Positions 1 to 64,000 of a DNA stretch of 64,000 nt are shown piece after piece. The stretch's first letter is position 1; each line of letters begins with the position of its first letter. Under the pieces are notes generated by a model. The model did not search any database. It saw nothing but the letters and a program-made list of their open reading frames with translations, and had not been told where the DNA came from. This DNA is from Methanospirillum sp. (lineage in GTDB: Archaea; Halobacteriota; Methanomicrobia; Methanomicrobiales; Methanospirillaceae): positions 1 through 64,000 of the forward strand of contig JAAYEG010000017.1 of assembly GCA_012728895.1 (NCBI GenBank), given 5' to 3'. The position numbers and the translations under genes are program-made.

Positions 1-1029
1 CGTCCCTGCGTATGCGTGGGTGTCCGGGACGGCGTGGTCCCCGGTGGTGCCGTCGCCCCAGTCCCAGCCGATCCGGGTGATCGCGGTACCGGCGGTGCCT
101 GCCGCCGACGTTCCGCCGACCGTGACCGTGGAGCCGGACACGGTCGGGTACAGGATCAGGGTCGGCGGGTAGGCCTGCGCCGGCGTCGGCGTCTCCGTCG
201 GCTCGACCTCCAACGTCTTCGTCGCCGTGTCGGAGCCGGCGCCGTTCGAGACCGTGAGCGATACAGCGTAGGTGTCCGGGTCCGCGAACCGGTGCGAGGG
301 GTTCTGAACGGTGGAGGTGGAGCCGTCGCCGAAGGTCCAGAGCCAGGTCTTCGCGCCGGTCGATTCGTCCGTGAACTGGACCGTGAGCGGCGCTCGCCCG
401 TCTGTCGGTTTAAAGGAGAACTCGGCGACGGGGGGGTCGATCGGCGGCGGGGGAACGGTGATCGCATGGATCACCTTGGGGGCGTCCCCGCCCGGGCCGG
501 AGGCGCGGAAGGTCGTGATGTAGTTCCCGGGCTGGGAATAGGTATAGACCCAGAAGGGGTCCGAGGTAATGGTGTAGTTCCCGTCCCCGGCGGTCCAGTG
601 ACGGGAGGTGACCTCGCCGGTCGAGGTGTCCGTGAAGCGGACGGTCAGGGGTCCGACCACTTTACAGGTGAACGAGGCATCGATAGCGACGGGGGGTGGA
701 CCCACATGAATTGTCTGTTTTGCTACGGGCTCGGTTAAAAGTGGAGCATTTATAACCGAAAGCGTCACCTCGTAGTCTCCCTGACTTGTGAAGGTATGGA
801 TAGGAGCGGATTCATCCGATGTTGAACCATCACCAAAATCCCACTGCAGTGTGACGCCTAATGGGGGAACTCCTCCCTGGTTATCATAGGTGTGATCGGT
901 GAATTGAACCGTCAACTTCGCCGGACCCGAAGTTACATTCGCGGTAAAACTCGCAAAACTCGTGGCCTCTGCGGGAAATGATAGGAGAAGAAGAGGAAGC
1001 AGGGCTACTATAGCGACCACCACGGGCAT
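1..1029 (-). CDS. PKD-domain surface protein, partial (C-terminus lies outside the window)
   Basis: Minus frame open from ATG at 1029 to the window edge; reads MPVVVAIVALLPLLLLSFPAEA (signal peptide), then repeated WDFGDGSTS...VTLSV PKD motifs. Not in the ORF track because it has no stop in the window. Confidence 0.8.
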   Translation of the reverse strand, partial: MPVVVAIVALLPLLLLSFPAEATSFASFTANVTSGPAKLTVQFTDHTYDNQGGVPPLGVTLQWDFGDGSTSDESAPIHTFTSQGDYEVTLSVINAPLLTEPVAKQTIHVGPPPVAIDASFTCKVVGPLTVRFTDTSTGEVTSRHWTAGDGNYTITSDPFWVYTYSQPGNYITTFRASGPGGDAPKVIHAITVPPPPIDPPVAEFSFKPTDGRAPLTVQFTDESTGAKTWLWTFGDGSTSTVQNPSHRFADPDTYAVSLTVSNGAGSDTATKTLEVEPTETPTPAQAYPPTLILYPTVSGSTVTVGGTSAAGTAGTAITRIGWDWGDGTTGDHAVPDTHAYAGT

Positions 1030-1210
1030 ATGGCGCTTGGAGCCGGCCTTCACAACCCCATAATCGGCAGGGCATTATTCTCCCTATCGGATAAGGTTTT
1101 CCAAACGGATCGGTGCCGGGACCGGGACCGTGCCCGGATCACAGTGAGCCGCCGTTGCGGACGGTCCCGATACCCGGAAAAGGGGGGAGAGCGGGGGCGG
1201 GCTTGAGATC

Positions 1211-2080
1211 TCAGGCGTAGATCATCGTCCCGACGCCGTCGCGGGTGAAGAGCTCGAGCAGGAGGTTGTGCTCGGTGTTGCCGTTGATGATGTGTGCGAA
1301 CTGCACGCCGCTCTCGAGGGCCCTGCACATCCCCTCGACCTTGGGGATCATCCCGCCAGCGACCTCGCCCGAACCGATCATCGCGAGCGCCTCGTCCCCG
1401 GAGAGCCGGCGGAAGACCCTCGTGCGGTCGCGGTCCATCACGCCGTCCACGTCCGTCATGTTGATCAGCTTGTAGGCCTTCAGCGCGACTGCGATCATCG
1501 CCGCCGCCGTGTCGGCATTGATGTTGAGCGAGTTTCCGTCGCGGTCGATCGCGATCGGGGCGATGACGGGGATGTACCCGTCGTCGAGCAGGGTCGACAG
1601 GAGCCCGGGGTTCACCTCCTGGATCTCGCCGACGTGCCCGAGGTCGACCTGCTCGTCCCGTTCCCCGACCCGGACCAGCTGGGGACCCATCCGTCGTGCG
1701 ACCAGGAGCCCGCCGTCGTTTCCCGAGATCCCGACACCGTGCGCCCCGCACTTCTGGAGGAGAGAGACGATGTTCGAGGAGATCTTGCCCACGAGCACCA
1801 TCTGCGCGACCTCGAGCGTATCCTCGTCGGTGACCCGCAGCCCCGCGACGAACTTGGGCTCCTTGCCGAGCGCCTTCATCTTCTCGGTGATCTCCGGGCC
1901 GCCGCCGTGGACGAGCACGACGCGGATGCCGATGTAGCGGAGCAGCACCACGTCCCGGATCGCCGCCTCGAGAACGGCCGGATCGACCATCGCGTGGCCG
2001 CCGAGCTTGATCACCATGACCGTGCCGTGGAACTGCTGGATGTAGGGCAGTGCCTCCGTCAGGACTTCAACGCGCCTCAT
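1211..2080 (-). CDS. argB: acetylglutamate kinase
   Basis: [31 protein letters not shown]...[10 protein letters not shown]...[15 protein letters not shown] at 2080 overlaps the argJ stop. Confidence 0.96.
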
Positions 2081-3228
2081 GTCGTGTACTTCCCGTTGAT
2101 CTCGACGTAGCCCTCGGTCAGGTCGCAGCCCCAGGCCGTTGCCTCGCCCTCGCCGGCAGCGAGGTCGAGGCAGAAGACGACCCGCTTCCCGGACATCGCC
2201 GCCTTCGCCCTCGCGAGGTCGACCACGATCTCGCCGCGCGTCACGAGCGGGAGGGCGCTTGGGCCCTCGCCGATCGAGAGCGAGATCGAGTACGGGTCGA
2301 ACTCGACACCGGCCCGGCCGGCGGCCGCCACGATCCGACCCCAGTTCGGGTCCTGGCCGTAGACCGCGGTCTTGACGAGCGGCGAGCCGACGATCGTGCG
2401 GGCGACGACGGCGGCGTCCTCCTCCTCGGGGGCCCCGGTCACGTTCACCTCGATAAGCCGGGTCGCGCCCTCGCCGTCGGCCGCAATCTGGATCGCGAGC
2501 GCCCGGCAGCAGGCCTCGAGGGCCTTCTCGAACCGGTTCGGGTCGACCCTGCCGGCGGTGCCTGTCGCGGTCACGAGAGCGACGTCGTTGGTCGAGGTGT
2601 CGCCGTCGACGACCACACGGTTGAACGAGCGGTCGGCGGCGAGCCGGAGCGCCGCCGTCAGGATCGGCTGTTCGACCGCCGCGTCGGTGTACAGAAACGC
2701 GAGCATGGTCCCCATGTTCGGGGCGATCATGCCCGACCCCTTGCAGATCCCGGCGACCGAGAAACCGTCGGCCTCGATCAGGGCGTGCTTCTCCACGAGG
2801 TCGGTCGTCATGATCGCCCGCGCGGCTGCCGCCTCTCCCTCCTCGTCGTGCCTGAGCGAGCCCGAGAGCCCGCGGGCCTGCCGCCCGATCAGGTCGAGGT
2901 CGAGGTACCGGCCGATCACCCCTGTCGACGCGACGGCGCACTCCCGCTCGTCGATCCCCATCGCACTGCCGCCGATCGCGGCCATCGCGGCTGCATCCTC
3001 GATGCCGCGCCGGCCCGTGTGAGCGTTCGCGCAGCCCGAGTTCGCGATCAGGCCACCGAAACGCCCCCGCCTGACCCGTTCCATCATCAGCTCGACCGGC
3101 GCCGCGCGGACCAGGTTCGAGGTGAAGACACCGGCCGCGGTCCCCTCCGCACGGACCAGGGCGAGCCCGAACTTCCCGTCCTTGACGCCCGCGGCCTCGA
3201 CGCCCTCGATCGCGCAGATCGACCTCAT
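2077..3228 (-). CDS. argJ: bifunctional ornithine acetyltransferase/N-acetylglutamate synthase
   Basis: 383 aa; [41 protein letters not shown] and [15 protein letters not shown] motifs. Confidence 0.96.
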
Positions 3229-3713
3229 TCGGCGGGCTCCCGGCCGGCCGCGAGCCCCTGGACGATGTCCGAGCGAGTCACGATACCGACCAGCTCGGCG
3301 CCCCGCATCACGGGCAGCCTGACGATCCCCTCGCGGAGCATGAGCGCTGCCGCGTCCGCGATCTCCAGGTCGCCCCCGATCGAGATCGGGGGCTCGCTCA
3401 TCACCTCGGAGACGGCCATGGTCCCGATGTCCGTGAGCGCCGCCTTGGTCTTCTCCCAGTTGATGAACTCCCGGATCGGCACCTCGATGATCTCGAGCGG
3501 CGACGGCAGCCAGAGGTCCTCCGAGGGCGGGCGGGTCGAGAGGAGGGCGAGCAGGTCCGAGTCGGTCACCATCCCGACCAGGCGCGTCCCGTCGAGAACG
3601 GGAAGCCCTCCTATCCGGTTCTCGCGCATGATCCGGGCCGCGTCACGGACGGTCGCTTGCGCCTGGATCGTGACCGGGTCCGGGCTCATGATCTCGCTGA
3701 CCTTCATTGTCAC
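3225..3713 (-). CDS. CBS-domain pair protein inside the arginine operon
   Basis: [39 protein letters not shown]...[14 protein letters not shown]; two CBS motifs; 4-nt overlap with argJ start. Confidence 0.9.
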
Positions 3714-3716
3714 GCC

Positions 3717-4709
3717 TCAGGGTGCGACGCCGGCCGATCGAAGCCCGTCGTCCTCGTTGTAGCCGCACATCAGGTTCATGTTCTGGATCGCCTGGCCCGC
3801 CGCGCCCTTGACCAGGTTGTCGATCGCGGAGACCACGACGGCGCGGTCCTCGGATACCTCGACCGCCAGGTCGCAGTAATTCGAGCCGCGGACCGACGAG
3901 AGGCTCGGCGGCTGGTACCGGACGAAGGGTTCCCTCGCGTAGAACCTGCGGTAGAGCCCCTCGACCTCCTCCTGCTCCATCGGCTCCCGGAGCAGGATGT
4001 GAGCGGTCGTCAGGATACCGCGGTTGACCGGCAGGAGATGTGGCGTGAAGTAGCACCTGGCCTCCGACCCGAGCGCCGCCAGCTCCTGGCGCATCTCGGC
4101 GAGGTGCCGATGACCCGTCCACTTGTAGGCGGTGCACGTGTCGCCGACGTTCGGGTAGTGGGTCACGGCCGACGGATTGTCCCCTGCCCCTGAGACCCCC
4201 GTCTTCGAGTCGTAGACCACGGTCCTGGCGAAGGAGGCGAGCGGCGCTGCCGCGAGGGTCGCCCCCGTGGGGAAGCAGCCGGGGTTCGAGACGAACGGGA
4301 CCCCGACGACCGCGTCGCGACGGAGTTCGGGGATCCCGTAGGGGGCCGCGAACCAGTCGGTGTGCTCGACGGCGTAGACCGCCTCGAAGACCTCCTTCGG
4401 CAGCCGGTAGTCGGCCGAGAGGTCGACGACGCGGATCCCCCGGTCGAGGAGCGGGCGGGCGTACCGCATCGCCGCCGTGTGCGGGACGGCGAGGAACGCG
4501 AAGTCCGCCTCGATCCCCCCGACATCGGGGTTCGAGAAGACCAGGTCCGTGAACCCCGCGAGATGGGGGTGTACCTGCGTGAGCGGCGTGCCGTCGTGCT
4601 TCCGCGAGGTCACGACGGTCACCTCTGTCGAGGAGTGGGAGGCGAGCAGGCGGACCAGCTCGCCACCGGCATACCCGGAGGCCCCGACGATGGCGATCTC
4701 CATGCGCAT
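3717..4709 (-). CDS. argC: N-acetyl-gamma-glutamyl-phosphate reductase
   Basis: [23 protein letters not shown]...[36 protein letters not shown]. Confidence 0.96.
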
Positions 4710-4743
4710 ATATCTATACGAGCGCGCTTTAAGGGGATCGATA

Positions 4744-5616
4744 TCAGCGGATGATCTTGGCGATCGGGAGCTCCAGGATGTCCTCGGCCCCCGCGGCCTT
4801 CAGGAGCGGGATCAGCCGGTTCACTTCCGACTTCTTGACCACCGTCTCGACCGAGAAGTACTCGATTCCGAAGAGCGCCGATACGGTCGGGCGCTTCAGG
4901 GCGGGCAGAGCGGCCATCAACGTCTCGACGGCGTGGGCGGGAACGTTCATCGAGAGCAGAGCCCTCGAGCGTGCGTCGAGGACGCCGAGCAGCAGGGTCG
5001 TGAGCTCGTCGATCGCCTGCCGGCGAGCCGGGTCGGCCCAGGCTTCGCGGTTCGCGACGATCACGGTGTACGACTCCATGATCTGGCCGATGATCTTCAG
5101 CCCGTTTTGCCTGAGCGTGGTCCCCGTCTCGGTCAGGTCGACCACCACGTCCATCAGGTCGGGGACTTTTGCCTCCGAGGCGCCGTACGACGGGAAGAGA
5201 TGCACCTCGATCCCCAGGTTCTCGAAAAAATCCCCGGTCAGACGGGGGTACTCGGTCGTCACCCGCGCACCCGGCCGGATCACCTCGACCGAGTCCGCCG
5301 GGTCGCCACCGTGCACCGCAACCACGATCCTGACCGTCCCCTCCCCCGTCTTGGAATAGTTGAGCTTCGCGACCTCGACCACGTCGGCGTCGGTCTCCCG
5401 GACCCAGTCGAGCCCCGATATCCCCAGGTCGAAGTAGCCGAGCCCGACGTACTGGGGGATCTCCTGCGGCCTTAGGATCTTGACCTTGCCGATCCTCTGG
5501 TCCCTGATCACGGGGTTGTAGTCGCGGTCGGTCCGCCTCACCTCGAGGTCGGCCTCGCGGAAGAGAGCGAGCGTCTGCTCCTCGAGCGAACCCTTCGGGA
5601 GCGCGATGCTGATCAT
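4744..5616 (-). CDS. hisG: ATP phosphoribosyltransferase (long form with C-terminal regulatory domain)
   Basis: [26 protein letters not shown]...[12 protein letters not shown]...[17 protein letters not shown]. Confidence 0.93.
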
Positions 5617-5657
5617 GCGAAACATCATGCGCGGGAGAAGAGGATAAATGGCAGCGC

Positions 5658-6917
5658 TCAGTCGAGGAGGTGGACCACGAAGCCGGAGAGAACCTTCGGC
5701 TCGAACCAGGTCGACTTCGGCGGCATCACGAGCCCGGCGTCGGCGCAGTCGAGCACCGTCCCGATCGGGAGGGGCTGGAGCGCGAACGCCACCGCGAACT
5801 CGCCCGAGGCGACGGCGTCCGTCAGACGCGTCAGCGGCTTCGCCCCGCCGAGGTAGTGGAGGCGCGGGTCGCCACGCGGGTCTGTGATCCCGAAGATCGG
5901 GTCGAGCACCCGGTCCTGGAGGTACTGGACGTCGAGTCCGGTGATCAGCCCCTCCTCGGGGTTCCGGGGGAACGAGAGCTCGTACCACTGCCCGGGGAGG
6001 TACATGTGGAGCACGCGCCGGCCCGGTGCCACCGGTCCCCGCGGGGGGATGTGGAAGCCCCGCGCGTCGACGCCCTCTATCGGTTCGACCGTGCCGAGCG
6101 CCCGGAGCGCCCGGAGACAGCCTCCGGGGGTGAGGGGGCCGAGGTCGGCCAGGAGACGGGAGTAGCCGTGGAGCCGGACACGGTCGTGGGCGAAGAGGAC
6201 GGCCATGAACCGTCCGGACTCGGCCGTTCCCCTCCCCGAGGCCTGCCGCGCGGCGGCGACGGCGACCGCGGACTTCGCCCGGTGGTGACCGTCGGCGATG
6301 TACAGGGCGTCCACCCCGGTGAAGGCCTCCTCCAGGGCGGCGATCGCGGCGGGGTCGTCGATACGGTGGAGCCGGTGGCGCATCCCGGGCTCGGGCGCCG
6401 TCTCGGTCGAGACCGGGGTCTTCCTGGCGAGCCGTTCGATCCCGGCGTGCAGTCCGCCCGGGTCGCGGTACAGGAGAAAGACGAGGCCGGTGTTGGCGTT
6501 CACGGCCTCGACATGGCGCGTGCGGTCCCGTTCCTTGTCGTACCGCGTCTGCTCGTGCCTCCGGACCACCCCGGACTCGTAGTCGCCGACCCCGATGCAG
6601 GCGACCAGGCCCGTGTACGTCCGCTCGGGGGTGACGACCTCGTAGACATAGAACCCGGGAGAGGGATCCTGGCGCATGAGCCCGTCACCGAGGAGCTTCC
6701 GGAAGCGGCTCCCGGCGAGGGAGTAGATCCGGTCATCGCCGGCCGGAACGCCCGGGAGGTCCGCGTCCGCACGGATCACCGAGAGAAACGAGAGCGGGTT
6801 CTCCGCGATGATGCCGCGCGCCTCGCGGGCCGAGACGACGTCGTACGGCACGGACGGGATCGCCTGGTCCTGGCCCTGGGCCGGCCTGACGCCCGAGAAC
6901 GGATGGATCTGCACCAT
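5658..6917 (-). CDS. DUF1015-family protein
   Basis: MVQIHPFSGVRPAQGQDQAIPSVPYDVVSAREARGIIAENPLSFLSVIRADADLP...YIADGHHRAKSA is typical of DUF1015. Confidence 0.85.
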   Translation of the reverse strand: MVQIHPFSGVRPAQGQDQAIPSVPYDVVSAREARGIIAENPLSFLSVIRADADLPGVPAGDDRIYSLAGSRFRKLLGDGLMRQDPSPGFYVYEVVTPERTYTGLVACIGVGDYESGVVRRHEQTRYDKERDRTRHVEAVNANTGLVFLLYRDPGGLHAGIERLARKTPVSTETAPEPGMRHRLHRIDDPAAIAALEEAFTGVDALYIADGHHRAKSAVAVAAARQASGRGTAESGRFMAVLFAHDRVRLHGYSRLLADLGPLTPGGCLRALRALGTVEPIEGVDARGFHIPPRGPVAPGRRVLHMYLPGQWYELSFPRNPEEGLITGLDVQYLQDRVLDPIFGITDPRGDPRLHYLGGAKPLTRLTDAVASGEFAVAFALQPLPIGTVLDCADAGLVMPPKSTWFEPKVLSGFVVHLLD

Positions 6918-7411
6918 GGATCCCGGTTAACTTGGGCGTGAATCGACTTAAGTCCCTGTGCCGGCCCGGCGGACCGCGGCGCAGGGTGAACCGGCACCAG
7001 CGGCGGGGCGTGCAGAGGGGATCGGACGGAACGACCATGCTGAACGCCCTGACAAGCGGATGGGCAGGCCGGGAGTAGCGCTCTTCTCCCGGAAGGCAGG
7101 GTCATGGGGCAGGGTTCCGCTCCGCCGGTGACCGGGACCATGTCGGGGCTCGGTCCTTTCATTTCACTGCCACGGCAACCCGCAGCCGGACAGCGACCCG
7201 TGATGGAGGGGAGCGGACCCCGGTGCAGGGAGGAGACGAGATCCCCGCCGGCTCGATCCCGTCCCCTGGGATTCCGCTCTGAAAGAAGTCTGCAGTGCTG
7301 TTGAGAGGAACGGCCCGCACCGCTCCCGTGAGACGACGGGACGTCACCCGGGGCGGTCGATCCCGCGGGTCGGAAGCTCCCGGGCCGAGCGGAGAAGGAG
7401 CAACCCCTCCA

Positions 7412-7966
7412 TCACGCGGGACGGAGGGGGAGGGACTGGGGGATGCCCGGTTCCTGTGGGTCGGCCCGTTCGAGCCAGGCCTCACGCCAGAAGTGGAAGC
7501 AGGATCGGTCGCAGCCCTCGTGACGCTCCCCGTTGCAGTAGACGCCCTCGAGGAACACAGTCGGGCTCTTCAGTCGCCTCACCTCCCCGGTCGACTCGAG
7601 CTTGATCACCTCGACGGTCTTGAAGACCCTGAATACCCTGCCGCTGTATGACTCCATCTCGGGCATGAAGTAGAGACCCCTGCACCGCCGTCGCTCGTCC
7701 AGGGTTGCATAGATCTCTTCGAGATGCCGAACCCTGGCGTATTCTCCCGGCCGGAGGTCCAGGGGTTCGATTCCCGGGGATTCCGTCGGGGGTGCGGGGG
7801 CGCCGGGTGCCGAATCAGCGGTCAGTTGGTGATTGACGCCATGAAGCGCCTGGACCACCCTCGACCTGATGCCACGCCCGAGGCGTAAAGAAAGAGGTGC
7901 TGCCGGAACGCTCATGCGCAGAACCGTCGGGAGGAGGAAGTTACAACACGCTCGATCAGAATTCAT
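7412..7966 (-). CDS. conserved hypothetical protein of the type seen next to exopolysaccharide/sulfotransferase genes
   Basis: LDLRPGEYARVRHLEEIYATLDERRRCRGLYFMPEMESYSGRVFRVFKTVEVIKLESTGEVRRLKSPTVFLEGVYCNGERHEGCDRSCFHFWREAWL; start could be the internal M at 7915. Confidence 0.7.
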   Translation of the reverse strand: MNSDRACCNFLLPTVLRMSVPAAPLSLRLGRGIRSRVVQALHGVNHQLTADSAPGAPAPPTESPGIEPLDLRPGEYARVRHLEEIYATLDERRRCRGLYFMPEMESYSGRVFRVFKTVEVIKLESTGEVRRLKSPTVFLEGVYCNGERHEGCDRSCFHFWREAWLERADPQEPGIPQSLPLRPA

Positions 7967-8185
7967 TAGTGTGTTTAGTAAACATGATCCTACTTAATAA
8001 TTCGTTTCATATTCATGTTCATGGCCATGATATAAAGTTACCCCTCCCTCCGACCCGCCACCAGGGGGTCTCCGGTTACCGGGGTCCCGCCCCCCGGTTT
8101 TCCAGGGCGCCGGGAGAACGGCTCGGCGCGACGACGCTCATCCGATGCCAAGCCTGATATGGAGGATCGGCCAACCAGACAGGGG

Positions 8186-8647
8186 ATGATGGCGGAGCCG
8201 CTCCGGATCCACCGGGCCCGGGCCCACGACCTCCCCGGCGTCGCGGCGATCGAGCGGGTCTCGTTCCCGGACCCGTGGGACCAGTCCACCCTCGCCTGGA
8301 TCCTGGAGTACTGCGGCGACTTCTTCTTCGTCGCGACGGCAGGGAGCGCCGTGGCCGGGTTCCTGGCGGGCGCCGTCGAGGACACGGGCGAGCAGGTGAT
8401 CGGCCACATCTGCAACTTCGCGGTTTCCCCGGGGTTCCGGAAGCGCGGGATCGGCCGGCAGCTCGTCGCCCGTGTCGAGCAGCAGTTCCTGATCGCCGGG
8501 GCCTCTGCCGTCCAGCTCGAGGTCCGCGCCTCGAACCGTGAGGCGCAGGCCTTCTACCGGCGGTGCGGATACCGCGAGGTCTTCCAGATCCCCGGCTACT
8601 ACGCGAACGGCGAGGATGCGCACGTCATGATGCGCTGGTTCCGCTAA
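8186..8647 (+). CDS. rimI: ribosomal-protein-alanine N-acetyltransferase (GNAT)
   Basis: IEQVSFPDPW-like segment (IERVSFPDPWDQSTL), AVSPGFRKRGIGRQLV, LEVRASNREAQAFYRRCGY; alternative start 8159. Confidence 0.85.
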   Translation: MMAEPLRIHRARAHDLPGVAAIERVSFPDPWDQSTLAWILEYCGDFFFVATAGSAVAGFLAGAVEDTGEQVIGHICNFAVSPGFRKRGIGRQLVARVEQQFLIAGASAVQLEVRASNREAQAFYRRCGYREVFQIPGYYANGEDAHVMMRWFR

Positions 8648-9852
8648 CCGCGTCCGAGGGTCGCGTGTGCACGGGCGAGGTGGCGGGCCGCGAGGGCGGC
8701 GAGGAGGGAGAGCTCCCCCGCCAGCACGCCGGCCGCCACGATCTCGGCGAATGCCCGTGCATGCTCCCCCGGCGGGTTCCCGCCCCCGGCCACGCCGAGC
8801 AGGGCGAGGCACTCTGCCTGGGTCTCTATCGCGGTTCCCCCGCCGACCGTGCCGAGCGGCAGGGCGGGGAGTGTGACCGCGACGTAGACGCCGCCGGGGA
8901 CCGGTTCCACGGTCGTGATTGCGAGGGAGCCCTCGACCACGTGCGCGGGGTCCTGGCCACAGGCGATGAAGAGGGCCGCCACCACGTTCGCCGCGTGGGC
9001 GTTGAACCCCAGGGCGCCTGCGCGGGCCGAACCGACCAGGTTCTTGCGGGTGTTCACCTCCACCAGGCTCGCCGCGTCGGTCTTCAGGACGTCGTGGACC
9101 AGGTCCCCGGAGAGCTGCACGCCCGCCGCGACCGAGCGCCCACGGCCCGCCACCGCGTTCACGGCGGCCGGTTTCTTGTCCGTGCAGAGGTTGCCCGAGG
9201 TTGCGACCAGCCGTGCCCCCGTCGCGCTCTCTATCACGGCGCTCGCGGCCTCGGAGGCGATCGTGACCATGTTCATGCCCATCGCGTCCCCTGTCGTGAA
9301 CGCCAGCCGGACGTGGACCGAGGTCCCGGCGACCGAGCAGTCCGCCCCCACGAGCCGCCCGTGGCGCGTGGTCGCGTCGGCCGCCTCCTGCAGCTCGGGC
9401 AGGTGCCCCTCGACCCAGCGGACGACCTCGGCCGCGTGGGCGACCGACCGCGCCGCGAAGACCGGCGCGCGGGTCATCCGGTCGGCCAGGATCCGGCACT
9501 CGGCCCCGCCGGCCCGGGTGATGACGGAGGCCCCGCGGTTCACCGAGGCGACGAGTGCCCCCTCGGTGGTCGCCAGCGGGAGCCAGACCTCGCGGTCGAC
9601 GTGCTCCCCCCTGACACGGAGCGGGCCGGCGACCCCGACCGGGACCTGCACCGCGCCGATCATGTTCTCGCAGTTCCGCCGCGTCGCCCGTTCGGGCGAG
9701 ATCCCGTAGGCGCCGAGCGCGTGGAGTGAGACCCCGGTCTCCTCCTCGATGAACGCGCGGCGGACCGCCACGGCCTGTTTCGCGGGTAGCGACTGCTCGA
9801 GGGAATAGAGTTTAAGCGTGCCGCTCCGAAGTCTCTCAAGGTACCCGTCCAT
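8644..9852 (-). CDS. hmgA: hydroxymethylglutaryl-CoA reductase (NADPH)
   Basis: 402 aa; NCENMIGAVQVPVGVAGPL, TGDAMGMNMVTIASE, GTVGGGTAIETQAECL. Confidence 0.95.
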   Translation of the reverse strand: MDGYLERLRSGTLKLYSLEQSLPAKQAVAVRRAFIEEETGVSLHALGAYGISPERATRRNCENMIGAVQVPVGVAGPLRVRGEHVDREVWLPLATTEGALVASVNRGASVITRAGGAECRILADRMTRAPVFAARSVAHAAEVVRWVEGHLPELQEAADATTRHGRLVGADCSVAGTSVHVRLAFTTGDAMGMNMVTIASEAASAVIESATGARLVATSGNLCTDKKPAAVNAVAGRGRSVAAGVQLSGDLVHDVLKTDAASLVEVNTRKNLVGSARAGALGFNAHAANVVAALFIACGQDPAHVVEGSLAITTVEPVPGGVYVAVTLPALPLGTVGGGTAIETQAECLALLGVAGGGNPPGEHARAFAEIVAAGVLAGELSLLAALAARHLARAHATLGRG

Positions 9853-9884
9853 ACCGGAGTAATGGTCGGCGGAGATGATGAGAG

Positions 9885-10814
9885 ATGTGGGAGGTCGAGC
9901 AGTGGGGGATCGCCGTGCCGCGCGACCAGGGCGAGGTCGTCCGCCGACAACTTCTCGACGCCGGCCTCCTCGATCGCTCCCTGAGGGTCCGGGCCGGGGA
10001 GGACCGGCTCTGGCTCCCGGTCACCGGGCCCGTCGAAGGGGCGGTCAGGACGCGCTTTTTCGCGCGGGCGCCGGCACCGGAGATCCCGCGGCACGAGATG
10101 GTGGGGCAGATCGCGATCCTGCCCGTTGACGACGAGGAGGAGGCCACCCGCCTTCTCGCGGCGCGCCCGTCGATTCGGACCGTGCTCGTCCCGGAGGGAA
10201 ACGTCGAGGGACGGTTCAGGACGCGCCGGTTCCGGGTGCTGGCGGGAGAGGAGTCAACGGCGACGGAGATCCGGGAACACGGCCTGGTCTTCCGGGTCGA
10301 CCTCTCCGAGGTCTACTATTCGGCCCGGCTCGCGACCGAGCGGAAGCGCCTGACGGACCTCGTCGCGCCGGGGGAGCGGGTCCTCGACATGTTCGCCGGG
10401 GCCGGGCCGTTCGCGATCGCGCTCGCGCGGAGGGCGGGGTTTGTCGCGGCCTGCGACGTCAACCCGGCCGCTGTGGCGGCGCTGATCGAGAACTGCCGGC
10501 GGAACCGGACCCACAATGTGCTCCCTGTGCTGGCCGACGCGGCCCGGCTGCCGGGAGTGCTATCGCGGCCCTTCGACCGGGTGGTCATGAACCTCCCTCT
10601 CTCGCCGCTCCCGTTCCTCCCCGCGGCGTTCGCCCTCTGCCGGCCCGGCGGGACGATCCACCTCTACCACCTCCAGGCCTCGCGTGGCGAGGCCCTGCCC
10701 GCGTTCGCGCCGTTCCCGGTCGACGGCGTGGTCGAGAGCCGGGTCCGCTCGTACTCGCCGGGTCGGTGGCATGCGGTCTACGACATCACTGTCGGGCGCG
10801 AGACCGTCTCCTGA
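9885..10814 (+). CDS. trm5: tRNA (guanine37-N1)-methyltransferase Trm5 family
   Basis: VYYSARLATERKRLTDLVAPGERVLDMFAGAGPFAIALARR...NCRRN...VVMNLPLSPLPFL; class I SAM methyltransferase with NLP motif. Confidence 0.85.
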   Translation: MWEVEQWGIAVPRDQGEVVRRQLLDAGLLDRSLRVRAGEDRLWLPVTGPVEGAVRTRFFARAPAPEIPRHEMVGQIAILPVDDEEEATRLLAARPSIRTVLVPEGNVEGRFRTRRFRVLAGEESTATEIREHGLVFRVDLSEVYYSARLATERKRLTDLVAPGERVLDMFAGAGPFAIALARRAGFVAACDVNPAAVAALIENCRRNRTHNVLPVLADAARLPGVLSRPFDRVVMNLPLSPLPFLPAAFALCRPGGTIHLYHLQASRGEALPAFAPFPVDGVVESRVRSYSPGRWHAVYDITVGRETVS

Positions 10815-10868
10815 CCGGGCGCCGGCCCGGGAGGTCCCGCGGGACCGGTGCGACGCGGACGGGGACGC

Positions 10869-11954
10869 TCAGGCGCCGTCGCCGAACGGGTCGACACGGT
10901 CGATCACGACCGGGCGGTGCTCCCGTTGGGCCGCCTCGCGCAGCTCGGTCACGCGGGGGACGTTCACGAGGCCGGCGAGCAGCACGACCACCCCGATTCG
11001 CCGGGAGTCCACGGGGTAGTCGCCCGAGCGGAGTTCGAACCCGCCGATCGTCCGGTCGAGCCAGCGCTGCACGGTCGAAAAGCCCTTCATCGAGAGCTCG
11101 CGCGACGGTCCCGCGACCAGCAGCAGGGCCTTCCGTGCGCCGGTCAGGTCGCACGGCACCGAGACCTCCTCGTACACGGCCTTCTTCGCGAGCTCGACGA
11201 TCCTGGTCGCCCCGTCGAACGGGTCGGACCGGGAGACGAACGGGAGCCGCCGGCCGATCAGCCGTTCGAGCCAGTGCTCGGGGAGCGGCTCGAAGGCGTA
11301 CCCGACCACGGCGAAACCCTGCCCTGAAAGCGTCCCGAGCACCTCGCCCGCGTCGACCACGACCTCACCGACCTGTCCCCCGAACTCGCCGGCCCGGAGG
11401 AGAAGGCCGATCCGGCGGGCGGCCTCGGCGTTCAGGGCCGCGTAGAGGGAGGGGGAGGGATCGCGCTCTCCGGCCGGCCGACGGGTTGCGAAGTTATCGT
11501 TGTCGAAGAGCAGGACCGCGTCTGCCCGGGGCAGGAGGGCGTCGAGGGCGTCCCCGGCCCGGGCCGCGATCCGCTCACCCTCGGACCGCTGCGGGAGGGC
11601 GGCGAAGACGAGGACGGGCTCGGCGAACCCCTCCCTGAGCGCGTCCACGAGCGCCGGCGCGAGCGCCCCCGACTCGCCGCCGACCCCGACGCAGAGCAGG
11701 AGCGCGTCGACGCCCGAGGCGTCCTGCCGCTTGAGGTGGTACAGCACCTGCTCGAGGTCGATCGCACCCGCACCGAGAGGTGGGAAATAGAGACGGTCCT
11801 CTCCCGGCAGGGAGGAGAGCTGCCGGAGGGAGTGCGCGTCCGTGTCGATCGCGGCTGCCTCCACGCAGGAGACCCGGCCCGACCGGTCCGTCCGGTAGAG
11901 CGCATCCACGAGCCGCCCACCCGCGCCACCAAGACCGATCGCGAGAACCCTCAT
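10869..11954 (-). CDS. tubulin/FtsZ-family-like protein, divergent
   Basis: MRVLAIGLGGAGGRLVDALYRTDR..., CVGVGGESGALAPALVDALREGF, NDNF segment; overall FtsZ-like N-terminal Rossmann-type pattern with a non-canonical G-rich loop. Confidence 0.6.
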   Translation of the reverse strand: MRVLAIGLGGAGGRLVDALYRTDRSGRVSCVEAAAIDTDAHSLRQLSSLPGEDRLYFPPLGAGAIDLEQVLYHLKRQDASGVDALLLCVGVGGESGALAPALVDALREGFAEPVLVFAALPQRSEGERIAARAGDALDALLPRADAVLLFDNDNFATRRPAGERDPSPSLYAALNAEAARRIGLLLRAGEFGGQVGEVVVDAGEVLGTLSGQGFAVVGYAFEPLPEHWLERLIGRRLPFVSRSDPFDGATRIVELAKKAVYEEVSVPCDLTGARKALLLVAGPSRELSMKGFSTVQRWLDRTIGGFELRSGDYPVDSRRIGVVVLLAGLVNVPRVTELREAAQREHRPVVIDRVDPFGDGA

Positions 11955-12045
11955 GCCTCCCCGGGAGTACTATTTGAAGAACCGACCGGATATGTCCATC
12001 GCCGCGCGGAGGGGATTGCAACGGGTCCGGAAAAAAGGGTGGAGT

Positions 12046-12921
12046 TCAGATATAGGGGTTCCGCAGGCCCTTGCCGACGCCGAAGCTGCTCCTCTCCTCG
12101 ATGGTCTTGCGGTTCTTGGTGATCTTCTCGGTCGCGAGCTTCGTGACGAGCTCGATGCCGGGCTTGACCTCCTCGATCGGCTTCGTCTCGAAGCAGCCGG
12201 CGGCCATCGCCTTCGACCAGATGTCCGTACCCTTCTTGGAACGGACGAAGACCGTCGACCAGCCATCGGGGGTACCGACCGAGCCGGTCGAGATGTCGGC
12301 GAGGTTCGCCACGTAGTCGAGGCAGACGTGGCAGCCGGGCTGCTCGTACTTGTGCGTGATCTTCAGCGGGAGCTGGACCACCGCACCGCGCTCGGTGTAG
12401 ACCCAGAACTTGCCCTTGCCGATGTCGAGCTTGGTCACGTTCTCAAGCTTGGTGTTGGCGTGGTCCTCGACGAGCTGGACGATCGACTGGTACGGGAAGT
12501 TCTCCATGCAGAAGATCCCGATCGCGAGCGCGATCTTGTCGGGGACGTCCCGCAGGCCGACCGGGTAGAGCTGGCCCTTCCGGACCGCCTGCATCTGGCA
12601 GGGCGTCCCGACGATCCCGACCCTGTCCAGGCCGTACGAGCGGGTCGCCTCCTTGATGAACGAGACGTTCGGGCTGATGTTGTACTTCGTGCCGCGCGCG
12701 GCGTAGAGCTCGGCAACCGAGGTTGCCACCATCGGGCGCGGGCGCCACGGTTCGTCGCCGGGCCCTGCCACGATCGCACCGTCGATGATCCCCTCTTCGA
12801 GCGCGAACGCGAAGAGCTGGGTGACGATGCCGCCGTCCTGCGATCCCGCGAGAATTGCACGGTTGGTGCTGCGTGCGGCGACGCAGGACGAGTAATTGCC
12901 AAGGAAGTTGTCCTGAACCAT
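12046..12921 (-). CDS. frhB: coenzyme F420-reducing hydrogenase subunit beta
   Basis: MVQDNFLGNYSSCVAARSTNRAILAGSQDGGIVTQLF...GTPCQMQAVRKGQL...CHVCLDYVANLADISTGSVG. Confidence 0.95.
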   Translation of the reverse strand: MVQDNFLGNYSSCVAARSTNRAILAGSQDGGIVTQLFAFALEEGIIDGAIVAGPGDEPWRPRPMVATSVAELYAARGTKYNISPNVSFIKEATRSYGLDRVGIVGTPCQMQAVRKGQLYPVGLRDVPDKIALAIGIFCMENFPYQSIVQLVEDHANTKLENVTKLDIGKGKFWVYTERGAVVQLPLKITHKYEQPGCHVCLDYVANLADISTGSVGTPDGWSTVFVRSKKGTDIWSKAMAAGCFETKPIEEVKPGIELVTKLATEKITKNRKTIEERSSFGVGKGLRNPYI

Positions 12922-12931
12922 GGTCCTCACC

Positions 12932-13942
12932 TCAGGGCGCCATCGCGGCGTCGATCGTCTCCATGATGCTCTCGTACTGGTTCACCACGTCGAAGCTGAA
13001 CCAGCTCCGGGGGCACTGGTTGTAGCAGGCACCGCACTTGATGCAGAGGTCGCGCTGGCCCTGGGGCTTGCCGTACTCGTGCGTGATCGCGCGGACGGGG
13101 CAGGCGGCAGCGCACGCGCCGCACCCGATACAGAGCCCCTGGTCGATGACATCGTACATCAGGTCGCAGAAGCACGCTTCCGTGCCGCGCTTCGACAGCA
13201 TCATCAGCGGTTTCAGGTACGCCTCTGCGAGGGCCTTCTGGTCGTCGCTGCCCTTGAGGAGCAGGTACGCCGCCACGCAGACATTCTTGATCAGCTGCGG
13301 CGACGGACCGCACCCGGGGAGATAGACGTCGACATCGATGATGTCGCCGATCGGCAGGAACGCCTCGTGCTGGGGCTGGTTCTGCTGGCCCCCCCGGCAG
13401 AACCGGGTGATGTTTCCGTAGCAGGCGCACGAACCGAGCGCCACGACGATCTTCGACTTCTCTCTCGTCTGGCGGATCTCCTCGACGGAGATCTTGTCGT
13501 TGATGCAGACGGACCCCTCGACGAGCGCGACGTCCATCTCGGGGATGTGGCGCACGTCCGCCAGGGTCAGGTCGTAGACCCAGTCGACATACTTGTCGAG
13601 CAGGGTCAGGAGCCCCGCGTAGTTATCAGCTATCGCGACCTCGCAGCCCGTGCATCCGCTCATGTGCACGTGGCCGGCGGTAATCTTGTCAGACACTGGT
13701 TTTGCCTCCTTTAATTCGTGTTGTGCCGTGTTCGTTTCCTTTATATCAGTGGGAACGGCAGATTTCTGCTCCTCCGCCACCGGTGCGCGTTCGACCGGCA
13801 CTGCTGCCGGACGCGGTGCCGCCGGTTCCTCCGGCGGTGCCGGCTCGGCCGGCACGTCCGGTATCGGGGCCATCGCCCCCCCGGTCTCGACCGTGATGTC
13901 CTTCTTCGCGAAGATGGCCAGAATCCGCTCCAAGAGTCCCAT
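12932..13942 (-). CDS. frhG: coenzyme F420-reducing hydrogenase subunit gamma, with about 82-aa N-terminal extension (canonical start probably GTG at 13696)
   Basis: SGCTGCEVAIADNYAGLL, CIGCGACAAACPVRAITHEYGKPQGQRDLCIKCGACYNQCPRSWF; extension MGLLERILAIFAKKD...; AAAGGAGG at 13705-13712 upstream of the in-frame GTG. Confidence 0.93.
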   Translation of the reverse strand: MGLLERILAIFAKKDITVETGGAMAPIPDVPAEPAPPEEPAAPRPAAVPVERAPVAEEQKSAVPTDIKETNTAQHELKEAKPVSDKITAGHVHMSGCTGCEVAIADNYAGLLTLLDKYVDWVYDLTLADVRHIPEMDVALVEGSVCINDKISVEEIRQTREKSKIVVALGSCACYGNITRFCRGGQQNQPQHEAFLPIGDIIDVDVYLPGCGPSPQLIKNVCVAAYLLLKGSDDQKALAEAYLKPLMMLSKRGTEACFCDLMYDVIDQGLCIGCGACAAACPVRAITHEYGKPQGQRDLCIKCGACYNQCPRSWFSFDVVNQYESIMETIDAAMAP

Positions 13943-14405
13943 TCTCGACTCCGATCTCTCTGAGGATGAATGACACCGTCCCCGGTATCGCAGCACGGAC
14001 CGCTTCAGTGAGCCCAATCTCGAACTCGGGGGCGCTGACATGTCCGGGCTGACACCCGATGATCGTGATCTCGATCCGGTCCTTGATCCGCTGCAGGGGC
14101 TCCGCGAGGTCCCACGAGTGGGCGTCGCGGTAGGCCCCCGGGGGCAGATCCTCGACCTTCAGACGCGCGAGGGTGCCGGGTTCGGCTCCGAAGTCCGCGC
14201 AGTCGACGATGATCAGCCGCTCGGTGACCTCGGGATCGAGCAGGGTGAAGACGAAATGGGGGCCGCCGAGCCCGGCGTCGATCACCTTGACGTCGTCGGG
14301 CAGCTCGACCTCCTGCAGCGCCTCGATCACGGCCGGGCCGAAGCCGTCGTCCGCGAAGAGAGGGTTGCCACACCCCGCCACCACGATCTTGGGGAACAGC
14401 ATCAC
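13746..14405 (-). CDS. frhD: coenzyme F420-reducing hydrogenase maturation endopeptidase; ORF runs into frhG
   Basis: KIVVAGCGNPLFADDGFGPAVIEALQEVELPDDVKVIDAGLGGPH...GCQPGHVS; the family-like sequence ends near residue 155, then about 66 out-of-frame-looking residues. Confidence 0.88.
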   Translation of the reverse strand: MMLFPKIVVAGCGNPLFADDGFGPAVIEALQEVELPDDVKVIDAGLGGPHFVFTLLDPEVTERLIIVDCADFGAEPGTLARLKVEDLPPGAYRDAHSWDLAEPLQRIKDRIEITIIGCQPGHVSAPEFEIGLTEAVRAAIPGTVSFILREIGVENGTLGADSGHLREEGHHGRDRGGDGPDTGRAGRAGTAGGTGGTASGSSAGRTRTGGGGAEICRSH

Positions 14406-14412
14406 CGGGCGC

Positions 14413-15780
14413 TCACTGGATCAGCTTCTCCGCCACGAGCCGGCGGTCCTCGTCCACGACGATCATGTGGGTCGCGCACGAGACGCACGGGTCGTAGCCG
14501 CGCATGATGACCTCGGCCAGCTGCCAGGGCGCACCGGTGAGGGCTCGGCTGCAGGTCGGGAAATTCCAGGTGGTGGGCACGAGCATCGAGTACTCCTGAA
14601 CCCGTCCGTCCTTGACCCGGCCCAGGTGCACGTCGCACCCGCGCGGGGCCTCGTTGGCCGCCCATCCGAGCGAACCGTCGCCCTGCGGGATCTCGTCCGC
14701 GAGGACCGGCGCCGAACAGTTCAGGGCGTCGCAGCACTCGATGATCTTGTAGAACGCATCCGGGAACTCCATCGACCGGGCGATCTGCTGGGCCATGGTG
14801 CCCTTCTCGTCGTAGCCCTTGAAAACCTGGAGACGCGCTCGGGGACCGACCTCGACGGGCTGGCCGTCGTAGAGCGGGACGCCGGTGCAGGCCTCCATCT
14901 GGGGCCAGGCCTTCGCGCCCTTCGGGGTCGTGCCGCCGATCGGGTACTCCGGGTAGTCGTCGGTGATCTCCATCTCGCCCATGTACCAGTCCCAGGGACG
15001 GGTCTCGTTCCAGCGGGCCGGGTCCCAGCGCGGGTTCTCGTCCAGGCTCGACGAGCCGTAGAGCGGGTCCGCTGCCATGTAACCCTGGTTGTGGTAACCC
15101 AGATCGTCGGGGATCGGGACCTGCATGCCGCCGACCTCGGCCCAGTCGCGCTTCTGGAAGTTCCGGAAGACCGCGATCATGAACTCCATGTGATCGCGGG
15201 CGAGCACGAGTCCCTCCTTGGCCAGGTCGTAGATCTTCGCCTTGGCGCGGGGCTGGAGGTTCTTGTACATGCCGCCGATCCGGGGGTTCGACGGGTGGAT
15301 GCACTCGCCGCCGGAGATCTCGCCGATGGTCTGGGCGATCTCGCGGATCCGCTGGATGCGCTTCGCGACCGACCGCACGGGTTCTTCGGGCGTGAACGGG
15401 TTGATCTTCACATCCGTCCCGGGGATGTACATGTCCGGGAGCGAGAGGATGTTGTGCAGGGCGTGCGAGTGAATGCGGTTGGCACACTGCAGGATCACGC
15501 GGAGCAGGTAGGCGTCGTCCGGGATGTAGACGCCCATCGAGGCCTCCATCGCCTCAATGCCGGCCAGGCAGTGGGCGATCGGGCAGATCCCGCAGACGCG
15601 GGACGCGATCTTCGGCACCTGCTCGGCGGTCTTGCCGACGGCGAGCTTCTCTACTCCGCGGACGGGCGTGATGGAGAGCCAGTCACCGCGCTCGATGATC
15701 CCCTGATCATCGACCTTCAAGACGAGCTTGGAGTGTCCCTCGTGTCGCGTGGTGGGGGATATCTCAATGACTTTCGACAA
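14413..15780 (-). CDS. frhA: coenzyme F420-reducing hydrogenase subunit alpha ([NiFe] large subunit)
   Basis: SKVIEISPTTRHEGHSKL, RVCGICPIAHC, C-terminal DPCVSCATHM; start codon is TTG. Confidence 0.96.
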   Translation of the reverse strand: MSKVIEISPTTRHEGHSKLVLKVDDQGIIERGDWLSITPVRGVEKLAVGKTAEQVPKIASRVCGICPIAHCLAGIEAMEASMGVYIPDDAYLLRVILQCANRIHSHALHNILSLPDMYIPGTDVKINPFTPEEPVRSVAKRIQRIREIAQTIGEISGGECIHPSNPRIGGMYKNLQPRAKAKIYDLAKEGLVLARDHMEFMIAVFRNFQKRDWAEVGGMQVPIPDDLGYHNQGYMAADPLYGSSSLDENPRWDPARWNETRPWDWYMGEMEITDDYPEYPIGGTTPKGAKAWPQMEACTGVPLYDGQPVEVGPRARLQVFKGYDEKGTMAQQIARSMEFPDAFYKIIECCDALNCSAPVLADEIPQGDGSLGWAANEAPRGCDVHLGRVKDGRVQEYSMLVPTTWNFPTCSRALTGAPWQLAEVIMRGYDPCVSCATHMIVVDEDRRLVAEKLIQ

Positions 15781-15830
15781 TTGAATCTCCTCGTTGAATT
15801 CGATGTTCGACAGCCGGTACAGGGTCTGAG

Positions 15831-15857
15831 CGATCGGCCGCTAGTAGAGGCCGATCG
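15831..15857. promoter_or_regulatory. 9-bp perfect inverted repeat in the frh promoter/5' leader
   Basis: CGATCGGCC-GCTAGTAGA-GGCCGATCG, about 15 nt downstream of a TATA-like TTAATAAATAC (minus strand, about 15871-15881). Confidence 0.65.
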
Positions 15858-16069
15858 AGCGTACGGAATCGTATTTATTAACCTGTACGGGCCTGGGATT
15901 TAACCTTTTACCCTGCCGGAGCCAGAGAGGCTCCGGTTTGCCGAACCGCGCGATATTTTCAGGTATAAGACGAAAAAAAAGAACAGCGGCCGGACTCGTG
16001 GTGTCGCAAGGGGAGGCAGTCCGCCGGACCGCCCTCCGGGAACAGGGACCTTCGGTCCGGGGTGCGCGT

Positions 16070-17023
16070 CTAAGAGCGCGAGATCTCGTTCTCTTCCGAC
16101 AGCTCGACAACCAGTTCCGCGAGGGTCGCCTTGCGCTCTGCGTAGGCGTCGTGCTGATGGATGGACTCCTCGTTGGTCTGCTTGATCGTGATTCTGGTGT
16201 CCCCGGGGAGCTCGCTGAAGGTGGCGAGCACCTTCTTGGCCATCTCGCGGACGCAGTCCTCGACGAAGCGTGCGTTCTTGTGAGCGGCCATCACGACGGC
16301 CGACTCGTCCCCGCGCTTGAGCAGCTCGAAGGTCCTGGCCGACATCGAGTCCTTGAGGATCGTGATGATCGTCTCGAGGTCGACGTGCTCGTCGTCATCG
16401 ACCTCGATGCAGAGGAAACCGCGGCCCCTCTGGTTGTGTGTCGCCATCGGGACCTTATCGAAGAACTGCTGCGCGACCTCGCTCGTGACCCCCAGGTCGT
16501 GCAGAACCTGCGCGGCGTGCTCGGCCATGATGTTCTGGGCGCACGGGCAGGCCGTCATGCCGGTCACCTCCGCCCCGATCGACTTCCGTACGATCGGCTC
16601 GTGGAAGCCACGCTGCGCGATGGCCCGGGCGTTGACCTTGACGACCTCGTGACAGCTCGTCTTCGAGACGGGGGTCTCGCGCTTGACCATGAACTCCGAG
16701 CGCATGATCACCTCGGTCCTGTCCGCGTACTCGTGCCGATCGAGGAGACCGCGTGCGACGGCGCTGCAGAGCTGCTCGATCTCGGAGACGTCTCCCTCTA
16801 TCGCTTTTTGCAGAACTTCGTCGATCACCTCGAAGTTACGCGACAGGTTCGCGCCCTTGAGCGAGCCGGGAAGGTCGACGAAGACGTCGAACTTGGAGAT
16901 GAAGATGACAGGCCTCTTGTTCTTCCGCGAGACCTCGACCAGTTTCTGGACGTTCTTCACGCCGACGCGCGTCAGGTTTATGCGGACGTCGGGGCAGGTG
17001 GACTGGACATCAGGTAGTTCCAT
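16070..17023 (-). CDS. mptA: GTP cyclohydrolase MptA (archaeal type IV)
   Basis: [31 protein letters not shown]...[18 protein letters not shown]...[16 protein letters not shown]. Confidence 0.93.
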
Positions 17024-17137
17024 TACTCCGGCCTCTCTACGATAGCCTCAAGGCCCTCGTATCTGAAAATGCAAGATAGACAGTTTATTCTCTTTTATTT
17101 AATATGTATATGGCTTCAGGCCAGGGATGAAGACGAG

Positions 17138-18127
17138 ATGATCCAGAAATACTACGAATCGGACGCCGATATCGGGGCAGTGCAGGGCAGGCGGATCGCG
17201 GTGATCGGTTACGGATCCCAGGGACGTGGACAGGCGCTGAACCTTCGTGACTCGGGCCTCGAGGTGATCATCGGCCTACGGCCGGGACGGTCCTGGGAGC
17301 AGGCGAGTGCGGACGGGTTCGCCGTCTTCCCGGTCTCCGAGGCCGTGAAGCAGGCCGAGATCGTGCAGGTCCTCCTCCCCGACGAGTCGCAGGGAGCGAT
17401 CTACCGCACCGAGATCCGGCCGCATCTCTCCGACGGCAAGACGCTGATGTTCAGCCACGGCTTCAACATCCACTTCGGCCAGATCGTGCCGCCGCCGAAC
17501 GTCGACGTGATCATGGTGGCACCGAAGGGGCCCGGGCACATGGTCCGCCGGACGTACGAGGAGGGCAAGGGAGTCCCCGCGCTGATCGCGGTCCACCAGG
17601 ATGCAAGCGGGAAGGCGAAGGCGACGGCGCTCGGGTACGCGAAGGGGATCGGCGCCACGCGCGCGGTGGTGCTCGAGACGACGTTCGCGGAAGAGACGGA
17701 GACCGATCTCTTCGGCGAACAGGCCGTCCTCTGCGGCGGGATCACCTCGCTGATCAGGGCGGGGTTCGAGACGCTGGTCGACGCGGGGTACGCGCCCGAG
17801 ATGGCCTACCTCGAGGTGCTTCACGAGACGAAGCTGATCGTGGACCTGATCTACGAGGGGGGCTTCACGAAGATGCGCGACTCGATCTCGAACACGGCCC
17901 AGTACGGCGACCTGACACGGGGGCCACGGGTGATCGGAGACGAGTCCCGCGAGGCGATGCAGGAGATCCTCGCCGAGATCCAGACCGGGGCGTTCGCCCG
18001 CGAGTGGATGCTCGAGAACCTGGTGAACCGGCCCGTCTTCAACGCGCTCACCCGTGCCGACGAGGAGCATCTGATCGAGGAGGTCGGGGCCGAGGTCCGC
18101 GGAATGATGCCGCAGTTCAGGAAGTGA
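17138..18127 (+). CDS. ilvC: ketol-acid reductoisomerase
   Basis: [39 protein letters not shown]...[22 protein letters not shown]. Confidence 0.97.
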
Positions 18128-18687
18128 GGGTTCCATTCTTTTTTACCCGGCCCGTGCGGGTCCGGCGTCACTGCCTGCAGCGTTCATCGAACAAGTACCC
18201 TGCGCTCCCTGTCCATTTCGCATTCCCGTTATGCTGTTCAGCAGGGTCGCCACCCGCGTCATTCGGTCGCCCGGCGGGTTCTGCGGCGACGATGGGGGCC
18301 GGCAGGCCCGTCGTCGGGGAGTCCGGGGAACGGGCGGTCTCGTTCGCCTTCCTTGTCGTGCGTACCATCTGGCGCGACGAGCCCCTCCAACACCGTCATG
18401 AGAGCATCCCCGGTCATCCGAAAGGACCGACCCAGATCCGGCATGCCCCCCCGGTTCCCGAGAGCGACCGGACCGGGCTCCCGCCCCGGGACGTCGGCGC
18501 GGCATGACCCGGGGGAGATCGCGGGTGGGAAATCATGGTCGGGGAGACGGGGAGTCTGTCTGCACGAAAACAGGCACCCGGAGCCCGGCATAACCCCGGA
18601 AAGCCCTTCCCTGGGAGCTCCGCAACGCCATTCGGCGTCGGGAAACTCACGGACAGGTTCATCACGGTTCCGGGCACACAATCGTCC

Positions 18688-19176
18688 ATGCGCGTCGTGA
18701 TCGTCTTCTACTCGCTCTCGGGGAACACCCGCCGCGTCGCGAAGCTGCTCGCCTCGCGGCTCGCCGGGCCGGACCTGGTCGAGGTCCACGACCGGCACCA
18801 GTATTCGACCCTGACTGCGTACGCCTCCGGCGCCCCGCGGGCCATGCGGGGGGAAGTGGCGGAGGTCGACCCGTCCGAGATCGAGGTCGGGGACTACGAT
18901 CTGGTCGTGCTCGGATCGCCCGTCTGGGCCTTCTCCCCGACGCCGGCTGTGAACGGCATTGTCGCAGCGCTCCGTGGAATCGAGGGAAAAGAGGTCGTGA
19001 TCTTCGTCACCTCGGCGGGAGTGCCTGGCGACGCGGCCGGGAAGCTACAGGCCGCATCCGAGGCGCGCGGCGCCCGCGTCCGGGGCTCGGTCGCGTTCGA
19101 CCGGAAGGACCTCGATAACGAGAGAAAGATGGCCGACCTCGTCGGGCTCGTCACGCGTCCGCCATCCGCCGGCTGA
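18688..19176 (+). CDS. flavodoxin-family protein
   Basis: [22 protein letters not shown]...[20 protein letters not shown]. Confidence 0.85.
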
Positions 19177-21226
19177 GGGTTCCGAGCGCCGCCTCGATCT
19201 CCTCGGGCTGGAGTGTCAGGGAGGCATTCGGCGCGGTGACCCGGAGCCCTGCGCCCCCCACCCTCCCGATGACGCGGTGGGGGACCGATGCGATCAGGGC
19301 CGGGTCGGCAGCGGCCATGAGGAACCGGCCCGGAGTTTCCGAGAAGAGGGCCTCGAGCAGGTCGCCCTCGAGCTCCACCTCGGCGTCGGGCGCGAGCGTC
19401 GCGAGAGCGGCGAGGAGCCCCCCCTGCGAGAGGTCGGTCGCCGTGACCCGCTCGGATGAGGCAATTGCCTCCCGGACCTGCACCAGGGTCGCCGGGTCGC
19501 CGATCGTCGGCGCGTGCCCCCCGCACCCGGTGACGGCGTCCAGGACGGACCCCCCGAAGCCGGGCGTGGTCTCGCCCGCGAGCGCGAGCGTCCAGCCGGG
19601 CTCCGGCTTCGACCAGCGCCGGATCGGCCCCCTCCCGATCATCCCGATCGACGGCGTGGGCTTGATCTGGGTCCCGTGCTCGTCCGACTCGTTGTAGAGC
19701 GAGACGTTCCCCCCGACCACCGGGCAGCCGAGCGTGCGTGCCATGTCGCCGAGCCCCCGGACCGCCTGGACAAGCTGCCAATAGACCTCGGGGTGGACGG
19801 GGGAGGCGAAGTTCAGGCAGTTCACGATCCCGACCGGGACCGCGCCTGCACAGGCCAGGTTCGCAGCGTTCTCCAGGACGGCGTTCGCGGTTCCCTCGTA
19901 GGGCTTGAGGTGGATCTGGCGCGGATTGCACCCGCAGGAGAGGACGAGGGCGGCGTTTCCGAGCCGCAGGACTGCCGCGTCGTGGCCCACGTCGACCGTC
20001 CGGACCTGGACGTCGTGGTCGTACTGTTCGTAGACCCAGGCCCGGCTCGCGACCTCCGGGTGGGAGAGGACCATGAGCGCCAGCTCGCGGAGCGGCCGCT
20101 CCGGTCGGACGAACGGCCGCTCGGCCGCGTACGGCTGCTCGGGGAGGGAGCAGCCCGGCGCTCCGCGGATCAGCACGTCCATCGGCAGGTCGCAGACCAC
20201 GTCGTTCCAGAACGTCACGATGTAGCGTGGCTCGGCGATGACCTCGCCGATCTCGGACCAGGCCAGGTCGAAACGCTCGGCGATCCCGCCGATCAGCCCG
20301 ACGTCGTCTGGGGCGACCTCGAGACACATCCGCTCCTGGCTCTCGGCCAGCATGATCTCGACGGGGGTCATGCCGGTCTCGCGCAGGTGGACCTGTTCGG
20401 CCTGGATACGGCCGCCGAAGGTCGAGCACATCTCCGAGGAGGCCCCCGCGAGGCCGGCCGCCCCGAGGTCACGGCAGGAGAGCACCTTGCCGGTCTCGAC
20501 CATCGCGAGTATCCCCTCGATCAGCAGCTTCTCGGTGAACGGGTCTCCGATCTGGACCGACGGGCGGTCCGCCGCCTCTGAATCCTCCGAGAGGTCACGC
20601 GAGGCGAACGACGCCCCGCCGAGACCGTCGCGCCCGGTCGGGGCACCCACGAGCAGGAGCTTGCTCCCGGGCCGCCGGACCCTCCCCGTGACGTAGGCAT
20701 CGGGCCGGACGGTGCCGACGCAGACCACGTTGACGAGCGGGTTCCCGGAGTAGGACGGATCGACGACCACCTCGCCCCGGACGACGGGGACGCCGATGCA
20801 GTTGCCGTACCCCCCGATTCCCTCGACCACACCGGTGAAGAGCCGGCGGTTCTTCTCGTCCTCGAGCGGTCCGAAGTAGAGGGGATCCATCAGCGCGACC
20901 GGCCGGGCGCCCATCGAGAGGACGTCGCGGACGATCCCCCCGACTCCCGTCGCCGCCCCGTCGTAGGGATCGACGTAGCTCGGGTGGTTGTGGCTCTCCA
21001 TCCCGATCGCGAGCGCGACTCCCTCCGAGAACCGGACGATCGCAGCGTCGTCGCCGGGCCCGACCAGCACGTCGGGGCCGGTCGTCGGCAGGGTCCTCAG
21101 CAGGTGCTTGGTCGAGCGGTACGAGCAGTGCTCGGACCAGAGGTTCTCGAGGCAGGCGACCTCGACCGGGGTCGGCTCCCGGCCGAGGAGCCGCCGGGCC
21201 TCGGCGAGGTCGGCGTCGGACAGCAT
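19151..21226 (-). CDS. purL: phosphoribosylformylglycinamidine synthase subunit PurL
   Basis: [87 protein letters not shown]. Confidence 0.96.
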
Positions 21227-21347
21227 GACACACAAGGGTCGACGGTCACGGGCATAAAGGCATGGCGACTCGTCCGGGGCCGACCCGTGCCGGTCCTTGG
21301 GGGCGGGGGCGACCGGGATGGCCCCCGGGGCCGGGCATGACCGTGGA

Positions 21348-23882
21348 TCAGGTCCGGTTGAAGAGCGAGACCACGTCCGCGAAGTCGATCCGGCCGTTCC
21401 CGTTGAAGTCGAAGGCCTCGAGCGGCTCGTTCTCCGCGATCCAGGCCATCTGGTTGAAGAAGAGCACCACGTCCGCGAAGTCGCTCCTCCCGTTCCCGTT
21501 GACGTCGTCGTAGAGTCCGTCCGTGCCGAGTCTCACGGGTGAGGACTCGGCGCCGGGAACCGCGGTGACGCTGGGCGCCTGGGCCGTCACGATGACGCCT
21601 TCGGCCAGGGTCGTCGAGTTCGTGAAGAACGCGTTGCCCGCGGTCAGCGTCACGGTGTAGTTACCCGGGCATTCGTACGCGTGCACCGGGTGCTGCGTGA
21701 CCGAGGTGTTGCCGTCCCCGAAGTCCCAGAGCCAGTGCTCAGGCTCGCCGGTCGAGGTGTCGGTGAACGCGACCTCGAGCGGTGCAGGGCCCTCCGTCCG
21801 GTCTACCGTGAATGAGGGCGTCACCACGTCGAAGACCTTGACCAGGCCAGGGAGGATCCGGGTGTCCGAGTACCGGGTGTTGCTGGCCATCAGCGAGACA
21901 TCGAAAGTTCCGGCGGTCGAGTAGACGTGAACCGGTTCCCGTTCGATCGACGTTCCGCCGTCCCCGAACTCCCACGAGAGATCGTGAGGGTTTCCCCCGG
22001 AGGTGCTCGCGAACCGCACCGGGGCACCGACGGGCACCAGCGTCGGCGTTGCGCTGAACGACGCGGTGACCGGGCCCTCGACGCTGATGCAGTCGGTCCT
22101 GGTCACCACGTCGTGCCGGAGGTTGTCGGCGGCGATCAGCCTGATCGTGTAGTTGCCTGGCGCTCCGTACACATGGACCGGGTCCCGCTCCGAGGAGGTG
22201 TTCCCGTCCCCGAGGTCCCACCAGCGCAGGGTCGCGTTCTCCGAGAGGTCGTTGAACCGGACCGTGAGGGGCGCCTCACCCGAGAACGGGGTGGCCGAGA
22301 AGCCGGCGACGACAGAGTCGCCGGTCGGCGTTCCCTCCCTGTTGAGCACGTAGGTGTTCCTTTCACCCTCCTCGTTGATGATCGGCATCCCGTTGCCGAC
22401 CGCCGTGATCTCGAACGAGGAATCGGTGACCGGGAGCTGGTACGCGGATTCGTTCTTGTACCATCCGAGGATGCTCTGGAATCCACGGTCGCTCGTGACC
22501 CCGGTGTGCCGGAAGCCGGTGACATCGATCCCCCGCGAGAACGCGAGCCAGAGTGCCCAGCGGAGGTTGTTCGCACAGGTGCAGTCCGCGATCGATATCT
22601 CCTCGCTCGCCTTGCAGACCTTCCACCCGTAGGTGCTGCCGTCGTCCGTGCACCCCTCGAACGATGTGTTCGCTCCACCGTGGACGTAGTAGCCACAGTT
22701 CCGGTTGTTGAAAGAGACGCAGTCCTGGAGGTGCGTGTCGCGCGAGAGGTAGTAACCCGACATGAAGAAGTGGTCCGCGTAGGTGTTCCGCTGGCCGTTG
22801 TTGGAGCTGATGCAGTTCCTGAAAACGATGTTCTTCGAGATGGTCCGCGGCCCGGGCGGGTTCGAGTACCGGGCGCCGGGCTCGAGGTGGAACCCGGACT
22901 CCCAGTTGTCCGTGGCCACGCAGTTCACGACCTCGCAGTTGACGAGATCCTGCCACTCGTGCAGGTCGAAGCCGGTGATCCACTCCGATTTCGACTGGTT
23001 CGTCGAGGTGATCGTGGGGTCGGTGATCCCGGGATCGCCGGCGACACCGTAGCCACACCCGGTGGCCCGGCAGTCCAGGAACCGGATGTTCGTGGTCGCG
23101 CGCGTCACCCGGTCGTTGTAGTCCTGGTTCATGTTGAACCCGTGCGTGTGGGCGTTGAAGGCCTCGCACGCGTAGAACTCGACGTCGTCAATCACGTCCA
23201 CGGGCGGCGCGACCCAGACGAAGAACATCCCGTTCCCGTAGGCCAGGCACCAGTTCCCGTCGAGGTCGACGGAGGTGGCATGGACGTCCCGGACCCTGAC
23301 GTGGCTCCGGGTGACCATGATGAAGCCGTTGCCGCGCAGGGTGAAGCCCCCGACGTTGACGTACGGGGCCCCGATCGAGACGGGCAGGTACCCGGTGCTG
23401 CCGGGCTTGGCCTTGATCTGGATCGTGGTGTTGGCTGACCCCTGGCCCCGGAGGGTCGTGCTGGCCTGGAGCGTGATCCGGTCCGAGCACCGGAATGTGC
23501 CGTCGAGGAGCTCGACGATCCCGCCCCGGGCCGCCACGATCGCGTCGTTGATCTCTCGCTCGTCGTCGACCCCGTCGCAGACATAGAGCTGGGTTCCGTT
23601 GGGGGGCGTGAGAACCGAGTCGCTGGCGGCCACGCAGACGCGGTTCTCGTTGACGGGCGCGAAGGTCGGCTGGGGAACGGCCGTCGCTGGAAACAGCCGT
23701 GTCTGGATTCGTTCGGGAAGCGACGCGGGGAAAGGATCCGGGACATCGATCGGGTCGAGCGGGTCCGGCGCCGGAAAGACGTGACCGTATCCCGGCGTCC
23801 CGCCGGTGTCGGCGACGGTCGGGACCGGGATGAGGGCGATAAGGAACACCACGAAGATCGTAACAACCCAGCGGCATCTCAT
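21348..23882 (-). CDS. secreted right-handed beta-helix (NosD/pectate-lyase-like) protein with three PKD domains and a C-terminal dockerin-like EF-hand pair
   Basis: Signal peptide [24 protein letters not shown]; right-handed helix-like repeats; [26 protein letters not shown] type PKD repeats; [18 protein letters not shown] and [18 protein letters not shown] at the C-terminus. Confidence 0.8.
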
Positions 23883-24543
23883 GCGATACAGTTTTTCGCG
23901 AGTCAAGATGTGTGTATCGATATCTACCCGGAGCTGGCCCATGCGTCGCGGAGCGAGGCATGAGCCCCCGGCACGGTCATCGCGCGGCTCGCGCAGTTCC
24001 CGGGTGGATGAGAGAGACCGAGATCCCGGAGGGGGGGTGACCGGCCCGCGTTCGTCATCTCCGACGGGATCCTGCCCGCCAGGAGTGCGTGGAGAGGTCG
24101 TGACCGTCGACCGTCGCTCCCCCTTTACCACCCCTCGAACGGGAGGCGGGCCCGTGCCCGGTCCCCCGGGGGGAACGTCCGTTCCCCACCGGCGGATCCT
24201 CCTGGAATCCCACGGGAGCGTCGCGGTCGTGGCCCACGCGCGGATCCCTGCCCGCGATCCTGTTTGAGAGGCGAGGTCCGTCCATCCCGACACCGCCCCG
24301 CTCCTTCCCGTCCGTGCAGGAAGAAAGAGGGTTCCGGGAGTTCTTGACCCCTGCCCCCTGTCCCCTCTGCCACCGGGATCACGTGGCACTGGCTCCCCCT
24401 TGACCGTGCCCGGCACCGGGCCTGGGGAGGTCTGCACCCGGTCTGCCCCGCGAGGGCTGATCCGCGCCTTCGTGCCGTCTCCACGACGTCCCTGAGCCGA
24501 GATCTAACAGTATATAATCGCTCCACGCGTATAGTGAACCATC

Positions 24544-25158
24544 ATGGTCGATCCGTACGAGGCCCTGCTCAAGAAGGCCTACGAGCAGATAACGGAACCG
24601 AGCGGGACCGGCGAGCGGTTCGTCATACCCGAGGTCCGGGCGTATATCGAGGGGAAGACGACGGTCTTCGAGAACTTCGCCGAGATCGCTGACACATTCC
24701 GGCGTGAGAAGGAACACCTGATGAAATCGCTCGTCGGCGAGCTCGGGACGGCCGGGAAGATCGACGGCAACCGCGCGATCTTCAATGGTAAGTTCGAGGT
24801 CTCGCAGATCGCGAACGCGGTCAACAGCTACTTCAACGACTACATCCTCTGCAGCGAGTGCGGCCGACCCGATACGCGGCTCGTCAAGGACGACCGGATC
24901 CTGCTGCTCCGCTGCGACGCCTGCGGCTCGCACCGGCCCGTGCGGAAGCGCAAGCCCAAGGCCGAGGAGCCGGCGAAGATGTTCGAGGAGGGGAAGATCG
25001 TCGACGTCCATATCCAGTCGGTCAGCAAGCGGGGTGACGGGGTCGCACGCGAGGGCAAGTACATCATCTACGTTCCGGGAGGGAAGCCCGGACAGACGGT
25101 CAAGATCAGGGTGAACCGGGTCTCGGGCTCGATCGTCTTCACCGAGCGGGTCGTCTGA
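24544..25158 (+). CDS. translation initiation factor aIF2 subunit beta with C-terminal TRAM domain
   Basis: [12 protein letters not shown]...[50 protein letters not shown]...[11 protein letters not shown]...[12 protein letters not shown] then [42 protein letters not shown]. Confidence 0.92.
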
Positions 25159-25293
25159 GAGAACCGGCTGGTTCTTTCGGGACGGCCATCGTGCGCACCA
25201 TGACCGCGGATCCGCCGTCCCGAAAACCGGTGCAGGAATGAGCGTCACGACGGGAGCCGGGCACCTCCCGTCGGGGGCTGGATCAGGGGTTAT

Positions 25294-27042
25294 TCAGGTG
25301 AACCTGAACGAGTCGAAGTTCAGGCCGTCCCCGTGGAACTGGATCCGGACCCGGTGTGTCCCCTTCGCGAGCCGGATTTGGGTCGATATCGAGGAGTAGG
25401 TCTCCATCGACCAGGTCCGGGGAGCCATCACCATCACCTCGGAACGGCCATCGACCTTCATGTCGAAGAACTGGCCGCCTGACTGGCTCGCGAGCCGGAA
25501 CGCGAGCTGGTAGTACCTTTCTTCGGGAATGGTGACCGTGTACTCGAGCCATTCACCGGACCTGATCTGCGTCACGACGTAGCTCCGGATCGCGGGGGCG
25601 TAGACGATATCGACCCCGTCGCCCCGGTACGCCCCGGCCTGGTTCCCCGGCGTCGTGTCGTGGTACGAGACGCCCTCGCCGCCGGGATTGTAATCCTCGG
25701 ACTGGATCGTTCCGGGGAGAGGAACGGCGGAACCCGTTTGCGACGGGACCGCCTGAGTCGTCCTCGTAACCGTGGGTGCCGTGGTGGTCGGCTTCACGGT
25801 GGCGGACCCCGCAACGGCGGAGAACGTGACCCGGTCCAGGTTCTGGCCGTCCCCGGAGAACCGGAACCGCAGCACCGCCGTGCCGGACGGGAGCGGGAGC
25901 GTGGTCGACGCCGTCGTCCACGCGCCCGGACCGCCCGTGGTCGGGACGGAGACCGTCGCGGCGTCCTTTCCGTTCACTGAGACCGCGATCGAGTGCGAGG
26001 AGGAACCCCAGGATGAGACCCGGAAGTCGGCACGGTACCGACCCACCGAAGAGACCGCGACCGTGTACTGCAGCCACTCCCCGTCCCGGACGAACGCGAG
26101 GTTCGTGGTGCCTCCCTGGACCTCGATGTCGACGTCGTCCTGGCGGTACGCACCGCCGCTGTTCCCCGGCGTCGTGTCCCGGTACGAGACCCCCGCGCCA
26201 CCGGGGTCGTAGTCTTCAGCCTCCAGGACACCCGGGACCTTCCGGACGGACAGCGACGGGACCGCCTGAGTCGTCCTCGTAACCGTGGGACGGACGGTCG
26301 GGACCGTCGTCCCGGGACCCGGGGACATCCTCGATAGGACGGGGGCGAGTGCCCGGTGCCAGGCACCCGCCATCTTTCGCTCCCCCGAGGTTTTCGGGTG
26401 GATCCCGTCGGGCTGGTTATCGGCGACACCGTCGTACCCCGTGAAGAGGTCCACGACCGCGACGGGGGAGGTCGGGGTCGAGAGCCCGGCGGCGATCGAG
26501 GGGAGGGCCCTGTTGAAGTCGAGCAGCAGCCCCTTGCTGTTGAGGCCCGCATCGCCGGTCGGGATGATCTGCGCCATCAGGACACGGACCCCCGGGTTCT
26601 TCTGCCGGAGGATCGAGACGATCTTCTTCATGTTCGCGATCCGGGTCGCGAGCGGTATACCTTCGAGCGCGTCGTTCGTTCCGACGTGAAGGAGGACAAT
26701 GTCCGGTGCCGGGGAGGACGCGAGCCAGGCGGCGAGGGGCGAGAACGACGGGGTCCCGACCATCATCCCCGTGGTGTATCCCCCGTGCCCCTCGTGATTC
26801 TGGTCAAAGGCGAACTTCGTGAACGCGGTAGAGGTCGAGCCCACGAAGTCCAGGCTGTATCCCGATGCGCGGAGGGATTCGTCGAGGTAGTAGCGGTAGC
26901 TCGGGTACGGGGAGGTGGTCCACGAACCGCCGCGCGTGATCGAGTCTCCGAGCGGCATGACCTTCACCGCGGCATCGGCCTGGACGGCGAGCGGCGCAAT
27001 GCAGATGCAGATGATGAGCAGAGAGAGGACGCGGAGTGTCAT
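25294..27042 (-). CDS. secreted SGNH/GDSL-type esterase with two carbohydrate-binding (CBM6-like) modules
   Basis: Signal peptide; VMPLGDSITRGGSW, DIVLLHVGTNDALEG, DGIHPKTSGERKMA; two copies of the EAEDYDPGG/SEDYNPGG...SYHDTTPGN...GEWLQYTV CBM6-like module. Confidence 0.85.
   Translation of the reverse strand: MTLRVLSLLIICICIAPLAVQADAAVKVMPLGDSITRGGSWTTSPYPSYRYYLDESLRASGYSLDFVGSTSTAFTKFAFDQNHEGHGGYTTGMMVGTPSFSPLAAWLASSPAPDIVLLHVGTNDALEGIPLATRIANMKKIVSILRQKNPGVRVLMAQIIPTGDAGLNSKGLLLDFNRALPSIAAGLSTPTSPVAVVDLFTGYDGVADNQPDGIHPKTSGERKMAGAWHRALAPVLSRMSPGPGTTVPTVRPTVTRTTQAVPSLSVRKVPGVLEAEDYDPGGAGVSYRDTTPGNSGGAYRQDDVDIEVQGGTTNLAFVRDGEWLQYTVAVSSVGRYRADFRVSSWGSSSHSIAVSVNGKDAATVSVPTTGGPGAWTTASTTLPLPSGTAVLRFRFSGDGQNLDRVTFSAVAGSATVKPTTTAPTVTRTTQAVPSQTGSAVPLPGTIQSEDYNPGGEGVSYHDTTPGNQAGAYRGDGVDIVYAPAIRSYVVTQIRSGEWLEYTVTIPEERYYQLAFRLASQSGGQFFDMKVDGRSEVMVMAPRTWSMETYSSISTQIRLAKGTHRVRIQFHGDGLNFDSFRFT
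25741..26289. repeat. 36-nt direct repeat (25741-25776 and 26254-26289) in the linker of the SGNH-CBM protein
   Basis: CGACGGGACCGCCTGAGTCGTCCTCGTAACCGTGGG occurs identically twice, 513 bp apart. Confidence 0.85.
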
Positions 27043-27330
27043 GGCAGATCAATCCCGGTGGATGTGCTGTCCCGGAGGGTGACACGAGCCCCCCCTCCGT
27101 GGGAGCGCCGGGGGTCGCGTCATCGGTCAATGTAACATAAACATGTCATATTATATGAAATTTGTTTAAGATCTCGAACGTCCAGATGGACCTTATCAAT
27201 AATTCGCGAAAAATTATTCCCTTAACCGGGTAAAACCGGTTCTCCAACCGCAAGCCCGGTGCGCCCGCCCGTTCCACGGACAGGCCGGGCATCGTCATGA
27301 TTATCCCCGCCGCCGTCGACCTGCCTTGGC

Positions 27331-28047
27331 ATGCGGACGTTCCGGGGCCCGCACCTCGCGGCCGCCCACGAATGGGCGGTTCGGACAGTGCTCGAGAAGG
27401 GGTACGCGGTCACGACGGAGAACGGCGAGGAAACGATCGAGTGTGAGCCGATCGCCCTCGAGGTCCGGGAACCCCTGGCCGAACCGATGGCAAGCCCGGC
27501 CTCACGGTTCCAGCGCAGGTTCCTCGAACAGTACGCGGCCGATCTCCTCGAGGGCTCGGGGGCCGTTTTTGAGTACGACTACCACTCGCGCCTCTTCGAA
27601 TGGGGCGAGGGGCTCGTCCGGGACGAGAGACCGGTCTCGGTCGACCAGATCGCGTACATCGCCCGGAAGTTGACCGGGGCACCGCAGAGCCGCCGGGCGA
27701 TGGCGATCACCTGGAACCCAGCCACCGACGAGGAGATGCGAGACTGCCCCTGCCTCCAGCTCGTCCAGTGCGAGCTCCGCCAGGGACGGCTCGCCATGCA
27801 GGTCGTCTTCCGCTCGAACGACATGCTCTCGGCCGTCGGCGCCAACATGTTCGCGCTCGTCAATCTGCAGCGCGCTATCGCCGGACGACTCGGGGCGGAC
27901 CTCGGGACGTACACCCACATCTCGCTCGTGCCCCACATCTATCACCGGAGGGACGCGTCCGATCTCGCCCGGTTCTGCGAGCGCTTCGGCTCGATAACGC
28001 CCGTCCCCGGCGCCTGCACGGTCTGTCGGGGGTGCCCGGGGCGCTGA
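27331..28047 (+). CDS. thyA: archaeal-type thymidylate synthase family protein
   Basis: MAITWNPATDEEMRDCPCLQLVQCELRQGRLAMQVVFRSNDMLSAVGANMFALVNLQ resembles the TS CPCLQ...RSxD...N motifs. Confidence 0.72.
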   Translation: MRTFRGPHLAAAHEWAVRTVLEKGYAVTTENGEETIECEPIALEVREPLAEPMASPASRFQRRFLEQYAADLLEGSGAVFEYDYHSRLFEWGEGLVRDERPVSVDQIAYIARKLTGAPQSRRAMAITWNPATDEEMRDCPCLQLVQCELRQGRLAMQVVFRSNDMLSAVGANMFALVNLQRAIAGRLGADLGTYTHISLVPHIYHRRDASDLARFCERFGSITPVPGACTVCRGCPGR

Positions 28048-28101
28048 CCACGGCTCTCCGGCACCTTTTTCATCGTTCAGGGCGACGTTTCTTGGCACAG
28101 C

Positions 28102-28174
28102 AGCCCGGTAGTGTAGCGGTCAATCATGGTGGACTCTGGATCCGCCGACAGCAGTTCGAATCTGCTCCGGGCTA
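28102..28174 (+). tRNA. tRNA-Gln (anticodon CUG, 28136-28138), no encoded CCA
   Basis: AGCCCGG/CCGGGCT acceptor, anticodon arm GTGGA-CTCTGGA-TCCGC, T arm AGCAG-TTCGAAT-CTGCT. Confidence 0.9.
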
Positions 28175-28619
28175 TCGCATTTTCTTCCGCACCTCCTCCG
28201 TGCGCGCGGGTATCGCCCCGGTTTTTCTGCGCGCGCCGTGCCGACCATCTCCAGGCCTTCCCGGATGCGTAGAGACGGTCGGGGATGAAGTCTCGCCCGA
28301 GTGGCGGGGGCACCGTCCGAACGATCGGGGTCTGACTCCCCGACCGACGGGACGAACAACCTGAGAGCCGGGGTGAGCCGGGGAAGATGGGGACGCCCCG
28401 CGGTGCCGCGCATTCCCTCACCCTCTCCCCGCGTGGTCGGGTCGTCGGCAGAAGGCTGGCCGGGCCCGTCGCACCCGCTGCCGTGGTTGGAGAGCGGGAG
28501 CGGCGACGCCCCACCCCCGGGAGTCCCCCGGCGCGACGGGGTTCCCGGCCCTACGCGCGCGGGGGACGGGGAATCGCCTGGGGTGGAACAGCGGCGGCGG
28601 ACAGTCTCGAGAAAGAAGG

Positions 28620-29159
28620 TCACGGCCCGGGAACCCGCCGGACCAGCACCACGAACCGCGGAGAGAAGCCGTGCCGGGCATAGAACGGCAGAACGCTGCC
28701 GTTCCCCGAGAAGACGGAGAGGATTTGCTCGACCGTCCCGAGCCCGTCCATCCAGGCTGCGGCGTGTTCGAGGAGGGCGCCGCCGACGCCACGGTTTCGG
28801 TAAGCCTCGTCGACGAAGATCGACTCCACCTCGCCGTGCCCGCCGGACACCCCGCTCGCCACGCAGTAGCCGACCGCTCGTCCAGAGGCCCGGTCGCGCG
28901 CGATCTCGATCCGGAGTGCACGGTCCCGGTTCTTGCCGAGCAGCTCGTCGCGCCGTGCTGCGAACGACCTGGCCTCCATCTCCTCGACGAACGCCCGGGC
29001 GTTCGACCGCGCCTCTTCCCGGTGGTGGGCGGAGAGGAGGTACCAGAGCGGCTCGATCGCGTCGATCTCGTCCCGATCGTGGACCGTGTACAGGATATCC
29101 TCCGGGCAGGCGTCCTGTCCCTGCATGAGATCATGATGGGCTGGAGGGACCAAAGACAT
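28620..29159 (-). CDS. GNAT-family N-acetyltransferase
   Basis: HGEVESIFVDEAYRNRGVGGALLEHAAAWMDGLG...FYARHGFSPRFVVLVR; alternative start M at 29126. Confidence 0.75.
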   Translation of the reverse strand: MSLVPPAHHDLMQGQDACPEDILYTVHDRDEIDAIEPLWYLLSAHHREEARSNARAFVEEMEARSFAARRDELLGKNRDRALRIEIARDRASGRAVGYCVASGVSGGHGEVESIFVDEAYRNRGVGGALLEHAAAWMDGLGTVEQILSVFSGNGSVLPFYARHGFSPRFVVLVRRVPGP

Positions 29160-29206
29160 GGCGCCCCGCCCCGGGAGACGGTGATGGTCCGATGAACCTG
29201 GGACCT

Positions 29207-30496
29207 CTACCACTCCACGACCATGACCGCCTCCTCCTCGTCCGTGAGAGGCATATCCGTCTCTTTCGGGTCGAACCGGTAGGCTGTCCACGGATCGTAC
29301 TCGGGGTAGAGAGCGGCCTTGTCGAGCACGTCGACGAACTCGCGCAGGAAGAGGCGCGGAATCACGTCGACACGGCCGCCGAACCGCCCCGTCAGCTGCC
29401 GGATCTGGGCCCGGATGAAACGGTGGCTCACCCGTTCGCGGTCGACCTCGCCGTGCGCCTCGGCGTAGATGTCCATCACGCGGAGCGCGACCTGCTCGAG
29501 CTTCTGCGCATCGAACCGGGCGAGCGCGAGCTGGGGCTGGAGCGGGTTCCTGAAGCCGTCGTCGCCGACGGTCCCGATCCGGTCCGCGAGGGGCGGGACC
29601 GACCGGATCCCTTTCGCGCCCTCGAAGAGCGAGGGGGTGCCCGTGAAAAGCAGGTAGCAGTGGGCGAGTTCCCCCCTGTCGAGAAGGTCGATCAGCTGCC
29701 GGAGGTTGTTGTAAGCCTTCTCCCGCGAAGCCTTGGTGAGGGCCTGAGTCGTCTCGGCCTCATCGAGCGCGATCACGAGCCCGACGTAACCGGCGCCGCG
29801 GATTACGGCCACAAGGTCGGCGAGGAAGGCGAGCGCGACGGTCTCGTCGATGGTGCCCCGGACGCCGGCCTTCGCGCGGAACGGCCGGCCCACGTTCGGC
29901 TCGCCCGCGAGCCAGCCGAGCGCGGCCTGGGCGAGGGCGTAGTCTTCGTCGGCGTTCGCCTCGTAGTACGCCCGGACGGCGGCCGCGAACGCGCTCGATC
30001 CTTCCGCCAGCTCGGCGAGCGACCGTTCGATCGACCGGACCGTCTCCTCGCGCAGCTCGTCGTCGGAGATCTCGTTCCCCCGGATCTCGAGCACCCGCTC
30101 CTCGATCGCGTACAGGAACGAGTCGATCACCGGCTTGAACGCTGCCTCCTCGTCGCGCGTCTTCAGATTCGCGCAGATACGCTGGTACACGGACCGGAGC
30201 CGGGAGAAGGGGGTCTCGGACGAGACCACGACATGGGCGGTGGCGAACCCCTCCTGCTGGGCGAGCTCGATCGCCCGGGCAAGCAGGAAGGTCTTGCCTG
30301 CGCCGTAATCCCCCTTGATGAACTTCAGGTCCCCTCCACCGTCGGCCACGTACCCGAGCTGACGGGAGATCACGCCCTCCTCTACCTCGATCCCGACCGC
30401 GAGCCTCGAGAGGCCGCTCGCCGGGACCGTGCCGCGCCGGAGCGCGTTGATGATGTTGATGCTCTCGCTTCGTCCCCTATCGTCCGACATAGACAT
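29207..30496 (-). CDS. BREX-type ATP-binding protein (BrxD/DUF2791-like P-loop ATPase)
   Basis: IINALRRGTVPASGLSRLAVGIEVEEGVISRQLGYVADGGGDLKFIKGDYGAGKTFLLARAIELA (Walker A GDYGAGKT), LVIALDEAETTQALTKASREKAYNNLRQLIDLL (Walker B), FTGTPSLFEG, IPRLFLREFVDVLD. Confidence 0.82.
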   Translation of the reverse strand: MSMSDDRGRSESINIINALRRGTVPASGLSRLAVGIEVEEGVISRQLGYVADGGGDLKFIKGDYGAGKTFLLARAIELAQQEGFATAHVVVSSETPFSRLRSVYQRICANLKTRDEEAAFKPVIDSFLYAIEERVLEIRGNEISDDELREETVRSIERSLAELAEGSSAFAAAVRAYYEANADEDYALAQAALGWLAGEPNVGRPFRAKAGVRGTIDETVALAFLADLVAVIRGAGYVGLVIALDEAETTQALTKASREKAYNNLRQLIDLLDRGELAHCYLLFTGTPSLFEGAKGIRSVPPLADRIGTVGDDGFRNPLQPQLALARFDAQKLEQVALRVMDIYAEAHGEVDRERVSHRFIRAQIRQLTGRFGGRVDVIPRLFLREFVDVLDKAALYPEYDPWTAYRFDPKETDMPLTDEEEAVMVVEW

Positions 30497-32270
30497 ACTC
30501 CTCTCCCTCGTCCCCGGCCCCCTTTCGTTCGATCAGGCTCATCCCCTGGCTGCCGGCCCGACGGATCAACCGGTTGACCAGCCCGGCCACGCGCCGGGTT
30601 CCGAGCACGGCCCTCAGGTCGTGCTCGGTGGCCGAACGGTGCTCCCGCAGGAACGCGACCACCCTGGACTCCTCGGGCGAGAGCGCGAGCGCCGCCTCCG
30701 GCGGAGGGGCCGGCGGCTCGCGGGCGGCGGAGAGCGTGTGCGAGCGCCCGAGCACGGGGCGGTCCAGCACGGCCTCCTCCTTGCATCGGGCGAACAGGGC
30801 CCCGAAGTCGTCGAGGCGGAGATCGGATGCGAAGATCGGGAACAGGTCGAGGCCGATCAGGCAGCACTCCTTGGCCAGGTCGAACCGTCCGGCTTCGAAC
30901 GCGTCCGTGGCGCGCGCCAGCAGGGCGACGGCGGCGAGTTCCTGGCCGAACGAGGAGAGGGAATCGCGCCGTGCCGCGAGCCGGTCCGCGAGCCGATCGA
31001 GCAGCCGGGGGAGGCGGTGCATCCCGGTCGCGGCGTCGAGCGCGACCTCGGCCACGCGCTCAAGGTCGGCGGTCTTGGTCGCGTTCTCGGTGCAGTAGAG
31101 CATCACCTTCTCGCACTCCCGCAGGTCGTCCTGCCGGGCCAGGAACCGGGCATAGGCGAGTCCGCCTCGGATGAAGTCGGTCCGGTATGCCCGGTAGAGG
31201 TGGTCCCTTGCCAGGACCACGTCGCCCTGCCGCTCCGCCGCCTCCCCGATCCTCACCAGGCCGACCGTCGTCGGGTCTGACCCCACCACCTCGAGATACC
31301 GGGCGAGGGCCTGCTCCGGGGAGCGTGCCGCGAGGAGGATCTCCTCGTACCGGCGGAGCACGCACTCCAGCGTCTCGATCTCCTCGAGCGAGCCGAGCAG
31401 ATCGAGAACGAGCATTTCGGCAGCCGCCTCGGCTCCGGCCCGGTCGCCGGCGAGCCCCGTCAGCTCGGCCTCGAGCAGCCGGTGATACGGGGCCGGGTCG
31501 GCTGCCGCGAGCGAGCGTGCCACCTCGAGCGCCTCCCCGAAACGCCCGAGCGTCTTCAGGAGGAGGACCCGGTCGAAGTCGATCCCGGTATAAGCACCGG
31601 ACCAGCCCTGATAGGCCAGAGCGGCCCCCTCCGGGTCGAAGACCGCCCATGCCCCCAGGTGGGCCCGGAGGAACTCCATGTCACCCGTCGCCTCGAAGGC
31701 TTCGGCCGCGACATCGGCCGCGCGCCGGAACAGCCCGGCGCCGAGCAGCGCCCGGGCCGCCTCGATCGTCGGGGGGAGGGGGGGCGTTGCCTCGAGGACG
31801 CGAACCGCCTCCTCGAACTCGGCCTGCGCGATCAGTGACCGGGCGAGCAGGAGGCGGTCCTCGGGGCGGGACGAGACCGCAGTGAGCCGCAGACCGAGCG
31901 CGGCCGCCGCGCGATGATCCCCGCGCGCGGCGAGGTAGCCCGCGTACTCGCGGAGCGCCTCGGGGTTGTCGGGGTCGAGCCGGATCGCCTCTGCGAACTC
32001 GGCCGTCGCCCGCTCGTCGCCCCGCGCCGCGAGAACGCGCCCGAGGAGGCTGTGCAGGTACGAGGCCTCGGGGAGCCTGCGCGCGAGATCGCGGAGGTAC
32101 GCCTCGGCCTCCTCGTTCCGTCCGAGCCGGTGGAGGGCGGTCGCCGCGAGCACGGCGAGCTCGGGCTCGGCGCCGTCCTGCATCAGTGCCTCGGCGATCT
32201 CCAGCGCCTCCGGCAGGTCGCCCTCTTCGAGCAGCCGGAACGCCCGGCCCTTCTCGGTCTCGCGGGTCAT
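30477..32270 (-). CDS. TPR-repeat protein with C-terminal winged-helix-like domain
   Basis: Repeated TPR-like segments (AEAYLRDLARRLPEASYLHSLLGRVLAARGDERATAEFAEAIRLDPDNPEAL...); C-terminus SPEESRVVAFLREHRSATEHDLRAVLGTRRVAGLVNRLIRRAG looks like a wHTH. Confidence 0.78.
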   Translation of the reverse strand: MTRETEKGRAFRLLEEGDLPEALEIAEALMQDGAEPELAVLAATALHRLGRNEEAEAYLRDLARRLPEASYLHSLLGRVLAARGDERATAEFAEAIRLDPDNPEALREYAGYLAARGDHRAAAALGLRLTAVSSRPEDRLLLARSLIAQAEFEEAVRVLEATPPLPPTIEAARALLGAGLFRRAADVAAEAFEATGDMEFLRAHLGAWAVFDPEGAALAYQGWSGAYTGIDFDRVLLLKTLGRFGEALEVARSLAAADPAPYHRLLEAELTGLAGDRAGAEAAAEMLVLDLLGSLEEIETLECVLRRYEEILLAARSPEQALARYLEVVGSDPTTVGLVRIGEAAERQGDVVLARDHLYRAYRTDFIRGGLAYARFLARQDDLRECEKVMLYCTENATKTADLERVAEVALDAATGMHRLPRLLDRLADRLAARRDSLSSFGQELAAVALLARATDAFEAGRFDLAKECCLIGLDLFPIFASDLRLDDFGALFARCKEEAVLDRPVLGRSHTLSAAREPPAPPPEAALALSPEESRVVAFLREHRSATEHDLRAVLGTRRVAGLVNRLIRRAGSQGMSLIERKGAGDEGEEYVYVGR

Positions 32271-33049
32271 CGCGGTTCCTTCGCTCCCGCAGCCCACCAG
32301 AGCGCGACGAGACGCCTGAGCATCGGCATGGAGTCCCCGCCCCCGACCTTCGAGCCGCCGTGGTCGTACCAGACCGTCGGCACCTCGACCACCCGCGCCC
32401 CGCGCCGCGAGAGGCGCCATAGGAGCTCGACATCGAACTCGAAACCCGTCAGCTCCATCTCGCCGAGTACCGGGAGAAGCGCCTCCCGGCGGAAGACCTT
32501 CGCCCCGCACTGCGTGTCCGCGTACGGGAGGCCGAAGAGGAGGCGGATCAGCAGGTTGAAGGCGCGGGACTGGAGGCGCCTGAGGGGGCCCTGCCGGACG
32601 GGCACCACCGCACCGGATGCCCAGCGGGAGGCGATGGCTCCGTCGGCGTCCCCCAGGAACGAGAAGAGCCGGACCATCTCTGCCGGCGCAGTCGAGCCGT
32701 CCGCATCCATGAACCCGACGAACGGGGTCCGGGCGGCCCGGAAGCCGGCCATGATCCCTCCGCCCTTACCGAGCCGGGCCGGGAACTCGAGGCAGGTGAG
32801 CGCGAGCTGCGGGTGGCTGGCCCCGAACTCGCGCACCAGGTCTGCCGTCCGGTCCGTCCCGTCCGCAACCACGATCACCGGTCCACCGAATCCGGCCAGG
32901 GACGCGAGCAGACCTCCGATGCGCCGCTCCTCGTTGTAGGCCGGAACCACGATCGTGCAGTCTGCCGGTACTGCCGCAACCGTCCCACAAGCAGTCTCGC
33001 CCGGCACCCGCACTCCGTCCTCCGATCGACCGCCGTCACCGGCGATCAT
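32267..33049 (-). CDS. family 2 glycosyltransferase (dolichyl-phosphate sugar synthase-like)
   Basis: CTIVVPAYNEERRIGGLLASLAG...PARLGKGGGIMAGFRAARTPFVGFMDADGSTAPAEMVRL...YADTQCGAKVFRREAL. Confidence 0.88.
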   Translation of the reverse strand: MIAGDGGRSEDGVRVPGETACGTVAAVPADCTIVVPAYNEERRIGGLLASLAGFGGPVIVVADGTDRTADLVREFGASHPQLALTCLEFPARLGKGGGIMAGFRAARTPFVGFMDADGSTAPAEMVRLFSFLGDADGAIASRWASGAVVPVRQGPLRRLQSRAFNLLIRLLFGLPYADTQCGAKVFRREALLPVLGEMELTGFEFDVELLWRLSRRGARVVEVPTVWYDHGGSKVGGGDSMPMLRRLVALWWAAGAKEPR

Positions 33050-33129
33050 CCCTATGGTGGGCCTGCGGGGGAGAATAACCCTGCGGGGAATAAAAACTAT
33101 TTCGGCCGCGGGTGCACACGATCTCCCTG

Positions 33130-33540
33130 ATGGCATCGTACCTGGATCGGCTGCGGCAGGACGGCGAGTGCACGAACCCGTTTTTCTCCCTTATGGGGGT
33201 TCGCGTCGACTGCGCGGAGGGGGGGGTCGGTGAGCTCTCCGTCGGGGTGAAGCCGGAGTTCTGCAACGGCGAGGGCTGGGTCCAGGGAGGGCTCTACACG
33301 GCGCTCGCCGACGAGGCGATCGTGCTCGCGATCTACCAGACGCTGGGCGAGGACGAGAGGGTCGCGACGATCACCGAGTCCACGTCGTTCCTCCGCGGCG
33401 TGAACGCGGGGTCGCTCAGGGCCGTCGGGCGGGTGGTGAAGCGGGGCCGGCGCGTGATCTTCGGGGAGGGGCAGGTCTTCGACGGCGAAGGGGGGCTCTG
33501 CTCGGTCACGTCAGCGTCGTACGCGGTCTCCCGGCGGTGA
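33130..33540 (+). CDS. PaaI-family hotdog thioesterase
   Basis: NPFFSLMGVRVDCAEGGVGELSVGVKPEFCNGEGWVQGGLYTALADEAIVLAI. Confidence 0.82.
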   Translation: MASYLDRLRQDGECTNPFFSLMGVRVDCAEGGVGELSVGVKPEFCNGEGWVQGGLYTALADEAIVLAIYQTLGEDERVATITESTSFLRGVNAGSLRAVGRVVKRGRRVIFGEGQVFDGEGGLCSVTSASYAVSRR

Positions 33541-33637
33541 CCATCCCGTCGGAAGCCCGGGCTTTTCCTGTGGTTGGCCCCGGATCCGGGGAAACGATTA
33601 ACTCCTGTGCACGGCATCTCTCGTTCTGGTGAGACCG

Positions 33638-33799
33638 ATGGACGAGAAAGAGATGGAAGCCCTCCTCAAGTCCGTCAAGGCAAGCAGCCTGAAAGCGGAG
33701 ATCAAGAAGCGCAACCTGAAGCCCGGTCGCTGCCCGACCAAGATGGACCTCGCCAGGATGCTCCCCGAGGAGGCCCTGAGGGAGCTCGCCGGGAAGTGA
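33638..33799 (+). CDS. 53-aa small SAP-like protein
   Basis: Below the ORF-track cutoff: MDEKEMEALLKSVKASSLKAEIKKRNLKPGRCPTKMDLARMLPEEALRELAGK; GGTGAG upstream of the ATG. Confidence 0.6.
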   Translation: MDEKEMEALLKSVKASSLKAEIKKRNLKPGRCPTKMDLARMLPEEALRELAGK

Positions 33800-34140
33800 C
33801 GGGACGGACGGTTCGGGGCTCAGCCCCGGGCACCGCGGAGCTCGGTCCCACACGGGGGGGTGCCGGAATTCCCGCTCTCGGGCATCAGGCGTCCATTCAG
33901 GAAAAGGGGCGGTCCCTGTCCCGGCCCGGGATCAGGGCTCTGGCACCGTCCTGCGCCGGATCTCCCCCCGCCCGGGAAGAGCCGGCGGATCCCCTCGGGC
34001 GTCGGTTGCATCGCCTGACACGCGACACCCTCTTCTTCCCCCCGCCGCCGATCCAGGGAGTCTCGGAAGAGCATTTAAAAAGATTTAAATATTTTAGAAA
34101 TTATCTCCGCTCCTGAAGGCTGCAGGATTGGGAGAAGACG

Positions 34141-37100
34141 ATGACAGACGATTACGTGCGGGTTCAACGAATACGGGTAGGGACCCTCAGGATCTGGGCC
34201 ATCATCGGGCTGGTATCGCTCGCGGCATGCGGGGGGCTCGCCGGTGCGGAGGAGACGACCTTCGCCCCGGTGCTGCCGGCAGACATCAGGCTCTGCGCGG
34301 ACTTCGACGAGTCTTTTTTTCACGACGTCGTCTTCGACGGAACTCGGTACGTCGTGGTCTGGGCCTCTCACGAGGTTGGGCGGACCGGCATCCGGGGGCA
34401 ATTCATCGGGACGGACGGGCTGCTGGGCGCCTCGTTTCTGATCGCGGACCCTGAGAGTCCGACACAGCCCCGGATCGCGTGCATCGGCGGGAGGTACCTC
34501 GTCGTCTATGCCTCGAGTGCCGGGATCAGCGGCAGTATCGTCGAAGCCGACGGAGTCGTGGGGCCGACGATCCCGATCTGCTGGGCGACGAATGTCCAGA
34601 CCGCTCCGGAGGTTATCCCAGGGGCATCGAGTCTCCTCGTCGTCTGGCAGGATCACCGGGCCCATGCCACGAACATGGGCGACGTGTACGGGCGGTTCGT
34701 GAGCCCGTCCGGCGCGCCCGAGGGCGACGAGTTCCTGATCGGCCCCACCCTTGAGCACCAGCGCTGCCCGGTCGGCTCATTCAACGGCCAGGACTTCCTG
34801 GTGTTCTGGACCCAGGAGCCGGAGACCAGCTCGAACGTCGGGGACATCCACGGCGCGCGGGTCTCCCCGGACGGGACGGTCCTCGACCCCGGGGGCTTTC
34901 CGGTCTGCACGGCGGTTGCGTCACAGTCCACTGCTGGCGCGGCGTGCGCGTCCAGCCCGGACGGGACGACCGCGCTCGCGTGGGTGGACCGCAGGACGGG
35001 CCTGGACATCCTCTACTCCGTGCGGTTCTCGCGGGACGGCTCCGTCCTCGACGGGCCGGCACCGTCGGCGGGGCTTCCCGTTTTCCAGGACATTGCGTTC
35101 CCTCCCGCGTGTCCCTCGATGACATTCAACGAGCGCGATTTCGTGCTCTTCTTCGGCTACAACTCCCGGATTGTCACCGCACTCCTCGGCACGGATGGCA
35201 CCGTCACCGTGCCCCAGCGGGTCCCGGTCACCGTCGGGTCATCCCCGGTGAGCAGCGCCTGTGCGTTCGACGGGACGAACTACCTGGTGACATGGGCGAC
35301 CGCGAGAACCGGGCAGATATGGGCGCAGCTCGTGACCGGCGCAAACCGGCTCCCGGTCGCCGAGGCGGGCGAGGGGTATTCCTTCCAGGCGGTCCGGGGT
35401 GCGGGCCTGATGGACGGGGGGGCGAGCACCGACCCGGACGGCGACCTCCCGCTCACGTACCGCTGGAACATCGTCTCGAAGCCGGCGAACAGTTATCCGA
35501 GCCTCTCGGGGGGATGGACCAGGATTGCGACGCTCAAGGCGTCGGTAGCAGGGGAGTACGCCGTCGAGCTGACCGTCACCGATGCTCATGGTGCAATTGG
35601 ACTGCCCGACCGGGTGACCTTCACGGTCACGCCCTACACGAACCTGGCGCCGGTCCTCGACCCGATCGAGCCCGTCTCGGTAACGGAGCTCCAGGTGATC
35701 GAGATCCGACTGGCCGGCACCGACCCGGACGGAGATCCCGTTGAGTACGGGGTCTCGTTCCTGCCGGTGGGAGCGACCTTCGACCTATCCACCTCGACGT
35801 TCACCTGGACACCGTCCCAGGACCAGGCAGGGACGTATTACGTGAAGTTCTGGGCGAAAGACAGCCGGGGCGCCACCTCGTACCGGACAGTAGCCATCAC
35901 CGTTGCGGACCTGAACAGGGCCCCTGTGCTCACATCGACCGGCGATTGGACCGTAGACGAGGAAGAGACCATCGAGATCACCCTGGATGCAAACGATGCC
36001 GACGGCGACATCCTGACCTATTCGGTGCAAGGGATGCCGGATGGCGCGTCGTTCGATGGCGAGGCGGGACACTTCACCTGGACGCCGAGCAGCGAGCAGT
36101 CCGGCGACTACCCGGTCGTCTTCAGCGCTTCCGACGGAAAAGAGAGCGATACGGACGAGATCGTGATCCACGTCATTGATCTAGACCGCACACCGCCGTT
36201 GATCACGGTGCCTGAGCTGCAGGTCATCGATCCCGGAAACAGCATCGTCATCGGGGTGGGGGACGCCATCTCGGCGACCGTCAGCCTGAACGGGGCGGTT
36301 CCAACAACACTGCTCCCGCAGGAGGGTTCGATCGTACTCCCCATGCCTTCGATTCCCGGTGCGTACACGGTGACCGTCGCTGCCGTGGACTTCGCCGGAA
36401 ACGTGGCGGACGCGTCCTTCCCGGTCACTATCGCGGACAGGACACCACCGGCCATCGCCGTGCCGACGGACACGGACACGCTCCCCCCAGGGGGATTCGA
36501 GATACGCGCGACCGATGATTCCGGTAGACTTACCATCGCCTATGCTGTGGATCTCGACGGCCAGACTGTGGCTTCCGGCACGGGCACCGAACCGCTCGTC
36601 ATCCCAGCAACCATATTCGGAGAGACCGGTTCGTACACCGTCAAGCTCACGGCCACCGATGCGGCCGGGAACGAGGCGACCGCTGGCTTTTCGGTCGATA
36701 TCGACGTTGCTACCCCCATCGTCGACGCCATCGCGGCAACACCGAACCCGTCGCAGGTCCTCACGGCGATCCGGGTGACGGCCGTCGTGGACGACACAGC
36801 CCCGTGCAGCAGCGGCGTCGCCCAGGCATCATACACCCTCGACGGCCTGTCCTGGCACCCGATGGTCGCATCCGACGGATCCTTCGGCGGGACTGTCGAA
36901 CTAGTCGACGCCACGCTCCCGGCCTTCACGTCGGCGGGAGTGTACAGCATCCGGCTCCGGGTGACGGACGGCGCAGGCAACTCCGGCGAGAGCTCAGAGT
37001 CCCTCCTCCTCGCCGTCTACGACCCCTCGGCAGGGTTCGTCACCGGCGGCGGCTGGATCGAATCCCCCGCCGGCGCCTACATCGAGGACCCTCTGATGAC

Positions 37101-37467
37101 CGGCAGGGCGACCTTCGGGTTCGTCGCGAAATACCGGAAGGGGGCATCGGTGCCGACCGGCCAGACCGAGTTCCAGTTCAGGGCTGCCGGCTTCACCTTC
37201 CACTCCGAGATCTACGACTGGCTCGTGGTGGCCGGCGCGCGGGCGCAGTTCAAGGGGACCGGCACGATCGACGGTCAGGGGGACTACGGCTTCATGCTGA
37301 CCGCGATCGACGGCGCGGTCAACGGCGGCGGCGGGACGGACCGGTTCAGGATCCGGATCTGGGACCGCGCCTCCGACAGGATGGTCTACGACAACGAGGC
37401 GGGCCTGAGCGATGCGGGTATTCCATCGACGGCTCTCGGTGGCGGGGCGATCATCGTCCACGCATAG
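34141..37467 (+). CDS. large secreted/surface protein with cadherin/Ig-like repeats and C-terminal post-COAP-like domain
   Basis: N-terminal hydrophobic segment with lipobox-like SLAAC; repeated tandem beta-sandwich segments (NRAPVLTSTGDWTVDEEETIEITLDANDADGD...); C-terminal FVTGGGWIESPAGAY...GRATFGFVAKYRKGASVPTGQTEFQFRAAGFTFHS. Confidence 0.8.
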   Translation: MTDDYVRVQRIRVGTLRIWAIIGLVSLAACGGLAGAEETTFAPVLPADIRLCADFDESFFHDVVFDGTRYVVVWASHEVGRTGIRGQFIGTDGLLGASFLIADPESPTQPRIACIGGRYLVVYASSAGISGSIVEADGVVGPTIPICWATNVQTAPEVIPGASSLLVVWQDHRAHATNMGDVYGRFVSPSGAPEGDEFLIGPTLEHQRCPVGSFNGQDFLVFWTQEPETSSNVGDIHGARVSPDGTVLDPGGFPVCTAVASQSTAGAACASSPDGTTALAWVDRRTGLDILYSVRFSRDGSVLDGPAPSAGLPVFQDIAFPPACPSMTFNERDFVLFFGYNSRIVTALLGTDGTVTVPQRVPVTVGSSPVSSACAFDGTNYLVTWATARTGQIWAQLVTGANRLPVAEAGEGYSFQAVRGAGLMDGGASTDPDGDLPLTYRWNIVSKPANSYPSLSGGWTRIATLKASVAGEYAVELTVTDAHGAIGLPDRVTFTVTPYTNLAPVLDPIEPVSVTELQVIEIRLAGTDPDGDPVEYGVSFLPVGATFDLSTSTFTWTPSQDQAGTYYVKFWAKDSRGATSYRTVAITVADLNRAPVLTSTGDWTVDEEETIEITLDANDADGDILTYSVQGMPDGASFDGEAGHFTWTPSSEQSGDYPVVFSASDGKESDTDEIVIHVIDLDRTPPLITVPELQVIDPGNSIVIGVGDAISATVSLNGAVPTTLLPQEGSIVLPMPSIPGAYTVTVAAVDFAGNVADASFPVTIADRTPPAIAVPTDTDTLPPGGFEIRATDDSGRLTIAYAVDLDGQTVASGTGTEPLVIPATIFGETGSYTVKLTATDAAGNEATAGFSVDIDVATPIVDAIAATPNPSQVLTAIRVTAVVDDTAPCSSGVAQASYTLDGLSWHPMVASDGSFGGTVELVDATLPAFTSAGVYSIRLRVTDGAGNSGESSESLLLAVYDPSAGFVTGGGWIESPAGAYIEDPLMTGRATFGFVAKYRKGASVPTGQTEFQFRAAGFTFHSEIYDWLVVAGARAQFKGTGTIDGQGDYGFMLTAIDGAVNGGGGTDRFRIRIWDRASDRMVYDNEAGLSDAGIPSTALGGGAIIVHA

Positions 37468-37686
37468 GGGTGACCGACGACTCCGGTCCCCCTCCCCGTC
37501 TGGCGACATCTCCTGCCACCCGTCTGAACCCGGTTCATGGGCCGGCGCCGGAATTCGCGGGGTATCGACGGCGGGCCGGTCCGACGGCCCTCGCGGGTCT
37601 CGCATACCCGTTCACCCCGCCCGTCCCTGACGAATGACAAGCCTCATTGGCGCAGGGCCCCAACCTGATCGTCGAGAGGCGAGCGG

Positions 37687-39276
37687 GTGAAGTACGTCTT
37701 TGTGACCGGCGGGGTGATGAGCGGGCTCGGCAAGGGGATCACGACGGCATCGATCGGGCGGATCCTGAAGAACCGCGGGTTCGGGGTCACCGCGGTCAAG
37801 ATCGACCCGTACCTGAACATCGATGCCGGGACCATGAATCCCGCCCAGCACGGCGAGGTCTTCGTGCTCGCGGACGGCTCCGAGGTCGACCTCGACCTGG
37901 GCAACTACGAGCGATTCCTCGATATCGACCTCGGCGCCCGACACAACATCACGACCGGCAAGGTCTATCGCACCGTGATCGAGAAGGAGCGGCAGGGCGA
38001 CTACCTGGGGGACACGGTCCAGATCATCCCGCACATCACGGACGAGATCAAGGCCTCGATCCGGGGGGCGGCCACGGAGCCGAACGGCGGGGACCAGCTC
38101 GCGGAGGTCTGCCTGGTGGAGGTCGGCGGCACCGTCGGGGATATCGAGTCCATGCCGTTCCTCGAGGCCGTCAGGCAGATGCGCGGCGAGCTCCCGCACG
38201 AAGACACGGTCCTGATCCACGTCACCCTCGTGCCCGAGGACACGATGGGCGACATGAAGACCAAGCCGACGCAGCACTCGGTCAAGGCCCTTCGCGAGGT
38301 GGGGCTCTACCCCGATATGATCGTCGGCCGTTCGGGCCGGCCGCTCTCCCCGAACACCAAGCGGAAGATCGCGGCCTTCTGCGACGTGCCCCAGGGGGCA
38401 GTCATCAGCAATACCACGGTCCCCGACATCTACCAGGTGCCGGCCGAACTCGAGAAGGAGGGGCTCGCCGACGCCGTCGTGGAGCACCTGCAGCTCCCCC
38501 GGCGCGAGGCCGGAACCGAGTGGTACAGCACGGTTGCGCGCGAGTTCACGAGCCGGATCACGGTCGGGATCGTCTCGAAGTACGGGATCGAGGACGTCTA
38601 CCTCTCCATCAAAGAGGCGCTCAAGCACGCCGGGCGGGCGACCTCGACCGAGGTCACCATCACCTGGCTCGACGCCGAGCGGCTCGAGATCGGCCAGCTC
38701 GCCGACATCGACGGTCTGCTCGTCCCCGGCGGGTTCGGGCGCCGGGGCATGGAGGGCAAGATCGCCGCGATACGGTACGGACGCGAGAACGGCGTCCCGT
38801 TCCTCGGGCTCTGCCTGGGGTTCCAGCTCGCCGTCGTCGAGTTCAGCCGCCACGTCCTCGGATGGACCGACGCCTGCTCCGAGGAGATGGGGAACGGAAG
38901 GCACGTGATCGCGATCCTCCCCGAACAGGAGGAGGTCGAGGATCTCGGAGGGACGATGCGGCTCGGCGACTACCCCGTCATCCTCAGGAGCGGGACCCGG
39001 GTCCGCGACCTCTACGGCACCGATCAGATCGTCGAGAGGCACCGTCACCGGTACGAGGTGAACCCGGCCGAGATCCCTGCCCTCGAGGAGGCCGGCGTGG
39101 TCTTCTCGGGGACCTGCGGCGACCGGATGGAGGTGATGGAGCTCCCCGGGCACCCGTTCTTCCTCGCCACCCAGTTCCATCCCGAGTTCCGCTCACGGCC
39201 GGCCCGCCCTTCGCCGCCGTTCATCGGGTTCGTCCGCGCCTGCCGGGAGAGGAAGCAGGCCACGCAGGTGATCTGA
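37687..39276 (+). CDS. pyrG: CTP synthase
   Basis: [63 protein letters not shown] start. Confidence 0.97.
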
Positions 39277-39277
39277 C

Positions 39278-40195
39278 ATGGTCGACACGGACAGGTTCAT
39301 CAGGGAAGCGATCGAGGAGATCCGGCGCGAGGCCGGGGATCGCCAGGTCGTGATCGCACTCTCGGGCGGGGTCGACTCCTCGGTCTGCGCAGCGCTGGCC
39401 GCCGCGGCGGTGGGGGAGCGGCTCTCCCCGATCTACGTGGACACGGGCCTGATGCGAAAAAACGAGACCGACCGGATCCGCGAGCTCTTCGGCCACCTCT
39501 CTCTCTCCGTTGTGGACGCCGCCGACGAGTTCTTCGCCGTGCTCGAAGGGGTGGTCGATCCCGAGGAGAAGCGGAAGGCGATCGGCGAGCGGTTCATCCG
39601 GATCTTCGAGCGCGAGGCGCTCAAGACCGGGGCCACCGCGCTCCTCCAGGGCACGATCTTCCCAGACCGGATCGAGAGCGAGGGCGGCATCAAGAGCCAC
39701 CACAACGTCGGCGGTATGCCGCTCGAGTGCTCGTTCGAGTGCGTGATAGAGCCGCTCCGCGACCTGTACAAGGACGAGGTCCGGGAGGTCGCCCGCGCGC
39801 TCGACCTCCCTGCGGAGATCCAGCACCGGATGCCGTTCCCGGGCCCCGGGCTCGCGGTGAGGGTCCTCGGCGAGGTGACGCGCGAGAAGATCGGGATCGT
39901 GCGCGAGGCGAACGCGATCGTCGAGCAGGAGCTCGTCGAGCCGTTCAAGCCCTGGCAGTGCCTGGCGGCCCTCGTCGGCCTCGGGACGGGAGTAAAGGGG
40001 GACGTCCGGCTCCACGGCTGGATCGTCTCGGTCCGGGCGGTCAACTCACGCGACGGTATGACGGCCGACCCGCTCGAACTCCCGTTCGGAACGCTCGCGC
40101 GGATCGCCTCGCGCTGCACGGCAGAGATCCCGGGCGTGGCCCGGGTCGTCTACGACGTGACCCCGAAGCCGCCGGCGACGATCGAGTACGAATGA
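39278..40195 (+). CDS. guaA: GMP synthase ATP-PPase subunit
   Basis: [45 protein letters not shown]...[19 protein letters not shown]. Confidence 0.95.
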
Positions 40196-40211
40196 ACACA
40201 GGATACGGATC

Positions 40212-41342
40212 ATGACAGAGACAGACTTCCGGGCGCTCGACGCCCGGTTCTATATGCCCGCGTTCGGCCGGGACCGGATGCTCGTGAAGGGCGAGGGATC
40301 GAGGGTCTGGGACGACCAGGGGAACGAGTTCATCGACTGCGTTGCCGGGATAGCGGTCTGCTCGACCGGGCACTGCCACCCGCACGTGGTCGAGGCGCTC
40401 TGCCGGCAGGCGCGGACCCTGATCCACATCTCGAACCTGTTCTACGTGCCGGGCCAGGCCGAGCTCGCGAAGCGGCTCGTGGAGATCACGGGGCTTCACA
40501 AGGCCTTCTTCTCGAACTCCGGGGCCGAGGCGAACGAGGGCGCGATCAAGCTCGCGCGGCTCGCGACGGGCCGCGATCGATTCGTCGCGTTCGAGCATGG
40601 CTTCCACGGCCGGACCATGGCCTCGCTCGCGGTCACGCACAAGCCCGCGATCCGGGAGCCGTTCGGCCCCCTCGAGCCGGGCTGCGACTTCGTCGAGTAC
40701 GGCGATATCGAGGCCCTGAAGGGCGCGGTAACATCCAGGACGGCTGGCGTCTTCGTGGAGGCGATCCAGGGAGAGGCGGGCATCATCTTCCCGCCCGAGG
40801 GATTCCTGCGCGGGGTCCGCGATATCTGCGACGATTCGGGCGCCCTGATGATCGCCGACGAAGTCCAGACGGGGATGGGAAGGACCGGTCGCTGGCTCGC
40901 GATCCAGCATTCCGGGGTCGATCCCGACATCGTCAGCCTGGCGAAGGGGATCGCATCGGGCTTCCCGATGGGCGCGATCGTCGCCCGGGAAGGGCTCGAG
41001 TTCTCGCGGAGCCAGCACGGGTCGACCTTCGCCGGTGGTCCGCTCGCCTGCGCGGTGGCCCGCGCGACGATCGAGGTGATCGAGGAGGTGCTGCCGTCCG
41101 TCGCGGCAAAGGGCGAGCGGTTCCGGGAGGCTCTCGCCCGGTTCGAACCACGCGTGTGCGGACTGATGATCGGTATCACGGCCGGCGAACGGTGCGACGG
41201 GGTCGCGGCGGCCTGCGCTGCGGAGGGCGTGCTCGTGAACTGCGCAGCCGACGGCAACATACGGATCGTCCCACCGCTCGTGATCACGGACGGCGAGATC
41301 GACAGCGTCTGCGACGTACTCTCCCGGGCCCTAGCCCGATGA
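40212..41342 (+). CDS. argD: acetylornithine aminotransferase
   Basis: NSGAEANEGAIKLARLATGRDRFVAFEHGFHGRTMASLAVT...IADEVQTGMGRTGRWLA...SLAKGIASGFPMGAIVAR. Confidence 0.95.
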   Translation: MTETDFRALDARFYMPAFGRDRMLVKGEGSRVWDDQGNEFIDCVAGIAVCSTGHCHPHVVEALCRQARTLIHISNLFYVPGQAELAKRLVEITGLHKAFFSNSGAEANEGAIKLARLATGRDRFVAFEHGFHGRTMASLAVTHKPAIREPFGPLEPGCDFVEYGDIEALKGAVTSRTAGVFVEAIQGEAGIIFPPEGFLRGVRDICDDSGALMIADEVQTGMGRTGRWLAIQHSGVDPDIVSLAKGIASGFPMGAIVAREGLEFSRSQHGSTFAGGPLACAVARATIEVIEEVLPSVAAKGERFREALARFEPRVCGLMIGITAGERCDGVAAACAAEGVLVNCAADGNIRIVPPLVITDGEIDSVCDVLSRALAR

Positions 41343-42409
41343 GGACCCGGGTCAGGCCGTACCTCGCGGATACCGGGTACGTCTACGCCGAGCAGCCTGG
41401 CGCGATCGCGGCGCGGTACGGCTTCGACCGGGTCGCGCGCCTCGCCTCGAACGAGAACCCGTTCGGGCCGTCGCCGGCTGCCCTCGAGGCCGCGCGGGCG
41501 GCCCTCGTCGAGGCGCACCGCTACCCCGACGCCTCGATGACCGCTCTCCGCGCCGCCCTCGCTGCCGCGCACGGCGACCGACCTGCCGTCGTCGGGAACG
41601 GGATGGATGGGGTCATCGAGACCGTCCTCCGGGTCTTCTGCGAGGCAGGTGACCGGGTCGCCGTCTCGACCCCGACGTTCTCGTTCTACGGGCTCGCGGC
41701 GCGGGCCCAGGGAGCGGTCGTGTCGAACGTGCCGCGCCGGGACGATTTCGGGGTCGATGCCGGGGAATTTTCTGACACCTGTCGCGGCGCGAGGGTCGCC
41801 TTCCTCTGCACCCCGAATAACCCGACCGGTACCGGGACGTCCGTCGAGGACGTGCGGGCGATCGCGGAGTCGATCGGCGACTGCCTCCTCTTCCTTGACA
41901 ACGCGTACGTCGAGTTCTCGGACCGGGACTACCTCCCTCTCCTCGACGACTGCGAGAATCTGGTCATCGGGCGGACCTTCTCGAAGATCTATGGCCTGGC
42001 CGGGCTCCGGGTCGGGTACGCCCTGCTCCCGGAGTGGCTCCTCCCCGCGTACTGCCGGGCCGCGACCCCGTTCTCGGGCCTCTCCTCGGTCTCGGCTGCC
42101 GCTGCCGTCGCCGCCCTCGGCGACAGCGCGCACGTCGAACGGACGCGCGCGCACGTTCTCGAGTGGCGCGCCCGGCTCGAGGCCGGCTCCCCGTTGCCCT
42201 GCGCCCCGTCCGAGGCGAACTTCCTGATGGTCGACGTGGCGCCGCTCGGGTCGGACAAGGCGGTCACCGCCCTCGCCCGCGCGGGCGTGCTGGCCCGCTC
42301 CTGCCGGTCGTTCCCGGATCTCGCCGACCACTACCTCCGCGTCTCGGTCGGGGCCGACTGGGAGAACGAGAGGTTATTATCCGCCCTGCGAGCACTCTTG
42401 TCAGCATGA
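41339..42409 (+). CDS. hisC: histidinol-phosphate aminotransferase
   Basis: RLASNENPFGPSPAALEAARAAL...NNPTGTGTSVEDVRA...LVIGRTFSKIYGLAGLRVGYAL. Confidence 0.93.
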   Translation: MRTRVRPYLADTGYVYAEQPGAIAARYGFDRVARLASNENPFGPSPAALEAARAALVEAHRYPDASMTALRAALAAAHGDRPAVVGNGMDGVIETVLRVFCEAGDRVAVSTPTFSFYGLAARAQGAVVSNVPRRDDFGVDAGEFSDTCRGARVAFLCTPNNPTGTGTSVEDVRAIAESIGDCLLFLDNAYVEFSDRDYLPLLDDCENLVIGRTFSKIYGLAGLRVGYALLPEWLLPAYCRAATPFSGLSSVSAAAAVAALGDSAHVERTRAHVLEWRARLEAGSPLPCAPSEANFLMVDVAPLGSDKAVTALARAGVLARSCRSFPDLADHYLRVSVGADWENERLLSALRALLSA

Positions 42410-42912
42410 TGGTCGGGATCGCCGGGACCCCGGGCACGGGCAAGTCCTCGGTCGGGGACGTCCTCGCGGCGCGGGGGCGGCAGGTCGTCCGGGTCGCCGA
42501 TACAGTCGGCCCCTTCGTCCTCTCCGTGGAGGGTGGGGTCCGGGAGGTCGACGAAGAGGCCTGGGCCGCCGCGTTCGAACGGATCGACGGCTATGTAGAG
42601 GGGGGACTCGCGCACCTGCTCGGGATCGACCGGCTCGTGCTCCTCCGCTGCCGGCCCGACGTGCTCCGCACCAGGCTCGAGGCTCGCGGGTATCCCGCCG
42701 CGAAGGTCGCCGAGAACGTCGAGGCCGAGGCGCTGGACGTAATCCTCTGCGAGGCCCTCGACCGCCAGGCGCCGGACCGCCTGCTCGAGATCGAGACGAC
42801 CAGCCGTACCCCCGGGGAGACGGCTGACCTGGTCGAGGCTTTCGCCGCGGGCCGGGTGGCGCCGTCTCACGGCACGTTCGACTTCTCAGCCTACCTCGTG
42901 GGGCCGCCATGA
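42406..42912 (+). CDS. adenylate kinase family protein (Fap7/AK6-like)
   Basis: MMVGIAGTPGTGKSSVGDVLAARGRQVV...VLLRCRPDVLRTRLEARGYPAAKVAENVEAEALDVIL. Confidence 0.88.
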   Translation: MMVGIAGTPGTGKSSVGDVLAARGRQVVRVADTVGPFVLSVEGGVREVDEEAWAAAFERIDGYVEGGLAHLLGIDRLVLLRCRPDVLRTRLEARGYPAAKVAENVEAEALDVILCEALDRQAPDRLLEIETTSRTPGETADLVEAFAAGRVAPSHGTFDFSAYLVGPP

Positions 42913-43505
42913 CCCTGGACGCGTACCGGCCCCACGTGGAGGGCGTGCTCGATCTGCTCGTCCGGGCGGCCCTCGTCCTGAGGGTGACGCCGAACCTGCT
43001 CTCGGTCCTCTCCTTCTTCCTCGCGTTCGCGGGCGGGCTGCTCTACGCGGCGGGCTCGGTCGCCGGGGGCCTCGCCGGCGTGGCCGCGAACGCCGTCTGC
43101 GACTCGGTCGACGGCGCACTCGCACGCGCGACGGGGCAGCAGGGTCCTCGCGGCGACTTCCTGGACCACGCCATCGACCGGTACGCGGACATCTTCATCA
43201 TCACGGGGATCTTCGCGGGCGGCTTCGCTCCCTGGCAGGTCGGGGTCTTCGCCCTGACCGGCGTGCTGATGTCCTCGTACCTCGGCACGCAGGCCCAGGC
43301 TGTCGGCATGGGCCGGTACTACGGGGGGCTCCTGGGGAGGGCCGACCGGCTCGTGCTCCTGATGGTCGCGTCGGTCCTCGACCTCGCCGTCGGTGTCCCG
43401 GTGCGGGGCCTTCCATTCCTTGGCTGGCTGCTCGTCCTCTTCGGCCTGCTCGGCCACTTCACCGCGCTCCAGCGCTTCGTCTGGGTCTGGCGCCAGATGC
43501 CGTGA
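42909..43505 (+). CDS. CDP-alcohol phosphatidyltransferase family protein
   Basis: Motif CDSVDGALARATGQQGPRGDFLDHAIDRYAD with several TM segments. Confidence 0.9.
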   Translation: MTLDAYRPHVEGVLDLLVRAALVLRVTPNLLSVLSFFLAFAGGLLYAAGSVAGGLAGVAANAVCDSVDGALARATGQQGPRGDFLDHAIDRYADIFIITGIFAGGFAPWQVGVFALTGVLMSSYLGTQAQAVGMGRYYGGLLGRADRLVLLMVASVLDLAVGVPVRGLPFLGWLLVLFGLLGHFTALQRFVWVWRQMP

Positions 43506-43718
43506 CCCGGGGAGGGGGGTGACAGAGCAGGAGACTGCCCGGGGGCGGCGGGAGAATAGAGAGCCAGGGGACTTCCCCAGCCGTGCTTCGGCGGGGGCTG
43601 GCGCTGGTCGCGGCGAGGCGCCTGGGAGGGAACCGGGGAACGACCCCCGCCGGAGACCCGAACGGGGCAGGGAGAGCCGGACCGGGGGAAGGGGCACAGA
43701 CGTACCGGGGAACCGGTT

Positions 43719-44933
43719 TCAGCGGCGCCGGCGCGCGCCCAGGAGACCGGCCATCGCGGCGGCGGCGGCGGCGGCGAGCGCGACGCCCGGAGCCGGCACG
43801 GTCTTCGCCGGGGTCGGCGTCCCGTAGGGAGTGATGTTGACGGCCGTGACCGTCGCAGCCGGCATCGCCGGCGTCCCGTTCGTAACGGCAACGAGGGGGC
43901 AGGTGTCGCTGTCGCAGGACCCGTTGATCGGCGAGGTCTCGTTCCCGGATGCGGGGTCGGTCGCGACCGGCCCCCCCGCGGAGGCCGGGCCGGGCCGGAA
44001 AACCTGGACGCCGTGGCCGGCGACGTCGGGGACGTAGACGGTCCCCTGCTGGTCGACCCAGACCCCGAAAGGCCCGGTCCTGAACCGGCCGTCGCCCGAA
44101 CCGCGGTCCCCGAAGGCCGACAGGAACGTCCCGTTCGCGTCGAACTTCACGATCCGGCCGTTCCCGGAGTCCGCCACGTAGACGTTGCCGGCGGCGTCGA
44201 TCGCGAGCCCCTCGGGCCGGTCCAGCTGCCCCTCGCCCGCACCCTTCGTCCCGAACCGGAGGAGAAACGCTCCCCCGGGGCTGAATTTCGTGACCCGCGC
44301 GAGCGTCTCGTCCAGGACATAGAGGTTGCCGTCCCGGTCGAGGGCGAGCCCCCTCGGGCGCCGGAGCCCGCCGTCGCCGTCGCCGGCGGAACCGACTGTG
44401 CCCGTTACCAGGCCGTTCTCATCCACGACCATGACCTCGGCCCGTTCCACGTCGGCCACGTAGGTCTTTCCCTTCCGCATCACGGCCACGTCCACCGGCC
44501 GGCGGTAATCGTAGCCGTCCCAGGTCGCGATGATCTTGCAGCCCCGGGTGAACGCCTGTACCCGGCCGTTACCAGTGTCCGCGACGTAAAAATTGCCGCG
44601 GTCGTCGAGCGAGACATCGGCCGGATCCAGGAAGAGGATCATCCCCGTCCCCCTGGCACCCCAGCGTGTGAGGTATTCCCCGGAAGGGGTGTACGCGAGC
44701 ACGGCCCCGCCGTCACGGTCGATGACGTACACCCTGCCGTCGGCGTCCCCCGTGATCCCGCCGGGCCGTTCGAGGAAGCCCTTCTCCTCCTCGTCGTACG
44801 ACCACCCCCCTGCGAAGACGTACGGGTCGTCGCCGGCGGCGGGGAGGACCAGGAGCGAGACACAGAGGCAGAGAATGAGACCGAGAAGGAACGGGTCCGG
44901 GCGCATGAAAGAGAGTCTCGACACCTCGGGCAT
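43719..44933 (-). CDS. secreted NHL-repeat beta-propeller protein with C-terminal TM and Arg-rich tail
   Basis: Repeated GLAIDAAGNVYVADSGNGRIVKFDANGTFLSAFGDRGSGDG; C-terminus APGVALAAAAAAAMAGLLGARRRR. Confidence 0.85.
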   Translation of the reverse strand: MPEVSRLSFMRPDPFLLGLILCLCVSLLVLPAAGDDPYVFAGGWSYDEEEKGFLERPGGITGDADGRVYVIDRDGGAVLAYTPSGEYLTRWGARGTGMILFLDPADVSLDDRGNFYVADTGNGRVQAFTRGCKIIATWDGYDYRRPVDVAVMRKGKTYVADVERAEVMVVDENGLVTGTVGSAGDGDGGLRRPRGLALDRDGNLYVLDETLARVTKFSPGGAFLLRFGTKGAGEGQLDRPEGLAIDAAGNVYVADSGNGRIVKFDANGTFLSAFGDRGSGDGRFRTGPFGVWVDQQGTVYVPDVAGHGVQVFRPGPASAGGPVATDPASGNETSPINGSCDSDTCPLVAVTNGTPAMPAATVTAVNITPYGTPTPAKTVPAPGVALAAAAAAAMAGLLGARRRR

Positions 44934-45204
44934 ATAGATTATGGTCTTCCCCGGGGGGACCGGGACGTCCGCTCGACACTATACGGCCGTGGATACCGGG
45001 AGTGGACCGGGATCCCCGGGGGTTCCGTGGCTCCCGCCGGAGCGGCGCCGGGGAGACCGTCGGGAGGGACTGGTCGTCACCGAATCGCAGCCGCTCTCCT
45101 GGCAATCCCTCCTCGTGCCCGATCGGAGAGGGATCCGCCAGGGCGTGCCCTCGGAACGGGGGCGGTGGCCGCACCGGGTGGTGGTAGACGGCGACCGCGG
45201 CCCC

Positions 45205-46206
45205 TCAGAACCACTGGTCGAGCGTCCGCTGGCCGGCCGAGACTCCGAGCCGTTCGAGCGCGCCGTTCACCCGCTCGACCGAGAACGAGTACTCGTGGCA
45301 GAGCATCTCGCGGAGCCCCTCGGGATCCGGGGGTCGCCAGTCGAGCATGAACTCGTTCGTGACGGGTGGGTCGAGGAAGAACTCCCGGATCGGCCTGGGA
45401 TCGAACCCGGGTATGCGCTCGTCCAGGACAGTCGCGAAGCGCCCCTCGCGGACGAGCTTGAGCGCCGTCTTTGGACCGACCCCCCGGATCCCGGGGTTGA
45501 AGTCGGTCCCGACCAGGATCCCAACCTCCACCAGCTCTTCCCGCGTGACACCGAGCCCCTCGAGCACCTCGGCGAGCCGGATCCGCTCGGGCTCGACCGC
45601 GATCGTCCGCCCCCGGAGGCGCCGCCTGCCGCTGATCGTGATGTTCCGGGCGAGGTCCGGGGCCCCGAAGAGGAGGGAGTCGTAGTCCTGGCTGACGGCG
45701 TACGACACCGAGCCTTCGGCCGCCATCCAGGCGGCCTGCGCCTCGCCCTCGCTCGGGGCGACGAGCCAGGGGACACCGAGGTAGTCGAGAAGACGCTGCG
45801 ACGATGCGATCACGGCGTCGTCGATTCGGGTCGCCGACCGGGCCTGTCGGTACGCTTCGGCCTCGTCCCCGGACTCGACGGCGATCGCGTACTGCCGGGC
45901 CGCATCCTCGCGGAGGGTGCGCCGGGCCTCGATCGTGGCGGCCTTCAGCGCCGGAGGATCCCCGTCGTAGACGAAGACCGGCCGGACGCCCATCTCCAGG
46001 AGCTTCGCCGTGCGGAAGAAGAGCCCGGAGAGGTGCGAGGTGATCCGCCCATCCGCGTCCACGAGCGGCGTCCCGTCCGGCTGCCGAATGATCGAGAGAA
46101 ACTGGTACAGCGCGTTGTGCGCGTCGATCGCGGCGGATCCGGCCATCCCGTCCCACCCGACACGGCGTTTGTACGGGGCGAGGATGTCCCGGAGCGCGAC
46201 CCCCAT
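45205..46206 (-). CDS. fen: flap endonuclease-1
   Basis: MGVALRDILAPYKRRVGWDGMAGSAAIDAHNALYQFLSIIRQPDGTPLVDADGRITSHLSGLFFRT; C-terminal QRTLDQWF PIP box. Confidence 0.96.
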   Translation of the reverse strand: MGVALRDILAPYKRRVGWDGMAGSAAIDAHNALYQFLSIIRQPDGTPLVDADGRITSHLSGLFFRTAKLLEMGVRPVFVYDGDPPALKAATIEARRTLREDAARQYAIAVESGDEAEAYRQARSATRIDDAVIASSQRLLDYLGVPWLVAPSEGEAQAAWMAAEGSVSYAVSQDYDSLLFGAPDLARNITISGRRRLRGRTIAVEPERIRLAEVLEGLGVTREELVEVGILVGTDFNPGIRGVGPKTALKLVREGRFATVLDERIPGFDPRPIREFFLDPPVTNEFMLDWRPPDPEGLREMLCHEYSFSVERVNGALERLGVSAGQRTLDQWF

Positions 46207-46246
46207 CGTTTCACATCTCGCGGCGTGATCGCTTAATGGTGACGGC

Positions 46247-46561
46247 CTACCGGTAGAGCCGCCGCTGGAAGTCCTGGATGATGTAGTCGATATGCTGGAC
46301 GGTCTCGTCGTACTTGCCGCTGAGCACCTCCTGTGTCTCGATGAGGTTCATCCGGATCCCCCGCTCCCGGTCGACGAGCGTCCGCGACAGGGCCGTGATC
46401 TTTGCCCCGAAGACCAGGAAGAGGCCGCCAAGCGAGAGCATCATCAGCGTTGCCGAGACCGCGATCGTGATGTCCTGCCACACCCGGAGCACCAGCACCA
46501 GGGTCGAGACCACCAGGATGATTGTCAGCACCGTCTCGGGCAGGGCGTCGCGCAGGTCCAT
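46247..46561 (-). CDS. small two-TM hypothetical membrane protein
   Basis: MDLRDALPETVLTIILVVSTLVLVLRVWQDITIAVSATLMMLSLGGLFLVFGAKITAL... then a soluble helical tail. Confidence 0.7.
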   Translation of the reverse strand: MDLRDALPETVLTIILVVSTLVLVLRVWQDITIAVSATLMMLSLGGLFLVFGAKITALSRTLVDRERGIRMNLIETQEVLSGKYDETVQHIDYIIQDFQRRLYR

Positions 46562-46613
46562 GCTTTTAGATGATGAAGGTCCAGTAATTAAGCTACCTGT
46601 TTCGTGGGTGATC

Positions 46614-47534
46614 ATGGAGACCAACCGGCTGCTGCCCCGTATCGGTATCGGCGCGATGCTCGTCGCGGTTGAGATCGGGGGGGTCCTGCTCGCTCCGCTG
46701 ATGCAGTCGGCCGGGATCGCCGCGTTCGAGGACCCATCGTCCGCCGCGAACCCCTTCGTCTTTATCCTGCTCCTCCTCGGGTTCACGGCCGTGCTTCTGC
46801 TGCTGATCCGCTTCGGAATGCACCGCCTGATCCGGACGATCGTGCTCGTCTCCATCGGCCTCTCGTACGTCTATATCTTCATCGCCCTGCTCGGGTCAGT
46901 CATCGCTGACCCGGGCCCGATTCTCGCGGGCGCCCTCGTGCTGGGAGGAGCGGCCGTCCTGGTTCTCTACCGGTACCCCGAATGGTACATGGTCGATCTG
47001 CTCGGGGTGGTGCTCGCGGCTGGAGTCGCTGCGATCTTCGGGTCCTCGCTCGGGATACTGCCAGTGCTCGTTTTGCTGGTGCTGCTCGCGGTCTACGACG
47101 CCCTCTCGGTCTACCGCACGAAGCACATGGTCACGCTCGCCGAGGGCGTGCTCGAGCAGCGTGCCCCGATCATCTTCATCGTCCCGAAGCACCGGGGGTA
47201 CTCCTTCATCAGGGACGGAGTCGGCCCCGTGGACAGCTACCGGCCGGAGACGGAGGGCAGCGGTGGACGTGGCGCCCTGCTCGTCGGTATGGGCGACTTG
47301 ATCATTCCGGCGGTCCTGGTCGTCTCGGCGAACACCTTTCTCAGGGCGCCGGGGTTCGGTCCCCTGAACGTTCCCGCCCTCGGGGCGATCGCAGGATCGC
47401 TGCTCGGGCTCTCGCTCCTGCTCCGCTTCGTGGATCGGGGCAGGGCTCACGCGGGATTGCCGCCCCTGAATGCCGGCACCATCCTCGGTTTCCTCGCCGG
47501 GTGCGCCGCCACCGGCGCCTGGGCATGGCTGTAA
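46614..47534 (+). CDS. presenilin/signal-peptide-peptidase-family intramembrane aspartyl protease (PSH)
   Basis: Multi-TM; VYDALSVYRTKHMVTLAEG (YD motif), LLVGMGDLIIPAVL (GxGD motif), GLPPLNAGTILGFL in the PAL position. Confidence 0.85.
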   Translation: METNRLLPRIGIGAMLVAVEIGGVLLAPLMQSAGIAAFEDPSSAANPFVFILLLLGFTAVLLLLIRFGMHRLIRTIVLVSIGLSYVYIFIALLGSVIADPGPILAGALVLGGAAVLVLYRYPEWYMVDLLGVVLAAGVAAIFGSSLGILPVLVLLVLLAVYDALSVYRTKHMVTLAEGVLEQRAPIIFIVPKHRGYSFIRDGVGPVDSYRPETEGSGGRGALLVGMGDLIIPAVLVVSANTFLRAPGFGPLNVPALGAIAGSLLGLSLLLRFVDRGRAHAGLPPLNAGTILGFLAGCAATGAWAWL

Positions 47535-47582
47535 TCCGCGCCCCCGGTGTTTCCGGTTCAGAACCTCTAAATACTTAACAAC

Positions 47583-47594
47583 ATGATCGATCAT
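47583..47594. promoter_or_regulatory. 12-bp perfect palindrome ATGATCGATCAT between TATA-like element and start codon
   Basis: Read directly: CTCTAAATACTTAACAACATGATCGATCATTATGG. Confidence 0.65.
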
Positions 47595-47595
47595 T

Positions 47596-48474
47596 ATGGA
47601 TCTCTCACTCATCCAGAAGGATATCCTGATCACCCTGATCACGCTCTACCACCAGCATTCCCAGCCGATCAAGGGTGAGGACATCGCGGAGGTGATCCAG
47701 CGGAACCCGGGCACGATCCGGAACCAGATGCAGGCCCTGAAGGCGCTGGAGCTCGTCGACGGGGTGCCGGGCCCCAAGGGGGGGTACAACCCGACCACCA
47801 AGGCCTACCGCGAGCTGAACCTCTCGCAGACCGAGGGGGACGCCGAGGTTCCGGTGACGCGGAACGGGGAACCGGTGACGGGTGTGAGCGCGACCGAGAT
47901 CGACTTCACGACCCTCTGCCACCCCGATGTCTGCCAGTCCGAGGTCAGGCTGATGGGCAGCGTAAAGCCCTTCGAGATCGGAGACGAGATCGCGATCGGG
48001 CCGACCCCGGTCAACAAGCTCATGCTCCGGGGCGAGGTCTTCGGAAAAGACGAGGTGAAGGGGGCGCTGCTGGTCTCGATCTCGGAGATGCTCTCGCTCC
48101 CGAAGAACCCGGTCCGCGACTACATGTCCTCCCCTCTCCACGTCGTACCCGCCGATGCCACGCTCGACGAGGCCGTCCGGCTCTTCGCCCGCGCGCAGAT
48201 CAACGGGGCCCCGATCATGGACGGCCGGACCATGCAAGGTATCCTGACCGTCTCTGACGTGATCCGGGCGATGGCGGAGGGACGGACGGGGGAGACACCG
48301 GTCACGGAGGTTATGACCGAGGACGTGGTCAGGGTCGACGCCGGGGTCCGGCTCTTCGAGGTGGTCCGGCAGTTCAAGGAGCGGGAGATCGGCCGGCTGA
48401 TCGTCTTCGAGAACGGCGGTCCCGTCGGCATCCTGACCAAGAGCGACATCATCCGCGTCTTCCCGTCGACGTGA
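47596..48474 (+). CDS. winged-helix/CBS-pair transcriptional regulator
   Basis: LIQKDILITLITLYHQHSQPIKGEDIAEVIQRNPGTIRNQMQALKALELVDGVPGPKGGY (wHTH), middle domain, then two CBS repeats VRDYMSSPLHVVPADATLDEAV... and VTEVMTEDVVRVDAGVRLFEVV.... Confidence 0.9.
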   Translation: MDLSLIQKDILITLITLYHQHSQPIKGEDIAEVIQRNPGTIRNQMQALKALELVDGVPGPKGGYNPTTKAYRELNLSQTEGDAEVPVTRNGEPVTGVSATEIDFTTLCHPDVCQSEVRLMGSVKPFEIGDEIAIGPTPVNKLMLRGEVFGKDEVKGALLVSISEMLSLPKNPVRDYMSSPLHVVPADATLDEAVRLFARAQINGAPIMDGRTMQGILTVSDVIRAMAEGRTGETPVTEVMTEDVVRVDAGVRLFEVVRQFKEREIGRLIVFENGGPVGILTKSDIIRVFPST

Positions 48475-48549
48475 CCCGGAGCAACCCCAGATTCTCATCG
48501 GGAATGCGAGATCACAGTATTTAAGGTTTGAGAAGCAAACCATTCTGCC

Positions 48550-48801
48550 ATGGTGAACACGTTCTCCCGGAGCCTCTCGCGCAAGCGCATCATGTCCAAC
48601 GACGGGATGGTGATCGGGACGCTCAAAAACATCCTGGTGGACCTGGAGAGCGGGCAGGTCGTCGACCTGATCGTCCGCCCCGACCCGACGTTCGATGTCA
48701 CCGGGTACCGGGTCGATGGGGACCGGCTCCTGATCCCATTCGAGGCGGTCAAGGACATCAAGGACTATATCGTCGTGGACCGTTTCCTCTCAAAGCAATA
48801 A
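48550..48801 (+). CDS. PRC-barrel domain protein
   Basis: RKRIMSNDGMVIGTLKNILVDLESGQVVDLIVRPDPTFDVTGYRVDGDRLLIPFEAVKDIKDYIVVD. Confidence 0.88.
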   Translation: MVNTFSRSLSRKRIMSNDGMVIGTLKNILVDLESGQVVDLIVRPDPTFDVTGYRVDGDRLLIPFEAVKDIKDYIVVDRFLSKQ

Positions 48802-48802
48802 A

Positions 48803-49483
48803 TCAGGGAAAATAGTGGTCGACGGCCTCGACAAAACCCTCCCCGAACGGGGCCGTCGCCACGTAGTCGGCCGCCTCTTTCGCTCCGGGTGCGGCGTTGC
48901 CGACGGCCGCCCCCGAACCGGCAACCCGCAGCATCTCGACATCGTTCTCGGAATCGCCGATCGCCACGAACTCGTCCGCGGTCATTCCCATCTCCCGGGT
49001 GAGACCGAGGAGGGCGGTCGCCTTCGTGATCCCGGCGTGTTGAAGATGGATCGCGAACCCCGTATCGAGCACCTGGACGGGGTGATCCCGGAGCACGGTC
49101 CGGACCTCGTCGACCGGCACCGTCCGGGCGAACGCGACGTCCGCGTGTCGCAGTGCGTGGGAGAACAGCTCGAGCGCGATACCCCGCCCGGCAAAATGGT
49201 CCCGGAGCACCTCGAACGCCCCGAGCGGGACCTGGCGGTCGCCCTCGACGACCGGCTCCCCCGGAAAACCGTGGTGCCAGACACCGCCGTTCTCGCAGAT
49301 CACCGAGCCGTCGGTACCGATCATCCTCGCGAGCCCGTCCATGAAGCAGAGGGTGTTGCCCGAGGCCAGCACGACGGGGATGCCCCCGTCGACCAGCCGC
49401 CGGATCGCTGCGACCGCGGGGAGGCTGATCCGGCGGTCAGGGCCGGTGATCGTCCCGTCGATATCGGTGACGAGGGCCCTCAT
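48803..49483 (-). CDS. phosphoglycolate phosphatase, archaeal HAD type
   Basis: [47 protein letters not shown]...[26 protein letters not shown]. Confidence 0.93.
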
Positions 49484-50481
49484 ACGGGCTTGAGGCCCGC
49501 CTCTTCGACCATGAAGGTCGCCTCGCCCTCGGGCAGGTTCGGGCTGTCCACGAGACGGGCAATCCTCTTCCCGCCCTTCGACTTTCTCAGGTAGAGGCGG
49601 AACGTCGCCGTGTGGCCGACGATGTTGCCACCGATCGGCTTGGTCGGGTCGCCGAAGAAGACGCCGGGGTTCGACATCACCTGGTTCGTGACCAGCCCGA
49701 CCGCGTTGTTCTCGTCCACGAGCTTGAAGAGCTCGTGCATGTGCTTGTTCAGCTTCTGCTGCCGGGTCGCGAGCGTGCCGCGCCCCGCGTACTCGGCGCG
49801 GAAGTGAGCCGTGAGCGAGTCGATGATGAAAAGTCGGACCGGGAGGTCCGAGGACTTCAGCTCGACCGCCAGCTCCTTCGCCGAGTCGATCAGCAGCATC
49901 TGGTGGTCCGAGGTGTGGGCGCGTGCCACGTGGATGTTCGCCAGGAACTCCTCGGCCAACGGGGTCTCGTACTCGGGGTTGTCGGGGAACGAGAGCCCGT
50001 TCACCATCTGCTCGATCCGCTCGGGGCGGAACGTGTTCTCGGTATCGATATAGACCGCCGAGCCGGATAGGCCGCCCAGATCCTCGGGAAGCTGGACGTT
50101 CACGGCCATCTGGTGGACGATCTGCGATTTGCCCGATCCGAACTCGCCGTAGAGCTCGGTGATCGCCTGGGTCTCGACGCCGCCGCCGAGCAGGGCGTCG
50201 AACTCGGGTACGAAGGTCTTCAGCTTGCGGATCTGCCTGCGCTGCTCGAAGACGTCCCGGCCGGTCCGGAACCCGCCGATATCGGCGATCTCCCGGGCAG
50301 CCTTGATCATCTTCTTCGCGGTCGACTCGCCGATCTCGGCCGACTCGGCGAGGTCGGTCGGCGCCGCCGTCGCGATGCTCTCGATGGTCAGGAAGCCCGC
50401 CTCGCGGAGCTTGTCGGCCGTGGTCGGGCCGACGCCTGGCAGGTCCTCGATGTCCAGCGGTCGTGCGGGTGCTGCGGTCAT
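49480..50481 (-). CDS. radA: DNA repair and recombination protein RadA
   Basis: [84 protein letters not shown]. Confidence 0.97.
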
Positions 50482-50611
50482 ATCCTATCTCCTACAGAAC
50501 GTTCGAGTTCTTCTCTCTGTGCCTGTCGACCGGGGTGACCGGTCGCTCTGCAACCATTAGATCGACCCGCACCTAAATAACCCGGACCGTCGCGGCGTGA
50601 AAGTGAACGGG

Positions 50612-51913
50612 CTACCCGTCTCCGGTCCACCTGCCCAGGGCCGCGAGCCGCTGCCGGACGGTCCCGGGATCGAGAGAGGCCGGCGCGATCGCCTCCGGCA
50701 GGAGCCGGTTGCCAAGGAGCCGGCCTTCCACCCTGAGCTCGTCGCCCATCCTGAATCCGTCCGCCTCGAGCAGGTAGCGGCGCACCCCACCGTCGATGAA
50801 GAGACCTGCGGGGGTCTCGAAGACCGTGCCCTCGATCGTGATGGCGACCTCCCCGGCGGCAGGGGTCACGACCGCCGCGGACCACCCTGCAGAGACCTCG
50901 AGATCCCCGTACCGCCCGGGCCGAGCGGCGCCCCCGTAGACCTCGACGAGGTCCCCGGGCGCAAGGGGCAGGAGCGCGTGCTCGCCCCAGAGAACGACCG
51001 GCGCCTCCCCGGAGCCGTCAACGAGCACGATGTTCCTGACGAACGACGGCTCGCCGGATCGCGCGACGAACTGGCGCGGGGGCTGGAGCGAGGAGACCGA
51101 GCCCCTGACCGAGACCGTCCCCTCGCCCTGCAGCGCGCCGAGCGGGGTTATCCGGACCTCGACAGCGCCCTCAATCGCCTCGACGGCCGACCCCTCGTCG
51201 ACCGAGTACTCCACCCGGTCCGACCGCCGTGTCTCCTGTGCGCCGGTGACCCGGACCGAGTCCCCCGGCCCGATCCCTTCGAGCAGGTCCGGCTGCCAGG
51301 CAACCAGCCGGAAGACGCCCTCCTCGTTCCCGACCAGGGCCTCGATCATCGAACCCGGTGTCCCGTCGCGGCGGCTGAAGGTCCGGGGCGGCCGGACCCT
51401 GAGAAACCGGACGGCGAGATCGACCGCCTGGTCATCGTGCCCGGCGACGGACCCGCCGGACGGGACGGGGCAATCGATCTCGCAGCCGGACTTCTGGAGG
51501 GCAAGGCCCGTCACTCCGCCCCGCTTCCGGGTAGAGGGGCGGGCGATCACCTCGAGGACCTCCCCGACCTCGATCTCCGAGACGGCGTCGGCTTTCTCGT
51601 CGAAGAGGGCCATTTCGACCCGCCCGGTCTCGTCGCCCAGGATGACGGTCGCGATCGTCCCCTCTTCTCCGTCGGCCCGGACGAAGGTCCGGGACGGCGA
51701 GACTCCGAGCACCCGGCCGAAGAAGCAGACCAGGCTCGCTCCGCCCGACAGGTCGCGGATCTTGCGGTGGGCCCTGCCCATGTCGCCCACCACGAGCATC
51801 GCTGCCGTCGGCTCGTCGACGAGCCCGCCGCAAGCCTCTATCTTCTCCTCGACGCGTTCGTTGAACTCGGACTCCGGGATCAGGTCGTCGACGAGGGCAT
51901 GGTGAAAACGCAT
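50612..51913 (-). CDS. single-stranded DNA-binding replication factor A (multi-OB-fold)
   Basis: MRFHHALVDDLIPESEFNERVEEKIEACGGLVDEPTAAMLVVGDMGRAHRKIRDLSGGASLVCFFGRVLGVSPSRTFVRADGEEGTIATVILGDETGRVEMALFDEKA; repeated OB-like segments. Confidence 0.88.
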   Translation of the reverse strand: MRFHHALVDDLIPESEFNERVEEKIEACGGLVDEPTAAMLVVGDMGRAHRKIRDLSGGASLVCFFGRVLGVSPSRTFVRADGEEGTIATVILGDETGRVEMALFDEKADAVSEIEVGEVLEVIARPSTRKRGGVTGLALQKSGCEIDCPVPSGGSVAGHDDQAVDLAVRFLRVRPPRTFSRRDGTPGSMIEALVGNEEGVFRLVAWQPDLLEGIGPGDSVRVTGAQETRRSDRVEYSVDEGSAVEAIEGAVEVRITPLGALQGEGTVSVRGSVSSLQPPRQFVARSGEPSFVRNIVLVDGSGEAPVVLWGEHALLPLAPGDLVEVYGGAARPGRYGDLEVSAGWSAAVVTPAAGEVAITIEGTVFETPAGLFIDGGVRRYLLEADGFRMGDELRVEGRLLGNRLLPEAIAPASLDPGTVRQRLAALGRWTGDG

Positions 51914-51920
51914 ACGGGGC

Positions 51921-53210
51921 TCAGAGCCAGGGCGGGGTCGCCTGCGCCAGGACCAGGTCCTCGAGCGTCTCGGCGCGGCGCATCGGGGCCCTGTCGTCCC
52001 CCCGCACCAGCACCTCGGCCCCGCGGGGCCGGGAGTTGTACTGCGAGGACATGGAGAAGCCGTAGGCGCCCGCGTCGAGGACCGCGACCAGGTCCCCCTC
52101 GCCGACATCGGGCAGGGGCCGGTCAGAGGCGAGGATGTCACCCGACTCGCAGATCGGACCCGCGACCGTGGCGGGGCCCACAGGGGTTGCATCGGCCCGG
52201 TTCGCGACCACGACCTCGTGGTACGCGTCGTACATCGCCGGGCGGATCAGGTGGTTGAACCCGGCGTCGACGTTGATGAACCGGCGGTGCGCAGCCTTGG
52301 TGGAGTTGACCCGGGTGAGCAGGACGGTCGAGTCTGCGACGATGGAGCGGCCCGGCTCCACCCAGAGGGCGGGATGGATCCCGAGCGCTTCAACGCCGGC
52401 CACGAAGACCGGCATCACCGCGTCAGCATACTCGCGCGGACTCGGGGCCGACTCGTCCCCGCGGCGGTAGGGTATGCCGAGCCCGCCGCCGAGATCGACG
52501 AACTCGAGCCGCGCCCCGAGGTCCGCGACCTCTCCCGCCAGCCGGATCATGACCCGCGCGGCCTCGACAAAGGGTTCGAGCGCGAGGATCTGGGACCCGA
52601 TGTGGCAGTGGAGCCCGACGGGCCGGACGTGCTCGCAGGCGAGCACCGCGGCGTACGCCTCCTTCACCTCGGCGTGGGGGATCCCGAACTTCGACGAGGC
52701 GAGCCCGGTCGCGATCTTCGGGTGGGTCGGGATCTCGAGGGCCGGGTTGACGCGGAACGCGACCTCGGTTGTCTTCCCGAGCGTGCCGGCAACAGCGTCA
52801 AGCGCCCGGAGCTCGTCGAGCGAGTCGAGCGAGACCCTGACACCGTGCCCTGCCGCGAGGGCGAGGTCCTCCCTCGACTTCGAGGAGCCGTTGAAGAGGA
52901 GCCGATCCGGGTCCATCCCCGCCCGCAGGGCGAGCTCGAGCTCGCCGGGGGAGAAGACGTCGGCGCCGGCGCCCTCCGACGCGAGGACCCGGAGAAGGGC
53001 GAGGTTGCCGTTCGCCTTCGCCGCGTAGAGCACCCGGACCCGGTCGTAGTGGCCCTCGAGCGCCTCCCGGTATTCGCGGAAACGGGCCCTGACCCGCTCC
53101 TCGTCGGTCACGAAGAGCGGCGTGCCGAACTCCTCGGCGAGGGCGACCGTGTCGTGCTCGCCGATGAAGAGGTGACTGTCGCGGACCGAGAGGTGGGGTG
53201 GGAGGTTCAT
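51921..53210 (-). CDS. lysA: diaminopimelate decarboxylase
   Basis: VLYAAKANGNLALLRVLASEGAGADVFSPGELELAL...LHCHIGSQILALEPF...VDLGGGLGIPY...CESGDILASDRPL. Confidence 0.95.
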   Translation of the reverse strand: MNLPPHLSVRDSHLFIGEHDTVALAEEFGTPLFVTDEERVRARFREYREALEGHYDRVRVLYAAKANGNLALLRVLASEGAGADVFSPGELELALRAGMDPDRLLFNGSSKSREDLALAAGHGVRVSLDSLDELRALDAVAGTLGKTTEVAFRVNPALEIPTHPKIATGLASSKFGIPHAEVKEAYAAVLACEHVRPVGLHCHIGSQILALEPFVEAARVMIRLAGEVADLGARLEFVDLGGGLGIPYRRGDESAPSPREYADAVMPVFVAGVEALGIHPALWVEPGRSIVADSTVLLTRVNSTKAAHRRFINVDAGFNHLIRPAMYDAYHEVVVANRADATPVGPATVAGPICESGDILASDRPLPDVGEGDLVAVLDAGAYGFSMSSQYNSRPRGAEVLVRGDDRAPMRRAETLEDLVLAQATPPWL

Positions 53211-54352
53211 CGGAGCGCCTCCATCCTCGAGAGGGCCTCCCTGATCCTCTCGACCGGCCGCGTCAGGGCGAACCTGACGAAGCCCTCGCCGTGGGCCCCG
53301 AAGCCAACCCCGGGGGTGGCGACGATCGAGGCCTCGTCGAGAAGGCGGGCCGCGAAGGCCATGGAGTCCCCGACGGGGAGCCAGACGTAGAAGGTCGCCC
53401 TCGGGGCCGCGACATCGTACCCGAGAGACCGGAGCCCCCGCACGAGAACGTCGCGCCGCTCCTCGTAGACGCGGCAGGCGGCTGCAACGCAGTCCTGCGG
53501 CCCCGAGAGCGCCGCGACAGCAGCGCGCTGAACGGCGTCGAAGACCCCCGAGTCCACGTTGGTCTTGACCCGCCCGAGCCCCGCGAGCACCTCCGGGTTG
53601 CCGACAGCCATCCCGATCCGCCAGCCGGTCATGTTGTAGGTCTTGGAGAGGGAGTGCATCTCGACCCCGACCTCCGTGGCGCCGTCCGTCTCGAGGAACG
53701 AGGGGGCGCTGTACCCATCGTAGACGATCTCGGAATAGGCGTTGTCCGAGACCACAACCACGCCGTGCTCGCGGGCGAACGCCACGACCTCGTCGTAGAA
53801 CGAGCGGGGAGCGACGGCCGAAGTAGGGTTGTTCGGGTAGTTGATGAAGAGGAGCTTCGCCCGCTCGGCCACGGCAGCCGGCACGGCGTCGAGATCGGGG
53901 AGGAAGCCGTTCCCGGTCTCGAGCGGGAGCTCGTGGAGCTCCCCCTCGGCGAATAGGGTCGAGGTCCGGTAGACCGGGTAGCCCGGGCTCGGGGCGAGCA
54001 CCACGTCGCCGGGGTTGACGAAGGCCTCAGGGACGTGGGCGATCCCGTCCTTGGAACCCATCAGGGCGAGCACCTCCCGGGCCGGGTCGAGGTTAACGCC
54101 GAAGCGCCGGGAGTACCACCCGGCGACCGCTTCGCGAAACGCGTCCATGCCCGCGTAGGACGGGTAATGATGGTTAGCGGGGTCGCGGGCCGCGGCGCAC
54201 AGCGCCTCGACTACGTGGGGAGGGGTCGGCAGGTCGGGATCGCCGACACCGAGGTCGATGATATCCGCGCCGGACCGTTCCTTCTCGGCCTTCATCGCAT
54301 CGATCCGCGCGAAGAGGTACGGGGGGAGATTGCTGAGCCGGTCTGCGTACAT
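53207..54352 (-). CDS. dapL: LL-diaminopimelate aminotransferase-like PLP enzyme
   Basis: DIIDLGVGDPDLPTPPHVVEALCAAARDPANHHYPSYAGMDAFREAVAGWY...LFINYPNNPTSAVAPRSFYDEV...SLSKTYNMTGWRIGMAVGN. Confidence 0.88.
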   Translation of the reverse strand: MYADRLSNLPPYLFARIDAMKAEKERSGADIIDLGVGDPDLPTPPHVVEALCAAARDPANHHYPSYAGMDAFREAVAGWYSRRFGVNLDPAREVLALMGSKDGIAHVPEAFVNPGDVVLAPSPGYPVYRTSTLFAEGELHELPLETGNGFLPDLDAVPAAVAERAKLLFINYPNNPTSAVAPRSFYDEVVAFAREHGVVVVSDNAYSEIVYDGYSAPSFLETDGATEVGVEMHSLSKTYNMTGWRIGMAVGNPEVLAGLGRVKTNVDSGVFDAVQRAAVAALSGPQDCVAAACRVYEERRDVLVRGLRSLGYDVAAPRATFYVWLPVGDSMAFAARLLDEASIVATPGVGFGAHGEGFVRFALTRPVERIREALSRMEALR

Positions 54353-54400
54353 GCGCCTGAGATATTGACCCGAACCGGTCTTTAAACTGAGTACGGTGCC

Positions 54401-55195
54401 TCAGTACCCGGTTGCGTAGTACCAGCCGTCTTCCCGGACCAGCCTGACCGGCACGTCGAAGAGCCCGCCGATACCGGCGTCAGTCAGGATCGAGGCCTTC
54501 GGCCCGTCCGCGACGATCCTCCCCCCCCGCATCAGCACGACCCGGTCGCACTCGGGAACGATGTCGTGGAGTTGGTGGGTCACGACGATGACGGCCGTGC
54601 CGGAGCGGGCAACCTTCCGCAGGGTCTGGCGGAGAGTATGCAGGGCCGAGAGGTCGAGGCTGACCGTCGGCTCGTCGAGAAGAAGCGCAGCCGGTTCGTG
54701 GACAAGGGCGCGGGCGATCAACAGCCGGCGAGCCTCCCCCGAGGAGAGGGATGCCATCGGGCGGTCCAGGAGGTGCCCGACCCCGAGGAACCGTGCGACA
54801 CGCCCGGCCTCGTGTTCCATCTCGCCCGTCACGCGGTGGTTGAAGAGCCCGATGGAGGAGAAGAATCCCGAGATGACCACCTCGCGCCCCGGGACGTCTC
54901 CGTTGTACGCCTGCTGGAGGTCGTTCGAGACGACACCGATCGCGCTGCGGAGGTCGAAGACGTCCCAGGTTGACCGGCCGCGGCAGGTAAAGACGGTCCC
55001 CTCGTGCCGGACCGGGTAGAACTCGCGGAGCACGGTCCGGATCAGGGTCGACTTCCCGGCCCCGTTCGGCCCGAGGATGGCCAGGTGCTCGCCCTCGTCG
55101 AGCCGGAGGGAGACGGCGTCGAGGACAGTCCGGCCGTCGCGGACGACCGTGACGTCGCGAAACTCGAGCAGGGGCGGCCGGCCGGTCATCGCCAT
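54401..55195 (-). CDS. ABC transporter ATP-binding protein (no permease in view)
   Basis: LAILGPNGAGKSTLIRTVLREFYPV (Walker A), LSSGEARRLLIARALVHEPAALLLDEPTVSLDL (signature and Walker B). Confidence 0.93.
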   Translation of the reverse strand: MAMTGRPPLLEFRDVTVVRDGRTVLDAVSLRLDEGEHLAILGPNGAGKSTLIRTVLREFYPVRHEGTVFTCRGRSTWDVFDLRSAIGVVSNDLQQAYNGDVPGREVVISGFFSSIGLFNHRVTGEMEHEAGRVARFLGVGHLLDRPMASLSSGEARRLLIARALVHEPAALLLDEPTVSLDLSALHTLRQTLRKVARSGTAVIVVTHQLHDIVPECDRVVLMRGGRIVADGPKASILTDAGIGGLFDVPVRLVREDGWYYATGY

Positions 55196-55992
55196 GCCAG
55201 CGCGAGCGGCTTCCGCCCGGGGATGCGGGACGGCGCGAACCGCGGGTACCCGAACATCAGCGCGTGGACCGGCACGTGGCCGGCCGGCAGGGCGAGCGCC
55301 GACCTGAGGGGCTCCCAGCGGGCGGCCGCGATCATCAGAAAGCCGGCCCAGCAGGTCCCGAGGCCGTGGGCCGGGGCCACTGCGTCGACCCAGGTGAGGG
55401 CGATGACGCCGTCCACGAGGGCGGACGAGTCGGGGACGTGGGCCACGACCAGGTGGGGGGCGCCCAGGCAGACCGGGTCCCGACCCCCGTCCCACGCCAC
55501 GACCAGGGCTGCGAGCTGGGCCGTCGGCATCAGCGGGTTGTCGGACGCCGCCTCGTGCCGCATCCAGTCGACGGCGAGGCTGGCGAGGCGGCGCACCTCG
55601 GCCGGGTCGTGAATGACGAGCCAGGAGACGGGCTGCCTGTTGCCGGCCGACGGGGCGTACCGTGCCACGTCGAGGACCGCCTCGATCTTCTCGCGCGGGA
55701 CGGGGCGCTCCGCGTAGCGCCGGACCGACCGCCGCGACTTCAGATATCGGCCGATCGCGTTGGGCGAGAGGTCGCCTGTCTCGCCCCCCGCCCCGGTCCC
55801 GCCCCGGTGCACGAGAGCGCCCGTCGGGCAGAAGGCCTCGCAGTGGCCGCAGTCGATGCAGAGCGACTCCCGCTCCGGGACGGCAGCGGGTGCGTCGCCG
55901 GCGTCTTCGGCGGCGATGACGCCGACCGGGCAGACTGCGGCGCAGATGCCGCACCCGGTGCACTGCTCGGGGTCGATGCGGATGGTATCCAT
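55186..55992 (-). CDS. nitroreductase with N-terminal 2x[4Fe-4S] ferredoxin domain
   Basis: IDPEQCTGCGICAAVCPVGVI...CIDCGHCEAFCPTGAL then SRRSVRRYAERPVPREKIEAVLDVARYAPSAGNRQPVSWLVI. Confidence 0.93.
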   Translation of the reverse strand: MDTIRIDPEQCTGCGICAAVCPVGVIAAEDAGDAPAAVPERESLCIDCGHCEAFCPTGALVHRGGTGAGGETGDLSPNAIGRYLKSRRSVRRYAERPVPREKIEAVLDVARYAPSAGNRQPVSWLVIHDPAEVRRLASLAVDWMRHEAASDNPLMPTAQLAALVVAWDGGRDPVCLGAPHLVVAHVPDSSALVDGVIALTWVDAVAPAHGLGTCWAGFLMIAAARWEPLRSALALPAGHVPVHALMFGYPRFAPSRIPGRKPLALAWR

Positions 55993-56129
55993 GGTGATGC
56001 TGTTCCTCGCGGACTCGCTATGATGGTGGGGAGAACTCGCCGATAAATGGACCTGCCGCAGAACCGTGGGCGGAGGGGGCATCGGGGTCCCGGCATAAGC
56101 GTTATGCGTCGCCGGAGCGACGGACAGGC

Positions 56130-56603
56130 ATGGACGAGATCGTGCTGATCGAACGGTTCTTCGAGGACGACGCGGCTCAGTTCGGGCCGGCCCTCGCGGA
56201 CTCGCCCGAGGTCGACGCCGGGGCGACGGCGGAGGCCTCTGCCGACTGCTTTGTCGAGGCCGGGGCGTGGGGCGTCCACTGAAGAAAAAACGACGACGCG
56301 TTCCGGGAGCAGATCCCGCAGGGCTTCTCGTTCTACCGGGGGACTGGCGTCGGGTATCTGACTGTGGCCCCGCTCGCCCCGAGCCAGCTCGACGCACGCC
56401 ACTGGGGCGTGCGCGTGGGCTGGTCCGCGGGGAATGACACGGGGGAGCGGGCGGGAATCATCGGGTTCGAGGTGATCTATTTCGTGCAGATGACCGGCGC
56501 GGGCCCGAAGATCTCCGAGTCCATCACGGGCGACGAGGAGGGGGAGCTGCGCCGGCTCGGGCCGATCGGACGGCCGGATCAGGGAGAGCCGTCCGGGGGA
56601 TAG
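56130..56603 (+). pseudogene. NTF2/SnoaL-like small protein, copy 1, with in-frame TGA at codon 51
   Basis: MDEIVLIERFFEDDAAQFGPALADSPEVDAGATAEASADCFVEAGAWGVH*RKNDDAFREQIPQGFSFYRGTGVGYLTVAPLAPSQLDARHWGVRVGWSAGND...; same length and frame as copy 2 (60228-60701), which has Cys (TGC) at the stop position. Confidence 0.75.
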
Positions 56604-57040
56604 GCAACGTACCCAGCCTTGACGCCCGCCCGAAAGCCGGCCTTCGCGTAGACCCGGTGGACGCCCGGGTCCGCGCAGCCCGTGAGCAGCATCACCTTGT
56701 AGCAGTCCGCCTCCCAGGCGAGGGCGAGGACACGCCCGACCAGGGCGGTCGCGTACCCGCGGTTCCTCCGGTCCCGGCGGGTCACCACGTTCTCGACCAG
56801 GCCGAACGGCCGGGCGCCGCGCGAGAGGTTCGGAAGCACGTAGAGAACGCAGGACGAGACGGGCTCGCCGTCAGCCTCAGCGAGAAAGAGGTGGGCGCCG
56901 GGATGCTCGGAGAGCGCCCGCCCGGCGGCGGCGCGCGATGCAGGGTCGGCCGCCTCGTCGCCGTCGTGCAGGTCGCGGTAGAGCGCGTGGATTGCCGGGA
57001 GGTCGGACGGGGAGGCCTCGCGGACCGTCACGCCGGTCAT
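56579..57040 (-). CDS. GNAT-family N-acetyltransferase, copy 1
   Basis: MTGVTVREASPSDLPAIHALYRDLHDGDEAADPASRAAAGRALSEHPGAHLFLAEADGEPVSSCVLYVLPNLSRGARPFGLVENVVTRRDRRNRGYATALVG; closely matches 60677-61213. Confidence 0.88.
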   Translation of the reverse strand: MTGVTVREASPSDLPAIHALYRDLHDGDEAADPASRAAAGRALSEHPGAHLFLAEADGEPVSSCVLYVLPNLSRGARPFGLVENVVTRRDRRNRGYATALVGRVLALAWEADCYKVMLLTGCADPGVHRVYAKAGFRAGVKAGYVAYPPDGSP

Positions 57041-57735
57041 TGGTCCCCCTTCACGGCGTAGAAGGCCGCCTGGAGGTACGAGCACCAGAGCACCTCGACG
57101 GCCGCGAAGCCCGCCTCGCGGTAGAGCCGGAGGTGCTCCTCGAGCGTGATCGGGAAGTACTCGGCGTCGAGTCGGGCGAGCTGGGCCGCGATCTCGGCCG
57201 GGCTCCTGCCGGCCCGCTCCTGGAAGCGGGCCCAGCGCCGGAGGCCGAGTTCGAGCCCGGCAGGGGTCAGGGGGCGGACGTTCTCGGACGTGACGAAGAC
57301 GCCCCCGGGCGGGAGCCGCCCGAAGCAGGCGGCGACGGCGGCCCGCCGGCCGGCACGGTCGTGGTAGTGGTGGCACTGGACCGCTGTGACCACGTCGAAG
57401 GCGCCGGGAGGGAGATCTTCCGTTCTGCAGGGGGCGAGCACGGTCACGCGGGGGTCGGCGAGCCGCTCCCGGGCGACGGCGAGCATGGCCGGAGAGGGGT
57501 CGGCGACCGCGAACCGGGTCCTCGGGAACCGGGGCAGGGCGCGGGCCACCAGCGAGCCCGTGCCGCAGCCTGTGTCGAGCCAGGTCCGCGGGGGCTCCGG
57601 CAGGGCCTCGACGAACGAGAGCACCGTCTCGTGGATCAGGTCGTAGTGTGGGATGGTCCGGCGGACGTCGGCGTCGAACACGACGGCTGGGTGCGCCGTC
57701 GCGTTGTCGGGGGGCGGGGGCGGTGCGTCGGCCAT
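57037..57735 (-). CDS. class I SAM-dependent methyltransferase
   Basis: TWLDTGCGTGSLVARALPRFPRTRFAVADPSPAMLAVARERL...FDVVTAVQCHHYHDRAGRRAAVAACFGRLPPGGVFVTSEN; 4-nt overlap with downstream GNAT. Confidence 0.9.
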   Translation of the reverse strand: MADAPPPPPDNATAHPAVVFDADVRRTIPHYDLIHETVLSFVEALPEPPRTWLDTGCGTGSLVARALPRFPRTRFAVADPSPAMLAVARERLADPRVTVLAPCRTEDLPPGAFDVVTAVQCHHYHDRAGRRAAVAACFGRLPPGGVFVTSENVRPLTPAGLELGLRRWARFQERAGRSPAEIAAQLARLDAEYFPITLEEHLRLYREAGFAAVEVLWCSYLQAAFYAVKGDQ

Positions 57736-57832
57736 GGTCTCCGTACGATCTCGGTGGCGGAGAGGGATATGCCTGACCCGTCCGGGGCACCCCTTTATCC
57801 CGCGCCGCGCCCATCGCTCGGCCGGTGAGACA

Positions 57833-58345
57833 ATGCACGGACCAGTCGAACTCGGGATCGTGGAGATCGAGAAGCCCGACGAAGTGAACGTCATCCTCGG
57901 GCAGGCGCACTTCGTCAAGACCGTCGAGGACCTGTACGAGGCCGTGGCCGGATCGGTGCCCGACGCGCGGTTCGGGCTCGCCTTCTCCGAGGCGTCGGGC
58001 GACCGCCTCGTGCGGCTCGAGGGGACGGACGACGCGCTCAAGGCGCTCGCACGCGACACGGCGCTCGCGCTCGGCGCCGGCCACTCGTTCGTCATCTTCC
58101 TCCGGGACTGCTATCCGATCAACGTCCTGAACGCTGTCAAGGGGGTGCAGGAGGTCTGCTCGGTCTTCTGCGCGAGCGCGAACCGCGTCGGGGTCGTGGT
58201 TGCCGAGGCGGGCGGCGCCCGCGGGATCCTCGGCGTTATCGACGGGGAACCCCCGGTCGGCGTCGAAGGAGAGGAGGACGTGGCCCTGAGGACTGCCCTT
58301 CTCCGCCGGTTCGGGTACAAGCTGCCGGGCGGGCCCGGCGACTGA
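57833..58345 (+). CDS. adenosine-specific kinase family protein (DUF355-like)
   Basis: VEIEKPDEVNVILGQAHFVKTVEDLYEAVAGSVPDARFGLAFSEASGDRLVRLEGTDDAL...GHSFVIFLRDCYPINVLNAVKGVQEVCSVFCASANRVGVVVAE. Confidence 0.85.
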   Translation: MHGPVELGIVEIEKPDEVNVILGQAHFVKTVEDLYEAVAGSVPDARFGLAFSEASGDRLVRLEGTDDALKALARDTALALGAGHSFVIFLRDCYPINVLNAVKGVQEVCSVFCASANRVGVVVAEAGGARGILGVIDGEPPVGVEGEEDVALRTALLRRFGYKLPGGPGD

Positions 58346-58426
58346 TGCCGCGACCTTCCGCCTGGCTGGCGGCCAGGGGGGAAGATGCTATTACGTTGGA
58401 GTGCAGATGGCATATCGTCGAACGGA

Positions 58427-60172
58427 ATGTTCCCTTCACCCACCCTCCCCCTCCTCGTTTCGGCCCTGCTGACCGCGCTCCTGGCGGCCTACGCCTGGCG
58501 CCACCGGGCGAGCGGGGCCGCAACGGGATATGTCGCTCTCCTCCTGGGGGCGATCTCCCTCTACGTCGGGGGCAGCGCGATGGAGCTCGCCGCCGGCGAC
58601 CTGGAGGGTGTTCTGTTCTGGGCCCGTGTGCAGTACCTCGGGATCGCCGTGGTACCGCCCCTGATCATCTGCACGGTCCTCCAGTACGTCGGGCAGGGGA
58701 GAATCCTGACGAGGAGGGTGCTGGTCATACTCTTCGCGGTGCCGGCCATCACCCTCCTTCTCGTCGTGGCCGGGCACCCCCTCCACTACGCCGAGATCGG
58801 GTTCGACACGGTGGGAGCCTTCAGCCGGTTCACCTTCGTCCCGGGCCCCTGGTATTACGTGAATGCCCTGTACGTCCTGATCGCCGAGATGGCCGCCGTC
58901 GCCCTGCTCGCGCTCTCCTACCTGCGCTCGTCCCACGCCCTCTACCGCCAGCAGATCCTGGTGGTGCTGGTCGGCGCCTCTTTTCCGATCGCGGCCTCGC
59001 TCCTCTATTTGACGGGGTTCTCGCCGATCCCCCGCCTCGACCTGACCCCGTTCGCACTCCCGATCACCGCAGCAGTAATGACCATCGGGGTCGTCCTCTA
59101 CCAGCTCTTCGACCTGGCACCGGTGGCCCACACGACGGTCTTCGAACGGATCCCCATCGGGGTTCTGGTGGTGACCGACCTCGGGCAGGTGGTCGAGGCG
59201 AACCCGGCCGCTGTCCAGCTGCTCGGGCCGGAGCGCCGGTCCCCGGTCGGCCGGCCGCTCGAGGAGGTGACCCGTGAGATCCCGGACCTCTCTGCGATCG
59301 TGGCGTCGGGCAAGACGGGGGAGACCGAGGTTCACGACCGGGGTCGGCGCGGCACCTACGCCATATCGACGGTCCCGCTCACCGACGCCGGCTCCGCGCC
59401 CGGCGGCTCGGTCGTGCTGATCCGCGACGTCACCGCCAGCCGGCGGGCCGAGGCGGCGCTCGCCCGGCGCACGGCCGATCTCGAGACCGCGAACCGGAGG
59501 CTCTCACTGGTCTCGACGATCACGCGGCACGATATCGCAAACCACCTCGTCGCGGTCATGGGCTACCTCTCCCTGCTGCGCGATGACCCGGCGGGGCCCG
59601 ACGTGCACGGGTACGTGGAGCGCCTGCAGGAGGCGGTCGACCGGATCCGTGCCGTTATCGAGTTCATGCGGGACTACCCCGCGATCGGGGTCCAGCCCCC
59701 CGTCTGGCTCGACCTCCGCGAGGTCGCGGACCGTGCCGGCGCGAGCGTCGGGCTCTCGGGCGCCGTGGTGGAGAACCTCGTCCCCCCCCTCGACGTCCTG
59801 GCCGATCCCCTGCTCGAACGGGTCTTCGCGGCTCTCGTCGAGAACTCCGTCCGTCACGGGGGCGGGGTCTCGTGGATCCGGTTCGCGGCCGTCTCCTCCG
59901 GCCCGGGGATCCTCCTGACCATCGAGGATGACGGGGCTGGGATCCCCCGTCCCGACAAGGAGCGGATATTCGAGCGCGGGTTCGGCAGGAACACCGGGCT
60001 CGGCCTCTTTCTCGCCCGCGAGATCCTCGAGAGCATGGGGATGACGATCGCCGAGACGGGCATACCGGGCCACGGCGCCCGCTTCGAGATCCGGGTGCCC
60101 CCCGCGCGAGTGCGGCGATGCGCCGTGTCCTCGCCGGAGGGCATCGGGGCACTCGCCCTGCACCGCCCCTGA
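58427..60172 (+). CDS. sensor histidine kinase with N-terminal 7TM domain and PAS-like region
   Basis: Seven hydrophobic segments; VFERIPIGVLVVTDLGQVVEANPAAVQLLG (PAS); TITRHDIANHLVAVMGYLSLL (H box); VENSVRHGG...EDDGAGIP...FERGFGRNTGLGLFLAREIL. Confidence 0.9.
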   Translation: MFPSPTLPLLVSALLTALLAAYAWRHRASGAATGYVALLLGAISLYVGGSAMELAAGDLEGVLFWARVQYLGIAVVPPLIICTVLQYVGQGRILTRRVLVILFAVPAITLLLVVAGHPLHYAEIGFDTVGAFSRFTFVPGPWYYVNALYVLIAEMAAVALLALSYLRSSHALYRQQILVVLVGASFPIAASLLYLTGFSPIPRLDLTPFALPITAAVMTIGVVLYQLFDLAPVAHTTVFERIPIGVLVVTDLGQVVEANPAAVQLLGPERRSPVGRPLEEVTREIPDLSAIVASGKTGETEVHDRGRRGTYAISTVPLTDAGSAPGGSVVLIRDVTASRRAEAALARRTADLETANRRLSLVSTITRHDIANHLVAVMGYLSLLRDDPAGPDVHGYVERLQEAVDRIRAVIEFMRDYPAIGVQPPVWLDLREVADRAGASVGLSGAVVENLVPPLDVLADPLLERVFAALVENSVRHGGGVSWIRFAAVSSGPGILLTIEDDGAGIPRPDKERIFERGFGRNTGLGLFLAREILESMGMTIAETGIPGHGARFEIRVPPARVRRCAVSSPEGIGALALHRP

Positions 60173-60227
60173 AGCGAGGCAGAGGCCTGGCGGATAACGT
60201 TATGCGGTGGCGGGACGACGATCGGGC

Positions 60228-60701
60228 ATGGATGAGATCGTGCTGATCGAACGCTTCTTCGATGAGTACGCGTCGCAGTTCGCACGGGCACTCGCCGACA
60301 CGCCGGAGGTCGACGTCGAGGCGACGGCTGGCGCCTTCGCCGACTGCTTCGTCGAGGCGGGGCCGCGGGGCGTCGTCTGCGGTCGGAACGACGGCGCTTT
60401 CCGCGAGCAGATCCCGCACGGCTTCGCGTTCTACCGGGGGATCGGGATCAGGTCCATGACTGTCGCCACGCTCGCCCCGAGCCAGCTCGATGCAGGGCAC
60501 TGGGGTGTCCGCGTGGGCTGGTCCGCCGCGTACGACCTTGGCGGGAGATCGGGCACCGTCGAGTTCGAGGTGCTCTATTTCGTGCAGTTAACGGGGTCAG
60601 GCCCGAAGATATTTGCCTATATCACGGGCGACGAGGAGGCGGAGCTCCGGAGACTCGGACTGCTCGGGGCTCCTGATCAGGGAGGGCCTTCCGGCGGGTA
60701 G
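60228..60701 (+). CDS. NTF2/SnoaL-like small protein, copy 2 (intact)
   Basis: MDEIVLIERFFDEYASQFARALADTPEVDVEATAGAFADCFVEAGPRGVVCGRNDGAFREQIPHGFAFYRGIGIRSMTVATLAPSQLDAGHWGVRVGWSAAYD...; same length as copy 1. Confidence 0.75.
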   Translation: MDEIVLIERFFDEYASQFARALADTPEVDVEATAGAFADCFVEAGPRGVVCGRNDGAFREQIPHGFAFYRGIGIRSMTVATLAPSQLDAGHWGVRVGWSAAYDLGGRSGTVEFEVLYFVQLTGSGPKIFAYITGDEEAELRRLGLLGAPDQGGPSGG

Positions 60702-61213
60702 GCGACGTACCCGGCCTTGGCGCCCGGCAGGAACCCGACCTTGCGGTAGAGCCGGTGGACCGACGGGTCGCTCCTGCCGGTGAGCAGCATCACCTTGTAG
60801 CAGCCGGCCCCCCATGCGAACGCGAGGACGTGCTCGAGCAGCGCGGCGGCATATCCCCGGTTCCTCCGGTCCCGGCGGGTCACCACGTTCTCGACGAGCC
60901 CGAACGGGCGGGCGCCGCGCGAGAGGTTCGGCAGCACGAAGAGGACGCAGGTCGAGACGGGGTCACCGCCAGTCTCGGCCACGAAGAGGTGGGCGCCGGG
61001 AAGCTCGGAGAGCGCCCGCCCGGCGGCGGCGATGGTTGCCGGGTCGGCCGGTTCATCTCCGTCGTTCAGATCGCAGTAAAGAGAAGAGACCGTGCCGATG
61101 TCGGAGACGGACGCCTCGCGAACCCTCAGGTGGTCCGGCGGGACGGGATCGGATCGGCCGAGAGCGCCTCGGGGCGCGGGGGCGCCGGGGTCGTGAGATC
61201 GTCGGGGGGGCAT
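60677..61213 (-). CDS. GNAT-family N-acetyltransferase, copy 2
   Basis: VREASVSDIGTVSSLYCDLNDGDEPADPATIAAAGRALSELPGAHLFVAETGGDPVSTCVLFVLPNLSRGARPFGLVENVVTRRDRRNRGYAAALLEHVL. Confidence 0.86.
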   Translation of the reverse strand: MPPRRSHDPGAPAPRGALGRSDPVPPDHLRVREASVSDIGTVSSLYCDLNDGDEPADPATIAAAGRALSELPGAHLFVAETGGDPVSTCVLFVLPNLSRGARPFGLVENVVTRRDRRNRGYAAALLEHVLAFAWGAGCYKVMLLTGRSDPSVHRLYRKVGFLPGAKAGYVAYPPEGPP

Positions 61214-61613
61214 GAGTACGGCTCCGTGGAGGTTCCGTACGATCTGGGAACCCCCGGCGGATGTACCTGCCGACCCCCTCGTCGTTCGTGCCGGTGAACC
61301 GCGTTCGTGTGGAGATGAGACAGCCCCCCCCGGTCCTCAAGGCAGCCCCGGACCGGGGGAGAACCGGGTTCTCCGGGGACCGAATCCGGAAGGTGGCTCG
61401 GGGGGACGGGCGCGGCAGCGACGATCGAGGCGATCCCGGGTCCCGCCCGGCCGCGGAAGGGGGATCCCTCTGCCCACTGGCGATGCTTTTTTGTCTCCGA
61501 GACCGAACTCGATATTCATCGAAGGTTAGCACCATGGATAACTTGCAGTGGCTCATGGCAGGTCTGCCGGACGCGACCTCGCGGGCAGATCCCGGGACCG
61601 GGGGGGCTGAGGG

Positions 61614-62486
61614 ATGAAGTGGCGAACGGACGCGAGGAGTGCGAACGTCGAGGACCGGCGTTCTTCCGGGATCCCCGGTGGGGCGGCGGGCGGCATCGGC
61701 GGGCTCGGGCTGATCATCGTGCTCGCCATCGCGCTCCTGACGGGCATGGATCCCGGGGCGCTCCTCCAGAACACCGATGGCATGACCGGGCCGACCGGGC
61801 AGTCCGCGCTGACGGAGGAGGAGTTACGGGAGCAGGAGGAACTCGCCACCCTCTCCTCGCAGGTGCTCGCAAGCACTGAGACAACGTGGAGCCAGATCTT
61901 CAGGGAGGATCTCCGGCAGACCTACGCGCCGCCGAAACTGGTACTGTACTCGGGGCTGGTCGATTCGGCGTGCGGACGGGCGAGCGCCTCTACCGGCCCC
62001 TTCTACTGTCCCGGTGACCAGAAGGTCTACCTCGACCTCGACTTCTTCCAGGATCTCAGCACGCGCTACGGTGCCCCGGGGGACTTCGCCCAGGCCTACG
62101 TGATCTCCCACGAGGTCGGGCACCACGTCCAGACCCTGCTCGGCACCCTGCAGTACGCCCAGACGGCCCAGCAGCGGGCGGCCAGCCAGGCGGAGGCGAA
62201 CCAGATCTCCGTAGCGCTCGAGCTGCAGGCCGACTGCTATGCCGGCGTCTGGGCGAACCGCGCCACCGAACAGAACCTGATCCTCGAACGGGGAGACATC
62301 GAGGAGGGGCTGAACGCGGCCAGCTCCGTGGGCGACGATCGGCTGCAGCAGCAGGCGCAGGGATACGTCGTCCCGGACTCGTTCACGCACGGCTCGTCGG
62401 CACAGCGTGTCTCGGCGTTCCAGAGGGGGCTGCAGTCCGGGGAGATCGGGGTCTGCGACTGCGCGGAGCTTCCCGCGGTCGTCTGA
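61614..62486 (+). CDS. neutral zinc metallopeptidase (YpfJ-like), membrane-anchored
   Basis: GGIGGLGLIIVLAIALLTGMDPGALL anchor; FYCPGDQKVYLDLDFFQDLSTRYGAPGDFAQAYVISHEVGHHVQTLLGT (HExGH zinc motif); LELQADCYAGVWA. Confidence 0.92.
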   Translation: MKWRTDARSANVEDRRSSGIPGGAAGGIGGLGLIIVLAIALLTGMDPGALLQNTDGMTGPTGQSALTEEELREQEELATLSSQVLASTETTWSQIFREDLRQTYAPPKLVLYSGLVDSACGRASASTGPFYCPGDQKVYLDLDFFQDLSTRYGAPGDFAQAYVISHEVGHHVQTLLGTLQYAQTAQQRAASQAEANQISVALELQADCYAGVWANRATEQNLILERGDIEEGLNAASSVGDDRLQQQAQGYVVPDSFTHGSSAQRVSAFQRGLQSGEIGVCDCAELPAVV

Positions 62487-62589
62487 ACCGCTCTCTTCTT
62501 TTTTTATCCCCGTCTCCGTCGTCACGGCACAAAATGCGACGCCGACGGAAGGGGATCGTATCGACGGCGCCCCCGTGCCGGGGTTCTGC

Positions 62590-62880
62590 TCACGGCCGGA
62601 ATGCGGAGGCTGCCAGGGCGACGGCGACCACGACGTGGAGCGACGCGCAGAGCGGCACCGCGACGACGAACCTCAGCTTGCGCGTCTTGTGGCGGAAGAG
62701 GCTCATGCCGGCCAGCGCTCCGAAGGGGCCGGCGAGAGCGGCGACGAGGAGCGTCCGCTCCGGGACACGGCGCGCCTGCAGGCGGGCATACCGCTTGTCG
62801 GCCCCGTACAGGAGGAAAGTCCCGAGGTTTACGGCGGCGAGGGCGACGATAGCGGGGAGGAACGGGTCGATAGGGATCAT
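62590..62880 (-). CDS. DUF1294-family small membrane protein
   Basis: LLYGADKRYARLQARRVPERTLLVAALAGPFGALAGMSLFRHKTRKLRFVVAVPL. Confidence 0.88.
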   Translation of the reverse strand: MIPIDPFLPAIVALAAVNLGTFLLYGADKRYARLQARRVPERTLLVAALAGPFGALAGMSLFRHKTRKLRFVVAVPLCASLHVVVAVALAASAFRP

Positions 62881-63079
62881 CACCGTTTGCACCGCGCCGG
62901 ATTTGCCCGTTACGCCGGGATCCCGGTAGGATCATGCGATACCGGCTCTCCCACAGGCCCGCGCACACCCGCGACACCGCGTTCCGGCGATTCCTGCCGT
63001 GCGGGGACCCCGCCGGACCGGCTTGGCGCTAATTCCAGCGTCAGCGTGGGGAGGGCGGAGCGCCGTCCGGCCCGTCTCT

Positions 63080-63950
63080 CCCTTCATCCTACGGCACCCC
63101 GAGCCGAGCTCTGCGCGCAGCCACTCGACCCGGTATCGCTTCGCCTCCTCGCTCCGGAAAAGGTGGTCTGTCATGCCACCTGACCTGCTTCGGCTCGCTC
63201 GCCGCGTCGGCAAGACGCCGGGCGGTCTCGGTCCCAGAGATGATGTCGCGTTCGCCGAAATGCAGGAGACCCGAGGCTCTGTGCCGGCCGGCGACGAAGC
63301 GCGTGGGATCGATGGGCACCGTGACGCAGCGGGAGTGCTCGAGGGCCTCGCCCGCGGGATAGGGCGAATTCGCGACGGCTACGTCCGTTAAACCGGGAGC
63401 GCCGGCCACCAGCGCGACGACGTGGAGGCGGGGCTCGACGCCCACGAACATGCCACCCGCGTGGGCGCCGGAGCCGTGGCCGGCGAAGCCGAGCTGCGCG
63501 TCGTCAGTGCCAGGCTGTGCGACCACGAAGTACACAGCTCGGCGCATCTCCCGGACGATCCCCGCGAAGAGGCCGTGGTTCTGCTCGGGCGTACCGAGCG
63601 ACCGGGCGAAGACCTCGCCTTCGGCCCACGGCACCTCCACGAGCAGGAAGGCGATGCCCGTGTTCCGATCCGGACTCCCTCGTCGAAGAAGATCTGACGG
63701 TCCCCCCGGGGCCGGGCGGATGTAGACAACGGCCGGGAACCGGTCGCGGGCCGGGGGAGCATCCAGTGCGCGGAGGTCCGCCTGCCCCTGGCGTCGGCGA
63801 TGCTCAGATCGTGCACCATGGCGCTGTTCCGCTCCCCCCGACACCCAGGTCCCCGGGGTCGAGCGGAGCCGTGCCGTCGTAGTCGAAGAGGTGTTCCGAA
63901 GCCGTGTCGTCTCCGGGGACCGCCGCCAGGTCCGTTTCTTCGCCCGACAT
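63080..63950 (-). pseudogene. alpha/beta-hydrolase (dienelactone-hydrolase-like) remnant with multiple frameshifts
   Basis: Family-like segments hop between frames: MSGEETDLAAVPGDDTASEHLFDYDGTAPLDPGDLGV / VHDLSIADARGR / RDRFPAVVYIRPAPG / GDRQIFFDEGVRIGT / GIAFLLVEVPWAEGEVFARSLGTPEQN...GHGSGAHAGGMFVGVEPRLHVVALVAG / DHLFRSEEAKRYRVEWLRAELG. Confidence 0.78.
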
Positions 63951-64000
63951 CAGGGTGGAGTACCATAAGCAACGACGATACCCCTTTCCACCGGGTCACC

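Follow-up and report, generated by a model that had tools for sequence, protein, structure and literature searches.

The locus and its genes

The window, a stretch of 64,000 nucleotides from the genome of a Methanospirillum sp. (GenBank assembly GCA_012728895.1, contig JAAYEG010000017.1), contains three minus-strand genes with overlapping ends, which encode a GT2 glycosyltransferase, a TPR protein with a C-terminal winged helix and a BrxD-type ATPase (Table 1). A first-pass annotation, made from the sequence alone, had described this arrangement. We reproduced its coordinates and both overlaps, and its three family assignments proved right, the winged helix of the TPR protein being seen in an AlphaFold model. 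The GT2 stop codon and the TPR start codon share the ATGA at 32267-32270. Counted from the ATG at 33049, GT2 comprises 260 aa, and its open frame continues to 33136. Most of the archaeal loci measured show an overlap of 14-20 nt between the stop of the TPR gene and the start of the ATPase gene, and the 20-nt overlap in the window suggests that the two genes are translationally coupled.

Table 1. Genes and features of the locus in the window.
Feature	Position	Strand	Size, family or evidence
ATPase, BrxD-type AAA+, putatively ORC/Cdc6-like	29207..30496	-	429 aa; PF10923, NF033438
ATPase Walker A (KGDYGAGKTF)	30287..30316	-	key residues invariant in a 22-sequence alignment (A1)
ATPase Walker B (GLVIALDEAET)	29750..29782	-	D-E pair invariant in alignment A1
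TPR solenoid protein with C-terminal winged helix	30477..32270	-	597 aa; found in the same genomes as the ATPase
Winged helix of the TPR protein, residues 532-594	30489..30677	-	AF2 model, alignment A4, charge count
Overlap of TPR and ATPase genes, 20 nt	30477..30496	-	ORF coordinates
GT2 glycosyltransferase, neighbour judged to be outside the system	32267..33049	-	Glycos_transf_2

Pfam, PADLOC and NCBIfam agree that the ATPase is of the BrxD type. It matches the Pfam family BrxC_BrxD (PF10923) with 418 bits and the NCBIfam BrxD model with 412 bits, which exceeds the curated cut-off of 350, and it scores 415 bits for BrxD versus 154 bits for SngB, the corresponding ATPase of the Shango defence system. 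Its identity to bacterial BrxD is approximately 40%. The Pfam matches of the TPR protein are to TPR_19 and TPR_16.

Conservation of the TPR-ATPase pair

Among 60 related genomes, the ATPase and TPR orthologs are common to the same genomes and are directly adjacent. The adjacency holds for every one of the 21 regions retrieved and for all 28 named archaeal loci, which belong to Methanoregula, Methanolinea, Methanocorpusculum, Methanocalculus, Methanospirillum and MAGs of Methanomicrobiales. (In one of these 28 loci, L157, the TPR gene is split into several frames.) This recurrence is more than chance. The two genes are conserved neighbours, which bears out their pairing in the first-pass annotation, and its description of a ‘repurposed ATPase-plus-sensor module’ is a fair one for the pair. 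The pair lies in a block of genes for aminotransferases, GuaA, CTP synthase and a thioesterase, followed by DJ-1, GT2, the TPR protein, the ATPase, an HD/OB protein and HisD, a stable housekeeping locus of Methanomicrobiales.

The glycosyltransferase gene, which had been grouped with the pair as a single unit, does not share this stability. GT2 is immediately upstream of the pair in most of family f1 and in part of family f6, and overlaps it in Methanospirillum. However, in families f2 and f5, which lack the pair, the DJ-1, GT2 and HD/OB genes are contiguous, and in G028, a complete genome that we take to be M. hungatei JF1, GT2 is directly followed by HisD, such that exactly the TPR and ATPase genes are gone. 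Conversely, family f4 and part of f6 have the pair without an adjacent GT2, and one MAG (G022) has retained the two genes but has no neighbouring GT2. Since GT2 occurs without the pair and the pair without an adjacent GT2, GT2 is an ancestral, dispensable neighbour, and on this synteny we rejected it as a component of the system.

A BrxHI-type helicase at another locus

All other BrxD-family ATPases that we examined (BrxD of type-2 BREX, SngB and two further archaeal groups) are encoded beside a BrxHI-like helicase. Bacterial BrxD genes have a gene for a protein of approximately 700 aa downstream in nearly all loci in which the flank is present, with the order PglZ, BrxD and DEAD/DEAH helicase in an annotated example, and the Shango ATPase gene adjoins sngC. 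In type-2 BREX, BrxD and the helicase BrxHI form a tightly linked dyad, in which BrxD is suggested to act as loader or activator of BrxHI (PMC12839542).

The first-pass annotation had noted neither a helicase nor PglZ in the 64 kb and had described the operon as without visible BREX partners. The observation holds near the operon, but the genome encodes a BrxHI-type helicase on another contig (C9:1060-3333; 758 aa if the longest start is taken; 531 bits against the PADLOC BrxHI model), which is co-inherited with the pair, so the ATPase does have a candidate partner. The annotation had also reasoned that BREX genes elsewhere in the genome would speak against its reading; of these, the helicase gene turned up, whereas PglZ did not. 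In a search of relatives with the BrxHI model, genomes with the pair carry an additional, full-length BrxHI-like helicase of approximately 720 aa, whereas an Lhr helicase of approximately 900 aa occurs in genomes with and without the pair alike. Unlike in BREX and Shango, the helicase gene is never linked to the pair in the genomes seen: the two are on separate contigs in the genome of the window, and hundreds of kb apart in two single-contig genomes (G009 and G031). The neighbourhood of the helicase gene is chromosomal and partly conserved between genera.

This helicase resembles archaeal Lhr (aLhr1/aLhr2; the ‘Lhr-like’ group, PMC8301817) in its SF2 core and in a weak WH_Lhr match. However, it is shorter, at approximately 720 aa, lacks the DEAD_assoc domain present in the longer Lhr of G028, and is separate from Lhr in the tree. 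Archaeal Lhr works at replication forks (PMC7437997). In a survey of Lhr, aLhr2 was reported absent from Methanomicrobiales, and archaeal Lhr-like proteins were found in two genomes, neither of them from this order (PMC8301817).

Co-occurrence and evolutionary history

Of 199 genomes sampled across the order, 110 carry the ATPase and 112 the TPR protein. Among the 132 genomes that are at least 90% complete, the ATPase, the TPR protein and the helicase are each present in 83 (the first two by program tally; the helicase counted by hand from the listing, with presence defined as a best E-value below 1e-200). The helicase and the ATPase are in the same genomes, and the other 49 have neither. Each of the three proteins is present in one copy per genome. 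Mismatches between ATPase and helicase are confined to MAGs that are at most 89% complete, with the ATPase found without the helicase in three (G026, G438 and G439) and the helicase without the ATPase in five (G019, G441, G382, G386 and, with a partial match, G408). Since two of these five, G382 and G408, still carry the TPR gene, missing contigs are the likely cause. The correlation is also visible within a single genus (g12), in which G028, G429 and G443 lack both the ATPase of the pair and the helicase, while five other genomes have both. G028, described above as lacking exactly the TPR and ATPase genes, is thus also without the helicase. Beyond Methanomicrobiales, a search of 295 genomes of the phylum yielded no ortholog.

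An RpoB tree of 51 genomes (with G058 left out), in which every family is supported, implies four changes between presence and absence: f6 with the genes versus its sister f5 without them, f2 and f3 without versus f4 and f1 with them, and absence from G007 and from G028. The pair and the helicase are concordant in all four, on supported branches (sign test, p = 0.125, where four changes cannot reach 0.05). Because the pair is at a shared position in f1, f4 and f6, one early gain followed by repeated joint loss appears more plausible than several gains. The archaeal ATPases form one clade (support 96/98) beside bacterial BrxD, and the archaeal helicases form one clade (support 100) near BrxHI and SngC and away from Lhr.

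The TPR protein, the ATPase and the helicase, hereafter the trio, are co-inherited in Methanomicrobiales. Their rates of change are also correlated. After correction for RpoB, the correlation of pairwise tree distances is 0.86 for ATPase and TPR protein, 0.88 for ATPase and helicase, and 0.92 for TPR protein and helicase, compared with 0.46-0.67 between the trio and HisD, GuaA or CTP synthase, although these controls are slow genes and faster genes of the Methanospirillum lineage may explain part of the contrast. Within the genus, dN/dS is 0.14 for the ATPase, 0.27 for the TPR protein and 0.23 for the helicase, indicating purifying selection. No relatives were detected in the viral contigs searched, the TPR protein has no plasmid match, and the plasmid matches of the ATPase all have less than 60% identity (of the matches listed, most carry a BrxD or BREX annotation); on these results we rejected a present-day mobile origin.

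Comparison with BREX and Shango

Every BREX system has the PglZ phosphatase among its core components (PMC12839542). PglZ (PF08665) has no match in the genome of the window, which is 95% complete, and is present in 12 of the 61 genomes searched. Moreover, the ATPase is the sole PF10923 protein in its genome, leaving no candidate for BrxC. Since PglZ and a second BrxC/D-family protein are both absent, the trio is not BREX, and the pair stands without BREX as initially proposed. The trio shares BrxD and BrxHI with type-2 BREX (Pgl), whose proteins are near relatives in both trees. In contrast to that system, the BrxD and BrxHI genes are not adjacent, there is a new partner in the form of the TPR-winged-helix protein, and the genes are vertically inherited core genes that do not lie in a defence island.

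Shango (SngABC) has a similar three-component plan, with an adaptor, a BrxD-family ATPase and a BrxHI-family helicase. However, the gene adjoining its ATPase encodes the TerB-type protein SngA, to which the TPR protein has no similarity in a profile comparison with hhalign, and the trio is not encoded in one operon. Because its ATPase and helicase also fall outside the SngB and SngC clades, the trio is not Shango. Shango-like systems are found in some Methanomicrobiales genomes as separate, sporadic loci.

Predicted structures

The AlphaFold model of the TPR protein consists of a confident solenoid, a disordered linker and the winged helix (pLDDT approximately 86). The predicted order of elements in the latter is H-b-H-H-b-b, it is well conserved in alignment A4, and the region of its recognition helix is basic, with an average of 4.6 K/R versus 0.5 D/E. 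Although AlphaFold thus models the fold, searches of Pfam and the PDB with the sequence of the winged helix gave no significant match. Foldseek searches with the model of the TPR protein retrieved generic TPR proteins alone, and in a literature search we found no paper joining BrxC or BrxD with tetratricopeptide proteins, nor the term DUF2791. The TPR-winged-helix protein constitutes a new family whose set of partners is clear and can be put to the test.

The AF2 model of the ATPase (pLDDT 77) has weak structural matches, the best being 1w5t (E-value 0.0028, TM-score 0.34-0.37). Aeropyrum pernix ORC2 and Sulfolobus solfataricus Cdc6/Orc1 are among the top matches, and the weak neighbours comprise ORC/Cdc6 proteins, RdrA, BrxC and NLR ATPases. 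Like ORC/Cdc6 and STAND ATPases, the protein is an AAA+ ATPase with Walker A and B motifs, and a winged helix is available in its TPR partner. The difference, apart from the weakness of the structural matches, is that here the winged helix is on a separate protein.

A possible role in genome maintenance

With moderate confidence, we propose that the TPR protein, the ATPase and the unlinked BrxHI-type SF2 helicase are the subunits of a vertically inherited core machine, for which genome maintenance is a likelier role than phage exclusion. We infer the physical complex of the three proteins, the loading of the helicase, the binding to DNA and the cellular role. The putatively ORC/Cdc6-like ATPase would assemble with ATP, and the assembled form may load or activate the helicase encoded in trans, as proposed for BrxD and BrxHI in type-2 BREX. 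The TPR solenoid could be a scaffold for the ATPase, for another protein or for both, while the basic winged helix of the TPR protein would direct the complex to DNA. The likely task of such a machine would be routine genome maintenance at unusual DNA structures. We favour this role because of the vertical inheritance, the stable loci and the purifying selection; Lhr, with its action at replication forks, is a distant relative of the helicase. On the other hand, whole families do without the trio, so it is not essential, a somewhat unexpected property in a system for maintenance.

As the close characterized relatives of these proteins are defence proteins, the main rival is a minimal innate antiviral system, in which the ATPase-helicase dyad would act against foreign DNA in the manner of Shango or BREX, and the TPR-winged-helix protein would be a sensor replacing SngA or PglW. 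Shango, with the same dyad and one adaptor, protects against phage (PMC10250203), and a pattern in which the complete system is missing time and again is typical of defences that carry a cost. Nonetheless, we consider this reading rather unlikely, given the stable housekeeping loci, the single copy per genome, the vertical pattern and the purifying selection. In addition, viral-contig matches and plasmid matches of the TPR protein were not found, and the Shango-like systems of the order are encoded at separate, sporadic loci.

Alternatively, the ATPase and the TPR-winged-helix protein could together form a split, two-protein transcription regulator of the STAND type, with the co-occurrence of the helicase arising from shared history. 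The combination of AAA+, TPR and winged-helix domains resembles the domain set of STAND regulators, the pair is conserved and apparently coupled, and the basic recognition helix fits such a function. However, this idea is improbable, in that the unlinked helicase follows the pair at all four state changes, the highest rate covariation is that of the helicase with the TPR protein, and a helicase gene adjoins every other ATPase group examined.

It is very improbable that the whole GT2-TPR-ATPase operon is one unit for envelope or glycan modification; the upstream position of GT2 and its overlap in Methanospirillum, described above, could suggest this, but the idea is largely refuted by synteny, and envelope modification, one of the roles initially suggested, finds no support. 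Hardly credible at all is a decayed type-2 BREX remnant, drifting without function, which would account for BrxD and BrxHI in the absence of PglZ and BrxC but is refuted by selection (dN/dS of 0.14-0.27, invariant Walker motifs) and by distribution, since frames are intact in three families and the two genes have been kept together, with a TPR partner added.

The proposed maintenance machine also permits a broader view, offered tentatively and at slightly less than an even chance, in which the BrxD/BrxHI dyad is an ancient, vertically inherited cellular machine for chromosome maintenance with the TPR-winged-helix protein as a lineage-specific subunit. If so, the defence forms (type-2 BREX and Shango) and the cellular form would be branches of one helicase-loader family, and the TPR-winged-helix protein, the TerB protein and PglW would be alternatives for the subunit that targets a common motor. 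In type-2 BREX, few components are as poorly understood as BrxD and its helicase, and the trio, in which the dyad is found as a core system outside the PglZ/BrxC context of BREX, offers a simple setting in which to test it. The trio also calls for caution in annotation. Its genes match the NCBI BrxD model and the PADLOC models for BrxD and BrxHI, so counts based on single genes would report parts of BREX for the majority of genomes in three Methanomicrobiales families, in which BREX itself is mostly absent.

Other BrxD-family loci

At L115 in our collection of BrxD-family ATPase loci, three genes encode a 258-aa protein, a divergent ATPase resembling BrxD and a helicase resembling BrxHI, and the same type of triple is found at L114 and L116, the carriers belonging to genus g50 of family f12, in the same phylum as the window. 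The 258-aa protein looks EVE/PUA-like by eye and is matched by neither Pfam nor PADLOC. The triple differs in make-up from the TPR/ATPase/helicase system, and is apparently a BrxD-BrxHI system without earlier description.

At L122, L125 and L129, a BrxD-family ATPase gene is followed by a second ORF, partly similar to BrxD, and by a gene for a BrxHI-like helicase that is short, being ~530 aa long or truncated. Their proteins form a clade of their own in both the ATPase and the helicase tree.

Seven Methanomicrobiales loci are Shango-like, with the order SngA-ATPase-SngC, as assigned by comparing the proteins with PADLOC (L117) or by tree and gene order (L118-L121, L123, L124).

Other genes in the window

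In most relatives the thioesterase gene lies directly beside that for CTP synthase; in the window the gene for the predicted surface protein stands between them. The thymidylate-synthase-like gene adjoins tRNA-Gln (ctg). By eye, the predicted secreted protein resembles an SGNH hydrolase with carbohydrate-binding repeats.

Coordinates of the features
Feature	Location	Basis
258-aa protein/ATPase/helicase triple	L115:116-4281	
ATPase/second ORF/helicase	L122:8129-12527	
ATPase/second ORF/helicase	L125:8866-12882	
ATPase/second ORF/helicase	L129:8565-12811	
Predicted surface protein, repeat-rich, 1108 aa	window 34141-37467	
Thymidylate-synthase-like, 238 aa	window 27331-28174	profile match, partial
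Predicted secreted protein, 582 aa	window 25294-27042	SGNH hydrolase-like by eye
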